Shown piece after piece: positions 1 through 23,387 of a stretch of DNA of 23,387 nt. The stretch is from the IMG/VR virus record IMGVR_UViG_3300032006_000090, positions 1 to 23,387 of that record. One strand, given 5' to 3'. The position numbers and the translations under genes were made by a program. Positions within the stretch are counted from its first letter, which is position 1; each line of letters opens with the position of its first letter. A model generated the notes under the pieces. The model was not told the origin of the DNA and did no database searches. It saw only the letters and a list, made by a program, of their open reading frames with translations. This DNA is from a virus.

Positions 1-1002
1 GCTTCAGATGAAGATGGCCCGTATACTTACACAGGTACACAAATTAGAAGTTATTACGCAACTTCAGATGGAACTGAAACTGGTGACCCATATTTTGTAT
101 TACATGCAACTGCTTCAGATGACTATGTTGAAAGATTCGCGGTTGGTGATTACTTCTTAAATGATGGTGGTGCATATGTAGAACTGGGTAATCCTCAGAA
201 AGAAATGCACCTTATATTCAATTCAGCGGATACTGGTGAATACGCGACAGATTACTTTGCTAATGATGCTGGTAGATATACGCTTCTTATTGATGCAGAT
301 GTAGAAAGAAGTACCGCATACGCATTTACCCAAGATACAGTAACTTCATTAGTGGTAGAGGTTAATTCTGTTACTGATACTGTAGAAATGGGTGAGTCTT
401 TATTGATATCATTCGTATTCTTCAGAGAACCTGCTGATACATTCGATACTGCTGATAGTGTTGTTGTAGAAGCACAACCAAGACCTACTGACACATTTGA
501 CATCGCTGACGCGATTGATAAGTTTGATATCGGAGTCAACCCAACAGATACACTAAATGTTGATGAGTCAACAGTATTTGATATAACTGCTGCTAGAGCT
601 GACACATTTACTGGAGATGATACACTATCAATAGAACCACAGTTAATTGGTACTGATACTACATTGATGCAAGACACACCATCTGTAGAATGGGGTGGAG
701 TGGTTGCAGATACATTCACTATCGCTGACGCGGTAAACAAATTTGATATAGGTTTAAATCCAGTAGATACTGGCGCTACTGCTGACAGTATAAATAATTT
801 TGATGTCACAACTGCTCCAACGGATAGTTCAGATACCGCAGATTCAATTACCAAATTTGATGTAGAGATAGACCTCACAGGTTCTTCAGTAGACGAAGAT
901 GTGGCGGCGGGAGATAGTGGAAGTCTCATATCACAATCATATACAGTAGATTTAACTTACTTTGCCGAAGATTATGTTGCTGATACTGTAGTGAATTTTT
1001 AA
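1..1002 (+). CDS. Virion structural protein with Asp/Thr-rich tandem repeats (5' end missing)
   Basis: The frame is open from the first base of the window to a TAA at 1002, so this is the last 333 codons of a longer gene. The first internal ATG (205) is not a convincing start because coding continues upstream in the same style. From about codon 144 the protein carries degenerate repeats of about 22 residues built on D-T-x-x-x-A-D-x-I-x-x-F-D-x-x-x-x-P-T, for example TDTFDIADAIDKFDIG and ADTFTIADAVNKFDIG. No catalytic motif, signal peptide or membrane segment is seen. Acidic D-T-x-x-A-D-S repeats are common in large tail and fibre proteins of marine phages. Position directly upstream of late virion genes suggests a tail or baseplate appendage, but the function is inferred from composition and neighbours only. 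Confidence 0.75.
   Translation, partial: ASDEDGPYTYTGTQIRSYYATSDGTETGDPYFVLHATASDDYVERFAVGDYFLNDGGAYVELGNPQKEMHLIFNSADTGEYATDYFANDAGRYTLLIDADVERSTAYAFTQDTVTSLVVEVNSVTDTVEMGESLLISFVFFREPADTFDTADSVVVEAQPRPTDTFDIADAIDKFDIGVNPTDTLNVDESTVFDITAARADTFTGDDTLSIEPQLIGTDTTLMQDTPSVEWGGVVADTFTIADAVNKFDIGLNPVDTGATADSINNFDVTTAPTDSSDTADSITKFDVEIDLTGSSVDEDVAAGDSGSLISQSYTVDLTYFAEDYVADTVVNF
430..870 (+). repeat. Degenerate tandem repeats coding about 22-residue units
   Basis: Repeated DNA inside the partial structural gene. The clearest pair is 490-530 and 711-751, which share the run atcgctgacgcg and encode almost the same peptide. Other units are more diverged, so the array is old or under diversifying pressure. 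The repeats keep reading frame throughout. Confidence 0.7.
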
Positions 1003-1019
1003 AAACTAATTTTAATTCT

Positions 1020-1027
1020 TATAAATA
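1020..1027 (+). promoter_or_regulatory. T4-type late promoter (TATAAATA)
   Basis: Exact match to the T4 late-promoter octamer TATAAATA, in the non-coding gap between 1002 and 1068 and 41 bases before the next ATG. It is the only exact copy in the window lying in intergenic DNA, which makes it the best-supported late promoter. It would drive the small virion protein, gp8 and probably the giant gene downstream. Confidence 0.75.
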
Positions 1028-1067
1028 AGGAATAACAAGGCAATAACTAATTTTAGAGGAGATAACA

Positions 1068-1520
1068 ATGTTGCAAAAAAATGCTGCCTTAGACGCTAAG
1101 GGTCGTTTGACTCTTGAGTTGTTTGATGAGTTTGGGAACTTAAAAGAAACCCAAGAAATAAAAAATGTCGTTGTAAATAACGGTCTTAATTATATCGCAT
1201 CTCGTATGAAAGATGCCACTGCTACTGCAATGTCACATATGGCAATCGGTTCAGATAATACTGCTGCCGCTGCTGGTAACACCGCATTAGGAACAGAACT
1301 TGGTAGGGTTGCTCTTACTTCTACTACTGTCACTTCAAATTCAGTCGCTTATGTTGGGGACTTCCCAGCTGGTACTGGTACAGGTGCAGTTGTTGAGGCA
1401 GGAATCCTAAACGCTGGTTCGGGTGGTACGCTACTATGTAGAACTGTGTTTTCTGTAGTTAACAAAGCAGCTGCAGACACATTAAAGATCACTTGGACGG
1501 TTACTGTATCTGACTCCTAA
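1068..1520 (+). CDS. Small virion protein (marine T4-like type), 150 aa
   Basis: Starts at ATG 1068 behind a strong ribosome binding site (AGAGGAG). The N-terminus (LTLELFDEFGNLKETQEIKN followed by VVVNNGLNYIASRM) is a recurrent opening of small phage structural proteins of the form 'x-L-x-D-x-x-G-N-L-K-E ... N-x-V-V-x-x-G-x-x-Y-I-A-x-R'. The rest is Ala/Gly/Thr-rich with predicted beta strands, ending in KITWTVTVS, and has no catalytic motif or membrane segment. It follows an exact late promoter and precedes gp8 by 23 bases, so a virion component made late is likely. The specific structural role is unknown. Confidence 0.7.
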   Translation: MLQKNAALDAKGRLTLELFDEFGNLKETQEIKNVVVNNGLNYIASRMKDATATAMSHMAIGSDNTAAAAGNTALGTELGRVALTSTTVTSNSVAYVGDFPAGTGTGAVVEAGILNAGSGGTLLCRTVFSVVNKAAADTLKITWTVTVSDS

Positions 1521-1543
1521 GAGTTAAACTAAGGAGTTAGTAC

Positions 1544-3148
1544 ATGGCCATTCTGTTACTAGAACAGGCGAGGTTTCATCAGGCGAGGTCTTTCTATAGA
1601 GACATCTATAACGGCAATGATAAATTTTATCTTGCCGCCTCGCGTACTGAAACATGGACGGATGATACTGCGCCTGATACATCGGTAGATAATCGTGTCG
1701 ATGTGCAGAAGTTCAGAGACAAGATACTTTTTGTAAAAAGAGTACAGTCTGCTGATACGGCTATGTTAGCTCGTAGGATTGATTGGGACTCTACAGGTAA
1801 TACTGTATATGATAGGTATGATGATGCCTATACGGCAACCAATAAAGCAAATTCTGGAGCTATATCATTACAAACTTCAAACTTTTATGTGTTAACAGAT
1901 GCATTTAATGTTTATAAGTGTATTGATAATAACGGTAATGCGAAAAGTACTTCAAAACCAGATAGTACTGGTACAGAAATATTCACAACAGCGGATGGTT
2001 ATAAGTGGAAGTTCTTATTTCAAGTAGGTGCTTCTGATAGAACTAAATTCCTTTCTACTTCATATATGCCAGTTAGAAAGGTATCTGGTGCTGGTCAACC
2101 ATCTTTTGATGTTAATGGTGAATTAAATAGTATTAATGTTAGTGCTGGGGGAAGTGGATATACTTCCGTTCCTACTGTCACAATTAATGGTGATGGAACT
2201 GGTGCTACAGCTAGTGCTGCTCTTACAGGTAGTGCGGTATCTAGTATAACTATTGATACTGCTGGTTCTGGATATACATTTGCAGATGTAGTAATAACAG
2301 GTGGCGGAGGTGCTAACGCGAAAGCAGATGCTGTTCTTGGTAGTACAGATACCCCCTCATTACAAACAAATGTTGAGGGTACTGCTGTTAAAGGTACTAT
2401 AGATAATATAATAGTAACTAATCAAGGTACAGATTATACTTCTGGTGATGTAACTCTCACCATTACAGGTGATGGACAAGGCGCAACTTGTGCTGCTGTG
2501 GTAAATACAAATGGTAATATTACAGGAGTTACCATAACAAATCCAGGCTCTGGATATACGACTGCATCTATTACTGTTACACAGGCATCTGGTGGTGGTA
2601 TTAATGCTTCTTTTAGGTGTATAATTGCACCTCTTGATGGACATGGGGCTCATCCGCAAAAGGAATTATTTTGTAAAAGGGTAGGAGTGACAGTATCCTT
2701 TGACAATGATTCTAGAGATTTGATTACAGGAAACGATTATAGACAAGTAGGTTTGATGAAAAACATAACTAAATATGGGTTAGATACTTTATTCAGCGAT
2801 GCAACTGGTTCTCCTCATTTCGTTATAGGTATAAGTGACCCAAATAATTATGGAGCGGATGATATATTAGAAGCAACAAGCGGAGGTAATTTTACAGTAG
2901 CACAACTAAGAGACACCACAGGAAATGGCACGGACGATAGTGTCTATTTACAAGAAAATACTTCTGGTATAGGTTCTTCAGACACAATTACAAATTTAAC
3001 AAAAGGTCTCTCTTCTTTACCTATAAATAGTCTTACAAATCCAGAAATCGATATTGATTCTGGAGACATAGTTTACTTTGATAATAGAAAACCTATTACT
3101 AGGGAAGAGGGTCAAGTAGAGACAGTAAAAATAATATTTACTTTCTAA
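1544..3148 (+). CDS. 8: Baseplate wedge subunit gp8-like protein with inserted GSGYT repeats
   Basis: The ends match T4 gp8. The N-terminal part has the x-F-Y-x-x-I-Y-N-G-x-D-K-x-Y-L pattern and the motif MLARRIDWDST (residues 74-84), comparable to the IPRRDWGDT stretch of T4 gp8. FNVYKCIDNNGN (121-132) and DGYKWKFLF (151-159) follow, and the C-terminus GDIVYFDNRKPI...IIFTF closely parallels GEMIYMENRPPI...ILFTF of T4 gp8. T4 gp8 is 334 residues; this one is 534. The extra length is mainly a glycine-rich insert at about residues 195-355 holding four GSGYT/GTDYT-type repeats (203, 241, 294, 335). Gp8 is a wedge protein of the contractile-tail baseplate. It starts with ATG behind AAGGAG, 23 bases after the previous stop and 11 bases before the next gene. 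Confidence 0.87.
   Translation: MAILLLEQARFHQARSFYRDIYNGNDKFYLAASRTETWTDDTAPDTSVDNRVDVQKFRDKILFVKRVQSADTAMLARRIDWDSTGNTVYDRYDDAYTATNKANSGAISLQTSNFYVLTDAFNVYKCIDNNGNAKSTSKPDSTGTEIFTTADGYKWKFLFQVGASDRTKFLSTSYMPVRKVSGAGQPSFDVNGELNSINVSAGGSGYTSVPTVTINGDGTGATASAALTGSAVSSITIDTAGSGYTFADVVITGGGGANAKADAVLGSTDTPSLQTNVEGTAVKGTIDNIIVTNQGTDYTSGDVTLTITGDGQGATCAAVVNTNGNITGVTITNPGSGYTTASITVTQASGGGINASFRCIIAPLDGHGAHPQKELFCKRVGVTVSFDNDSRDLITGNDYRQVGLMKNITKYGLDTLFSDATGSPHFVIGISDPNNYGADDILEATSGGNFTVAQLRDTTGNGTDDSVYLQENTSGIGSSDTITNLTKGLSSLPINSLTNPEIDIDSGDIVYFDNRKPITREEGQVETVKIIFTF
2127..2608 (+). repeat. GSGYT beta-repeat insert in gp8
   Basis: Encodes residues about 195-355 of gp8, with repeating I-x-V-x-x-x-G-S-G-Y-T-x-x-P-x-V-x-I units followed by GDG-x-GA-x-A. 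Related units appear in the giant downstream protein near residues 1811 and 2200, so the module is shared between neighbouring genes. Confidence 0.6.
3022..3029 (+). promoter_or_regulatory. Possible late promoter inside gp8 gene (TATAAATA)
   Basis: Exact TATAAATA, followed by GTC as at 10420. It lies in the 3' end of the gp8 gene, 131 bases before the ATG of the 2365-residue gene. The octamer also encodes I-N in frame, so coincidence with coding sequence is possible. Confidence 0.35.
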
Positions 3149-3159
3149 GGGAATAAAAG

Positions 3160-6100
3160 ATGGCAATTGATTTAAATGTAACACCATATTATAATGACTT
3201 TTCAGCGGCGAAAAAGTTTAACCGCGTAGTCTTTAAGCCTGGCGTTGCTGTACAAGCAAGGGAATTAACACAATTACAAGATTATGTACTAAACACTATA
3301 AAAGAGTTTGGTGATTTTGTATTCAAAGATGGTGCTACAGTAAGGGGTGGTGCTGGATATCCTGTTGTTAGTGATTACATCAAAGTTAATGACCTTGATG
3401 CTAGTTCAGTTGCTGTTTCAAATGACTCTCTCGCAAATTATGTTGGTGACACCTTAACAGGTGGCACTACTGGAATCACCGCAATTATTAAAGGTGTTAA
3501 GACAGGTTTAGATACAGACGCTGTTGAGAAGAAAACACTTTACTTGAACTACCAGAAAGGTAATGAAACAAATGCTGGTTCTGGAGAAGCTGGTTCAATA
3601 AGATTTGATGCTGGAGAAACTTTAACAGTAACCAGTACCGATTCTGGAAGAAACGGAGACACTTTTGTTGTAGATAGTAATACTAGTGTTAATACCTACA
3701 CCAAAAATTTCTATGGAAAATGTATTGACTTTACGATTGAAGAAGGTATAATATATGCACAGGGCAAATTTATTGCTCATGATGGACAGACTATAAGACT
3801 TGACCCATTTAACCCAAATGTTAACTATTATATTGGTGTTAAAGTTAACGAAACTATTGTTACTTCAGATGACGATACAAGTCTTTTAGACCCAGCAAGT
3901 GGAGCTTATAACTACAATGCTCCTGGCGCCGATAGGTCAAAAATAGATACAGAAATATTTAAAGTTCCATTTGGAAAGAACTATGTTTTAGGCACCGCGT
4001 ATGAATTAGGAGAGATGATATCAAATGGTGACAACATTTATGAAGTCACTACTGCTGGTACAGCTGCTGCTTCTGGAGATGGCCCAGTTCACACAACTGG
4101 TAATGCTACAGACGGAAGTGTGGTATTCAAATACTATGAAATGCCTGAAGGATTTACTACTCTTTACAAAGTTACAAAAGGATTAATTGAGAAGAAATAC
4201 GATTCTGATATAGCAGAACTTGCAGAGTTAGGTAAACAACTTGCGACAGAAAAAAGAGAAAGTGATGGTGACTATGTAGTTGAACCATTTACTTTAAAAA
4301 TAGTAGAACATTTAAAGACTGTAAAGGGTGTTGCTTTTAACACAGGCACTAACACCAATTATAGTGTTGGACAATTTGTAAACCATAGTGGTAACCTTTA
4401 TGAAGTAATGGTTGCTGGTACTTCCGCGTTTGGCACTCCACCTGTACATACAAGTGGGGATGTAGCAAGTGGTACTGTTAAATTTGGTTACCGTGGTCTT
4501 TCTTATAGAATCAATAACGATGGATGGCATTTCTCTACTGACCCAGTACAGGCTGGTGATTCTGATTATGTTGTTGCCTTGGTATCGCCTGGCATCGCGT
4601 ATGCAAATGGATATCGAAGAGAGTTTTTCAGAAATACTCCAGTAAAAATTAGAAAAGGAACATCTACTGAAATAAAAGAATCAAGAGATGTTACTATGGG
4701 TTATGGTAACTATTTCAATATTAATGAAGTTGCTGGAACCTTTGATATAGAAAATGGCGGAATAGTTAATATTGGATATTATGGAAGTATTGGTTCACAG
4801 ACTGCTGCTGCCGCTGTTACAGATGGAACATATGGTGGACATGCTGCTCTTACTGTAGTAATAGGAACATGTAGGGTTCGTGCTTTGAAGAGGGCATCTG
4901 GAAATCCAGGCGCCGCTGCTACGGAGTATAGACTTTATGTTTATGATATAAGAATTAATAACGGAAACTTAAAAGACGCTAGGTCAATCCAATTTCCAAA
5001 CTCCACAGATAGTGGTTTTGCTGATATTAAATTAGAAGATGTAAATGGTGACGGAACTAAAGACACCGCTGTTGTACATGGTGCGGAATATAACAAATTA
5101 ATTTATAACACACCTTGGAGTCATACTAAGACTCTTCAAGCTGGTGGAAGTTACGATACTGCATATTATTACACAGAAGAATTCAATGTTAGTGTTTCTG
5201 CTGCTGGTACATTTACTATTAGTACTTCTGGATTAGGTTCAGAAGTCATATTCCCATATACTGCTGGCGCACTAACTCAAACTATATTGGATAACAAATT
5301 TTACATGGTTTGTAAAACCTCTGGAGTTACAGATTTTGGTGATGGTACTACAATATCTGGTTCAGAAGGTAGGGTCATTCGACTTGCACCAGCTCAAATA
5401 ATTGCTGCTGCCAATGGGCAAAGTATGGAATTTAATATGGGTTCTCCAAGTGGCGCATATGACGCTTACTTACAGATAGAATGTAAAGTAGTAGATGCTA
5501 TACCTGTACCGAAAGCATTAAACATAGGAAGATATGTTAAACTAGATACTAGAGATAATGCTGGTGGGGCAAACGGGCCATGGAATCTTGGTATCGTAGA
5601 TGTACAAGAAATTACCGCAGTATATATTAGAGACACAGCTTCCTATAATGATTGGGCTGACCACAATTCAGCAGAAAATCCAGTTAACTATGTTGATGAT
5701 TTTATTCTTGACAGAGGACAAACAGATAATTTCTATGGTCACGCGAAACTTCTAAAAAAAGGAAGTTCTAGTCTTAATATGACCAACAAATATGTTACGG
5801 TTGTATTAAATCACTTTGATGCTAACTATGGTGGTTCAAATGGAACATATTTTGCAAAAGATTCTTATCCAGTAGATGATACTGGTGCTACTGGTATATA
5901 CACATTTGAATTGCCTGTTTATAAATCTGCAAAGTTAGGACAGTACCCTTTAAGGGACGCAATTGATTTTAGACCTAGAGTTAAAAATACTGCTGTTTCT
6001 GCTACTATATTGAGCGCTGCTACTGATAACCCATATAGAACAGAGGAATTTGATTTACCCACAAATGGTATTCAATTCCCAACTCCAAATAGTGCTTTTA

Positions 6101-9100
6101 CTACAGATATAGAGTATTACTTACCAAGGGTTGATAAACTAGTAATTAGTAAATCTGGACAGATGAAGATTGTAGAAGGTGTTTCTAAACTTCCTGCTTC
6201 AGCGCCGCCAGAACAAGATGCAATGTTAATCGCAAGAATAGAAGTTCCACCATTCCCTTCTATTGCACCTAATTTAGCAGAAAGGTTTGGTGCAGATAGA
6301 GATGCTATACGACACCAATTAGAAGGACAAACTAGACGATATAAGATGTCTGATATTGCTAGTATCGAGAAAAGAATTAATAGACTAGAATATTATCTTG
6401 CTTTAAGTTTGATGGAAATGCAGGCAAAAGACCAAGTTATTCTGGACGCTAATGGAAACGATAGATTTAAAAATGGTATCTATGTAAATGCATTTGATTC
6501 TGATTTATTGAGTGACCTAAAAGACCCAAGTTATGCTGCTTCTTACAACTCATCTAAGAAAAGATTAGGGCCAAACTTTGAAGATTACCAGATAGATTTA
6601 AAATTAAATGAGACTCATGGTACTTCTGGATGGACACGCTCTGGAAGTATGATTCATAGACCTATAGTTAAATATAATTGGCAGGGAAGCACGGCAGCTA
6701 CTAAAGTTAGAAACTGTGTTGGTGAATTACAGTTTAATTATTGGGGAGAGATGGACATATATCCTCGTTCAGACAATGGTGCTACTTACAAGAAACAGAT
6801 GCAGAAGCAAGTTATTACGCTTTCAAATGCAGCTGCTATTGCCGCTCAAGTTGCAGATGTTAATGCTAGTAATAATGTTGTAGGGATGGAAACAACTTTT
6901 GAATTGGGAGTTTGGGATTCAGAAAACGAAAGTATGGAAATTGGTGCAACCAAAACTGTAGTAAAAGAAAATGTTACAGTAGAAACTACTTCTGATGCTG
7001 CTTCTACAGCAACTAATGATAATACTCCTGCTCAATCAACGGTTACGAGAGAAGGTAATATGGTAACCGTAACAACTCCAGTAGATATAACTGGTAGTAT
7101 TTCTGGGGAAGCATCTTTTGGTCAGACTATAGAGACAATGGATGTTGTCACAAGGTCAGTTCCACAAATTATGACCGCACAGGCTGTTCCTGCTGACCCA
7201 CAGGTACACTCGATGGGTAACTTTGTTAGGGACACAACTTTCCTACCAAATATGAGACAGAATAGAGTTGGAATTAGGGTTCGTAGAATGAAACCTAATA
7301 CGCGATTATGGTTCTATTTTGATGACGAACTTCAATGGTCTAGATGTACACCATGTGACCCCGCTGCCTTTGATAAAATAATTCCTCAATGGCAGGCTTC
7401 TGGTGCAAGAACAGGGCATGCTTTCCTTCAGGCGAGAAGAAGTTCGATTCCAATCGGAGGTGTAGAAGACGCTAGTTTGAATTATTATTTCTCTGGAACA
7501 GAACCCGCTGATATGGGAGACCCAATTGTAACAGATGAAAACGGTGACGCTGCTTTTGTTTACTGGTTGCCTGCTGGTAATGATGATGGTGCTGGTAAAA
7601 ACAAATTCGGAAGACAGACTTTCCCAGTTGGTACTAGGAGAATGAGGGTAACAGATGACCCATACGACAGAGAGAATTTTACAACAACTGCTGCTGAGAA
7701 TATATACTCCGCGTTTGCTTTACAAGTTCATAGACAGGAAATAGATTTAATATATGAACAACACAGTATTTCTTATGGGTCAAAACCTGATCCATCGGCA
7801 GCAACATATGACCACAAAGGAACGGTAGTTACAGACTCTAACTTGCAGCCTGGCCAGATGACTTTGACCACAAACCTAGAAGCAAAAACGGAAACTCACT
7901 TTGTTGTTATGAACAATGGAATGACCGACCCACTTGCACAAACATTCGGTGTTATGCTTAAACCAAATGGAGGATATGCTAAGAAGGTTATGGTTTGGTT
8001 TAGGGATAGGCCTGGCAAACAGTCTAACCAAACAACACTTAATGATACTGGACAGGGTATTACATGTGAGATAAGGAAAACATTAAATGGATTCCCAACA
8101 TCAACTGTATTGGCTGGTGGAAGAAAATACTTAAAGAACACAGAAGTAAATACTACTCGTGATGCTAATGACCTTTCTGGTCTTGGATTTGGTAGATTTA
8201 TTAATTACGCCTTTGAAGACCAAGATGCTACGACATTTGAATTTGATGAACCAATATACCTCGCACCAAATGAAGAGTATGCAATTGTTCTTATGCCAGA
8301 AGCTAATGACCCTAACTATAATGTTTGGTGTTCTAAACTGGGTGAGAATAAAATAGGTACTAAAGAAAGAGTTACCGCTGAAGAAACAGCAATGGCAGGA
8401 ATGTTATTCTCTTCTGCAAACAACAGGGCTTGGAGTCCTCACCAAACAGAAGATTTAAAATATCAAATAGGTTTTGCTGAGTTTGAAGAAGGAACAGGAA
8501 CAGTTGAGTTGGTTAATGAAGACCAAGAATTCTGTACTGGTTCTGATTATCTAAATGGTAGACCAGAAGAAGGACAAGATGTTCATGCTTTCAATGTTGT
8601 TATTGCTGGTGGTGGTACTGGATATAGTGTTGATGATATTATCACTCTGAACGCGGTCAATGTTACTTCAAATAGTAATATATGTGCTGGAAGTGGAGTT
8701 AAATTAAAAGTAACTTCAGTAAGTGGTGGTGTTGTAACTGGTGTCTCAGTAGTTGATGCTGGTATAGGGTTTAAATTACAAAGAAACCCAGACAACAGAC
8801 AGATAGTAGATCCAGGCACCGTAGGACAATTAAGTGTTGCTCCTACTGGCGGTTCTGGTGCTACATTTACTCTGAAAATTAAACACGGTCAAATGGATGA
8901 TATTGACCCAAGGACAGAAAAACTAGAAATCATTTATGATGATTTAACAGTTGAAGCTGCTCATACAGATAGTACGAGGTTCTTTGCTGTCGGTGATATG
9001 GTTGGTACAGGAGATGTTCTTACCATTGACTCAACACAAGGACAAAATAAAAATACTACATTTAAGATTGCTAGTATTTACAATAAACCATTTAATAACT

Positions 9101-10257
9101 ATAGAACAAATACAACCATTAAAGAATTCCCAGAAGGAAGAATAACATATCAGGCGTGTACTACTTCTTCATCTGGAGCTAGTGCTGCTGGTTCTACTTT
9201 CGCAGATATTCTACCTGTAGTAAGACAATTTGCTCCTTCAGAACAGGCAATATACTCCGCTTCTAATGAAGCTGCATTTACTGGTTCTGGTAGACTTGCG
9301 AAAAAATCATTTAGAACAAGATTCAATATCTCTACTGAAGATAAAGATTTAACTCCAGTTGTACCATTGTATCGTAACGCGATGATTACTAGGAATTTCT
9401 TAATCAACAATGATTCTACAGGTGAGACAGGAAATAACGGTAACGCTACATCCAAGTTTATCTCTAGAAGAGTAAGACTTGCTGATGGACAAGAGGCAGA
9501 AGATTGCAGACTTTCAGTTGCTCTTAAACAACCGCCTGGCTCTCAGTTTAAGATATACTTTAAGGGTCAATCACCAGAAGATGATGGTGATTTTTATGAG
9601 GATATACCTTGGGTAGAAATGCAACTAATAGCAGGACAGACTGCTGGGGTTTCTGCTTCCAATAACTCTTTCGTAGATTTTAATTTTGAATTGCCTTCTA
9701 CTGCATTGGATTCGGATAATGTTTTCAAATATACAAGTAAGAGGGTAAATGCTCTCACTATTGGAACCGCTGGTAGTGGATACGCTTCTACATCTAATGT
9801 AGAAATATTCTTTAGTGGTGGTGGTACTCCGACTAGACAGGCAGCTGTGAAATGTACTACATTATCTGGTGGTGGTCTCGGTACTTTAGAAATTGTAGAC
9901 CCAGGCCGTGGATATGCAACTGCGCCTACTGTTACTGTAGCACAATCGCATGAAGTAAGTAAATACTATGCTGCTGGTACATTTGTTGGACACTTAACCA
10001 AACTGTATGAATGTACGGTTGGTGGAACAACAGGAGCTGCTTCTGCCGCTTCCGCACCAACACACGGTTCTGGTACTGCTACAGATGGAACAGTAACATG
10101 GACTTACAGAGGAGTTAGACCCGCTGTTACATGTACTGTTGCTGACACAGACTTCAAGAGATTTAAGTATTTCTCTACGAAGATGGTAATGTTGTCAACA
10201 AATTCATCTAACATTCCAGAAGCAAAACAATTAAGGGTTATCGCCTTACAGGCATAA
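3160..10257 (+). CDS. Giant baseplate/tail structural protein, DUF4815-like N-terminus, 2365 aa
   Basis: The N-terminus (about residues 1-75: PYYNDFSAAKKFNRVVFKPG then AVQARELTQLQDYVLNTIKEFG) is the typical opening of DUF4815-type phage structural proteins found beside gp8 in marine T4-like phages. A conserved core near residues 1345-1400 contains RRMKPNTRLWFYFDDELQW. Another from about 1589 begins DPLAQTFGVMLKPNGGYAKK and includes EIRKTLNGFPTS and IYLAPNEEYAIVLMPE. GSGY-type beta repeats occur near 1811 and 2200. A module of about 47 residues occurs three times (about 278-327, 399-446, 2267-2320). No catalytic site or signal peptide is seen. The start (ATG, site AAGGGA) is 11 bases after gp8. 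It is very probably a peripheral baseplate or tail-fibre-anchoring component and may take the place of T4 gp9/gp10; that equivalence is inference. Confidence 0.8.
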   Translation: MAIDLNVTPYYNDFSAAKKFNRVVFKPGVAVQARELTQLQDYVLNTIKEFGDFVFKDGATVRGGAGYPVVSDYIKVNDLDASSVAVSNDSLANYVGDTLTGGTTGITAIIKGVKTGLDTDAVEKKTLYLNYQKGNETNAGSGEAGSIRFDAGETLTVTSTDSGRNGDTFVVDSNTSVNTYTKNFYGKCIDFTIEEGIIYAQGKFIAHDGQTIRLDPFNPNVNYYIGVKVNETIVTSDDDTSLLDPASGAYNYNAPGADRSKIDTEIFKVPFGKNYVLGTAYELGEMISNGDNIYEVTTAGTAAASGDGPVHTTGNATDGSVVFKYYEMPEGFTTLYKVTKGLIEKKYDSDIAELAELGKQLATEKRESDGDYVVEPFTLKIVEHLKTVKGVAFNTGTNTNYSVGQFVNHSGNLYEVMVAGTSAFGTPPVHTSGDVASGTVKFGYRGLSYRINNDGWHFSTDPVQAGDSDYVVALVSPGIAYANGYRREFFRNTPVKIRKGTSTEIKESRDVTMGYGNYFNINEVAGTFDIENGGIVNIGYYGSIGSQTAAAAVTDGTYGGHAALTVVIGTCRVRALKRASGNPGAAATEYRLYVYDIRINNGNLKDARSIQFPNSTDSGFADIKLEDVNGDGTKDTAVVHGAEYNKLIYNTPWSHTKTLQAGGSYDTAYYYTEEFNVSVSAAGTFTISTSGLGSEVIFPYTAGALTQTILDNKFYMVCKTSGVTDFGDGTTISGSEGRVIRLAPAQIIAAANGQSMEFNMGSPSGAYDAYLQIECKVVDAIPVPKALNIGRYVKLDTRDNAGGANGPWNLGIVDVQEITAVYIRDTASYNDWADHNSAENPVNYVDDFILDRGQTDNFYGHAKLLKKGSSSLNMTNKYVTVVLNHFDANYGGSNGTYFAKDSYPVDDTGATGIYTFELPVYKSAKLGQYPLRDAIDFRPRVKNTAVSATILSAATDNPYRTEEFDLPTNGIQFPTPNSAFTTDIEYYLPRVDKLVISKSGQMKIVEGVSKLPASAPPEQDAMLIARIEVPPFPSIAPNLAERFGADRDAIRHQLEGQTRRYKMSDIASIEKRINRLEYYLALSLMEMQAKDQVILDANGNDRFKNGIYVNAFDSDLLSDLKDPSYAASYNSSKKRLGPNFEDYQIDLKLNETHGTSGWTRSGSMIHRPIVKYNWQGSTAATKVRNCVGELQFNYWGEMDIYPRSDNGATYKKQMQKQVITLSNAAAIAAQVADVNASNNVVGMETTFELGVWDSENESMEIGATKTVVKENVTVETTSDAASTATNDNTPAQSTVTREGNMVTVTTPVDITGSISGEASFGQTIETMDVVTRSVPQIMTAQAVPADPQVHSMGNFVRDTTFLPNMRQNRVGIRVRRMKPNTRLWFYFDDELQWSRCTPCDPAAFDKIIPQWQASGARTGHAFLQARRSSIPIGGVEDASLNYYFSGTEPADMGDPIVTDENGDAAFVYWLPAGNDDGAGKNKFGRQTFPVGTRRMRVTDDPYDRENFTTTAAENIYSAFALQVHRQEIDLIYEQHSISYGSKPDPSAATYDHKGTVVTDSNLQPGQMTLTTNLEAKTETHFVVMNNGMTDPLAQTFGVMLKPNGGYAKKVMVWFRDRPGKQSNQTTLNDTGQGITCEIRKTLNGFPTSTVLAGGRKYLKNTEVNTTRDANDLSGLGFGRFINYAFEDQDATTFEFDEPIYLAPNEEYAIVLMPEANDPNYNVWCSKLGENKIGTKERVTAEETAMAGMLFSSANNRAWSPHQTEDLKYQIGFAEFEEGTGTVELVNEDQEFCTGSDYLNGRPEEGQDVHAFNVVIAGGGTGYSVDDIITLNAVNVTSNSNICAGSGVKLKVTSVSGGVVTGVSVVDAGIGFKLQRNPDNRQIVDPGTVGQLSVAPTGGSGATFTLKIKHGQMDDIDPRTEKLEIIYDDLTVEAAHTDSTRFFAVGDMVGTGDVLTIDSTQGQNKNTTFKIASIYNKPFNNYRTNTTIKEFPEGRITYQACTTSSSGASAAGSTFADILPVVRQFAPSEQAIYSASNEAAFTGSGRLAKKSFRTRFNISTEDKDLTPVVPLYRNAMITRNFLINNDSTGETGNNGNATSKFISRRVRLADGQEAEDCRLSVALKQPPGSQFKIYFKGQSPEDDGDFYEDIPWVEMQLIAGQTAGVSASNNSFVDFNFELPSTALDSDNVFKYTSKRVNALTIGTAGSGYASTSNVEIFFSGGGTPTRQAAVKCTTLSGGGLGTLEIVDPGRGYATAPTVTVAQSHEVSKYYAAGTFVGHLTKLYECTVGGTTGAASAASAPTHGSGTATDGTVTWTYRGVRPAVTCTVADTDFKRFKYFSTKMVMLSTNSSNIPEAKQLRVIALQA

Positions 10258-10263
10258 TAAATA
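10256..10263 (+). promoter_or_regulatory. Late-promoter-like octamer (AATAAATA), weak
   Basis: One mismatch to TATAAATA at the stop codon of the giant gene. It is only 4 bases before the ATG at 10268, too close to serve that gene, so it could at most serve genes further on. Low confidence. Confidence 0.12.
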
Positions 10264-10267
10264 GAAT

Positions 10268-10495
10268 ATGAGTCAATATCAAGTATCAAAATTAGAGTAT
10301 AACAGAGATGAAGAATCTGGAGCTTTGGTAAATGTAGATGATAATGGTTTGGCTGCATATAAGAGAAGGAAATTTCTTTCAAAAAAAAGAAACAATCAGA
10401 TAGATGAAATGTCAAATGATATAAATAGTCTGAAGGAAGATTTTCAAGAAATCAAAAGCATTTTAATGCAACTTGTTAACAATATTGATAAATAA
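10268..10495 (+). CDS. Small charged protein of unknown function, 75 aa
   Basis: ATG start 10 bases after the previous stop. No clear Shine-Dalgarno sequence is present, so translation may depend on coupling to the giant gene. The N-terminal half has ESGALVNVDDNGLAAYKRRK, a pattern I associate with short proteins next to tail genes in marine T4-like phages. The C-terminal half (about residues 48-75, EMSNDINSLKEDFQEIKSIL) has heptad-like spacing and should form a short coiled coil. No enzyme motif. A minor virion component or assembly factor is plausible from its place between two structural genes, but I cannot assign a role. Confidence 0.65.
   Translation: MSQYQVSKLEYNRDEESGALVNVDDNGLAAYKRRKFLSKKRNNQIDEMSNDINSLKEDFQEIKSILMQLVNNIDK
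10420..10427 (+). promoter_or_regulatory. Possible late promoter before fibre gene (TATAAATA)
   Basis: Exact TATAAATA followed by GTC, inside the 3' half of the 75-residue gene and 85 bases before the ATG at 10512. The spacing is suitable for the fibre gene. As at 3022 the octamer overlaps codons for I-N-S-L, so chance cannot be excluded. Confidence 0.4.
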
Positions 10496-10511
10496 AGAAT
10501 AGGGAAGAGAC

Positions 10512-11357
10512 ATGTCAACTATAACACTAAGAGCTTCTAAAGGTTCCCCCCTCACTAATACTGAGGTGGATACTAACTTTAGTAACCTCAACAACGATAA
10601 GTATGAGTCGGGTAATAATGTGTCAGTCGGTACTCTTACTGCTAGTGGAAATGTTACCTTTGGCATATCTGCCACGGTATCTGCTGCTGGAAGTACACAG
10701 GGAACTGCAACCGCATTAACCAAAACATACAACATTGTATCTACTGCATCTGCTAACCAAGGGGTAATATTGCCCTCTGCAGCTGCTGGTCTAGTAATCA
10801 ACCTTTATAATGTAAGTGGTAATACTATTAAAGTATATCCTGCTTCTACAGAAACCATCGATGGTGGTTCTGCAAACGCACCGATTGAAGTAGTAACTGC
10901 AAATGGTGCCGAATTGGTTGGTATTAGTACTGGTGGATGGAGACAAGTAGGTTCTGGTGGAAGTAATGTCGCAGAATTAACAGTAAACACTAGTGCATCT
11001 TTACTAGGTTCATTGAAATATGGAGTATCACCTTCAGTTTCATCTGCTGGTTCCGCTCAAGGTGACGCAACCGCGTTAACAGAAACAATTAATGTAGTAG
11101 GAACAGTTGGTGGTTCTGGTGAAGGTGTAATTTTACCAACCGCTGCTGCTGGATTGCATATAGTTGTTGCTAACATTACTACTACGGACTGCAAATTGTA
11201 TCCTGCTTCATCTGATACAATAGAGGGTGGTTCAGCTAATGCTGCTGTAACATTGCCCGCTAAGACTACTTTTACTTTAACATGTAAAGATGCTACCGAT
11301 TGGGTTAAACATCGAGGACTTGCTGTATATAACTCATCTGGTACGCTACTCAACTAA
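10512..11357 (+). CDS. Tail fibre-like protein with internal duplication, 281 aa
   Basis: The N-terminus (TITLRASKGSPLTNTEVDTN followed by FSNLNNDKYESGNN) is a characteristic start of fibre-type proteins in marine T4-like phages. The protein contains two copies of one domain, about residues 51-141 and 171-261, sharing the pattern S-A-G-S-x-Q-G-x-A-T-A-L-T, G-V-I-L-P-x-A-A-A-G-L and YPAS-x-x-TI-x-GGSANA. No catalytic residues are apparent; the fold should be beta-rich. The ribosome site is GGGAAGAG. The gene lies 16 bases after the 75-residue gene and 11 bases before the next virion gene. A trimeric fibre or fibre-tip protein used in host contact is likely; the exact fibre is not known. Confidence 0.72.
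   Translation: MSTITLRASKGSPLTNTEVDTNFSNLNNDKYESGNNVSVGTLTASGNVTFGISATVSAAGSTQGTATALTKTYNIVSTASANQGVILPSAAAGLVINLYNVSGNTIKVYPASTETIDGGSANAPIEVVTANGAELVGISTGGWRQVGSGGSNVAELTVNTSASLLGSLKYGVSPSVSSAGSAQGDATALTETINVVGTVGGSGEGVILPTAAAGLHIVVANITTTDCKLYPASSDTIEGGSANAAVTLPAKTTFTLTCKDATDWVKHRGLAVYNSSGTLLN
10662..11295 (+). repeat. Intragenic domain duplication in fibre gene
   Basis: Copy A is 10662-10934 and copy B is 11022-11294, an offset of 360 bases (120 codons). Short DNA runs are conserved (for example ggtggttc beside the GGSANA codons), but most codons differ, so the duplication is not recent. Confidence 0.7.
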
Positions 11358-11368
11358 GGAGAATTTGA

Positions 11369-12343
11369 ATGGCAGGGCCAGTAACACTTAAAGCAGGATC
11401 ATATCCGGCTGCCGCTGGGGGACTACAAGGTCTCAGAGAATTATCAGCTACTGAGATAAAAGACCAAGTAGCTGGTGTAATCACGGCAAAATTTGCTGCT
11501 GATACCGATGGTTCTGGGACTGCGGAACTTAATGTTGTGACAGGCGGTTCTGCTGGTGGTGATGAAATCGGAACATTTACAAACAGAGAGAGAACTGAGT
11601 CTGTAGGAACACACCCAGCTGGTGGAAGTACTACTGATACTGTTTACCGATTTAATCAACCAAGTGCTGCTGTTAGTGAATCTGGACAAATCAATCCCCT
11701 TAGATGGACAGGAACCGCTGTAGAACAGGCAACTGATACTGAGTTAGATACGGAAGTATTAGACTTGGTTATAACTGCAATGGCTGCCGAAGACGCGAAC
11801 ACAATAGGACAATATAAAATAGGTACATCTTCACCTTCTGGTGGAACATGGACTTCAAGATATACAGTTACAGAAACACAAGTAGACGGAACAGATGTCT
11901 CTTACAATCTCTATCAAAAAACTGCACCGACTACAGATGCTGGAACTGATTCAAATATATTATTAAAAGCGGGTGACGAAGGACAACCAAATGAAATGAC
12001 AACCGCAAATTTACAAACATTGGTGCCTGCATTTAGAAATAGAATTATGTCAAGTTTAGTAGGGACATACCTACTTCAAACTGGCTCACCATCTGCCGCT
12101 GGAACATGGGTACAGATGGGGTCAACGATGACTGACCAATTAAAAGACATCTCATCACAGAACTATTCTGGAGACTATACAGGGTCATATACTGGGTACT
12201 ATGACCGATTCTTTGCTGGATTCTTAAATGGTGCATACGCTGGTTCATACTCTGGTACATATACTGGATATTATGGAGGTAACACCGTACAATCATCGAG
12301 TTCCACGCAAGAAACAAAACAACTGTTTATTAGAACTGCTTAA
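11369..12343 (+). CDS. Virion protein with C-terminal Tyr/Gly/Ser repeats, 324 aa
   Basis: Starts at ATG 11369 after a clear AAGGAG. The N-terminal region (PVTLKAGSYPAAAGGLQGLR then ELSATEIKD) resembles attachment regions of marine phage fibre proteins. The middle has two related units, GTSSPSGGTWTSR (about 152-164) and TGSPSAAGTWVQM (about 236-248). Residues 266-304 are a low-complexity array of x-Y-x-G units (YSGDYTGSYTGYY, AYAGSYSGTYTGYYGG). Such Y-x-G-x-Y arrays recur in virion proteins of T4-like marine phages and probably form an extended beta or collagen-like rod. No enzyme motif is visible. It is the last gene before the hairpin/promoter boundary and is probably a fibre or host-recognition protein. 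Confidence 0.7.
   Translation: MAGPVTLKAGSYPAAAGGLQGLRELSATEIKDQVAGVITAKFAADTDGSGTAELNVVTGGSAGGDEIGTFTNRERTESVGTHPAGGSTTDTVYRFNQPSAAVSESGQINPLRWTGTAVEQATDTELDTEVLDLVITAMAAEDANTIGQYKIGTSSPSGGTWTSRYTVTETQVDGTDVSYNLYQKTAPTTDAGTDSNILLKAGDEGQPNEMTTANLQTLVPAFRNRIMSSLVGTYLLQTGSPSAAGTWVQMGSTMTDQLKDISSQNYSGDYTGSYTGYYDRFFAGFLNGAYAGSYSGTYTGYYGGNTVQSSSSTQETKQLFIRTA
12164..12280 (+). repeat. Tyr-x-Gly repeat array
   Basis: Low-complexity coding stretch with the DNA theme tatact-gg, ggttcatac and ggtacatatact, encoding residues 266-304 of the virion protein. Such tracts can expand or contract by slippage or recombination. Confidence 0.6.
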
Positions 12344-12346
12344 GAC

Positions 12347-12376
12347 TTGACATATATAGTGGGGTAGGTGTACAAT
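12347..12376 (+). promoter_or_regulatory. Sigma70-type promoter (TTGACA - 18 - TACAAT)
   Basis: A perfect -35 hexamer TTGACA at 12347-12352 and a five-of-six -10 hexamer TACAAT at 12371-12376, separated by 18 bases. It lies in the 64-base gap between the late virion genes and the gene at 12408, with GAGGA further down as ribosome site. It would let host polymerase read the 12408-14924 gene set early, apart from the late promoters upstream. The -10 hexamer falls inside the loop of a hairpin. Confidence 0.62.
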
Positions 12377-12386
12377 AAACCTACCC
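12362..12386 (+). terminator. Stem-loop at module boundary, weak intrinsic terminator
   Basis: GGGTAGGT (12362-12369) pairs perfectly with ACCTACCC (12379-12386) around a 9-base loop. The stem is 8 bp and five pairs are G-C. It is followed by ATTTAATC, a poor U-tract, so termination may be partial. It begins 18 bases after the stop of the last virion gene in the upstream block. Confidence 0.5.
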
Positions 12387-12407
12387 ATTTAATCATGAGG
12401 AAATATT

Positions 12408-12929
12408 ATGACCGAAGAAAAGGCGAAATATCGCAACCCCCGATGGATAGATAAAGAAAACCGATCGCTATTCTGCGAGATTTTGGTTGGACAAAGTTAT
12501 CGTCCATGTCAAATTAATGTTGGTAATATAGAAGAAGGTCTTGTGAATCAAGACTTTGATGCCATCATGGAGATTTTCACCGAGGCAGAAATCGATGAGA
12601 ATACCGAGGCACACAAAGGTGTTGTCTTAGAACAGGAAGAGAAAGACGCGGAACAACGCGAGGTTCATAGAAACAGAGTAATGCAAGAAGCATTGTTCAA
12701 TATGAAACTAGAAGCTTTTGAAATTCCTGCTATCAAAAATTCAGAAGACAAACGAATCAAAAAACTTATCCGTAAAGCAAAGACTCAATTGGAAGTACAA
12801 GCTTGGGTTACTATATTGCTTCAAGCAGAAGCTTTGTATGCATCTCCAAGTATGTTTAAACCAGATGGTACACACCCAGAGTTTGCTCCAGATATACCAG
12901 AAGACCATCTGCCCCCAACGGAACCGTAA
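12408..12929 (+). CDS. Unknown protein at head of glycan cassette, 173 aa
   Basis: Starts at ATG after GAGGAA, just downstream of the sigma70-type promoter. The first 40 residues (YRNPRWIDKENRSLFCEIL) have the 'Y-x-N-P-x-W-x-x-x-x-x-x-x-I/L-x-C-E' look of small proteins encoded next to phage tail-fibre genes, including some assembly chaperones. That similarity is by eye and weak. Residues about 60-120 are strongly charged and should be helical (EEKDAEQREVHRNRVMQEAL), and the C-terminus is Pro-rich. No catalytic motif or membrane segment. Its stop overlaps the start of the glycosyltransferase gene (TAATG), which ties it to the cassette. It could be a fibre-assembly or fibre-modification partner, but function is not established. 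Confidence 0.65.
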   Translation: MTEEKAKYRNPRWIDKENRSLFCEILVGQSYRPCQINVGNIEEGLVNQDFDAIMEIFTEAEIDENTEAHKGVVLEQEEKDAEQREVHRNRVMQEALFNMKLEAFEIPAIKNSEDKRIKKLIRKAKTQLEVQAWVTILLQAEALYASPSMFKPDGTHPEFAPDIPEDHLPPTEP

Positions 12930-13633
12930 TGAACGGATATCTTTATGTCGCATCTCGTGATGAAAGATATCTAAAAGCCGCTGTCCAATCCGCTGAGTCA
13001 TTATTAGATTTTCATCCCAAAGCAAAGATAACACTCTTCACGGAAGAAAAGTGGGATGGGACATATGACAGAGAACTTTTCGATAATATCATTTATTGTG
13101 ATGACCATGTAAGAGCAAAACTATGGGCATTGTCTAGAACCCCATATGACAAAACAATGTATATAGACTGTGACACCTATATTCAACACGAAGACATAAA
13201 AAAGGTCTTTACTTTTCTAAAAGATAATGATATAATATTCACGCGGAATAGACCGTACAATGCAAAGATAACCAAGTTAAGTGATACTGAGGAAATGATA
13301 TATCATTGTGGTATCTTTGTATATAAGAAGAAACCCATTGTACAGGATTTAATGAATGATTGGTTTCGGCAATACTGTGACCAGATTAGACCAGAATATG
13401 ACCCATCACCATATCCTAGAGAAGTATGTAAGTGGGATACATTTAGTATGTGGCATCTCTTAGAGAAAAAGTATAAAGACAAAATTAAAGTTGGAGACTT
13501 CCCATGGCCAGATGCTAGATGGAACTTCTGTATGGGACAACGACCAGAAGAACTGGCAGGAATGCCTATTATTATAACACACTATACTTTGAATAGAGTA
13601 TACAAAGAGAAAGAATCTTTTCAGTTAAGATGA
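12929..13633 (+). CDS. GT-A fold glycosyltransferase (GT8-like), 234 aa
   Basis: The start ATG shares its A with the TAA of the previous gene (TAATG), so translation is probably coupled; there is no good ribosome site. The protein opens with a beta strand and S-R-D-x-x-Y-L-K-A-A, typical of nucleotide-sugar transferases. It has RAKLWALSRTPYDKTMYIDC followed by DTYI, giving the metal-binding DxD (D80-C81-D82) after a hydrophobic strand, as in GT8 and related GT-A enzymes. A second conserved block is HCGIFVYKKKP (about 125-135). The length is near the minimal GT-A size. No membrane segment, so it should act in the cytoplasm on sugar-nucleotides. It differs from the minus-strand transferases, lacking their K-W-G-x-K-Y opening. 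The donor sugar and acceptor cannot be read from the sequence. Confidence 0.78.
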   Translation: MNGYLYVASRDERYLKAAVQSAESLLDFHPKAKITLFTEEKWDGTYDRELFDNIIYCDDHVRAKLWALSRTPYDKTMYIDCDTYIQHEDIKKVFTFLKDNDIIFTRNRPYNAKITKLSDTEEMIYHCGIFVYKKKPIVQDLMNDWFRQYCDQIRPEYDPSPYPREVCKWDTFSMWHLLEKKYKDKIKVGDFPWPDARWNFCMGQRPEELAGMPIIITHYTLNRVYKEKESFQLR

Positions 13634-14313
13634 TAAATTATTTGTTTGATGTAGACGGAACATTGACATCTAGTAGAGGTGTAATGGATAGAGAGTTTAA
13701 AGAATGGTTCTTGGACTTTTGTACTTATAGTAATGTATCATTAGTTACAGGAAGCGATAGACCTAAAACTATAGAACAGGTAGGAGAAGACTTATATAAT
13801 GCTTGTGATAGAGTTTATAATTGTAGTGGTAATGATGTATACGAAAAAGATAAACAGATTAGATTCAATGATTGGACTTTGCCCGTAGACGCGGAAAACT
13901 TTTTACTTGCAAAAGTAAAGAAAACAAAATACCCAGTAAAGACAGGATTGCATATTGAACATAGGACAGGTTTAGTTAATTTCAGTATTGTAGGTAGAAA
14001 TGCAAACACTCACGAGAGAAAAGATTATTATGAGTGGGATAAGATTACAAATGAAAGAAATGATATATCTGAAGAATTTAATCGATGGTTTCCTAACTTA
14101 GAATCAGATGTAGGTGGGGAGACAGGAATAGATATATTTGAGAGGGGCAAAAATAAATCTCAAATACTAGAAGATTATGATGTTACAACAATAAGATTTT
14201 TCGGTGATAGAACAGACCCAACTGGAAATGATTACCCGATAGCAATGAATTTGGAACCACATCAAGTTTATGCAGTTACGAGTTGGCAACATTGTTGGGA
14301 GTTATTAAAATGA
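13630..14313 (+). CDS. Phosphomannomutase, eukaryotic-type HAD family, 227 aa
   Basis: Converts mannose-6-phosphate to mannose-1-phosphate, the precursor of GDP-mannose, in eukaryotic-type phosphomannomutases. HAD motif I is FDVDGTLT with the Asp pair D7/D9. Motif II is LVTGSD (about 38-43). The cap carries SIVGRNANTHERKDYYEWDK, matching the G-R-x-x-x-x-x-x-E-R-x-x-F/Y-x-x-x-D-K signature of the PMM family. Motif IV is RFFGDRTDPTGNDYPIA, matching F-F-G-D-K-T-x-P-x-G-N-D. The length (227) is close to the roughly 245 residues of human PMM2. The start ATG overlaps the upstream TGA (ATGA), and the stop overlaps the next gene in the same way. The likely role is to feed nucleotide sugar to the neighbouring transferases. 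All key HAD residues appear present, so it should be active; another hexose phosphate as substrate is possible. Confidence 0.85.
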   Translation: MINYLFDVDGTLTSSRGVMDREFKEWFLDFCTYSNVSLVTGSDRPKTIEQVGEDLYNACDRVYNCSGNDVYEKDKQIRFNDWTLPVDAENFLLAKVKKTKYPVKTGLHIEHRTGLVNFSIVGRNANTHERKDYYEWDKITNERNDISEEFNRWFPNLESDVGGETGIDIFERGKNKSQILEDYDVTTIRFFGDRTDPTGNDYPIAMNLEPHQVYAVTSWQHCWELLK

Positions 14314-14924
14314 AAACAATAGAATTAATTAACCCAGAGTTAATAGAAATACTTGATAGGTGGATGGATTTCTATGATAAAAATTGTCCACCATCTTTAC
14401 CTATGGATGAACGAAGGTTTGGTGATAGGGACATGGATTACTATTGTTCAGAAGAATATCTTAGAGAAGTTCAAGCAAAAGGTGAAGACCATAAAGGCCC
14501 ACCAGAGTACGCAAAGGTATGTGATTTTCATTTGACACATGGTGTACCGAAAGAAGTTAGAAGAGAGTCTATGAAAACTTGTGCTGAGTTATCCGCGTGG
14601 TTGTGTGCTAAGTTCAATGCAGTACATGTTTACTATCCTGCTGGTGGTTTCATGTCGTGGCATAATAACTGGGATTGTCCCGGCTACAACATTTTATTAT
14701 CTTATAGTAATGCCTGCGGATTCTTTAAGCATTTAGATGAAGATGGGGATGTTGTGACTATCAATGACCCGATTGGGTGGAGTTGTAAAATAGGATATTA
14801 TGGTGGTAAAGACGAAACTCCATACTGGCATACTGCTGGAAGTCGAGGCCCGCGTCAAACATTTGGATTTGTTATCCCAGACGAAAGTCTATGGGAAGAA
14901 ATGATAGAGGATATATCTTGTTAA
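14310..14924 (+). CDS. Probable 2OG-Fe(II) oxygenase-like (cupin-fold) protein, 204 aa
   Basis: ATG 14310 overlaps the upstream TGA (ATGA) and is preferred over a TTG at 14283 lying inside the mutase gene. The double-stranded-helix part runs from about residue 104: VYYPAGGFMSWHNNWD with H118, N120 and D122 as metal-ligand candidates, then PGYNILLSYS, GWSCKIGYYG and PYWHTAGSRGPRQTFGFVI with distal H174 and R182. This H...H...R arrangement on beta strands is that of 2-oxoglutarate/Fe(II) oxygenases, and the W-H-x-N-x-D-x-P-G block recurs in marine T4-like phages. The first motif is H-x-N-x-D rather than a clean H-x-D, so activity is uncertain. It is the last plus-strand gene of the cassette, and its stop overlaps the stop of the convergent minus-strand operon. 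Confidence 0.55.
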   Translation: MKTIELINPELIEILDRWMDFYDKNCPPSLPMDERRFGDRDMDYYCSEEYLREVQAKGEDHKGPPEYAKVCDFHLTHGVPKEVRRESMKTCAELSAWLCAKFNAVHVYYPAGGFMSWHNNWDCPGYNILLSYSNACGFFKHLDEDGDVVTINDPIGWSCKIGYYGGKDETPYWHTAGSRGPRQTFGFVIPDESLWEEMIEDISC

Positions 14925-15604
14925 AAGAACCCTTCCCTTTGACCTATGACCATAAATCTATCAAACTCCTTCTTACCATCCCAAGAATAATATATTTGTT
15001 GTTTGGTTCCTTCATATCCGCACTCTTCTATTCCTATCTGTTCTTTTAGTGCCTCTATTGAGTTGACACAATTGATACCATACATCTCTTCAACAACATT
15101 TGAGTTCTGCATCGCGTAGACGGCATTAGGATTCTTACCTACTAGTTCTGTTAGGGGATACATTTGTTCGGTGTGAATACAGATTACTACATCGACATCT
15201 ATCTTGTTTAGATTCTCAAACTCAAATGGTATATCTAAGTTCCAATGGCGAATGTTTACAAATTTCTCTTGAGCATAATATTTGTGAAATGATTTGGAAA
15301 GATTGATACTCTCTTCATCCATGTCCACTAAATGAATTTGTGCAACATCTAAGTTTTCACATAGTAGCGGAACCATAGGAAGACCTAACCAAGAATTAAG
15401 AACTAATATTCTAAGATTCCCTTGTTTAGTATAATATTCTTCCAAATATTCTTTCAGTTCTTCAACCAACCAGATTGAAGCATCCATATTATTTTCTTGT
15501 AGAGATTGCCTAAAATCCACAAGTTTGTGAGGCATTTTGTTTTCTATAACATGTAATGCTTCACCCCAGTATTTAAAGTTATTTAAAAAATTAAAATTTA
15601 ACAT
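14921..15604 (-). CDS. Class I methyltransferase-like protein, 227 aa
   Basis: I chose ATG 15604, which overlaps the upstream gene by 14 bases and has GGAAAGG ahead of it; an ATG at 15640 would add 12 residues and a 50-base overlap. A Rossmann-like core is visible: strand 1 LRILVLNSWLGLPMVPLL (about 64-81), acidic end of strand 2 HLVDMDEESINLS (91-103), IRHWNLDIP (118-126) and strand 4 VDVVICIHTEQMYP (137-150). These match motifs I, II, III and IV of SAM-dependent methyltransferases. The glycine-rich loop is divergent (N-S-W-L-G-L-P instead of G-C-G-x-G), as in related marine phage proteins, so SAM use is probable but not certain. It is the last gene of the minus-strand operon. In this context it could methylate a sugar or a fibre protein. 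Confidence 0.6.
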   Translation of the reverse strand: MLNFNFLNNFKYWGEALHVIENKMPHKLVDFRQSLQENNMDASIWLVEELKEYLEEYYTKQGNLRILVLNSWLGLPMVPLLCENLDVAQIHLVDMDEESINLSKSFHKYYAQEKFVNIRHWNLDIPFEFENLNKIDVDVVICIHTEQMYPLTELVGKNPNAVYAMQNSNVVEEMYGINCVNSIEALKEQIGIEECGYEGTKQQIYYSWDGKKEFDRFMVIGQREGFF

Positions 15605-16265
15605 CTTCACCTTTCCCCATTGAGTCAAAAATACAAACATAAGGTAGTTCGCGGTATGTGTGTTTATCTATATCGTGTGGGAAGATATAGCCTTGGTTAA
15701 AACTATATACCCAACCTATAGGAAACAATTTGATTTTGGTTATTCTTCTGTTATAAAAGAAGTTGTCAAGACCACGATAGTACCATAGTATTTGTTTCTG
15801 ATATTTATTAAAGTATTCTGTAATCTCTTCTGTGTTTAAGTTATCATTCCACCTCAGAACCGAAGAGTTTAGATCTGTATATTTATGTGGAATGTGTCTA
15901 GTGTTTTTGAATTGAGTTTCTAAATCGTGCCAGTATGTCTTTACGAAACAGAGACAGTCCTCTGGGTCATAGTTTGCGATAGGAGTTATATCTTTCTGAA
16001 TGATAGTATCAATATCAAAGAACATCTTTTCACCTTTTTGTGTGACGATGTTACTGTCAAAAAGATACATCTTGTTCCACCACTTCACTAATTTGTTTCC
16101 GCCTGGCAACGCGAGTGGTGTAATGTTCTTATCCAATCCTTTTGGATTTTCTGTCAGGCAAAAGAAATCAAAATCCTCGTTGTAGAATTCCTTACATGCC
16201 TTGTACACATTATTGACATGTTGATGATTATATTTGTCACCCCATTTTACTGTGTAGATATTCAA
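15591..16265 (-). CDS. Glycosyltransferase-like protein, KWGxKY family, 224 aa, TTG start
   Basis: The start codon is TTG at 16265. No in-frame ATG exists until residue 66, the TTG sits 6 bases after GAGGGA, and TTGA overlaps the upstream stop as in the rest of this operon. The opening (L)NIYTVKWGDKYNHQHVNNVY is shared with three other genes of the operon. The DxD metal motif is MFFDIDTIIQKDI with D84/D86. A block SSVLRWNDN (about 133-141) and YYRGLDNFFYNRR (about 162-174) supply the conserved downstream Asp. WVYSFNQG (about 185-192) parallels WVYSYNRG in the fusion protein. The architecture is a compact GT-A fold with no membrane segment. Donor and acceptor are unknown. It is followed by the methyltransferase-like gene with a 14-base overlap. 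Confidence 0.72.
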   Translation of the reverse strand: MNIYTVKWGDKYNHQHVNNVYKACKEFYNEDFDFFCLTENPKGLDKNITPLALPGGNKLVKWWNKMYLFDSNIVTQKGEKMFFDIDTIIQKDITPIANYDPEDCLCFVKTYWHDLETQFKNTRHIPHKYTDLNSSVLRWNDNLNTEEITEYFNKYQKQILWYYRGLDNFFYNRRITKIKLFPIGWVYSFNQGYIFPHDIDKHTYRELPYVCIFDSMGKGEDVKF

Positions 16266-16888
16266 AATGGTTCCCTCATATAAACTACATTACCAGACGC
16301 GGTAATCCTTTCTCCGTTTGAAGTATAAAAAGGGTAAACCATGTGTGGAAGTTTTGCATCAAAGAAAATCATTTTACCCACGAACCCCTTGTCAACATTT
16401 ATTGCTAGTTCTTCTGGTACACCCATTGGTGAGTTCATTACAAAACAAAGTCTCGATGTCTTTGGGTCTTTCTTTTCTGGGAAGAATTTATCTTCTTCTT
16501 CTAAGTCATATGGAACATTGATAAAAATTACAAATGAGAACAACCCGCCATGATTATGCATGGGATTGAATTCATGTTTCTTTTGATAGTTAATCCATAC
16601 ACTTTCCAGACCAATCGGTAGCAACGGATGACTAGTATCCTTTTGTGTCTTCATGTACCGTTGTACTTCTTGTCTATAGAAGTGACTCATAATATCTTCT
16701 TTGACGGTCTCTGGCATATCTTCTATTCTTATTTGTCTTTCTAGATGTCCTGCTAGATTGTAATTGTTTGAAGTCTCGCCTACAAACTTTCTATAATAAT
16801 CCAAAGTATCCAAAGATACTTCTCCTGTCCAGATACAATTATGTTTTGATATCTGTTCTTCGGCTATAAACCAATTTGGACTCATCAT
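16262..16888 (-). CDS. 2OG-Fe(II) oxygenase (PF13759-like), 208 aa
   Basis: ATG 16888 overlaps the TAA of the 52-residue gene (TAATG); the TTG at 16894 lies inside that gene and was rejected. The oxygenase signature is WINYQKKHEFNPMHNHGG (about 98-115) with H111/H113, then LFSFVIFINVP. The distal part is VGKMIFFDAKLPHMVYPF with H182 and GERITASGNV with R194. This N-P-x-H-x-H-G-x-x-S-x-V-x-x-x-x-V-P ... H-x-V-x-P-F ... R-I-x-x-S-x-N layout is that of the phage 2OG-Fe(II) oxygenases common in T4-like cyanophages. Such enzymes hydroxylate a substrate using 2-oxoglutarate and oxygen; the substrate of these phage versions is generally unknown. It is unrelated in sequence to the oxygenase-like protein at 14310. 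In this cassette a sugar or a structural protein is a reasonable target. Confidence 0.75.
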   Translation of the reverse strand: MMSPNWFIAEEQISKHNCIWTGEVSLDTLDYYRKFVGETSNNYNLAGHLERQIRIEDMPETVKEDIMSHFYRQEVQRYMKTQKDTSHPLLPIGLESVWINYQKKHEFNPMHNHGGLFSFVIFINVPYDLEEEDKFFPEKKDPKTSRLCFVMNSPMGVPEELAINVDKGFVGKMIFFDAKLPHMVYPFYTSNGERITASGNVVYMREPF

Positions 16889-17046
16889 TACCAATGTCTT
16901 AATACCCCCGATATAATAAAGAAACAGGTGAAGAAGTTTACAAGTACTACTACTGTTCTAAACAAGGCAATTATATCAGCCTCGTGTGAATCATCGGATG
17001 CTTTCTCTCCTAGAGACATGCACCACAGTTTCCATATTTTTTTCAT
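16888..17046 (-). CDS. Small single-pass membrane protein, 52 aa
   Basis: Short gene found by translation of the gap between the oxygenase and the SGNH gene. ATG 17046 follows GAGGAG at ideal spacing; that site overlaps the TGA of the upstream gene. The protein starts MKKIWKLWCMSLGEKASDDS, has a short acidic/charged linker (HEADIIALFR), then one strongly hydrophobic segment (TVVVLVNFFTCFFIISGV, about 31-48) and ends R-H-W. The layout of a basic Trp-rich head, GEKA-x-D-D motif and one C-terminal membrane helix matches a small protein family I associate with T4-like marine phages. Its TAA overlaps the ATG of the oxygenase (TAATG). It may anchor something to the inner membrane; the function is unknown. 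Confidence 0.72.
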   Translation of the reverse strand: MKKIWKLWCMSLGEKASDDSHEADIIALFRTVVVLVNFFTCFFIISGVLRHW

Positions 17047-17054
17047 TATTCTCC

Positions 17055-17768
17055 TCATTTAAATCCGAATGGTAATATTACCTCGCGTGTGAATTGTTCA
17101 TGTTGTTCAGTTGATGGATGGTCTGCTGTTCCTTCACAACCATCACACCATTCATACATACCCATAATGGGTAAAAATTTATCCCAGTTAACTAAATCCT
17201 TCAAGTGTTCTAATTCTTTGTATCCTGCCATCAAATTATTTTCGTCTGGAAATACTGGGTCTTTCATCCAAGACATGAAGTATGGTATACCATATTTGTC
17301 TAAAAACCATTGCGTTCTTAAAATATGTTCTAGTGAACTAATCCACCCAAACATCTGTTCATGTAAATGTGCGTAATATACATCACTTTTTTCAGTCATC
17401 CAATGTGGATTAAGAATTTGCCAATGTTTACTTTCTGGAATAAACCCAGTTGGATTTTCAACCCACCCACTTACATTTTCAAACAATGGTTCTTCTGACC
17501 ACACTTCATGTCTATCTGTACCAGACCACATAATCCCAACTTTAATTTCTTCCCTTATTGGTGGAGCAAGTTCGTGACGACTCTTTAAATATTCTGCCAC
17601 CTCATATATGACACCTCTACTAATTAAACCATTTCCTTGTGACCCCATTGCTTTTGATATGAGAGTCGCACCATATTCTTCTGACAAATAGTTTGGCCAA
17701 GTCTTAATATGTTTTTTCTGATTTTGGTCGGTTAAACTGAAACTACATCCTGCTGTTATTATTATCAT
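17055..17768 (-). CDS. SGNH/GDSL-family hydrolase, 237 aa
   Basis: ATG 17768 overlaps the upstream TGA (ATGA) and puts strand 1 (MIIITAGCSFS) at the very N-terminus; a TTG at 17774 is less likely. Block I is GCSFS with S9 as the probable nucleophile. Block II is GSQGNGLISR (G43, N47). Block III is IMWSGTDR, standing in for the G-x-N-D block. Block V is ADHPSTEQHEQF near the C-terminus with D216/H217. This order is that of SGNH hydrolases, which cleave or transfer acyl groups, often acetyl esters on sugars. About 50 residues in the middle (90-140) are extra and Trp-rich. It lies between a glycosyltransferase gene and a small membrane protein gene. Removal or transfer of O-acetyl groups on the glycan made by the cassette is plausible but not shown. 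Confidence 0.72.
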   Translation of the reverse strand: MIIITAGCSFSLTDQNQKKHIKTWPNYLSEEYGATLISKAMGSQGNGLISRGVIYEVAEYLKSRHELAPPIREEIKVGIMWSGTDRHEVWSEEPLFENVSGWVENPTGFIPESKHWQILNPHWMTEKSDVYYAHLHEQMFGWISSLEHILRTQWFLDKYGIPYFMSWMKDPVFPDENNLMAGYKELEHLKDLVNWDKFLPIMGMYEWCDGCEGTADHPSTEQHEQFTREVILPFGFK

Positions 17769-18577
17769 CTCCAATGCTCCAATAGTTGTGGGTCTGCAAG
17801 GTCATCTTGTTTTGTGTGTCCCCTACTTTCATCTTCAAATGGTAGTAAGTCAATGTTAAATACACAGAGTATACAATTGGGTCTGTATATTCCTACATTT
17901 AAATCATCCTCATCCCAAGACCGCCCGCGATTATATGAATATGCCATGTGTGATGGAAAGTAATCCCATAGTTTAGCACCATACTCACCCCATCTCCATG
18001 AGTGGTAGTTATCTGTTCCATCTGTATATGTGAACCATATCTTTTCTTGATTCTCTAACACATCTTCCCAGATAGGTTCACATTGGTCATCACTCCATAC
18101 TTGACAACTTCCATTTGTATACGCACCATGAGCTAGTTTAAACTGTCTAGTCTGCATGGGTTTTGGGTCTTGCCACCAAGACCGCATTTTAGTTGGTTGT
18201 TCTGTATTGTAAGTTAGAAGTGGTGTAATATCATTCTGTATAATTACATCCAAATCAAAGAAGATGAAGCGTCCTGTCGGCTTATCTGGGCCGAAATTGT
18301 GAGTATTAAAAACGAAAGTTTTAGGCCTGTCCCAACAACGAGCCATACCGTACTTAAACTCGTCAGCGCCGAACCAGTATTTAGGATGGATGGTAGGGAT
18401 ATCGGGAAATGGTATAACCTTAATATCTGGTAATAGTCCCTTATCATTGTCGGTATAACAGTAGAAATGAAAATCCATTGTCGAAGGTGTATTACGCTTA
18501 GACATGCTATAAAGACGGTTAACAAAGTGCGGGCCATATTTTTCTCCCCATTTACTACAAACTACATTAACTCGCAT
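17765..18577 (-). CDS. Glycosyltransferase-like protein, KWGxKY family, 270 aa
   Basis: ATG 18577 follows GTGGAG at good spacing and overlaps the end of the fusion gene by 11 bases; a GTG 12 bases further upstream is possible but unneeded. The opening MRVNVVCSKWGEKYGPHFVN matches the other transferases of this operon. The DxD motif is RFIFFDLDVIIQNDI with D108/D110. HPKYWFGADEF (about 64-74) corresponds to HPRHWFGQENF in the fusion protein, and AYSYNRGR (about 211-218) to VYSYNRGR. This gene and the N-terminus of the fusion are therefore the closest pair and probably arose by duplication. The protein should be soluble GT-A. Its stop is coupled to the SGNH hydrolase start. Confidence 0.75.
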   Translation of the reverse strand: MRVNVVCSKWGEKYGPHFVNRLYSMSKRNTPSTMDFHFYCYTDNDKGLLPDIKVIPFPDIPTIHPKYWFGADEFKYGMARCWDRPKTFVFNTHNFGPDKPTGRFIFFDLDVIIQNDITPLLTYNTEQPTKMRSWWQDPKPMQTRQFKLAHGAYTNGSCQVWSDDQCEPIWEDVLENQEKIWFTYTDGTDNYHSWRWGEYGAKLWDYFPSHMAYSYNRGRSWDEDDLNVGIYRPNCILCVFNIDLLPFEDESRGHTKQDDLADPQLLEHWR

Positions 18578-21083
18578 GGCAATCTCCACAATTTCTGGTA
18601 CAAACGCTGAGGGGTTTCCTCTTCAAGTGTTGACTTATATTTTCAAAGTCATGGTTATAAATTATCTCACCGATATTAAATTTCGTTGCATCATTATACT
18701 TGAAATTGTATGTATAGTCAATAGGATGATACGGAAATAGTTTGTGTTCCATTACATCTCTAGCAATGTACGCACATGGGAAAAGGTTGCCTTGCGAATT
18801 CACATAAAAATATTCACTTTTCCTCGCGTCACACCATACTGGTTCCTTCTCTTTCATCTTAGGTTTCTTGGTTCGTACTTCCTCATCTTTCTTAAACCGT
18901 TTCAATGTTTCCAGACTTACTGGAATATCACTAGCAATACTATCATTTACCTTTATTTCATTCTCGGTTGGTTGTGTAGGAAGTACATGTTCAACCCTAT
19001 CAACAAAAGGTAGGTCTTTTATATATGCCTTGAATGTCTGTACGGTGACTGTGCAGCCTAATTTTTCTTTAAAATACCGACAAATGGACTCAATTTCGTC
19101 ACAGTTTGTCGGGTCTGTGATTTCACACATAAATGTAACCCATTGTAACTTAAAGTTTTCAACTACGGTCTTGAGAGAATCTAGTGTATGTTCTTTTCCA
19201 TTGACAAAAATATCATTAAATTCATTACCTGTATCATTTTGTTTCGTAGATAGTTGTATTAATGCACCTTCTGGATTACCATCATCATATAGTCCTGTGT
19301 ATAAGTCACTATATTGTTCTCCATGCATTTGAAAATACTTGACAAGAGTGTCATTATCTTTTACACTATCTTGATTTATAATAGATATGAGTTCTTGTTT
19401 GGGCATGATGTTGTATAATCTTTCAAATACTTTCTCATAATCCTCTTTGTAGAATAGTTCTTTTAGATTTTGCAAATAGTATTTCTTGTATAGGGATTGT
19501 ACATCCTCAGTTGATGCATCCCAAAATACTCTTTGCATCCCATGTTCTTTAATGTTATCCATAACATCTTTTTTAATACTTGGTAGTGTGTTCTTATCCC
19601 ACAGTCTTTTGTACAACGCGAAACATTGTAGGAAACTTATGTTCCAGAAATATCTAACGGGCCCTAGTTCTTTCGCTTCTTCAAACGCGGTTAAGTGAGA
19701 CTTGTATATGTACCTTTGTTTGTACAAGTCATATATCTCATCCGCATCTTTGTTCCAATATAAGGACTCATCACCCTGTAATAATACAGGGTCATCTGGA
19801 TAGTCAGCGAGAAACTTTTTATGCATTGAAATCATATCACCAGAGTCATATAGTTCCTTTATAATATCTTTGTGGTGCGGTTCTATTTGTCGTATAAAGA
19901 TAAGGTCAGATATCTCTCTTTCCAATTCTGGTACATGTACCTTCACTTCAGAAATTGTACCTTTGAAATATTCATCCAATTCTGGGAAGTCCTTTATCAT
20001 TTTTTCTGATAAAGATTGTAAATCATTTGTTTCAATAAGTTCTTTTATATCTGATATTGTCTCTTTGTCCATATAGTTTTCTTGTAGCATACTATCTGTT
20101 AAAGATTCAAATCCAATCCACTCGCGTAATGTTTCAAACTCTTTTGAATATTGTTCCCAATCTTGTTTCAATTGGGGTAAGTCTTTGAGGAATTTTTCTT
20201 CTAGTGTATCGTAGTCCTTGGTACGCAATAGCTGAGATATCTTATTTGTGTGTTTGTTTTTATCAAAAAAGTTATCTGGAAACTTGGGTAACCATAGTCT
20301 TTCAAATTCTGTTTTGCCATGCCAATGTATGAGTAGATTATAATCTCTCAATTCATGTGGTTTTAAATTGTTTTTATTTTTCCCACCAACCGATGCTTCA
20401 AATATACAAAACTTTGAATTTTCTCTGTACAGGTGTTGCGTGACATCATTAGGATGTTGTCTCCCTCTATTATAGGAGTATACCCATTCACTTGGTAGGA
20501 ACGACCAATAGTTATCGCCTACTGCTTGGTGTTCCCTGTATGGGTAGTAGTTGTCGGTTCCTTTCCAAAAGGTTTTAAACACGGTGTCCTTGTGTTTCAT
20601 TACATCGTTGTAAATCTTTTCCCCTTGGTCAGTACACCACAACATGACACTAGAGTTATATAATGTGCCACGCATATCTGTAAATCTTCTATCGTTGAGA
20701 ACATTTGGATTTTCCCAATTAGAATAAATCATATGTGGAGTTTTTGATAATTCAAATATGTCATCTATATTGTTTTGAATAATAACATCCAAGTCTAGAT
20801 AACAGAATGGGCCTTTGGTTTTTAACCAATGGTGAGAATTGAGAACAAGAAACTTAGCTCTATCCCAACAGAAGTTTTCTTGACCAAACCAATGCCGTGG
20901 ATGGAGAGGGTCTACATTTGGAATAGACCTAATCTTAATATCCTTGTGGATTCCTTCTGGTTCGTCTGTGTAGCATATGAACTTAAACCTCTTGGTATAG
21001 TTCTGCTGAACCATTTTGTATAGATTGTTTACATATTCTGGAGAGTACTTATTGCCCCATTTCATGCAAAGAAAATGCATCAT
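18567..21083 (-). CDS. Fusion: glycosyltransferase + helical repeats + radical-SAM/SPASM-like C-terminus, 838 aa
   Basis: A continuous 838-codon frame. Residues 1-265 are a KWGxKY-family transferase with DxD D97/D99 (CYLDLDVIIQNNI), HPRHWFGQENF and VYSYNRGR. Residues about 280-575 are charged helical repeats. Three units (DYDTLEEKFLKDLPQL, NDLQSLSEKMIKDFPEL, GDMISMHKKFLADYPD) are spaced by about 61 residues, followed by L-Y-K-x repeats near 453, 490 and 531. Residues about 605-690 (ALIQLSTKQ, FNDIFVNGKEHTLDSLKTVV, VTFMCEITDPTNCDEIESIC) look like the second half of a radical SAM barrel. The C-terminus has C751-x13-G-x4-C770, the hallmark of SPASM/twitch domains, then C828-x3-C832-x2-C835. No CxxxCxxC cluster loop precedes the barrel-like part. 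ATG 21083 overlaps the upstream gene by 35 bases. The fusion looks genuine; the catalytic role of the C-terminus is uncertain. Confidence 0.68.
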   Translation of the reverse strand: MMHFLCMKWGNKYSPEYVNNLYKMVQQNYTKRFKFICYTDEPEGIHKDIKIRSIPNVDPLHPRHWFGQENFCWDRAKFLVLNSHHWLKTKGPFCYLDLDVIIQNNIDDIFELSKTPHMIYSNWENPNVLNDRRFTDMRGTLYNSSVMLWCTDQGEKIYNDVMKHKDTVFKTFWKGTDNYYPYREHQAVGDNYWSFLPSEWVYSYNRGRQHPNDVTQHLYRENSKFCIFEASVGGKNKNNLKPHELRDYNLLIHWHGKTEFERLWLPKFPDNFFDKNKHTNKISQLLRTKDYDTLEEKFLKDLPQLKQDWEQYSKEFETLREWIGFESLTDSMLQENYMDKETISDIKELIETNDLQSLSEKMIKDFPELDEYFKGTISEVKVHVPELEREISDLIFIRQIEPHHKDIIKELYDSGDMISMHKKFLADYPDDPVLLQGDESLYWNKDADEIYDLYKQRYIYKSHLTAFEEAKELGPVRYFWNISFLQCFALYKRLWDKNTLPSIKKDVMDNIKEHGMQRVFWDASTEDVQSLYKKYYLQNLKELFYKEDYEKVFERLYNIMPKQELISIINQDSVKDNDTLVKYFQMHGEQYSDLYTGLYDDGNPEGALIQLSTKQNDTGNEFNDIFVNGKEHTLDSLKTVVENFKLQWVTFMCEITDPTNCDEIESICRYFKEKLGCTVTVQTFKAYIKDLPFVDRVEHVLPTQPTENEIKVNDSIASDIPVSLETLKRFKKDEEVRTKKPKMKEKEPVWCDARKSEYFYVNSQGNLFPCAYIARDVMEHKLFPYHPIDYTYNFKYNDATKFNIGEIIYNHDFENISQHLKRKPLSVCTRNCGDCHAS

Positions 21084-21699
21084 AATATTTTTGTCTCAAA
21101 TTGTAATTGACTTCATTTTGTCCATTTAAAAGAACAATTGGATAATCTGGTTTTATTTGGTGACCTCTTGGTGAAGTATCTGTTTCCATATCTACCCCAG
21201 CAAGAAAAGAATATATCAACCTTTTGGGAAATGTTCTTTTGAAAAACTTCCCATCATATAAAAAATTATCATCCTTACCATCATATTTATGCAAGTTATA
21301 ATCAAAGTTTTCTAAAAATGCTTTCGTTATATGCGAGGCACTTGCACCTGTCCACCCCATAACACTAGAGTTCCATTCACCGCCAAAGTTTTTCCAATAG
21401 GTTCTACATATGATTGGTTCATCATTAATGTGTTCCCATATCTTTTCAAGGTCACCTTGGACTATTACATCCAAGTCTAAATATAAAGTCTTTCCACCAA
21501 AGTCTTGTTCGAGGAGTAAAACTTTTTCCCAATTGCCTAATCCAGTAGACATTTGAGTTTTTATTCCTTGTTCTAATCCGTCTGTATTATCTGTACGACA
21601 CCAGAACTCATCACATTGATATTTACACATATTATAAATAGTGTTTACATCATTAGAAGAGTATTTGTTTCCGTATTTTAGTGTAACAATTGTTCTCAT
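21049..21699 (-). CDS. Glycosyltransferase-like protein, K-Y-G-x-K-Y variant, 216 aa; first gene of minus operon
   Basis: I chose ATG 21699 because the protein then starts MRTIVTLKYGNKYSSNDVNT, aligned with the other family members; a TTG at 21723 would run into the divergent plus-strand gene. DxD is TLYLDLDVIVQGDL with D75/D77. NSSVMGWTG (about 110-118) matches NSSVMLWCT in the fusion protein. DGKDDNFLYDG (about 139-149) provides the downstream acidic block, and RLIYSFLAG (about 159-167) replaces WVYSYNRG. It is the most compact and divergent member of the family. The Trp of K-W-G is replaced by Tyr. Only 17 bases separate its ATG from the ATG of the plus-strand gene at 21717, so the operon promoter must lie inside that neighbour. 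Confidence 0.72.
   Translation of the reverse strand: MRTIVTLKYGNKYSSNDVNTIYNMCKYQCDEFWCRTDNTDGLEQGIKTQMSTGLGNWEKVLLLEQDFGGKTLYLDLDVIVQGDLEKIWEHINDEPIICRTYWKNFGGEWNSSVMGWTGASASHITKAFLENFDYNLHKYDGKDDNFLYDGKFFKRTFPKRLIYSFLAGVDMETDTSPRGHQIKPDYPIVLLNGQNEVNYNLRQKYYDAFSLHEMGQ
21633..21640 (+). promoter_or_regulatory. T4-type late promoter inside the opposing gene (TATAAATA)
   Basis: Exact TATAAATA followed by GTG on the plus strand, 76 bases before the ATG at 21717. It lies inside the minus-strand glycosyltransferase gene, because the intergenic gap is only 17 bases. It is the obvious late promoter for the virion genes from 21717 onwards. The octamer coincides with the conserved V-N-x-I-Y codons of the opposing gene, so a chance match is possible but less likely given its position. 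Confidence 0.55.
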
Positions 21700-21716
21700 A
21701 ATTAAAAGGTAACCCC

Positions 21717-22052
21717 ATGGCAAAAAAAGTAATTAAAAATATAACGATAGACCAAGGTTCTACTTTTAGTGAAACCCTAACTGTAACTACAGATGGGTCA
21801 ACCGCTAAGAACCTTACAGGCTATACAACAACATCACAGTTTAGAAAAAGCTATGACAGTACTACTTATACAAGTTTTACAACCGCCCAAGTTGACGCTA
21901 CTGGTGTTATAACTTTATCTCTAACTGCGACACAAACAACCGCGTTGAAAGCTGGTAGATATGTTTATGATGTAGAAATTGCAAATTCTCCAGAAGTATT
22001 GAGGGTGCAAGAGGGTATTATAACAGTAACACCACAAGTAACTAAAGCTTAA
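21717..22052 (+). CDS. Small beta-rich virion protein, 111 aa
   Basis: ATG 21717 behind AAAAGG. The sequence (IKNITIDQGSTFSETLTV, NLTGYTTTSQFRKSYDST, LKAGRYVYDVEI, VLRVQEGIITVTP) follows a pattern I know from about 110-residue proteins in T4-like marine phages, of the form 'x-I-D-Q-G-x-x-F-x ... L-T-G-Y-x-x-x-x-x-x-R-K ... L-x-A-G-R-Y-V-Y-D-V ... R-V-x-E-G-x-x-x-V-T-P'. It should form an Ig-like or BppU-N-like beta sandwich used in virion appendages. No enzyme motif or membrane segment. It restarts the late virion module after the minus-strand island. The downstream 55-residue gene begins 9 bases after its stop. Confidence 0.72.
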   Translation: MAKKVIKNITIDQGSTFSETLTVTTDGSTAKNLTGYTTTSQFRKSYDSTTYTSFTTAQVDATGVITLSLTATQTTALKAGRYVYDVEIANSPEVLRVQEGIITVTPQVTKA

Positions 22053-22061
22053 GGAGAAATT

Positions 22062-22229
22062 GTGGGCAAGGATTGGAAAGAAACTCAGCAAGATTTGACT
22101 GAGTTAAATGGTGACGGTAATCGGGAGCGAGGTAGATATGGTGAAGACTATTCCAAAGAAGAGAAGTCAACTTGGAATGATTCTTCTGTCACGGTATCAC
22201 TTGATAAGCCGAAGGAAAAGGAAGATTAA
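22062..22229 (+). CDS. Small acidic protein with GTG start, 55 aa
   Basis: Reading between 22052 and 22230 shows an open frame starting with GTG at 22062, five bases after a strong AAGGAG, and ending with TAA directly abutting the ATG of the next gene. The product (GKDWKETQQDLTELNGDGNR, then ERGRYGEDYSKEEKSTWNDS and KPKEKED) is hydrophilic, has no Cys and no membrane segment, and is likely mostly unstructured. No ATG exists in this frame. The good ribosome site, precise packing between two virion genes and the lack of any other frame in the gap support a real gene. Function is unknown; a small virion or assembly protein is possible. Confidence 0.6.
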   Translation: MGKDWKETQQDLTELNGDGNRERGRYGEDYSKEEKSTWNDSSVTVSLDKPKEKED

Positions 22230-23387
22230 ATGGATGAGTTAAAGAAACTTTTTGAGGCAATAGCACAAGAAAAAACTCGCAACCTCAAACTTGAAGAAGA
22301 AAAAGTTCTTAAACAGGTTGAAAAAACCCAGAAAAGACAAGCGCACAAAGAACAAGTCAAAGAAGATTTTTGGGGTGTATTTACGAGCGAACTTAAAAAG
22401 TTATCTGAACAGGAAGAAGAAGCCCAAGACAAATTAGGCAGACTGAAAGAGATTAAAGAACAGTTTGTGGAGGCAACACCTCACTTGTATCAAGAATCAG
22501 TAGAGGAAGAAATACAAGAATCTGCACCAGACTTCTTTAAAGATATTGACCCACAGAAAATGGCGAGTGAGTTTGACATCCGCCCAGTTAGTCAAATGAC
22601 AGAAGACATGTCTACAACATCACAACCATATGAATTAATAGACCATCCCACAGAAGTCAAATCAGTTCCACAGTCACATGTAGAAAAAACATTTGTAATA
22701 CCAGAAGAAGATAAGACAGGAAAACTTGACCCAGATATAGCAGCACTAGAAGCTAAAGTCAATAAATTAGAATTAAAATATGCTGGTGTTATTGAGGATG
22801 AACCAACACTAGAACCAACACCAGAACCAGTTATAGAAAGTAAAGACTCTTATAGTACTGTCATGGATGTACTTAGTCTCAAACCAGTAGAGAAGAAGGA
22901 TAAGGTTGAAAGACAATTACAAGAACTTGCAGTCCAGTATCTTTCAGATAAAAAACAATCTGTACAAGAACAAGTTGATGAAACCGCGAGTGTTCAAAAA
23001 CAGATAAACGAAATCAACACAAACATACGACAATTAATATTGGGTATGCAAGGTATCGGTGGCGGTGGTGAGGTTCGACTAGAGTTCTTAGATGATATTG
23101 ACAGGTCTACCGCGAAGGTTAATAATAAGTTTTTGATGTATGATTCCACTATTGAAAAGTGGAAGGGTGTAGATGCACACGAAGAATCTGGTTTAGATAG
23201 GGTATCCTCACATATAATACCAAAGACGGATGATACATATGACCTTGGTTCATCTACATTAAGATGGCGAGACTTATATGTCTCTGGTAGTACCGTTGAT
23301 ATTGGTGGTATGAAACTTACCAATGACGGTAGTAATAATTTAGAAGTTAAGGATAGTGGTGGTGCAAAGAAAACAATTAGTGCTAAT
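22230..23387 (+). CDS. Tail fibre-like structural protein (3' end beyond window)
   Basis: ATG 22230 follows the upstream TAA directly, with GGAAAAGGAAG as ribosome site. The frame is open to the last base (386 codons), so the gene is cut by the window. Residues about 1-85 are highly charged and heptad-like (coiled coil). Another helical stretch lies near 170-180, then a Pro/Glu linker (EPTLEPTPEPVIES, about 190-203), a further coiled coil (about 225-270) and a Gly-rich turn (GIGGGGEVRLEFL). From about 335 comes DDTYDLGSSTLRWRDLYVSG, the D-L-G-S-x-x-x-R-W-x-D-L-Y motif repeated in fibre proteins of marine T4-like phages. The architecture of an N-terminal trimeric coiled coil and C-terminal beta repeats suggests a long fibre or attachment protein. 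Confidence 0.72.
   Translation, partial: MDELKKLFEAIAQEKTRNLKLEEEKVLKQVEKTQKRQAHKEQVKEDFWGVFTSELKKLSEQEEEAQDKLGRLKEIKEQFVEATPHLYQESVEEEIQESAPDFFKDIDPQKMASEFDIRPVSQMTEDMSTTSQPYELIDHPTEVKSVPQSHVEKTFVIPEEDKTGKLDPDIAALEAKVNKLELKYAGVIEDEPTLEPTPEPVIESKDSYSTVMDVLSLKPVEKKDKVERQLQELAVQYLSDKKQSVQEQVDETASVQKQINEINTNIRQLILGMQGIGGGGEVRLEFLDDIDRSTAKVNNKFLMYDSTIEKWKGVDAHEESGLDRVSSHIIPKTDDTYDLGSSTLRWRDLYVSGSTVDIGGMKLTNDGSNNLEVKDSGGAKKTISAN

Follow-up and report, generated by a model that had tools for sequence, protein, structure and literature searches.

A marine-phage glycosyltransferase fused to a radical SAM/SPASM-like tail that lacks the RS-cluster cysteines and keeps those of the auxiliary site

The window analysed here, the whole 23,387-nucleotide stretch of IMG/VR record IMGVR_UViG_3300032006_000090, encodes a protein of 838 residues in which a glycosyltransferase (GT) is followed by helical repeats, by part of a radical SAM barrel and by a SPASM/twitch end. 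The RS iron-sulfur site is gone and every cysteine of the second site is kept, so that the worn-down tail is probably a holding or recognition module and not a radical enzyme. The protein as a whole is rather likely to combine an active glycosyltransferase with a pseudo-radical-SAM/twitch module that binds the acceptor or a partner. All of its component parts are of known kinds; a fusion that unites them, having given up the RS site but not the auxiliary one, is undescribed in the profile libraries and mostly open-access literature searched, where neither a GT-SPASM fusion nor a named pseudo-radical-SAM was encountered.

Results

The gene and its relatives

18567..21083, minus strand: the complete fusion gene (838 aa), its architecture shared by dozens of IMG/VR contigs
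20289..21083, minus strand: residues 1-265, GT-A, GT8-like glycosyltransferase (PHROG 1962, Foldseek match to glycogenin, VIA, motifs)
19314..20288, minus strand: residues 266-590, helical repeats of variable copy number (AlphaFold, self-comparison, length classes)
18846..19298, minus strand: residues 596-746, incomplete radical SAM barrel that lacks the RS-cluster cysteines (beta1-beta3 and perhaps a short beta4; HHalign, VIA, alignment columns)
18570..18845, minus strand: residues 747-838, SPASM/twitch domain with invariant C751, C770, C828, C832 and C835 (Pfam SPASM, HHalign, alignment columns)

The 838-residue open frame pointed out in an earlier note on this DNA is genuine and lies on the minus strand, where it starts with ATG-ATG at 21083; the plus strand across the same interval is stop-rich. 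A pattern and tblastn scan of IMG/VR found 65 loci encoding relatives of the fusion, many of them matching the protein over residues 1-838 (39-100% identity in the best segment), and a scan with the C-terminal alignment returned 119 relatives, from which 80 loci were kept. The search of metagenomic phages which the note had proposed thereby recovered the same order of parts in dozens of independent contigs. The GT is present in every complete ORF that carries the C-terminal domain, the exception being a frameshifted pair in L042. Relatives fall into length classes of 465 aa (L156, if the shared MM is taken as its start; the ORF can also be read as 478), about 731-737, 807-808, 832-838 and 907-912 aa. 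In a comparison with six close relatives, each of the four domains (GT, helical repeats, barrel remnant and SPASM end) had an omega of 0 to 0.05, and all parts of the fusion are under strong purifying selection. A pattern search of cellular genome contigs returned no relatives of the SPASM end, and hence no cellular homologue by that search, and GenBank phages have relatives of the GT part only.

The chance that a chimeric assembly or a frameshift has fused unrelated genes is practically negligible. The relative in L042, which breaks into two overlapping ORFs near residue 626, is the one point in favour of such an artefact; against it stand the intact order in contigs from many metagenomes, over the whole range of identities given above, and the uniformly low omega. 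Since dozens of independent IMG/VR contigs carry the fusion as a single gene, and within a fixed five-gene operon (described below), an assembly artefact is excluded.

The N-terminal glycosyltransferase

PHROG 1962, a glycosyltransferase family, is matched by 23 of 28 members, with an E-value of 0.0007 for the fusion of the window and 2.8e-5 for the best of its relatives; no match to Pfam Glyco_transf_8 is listed for the fusion's own N-terminus. Foldseek returned matches to glycogenin with E above 0.01, and VIA placed residues 1-260 with LARGE1, UGGT and GTA/GTB of the GT-A family at Z 6.5-7.5. The motifs D97-L-D99, N143-S-S and G175-x-D-N are invariant and H253-W-x-G nearly so; the DxD at D97/D99, pointed out in the earlier note, lies within YLDLDV and is invariant wherever the 28-sequence alignment covers it. 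The GT8 or PHROG 1962 glycosyltransferases of phages and glycogenin resemble the fusion in the GT-A fold match and the DxD, but none of these matches has a C-terminus derived from radical SAM.

The helical repeats

Three repeat units begin at about residues 282, 346 and 408, spaced by 62-64 residues, with a degenerate fourth at about 539. The best scores of the self-match were 63, 52 and 49, and none of 60 shuffles scored higher than 37, so that the repeats described earlier stand above chance, with a period close to the 61 residues then given. After the three units a second, shorter type of repeat, WNxxxxxxxxLYKR, recurs at intervals of 37-41 and 78 residues. In the AlphaFold model built from the 28-sequence alignment the repeat region is entirely helical up to about residue 540, with pLDDT of about 85-92, falling to about 57-69 in residues 541-590.

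In L156 the GT is joined directly to the C-terminal module, without a single repeat. The repeats are thus inserted in varying number between two constant parts, the GT and the C-terminal module; the three-part order proposed earlier is real in dozens of contigs, but the repeats are dispensable as a joint. A midpoint-rooted tree of the relatives did not tell whether repeats have been gained or lost.

The radical SAM barrel remnant

The homology of the tail to radical SAM/SPASM proteins is well supported. As reference served 30 intact marine-phage radical SAM/SPASM proteins, collected from fusion-carrying genomes and then more widely, against which HHalign aligned residues 596-838 with P 1.2e-13 and Prob 98. 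Residues 596-700 alone matched the N-terminal part of the intact enzymes at 1.2e-7 and residues 700-838 their SPASM part at about 1e-12 (9.8e-13), while control profiles of the GT and of the repeats stayed below a Prob of 3%. The first Foldseek match of the tail was SuiB, and VIA-align over residues ~600-813 gave Z-scores of 12.7 for SuiB, 11.5 for PqqE, 11.2 for BtrN and 10.8 for CteB. The AlphaFold model from the 28 sequences is confident over residues ~601-700 and poor in the SPASM end (pLDDT ~30-70), and a single-sequence model was uninformative (pLDDT 35); phmmer and hmmsearch runs against PDB sequences, with the whole protein or a profile of the tail, gave zero matches. The fold relation which the earlier note expected for residues 590-838 is accordingly present by structural alignment (Z 11-13) and by HHalign, and its suggestion of a transferase that acquired the tail of a radical SAM enzyme is supported by the homology to intact phage proteins.

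As to which part of the barrel is kept, the first reading, of a second half only, has to be reversed. HHalign pairs residues 614-684 with the segment running from just past the RS-cluster loop through beta3, and then continues into SPASM; by eye, for example, LDSLKTVVENFKLQWVTFMCEITDPTNCDEIESICRYFKE can be placed below LDETKRILNGVASGLKFVKLCGNWGDPMGCDEIADICEWF of L179. The middle third of the intact enzymes is unmatched, corresponding to about 75 residues of later barrel that are absent, and the structural alignments set residue 600 on BtrN 1 and on PqqE 13. This HHalign match, together with these starting points, indicates that the early strands are present and the later barrel is lost.

No CxxxCxxC loop lies upstream, as had been observed from the start, and none of the 28 sequences has a cysteine at positions 615, 619 or 622, where the columns hold Q/R/T/I/S/H, G/K/N/D/S/E and F/Y, respectively. 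If the structural alignments are extended without gaps from their start, Q615, G619 and F622 fall on C16, C20 and C23 of BtrN (PMC9012708) and on C28, C32 and C35 of PqqE (PMC5715301); in global mode HHalign deletes the nine-residue cluster loop instead. Both readings concur that, as judged from sequence, the RS cluster cannot be bound in the usual way. At the former cluster loop, N616, D617, T/S618, N623 and D624 are near-invariant, and this N-D-T/S...N-D pattern, which has not drifted freely, suggests that the loop has acquired a new role. Further along, the SAM-binding turn after beta2, CGN(x)GDP in the phage relatives, reads CEITDP in the fusion, and the T-N-G after beta3 has become QTF or QTY. 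The cysteines of the barrel part are not conserved (C653 is lost in 5 of 28 sequences, C668 in 2).

The SPASM/twitch end

The SPASM/twitch signature noted earlier holds: the end of the protein reads C751-x13-G-x4-C770 and C828-x3-C832-x2-C835, with all five cysteines invariant in 28 of 28 sequences; the glycine of the first motif varies among relatives. Twitch domains with one auxiliary cluster have the ligand pattern C-x9-15-G-x4-C ... C (PMC6231123), which in the fusion is formed by C751, C770, C828 and C832, with C835 in addition. Pfam SPASM scored 16.6-18.4 bits on the protein of the window (E 0.0094), below the cut-off of 21.5, and 22.2 bits, over that cut-off, on the relative G006 taken with its frame neighbours. 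Owing to the low confidence of the SPASM part of the model, the case for a cluster site is made from the sequence and not from the model.

An auxiliary Fe-S cluster in the tail is plausible, because four of the five invariant cysteines are placed like the cluster ligands of twitch enzymes and of the intact phage proteins, and because related proteins deprived of the RS site still hold a cluster. BtrN has one [4Fe-4S] auxiliary cluster with four cysteine ligands (PMC6231123), which is retained in its C16A/C20A/C23A variant (PMC9012708), and PqqE with multiple mutations at RS and AuxII likewise retains a cluster (PMC5715301).

Parent family and known systems

The closest known proteins are the single radical SAM/SPASM proteins of marine phages (330-360 aa, e.g. 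L228, L211 and L181), which match PHROG 21308 and 1802. They share with the tail the C-x18-C...C-x3-C-G arrangement, the order of strands and helices up to beta3 and a GDP-type turn after beta2; unlike the fusion, they have CxxxCxxC and a full barrel, and neither GT nor helical repeats. This family with C-terminal SPASM (L181, L179/L180, L211, L228) fits as parent of the tail, and in cultured phages the intact relatives sit within sugar or amino-sugar gene clusters. The 'FCxLPWxH' radical SAM proteins of the same genomes were set aside as parents, since their SPASM-like end is N-terminal. The idea that the 400-residue N-terminal part of PHROG 21308 corresponds to the GT of the fusion is unsupported, the N-terminus of the fusion having no match to PHROG 21308.

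Among characterised enzymes, BtrN and the twitch class (SpeY, SkfB) resemble the tail in the fold of residues 600-813 (as aligned with BtrN) and in the four-cysteine ligand set for a single cluster, but BtrN has C16/C20/C23 and cleaves SAM, whereas the tail has no cysteines at those positions. The SPASM peptide-modifying enzymes PqqE, SuiB and CteB include the best structural matches, yet they carry an RS cluster and two auxiliary clusters, and the tail has only the first half of the seven-cysteine SPASM motif.

Operon and phage setting

With a baseplate wedge relative encoded at 1544-3148 (about 33% identity to cyanophages), the window belongs to a T4-like marine phage. The fusion is the second gene of an operon whose other members and inserts are as follows.

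21049..21723, minus strand: gene 1, GT-A glycosyltransferase (PHROG 1962, E 1.7e-7; weak GT8)
17765..18589, minus strand: gene 3, a GT-A glycosyltransferase paralogous to the N-terminal part of the fusion (matches between its homologues and residues 3-254 of the fusion, E ~1e-52)
17055..17774, minus strand: variable insert, DUF6071 (PF19547, E 1.1e-8)
16262..16894, minus strand: variable insert, 2OG-Fe(II) oxygenase (PF13759, E 2.8e-8; PHROG 81, E 1.8e-23)
15591..16265, minus strand: gene 4, GT-A glycosyltransferase (PHROG 1962, E 2.4e-11), position conserved
14921..15640, minus strand: gene 5, methyltransferase-like (weak methyltransferase Pfam matches below cut-off), position conserved

The order GT, fusion, GT, GT, methyltransferase-like is kept in the 16 compared relatives that cover the operon; the contigs of L118 and L102 begin inside or at the fusion. 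Gene 1 overlaps the start of the fusion by 35 nt and is constant in position wherever the contigs of relatives cover it, and gene 3, with 78-99% identity across relatives, overlaps its end. The oxygenase occurs at this position only in the closest relatives, and DUF6071, among the compared loci, only in L043. The operon runs antisense between tail-fibre genes, an adjacency found in every relative with covering sequence. A similar T4-like marine myophage region is the pelagimyophage host-recognition cluster, in which radical SAM cassettes and several GT8 genes accompany the tail-fibre genes; the keyword-retrieved passages of that paper describe no GT-radical SAM fusion (PMC7029224).

Discussion

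The protein may be pictured as a soluble GT8-like glycosyltransferase linked through variable helical repeats to a pseudo-radical-SAM/twitch module that would no longer generate radicals. The tail would fold around a single auxiliary [4Fe-4S] (or [2Fe-2S]) cluster, like BtrN and PqqE stripped of the RS cluster, and the former barrel and twitch pocket would hold the acceptor, be it a peptide from a phage protein or a glycan. The repeats would act as an adjustable spacer or interaction surface, setting reach and contact area, and the GT domain would transfer a sugar from a nucleotide donor to the held acceptor. A more specific version, in which the auxiliary cluster and the rebuilt N-D-T/S...N-D loop form a redox- or iron-sensitive recognition domain aiming the GT at a phage-made target, is tentative and rather improbable.

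What the five C-terminal cysteines bind, and whether the tail is truly inactive, admits other answers. A structural zinc site, into which the twitch end could have turned when the radical function was lost, is an unlikely though not far-fetched alternative: four to five cysteines in C-x18-C...C-x3-C-x2-C are also able to hold Zn, and a protein without an RS cluster no longer needs an Fe-S redox partner; the intact phage relatives, however, share the C-x13-G-x4-C...C arrangement, and twitch domains retain their cluster after the RS cluster has been removed by mutation (PMC9012708, PMC5715301). It is very improbable that the tail is still a radical enzyme, whether through an unusual cluster loop or by borrowing the RS cluster of another radical SAM protein of the phage, even if the genomes of the relatives hold many complete radical SAM genes. 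Non-standard cluster motifs do occur in other radical SAM families, but the barrel part here has no third set of conserved cysteines, the G-rich SAM-binding turn has been replaced and the later strands are missing.

The target, a virion glycan or protein as opposed to a surface glycan of the host, is the least certain part of the proposed mechanism. The operon could modify the host surface (LPS/O-chain) against competing phages, with the pseudo-radical-SAM end docking on a host glycan or enzyme, a possible if doubtful reading. Modification of the host O-chain, not virion glycosylation, has been proposed for the GTs of the GT8-rich pelagimyophage clusters (PMC7029224), and both the presence of several GTs with a methyltransferase and the sugar-biosynthesis setting of the intact relatives of the tail are in keeping with it. 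The fixed adjacency to tail-fibre genes, in turn, suits a phage-made target equally well or better, and nothing in this locus ties the operon to host LPS. With low confidence, a phage-made acceptor, e.g. a tail-fibre protein or a glycan on the tail fibre, is preferred.

Conclusions

The role of the auxiliary cluster in SPASM/twitch enzymes is debated, as it has nearly always been studied alongside an active RS cluster. In the fusion the RS cluster has been removed by nature, strong selection has preserved the auxiliary ligands, and the protein could be expressed in pieces; the range of members, from none to several repeats, provides a natural series for probing the role of the repeats. More broadly, it provides a handle on the roles of the many GTs and radical SAM proteins that abundant ocean phages encode in their host-recognition region.

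Sequence variation in the fusion and its operon

Across relatives, the glycosyltransferase adjoining the fusion (window 17765-18589) kept 78-92% identity where the fusion itself, which joins a glycosyltransferase, helical repeats and a pseudo-radical-SAM/twitch end (window 18567-21083), kept just 42-72%, and the fusion thus changes much faster than its operon partner. In the phage locus L042 (203-2940), the fusion is present as two overlapping ORFs, with the break at about residue 626, directly past the remodelled cluster loop, which reflects either a sequencing error or a genuine split. A variable insert of the operon encodes a DUF6071 protein (window 17055-17774), which, judged by eye from GCSFSLTD..., resembles an SGNH/GDSL hydrolase.

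Radical SAM genes in related phages

The genomes of the relatives (G001-G005, loci L173-L178) each carry 7-9 radical SAM genes, several of them grouped in a single cluster, and in most of these genes the SPASM-like end with FCxLPWxH is N-terminal. In another locus, L181, a single 582-residue frame (1449-3179) places radical SAM/SPASM ahead of a domain that by eye is short-chain-dehydrogenase-like, a second kind of fusion.

Intact radical SAM relatives of the fusion tail are encoded in three phages by two overlapping ORFs, the barrel first and then the SPASM/twitch, which starts with its own ATG:

L179, about 676-1702: two-ORF radical SAM relative
L180, about 860-1913: two-ORF radical SAM relative
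L292, 2992-3958: two-ORF radical SAM relative, genes 00084/00085 of Pelagibacter phage Mosig

This arrangement means either that the twitch domain acts as a polypeptide of its own or that frameshifting joins the two genes.
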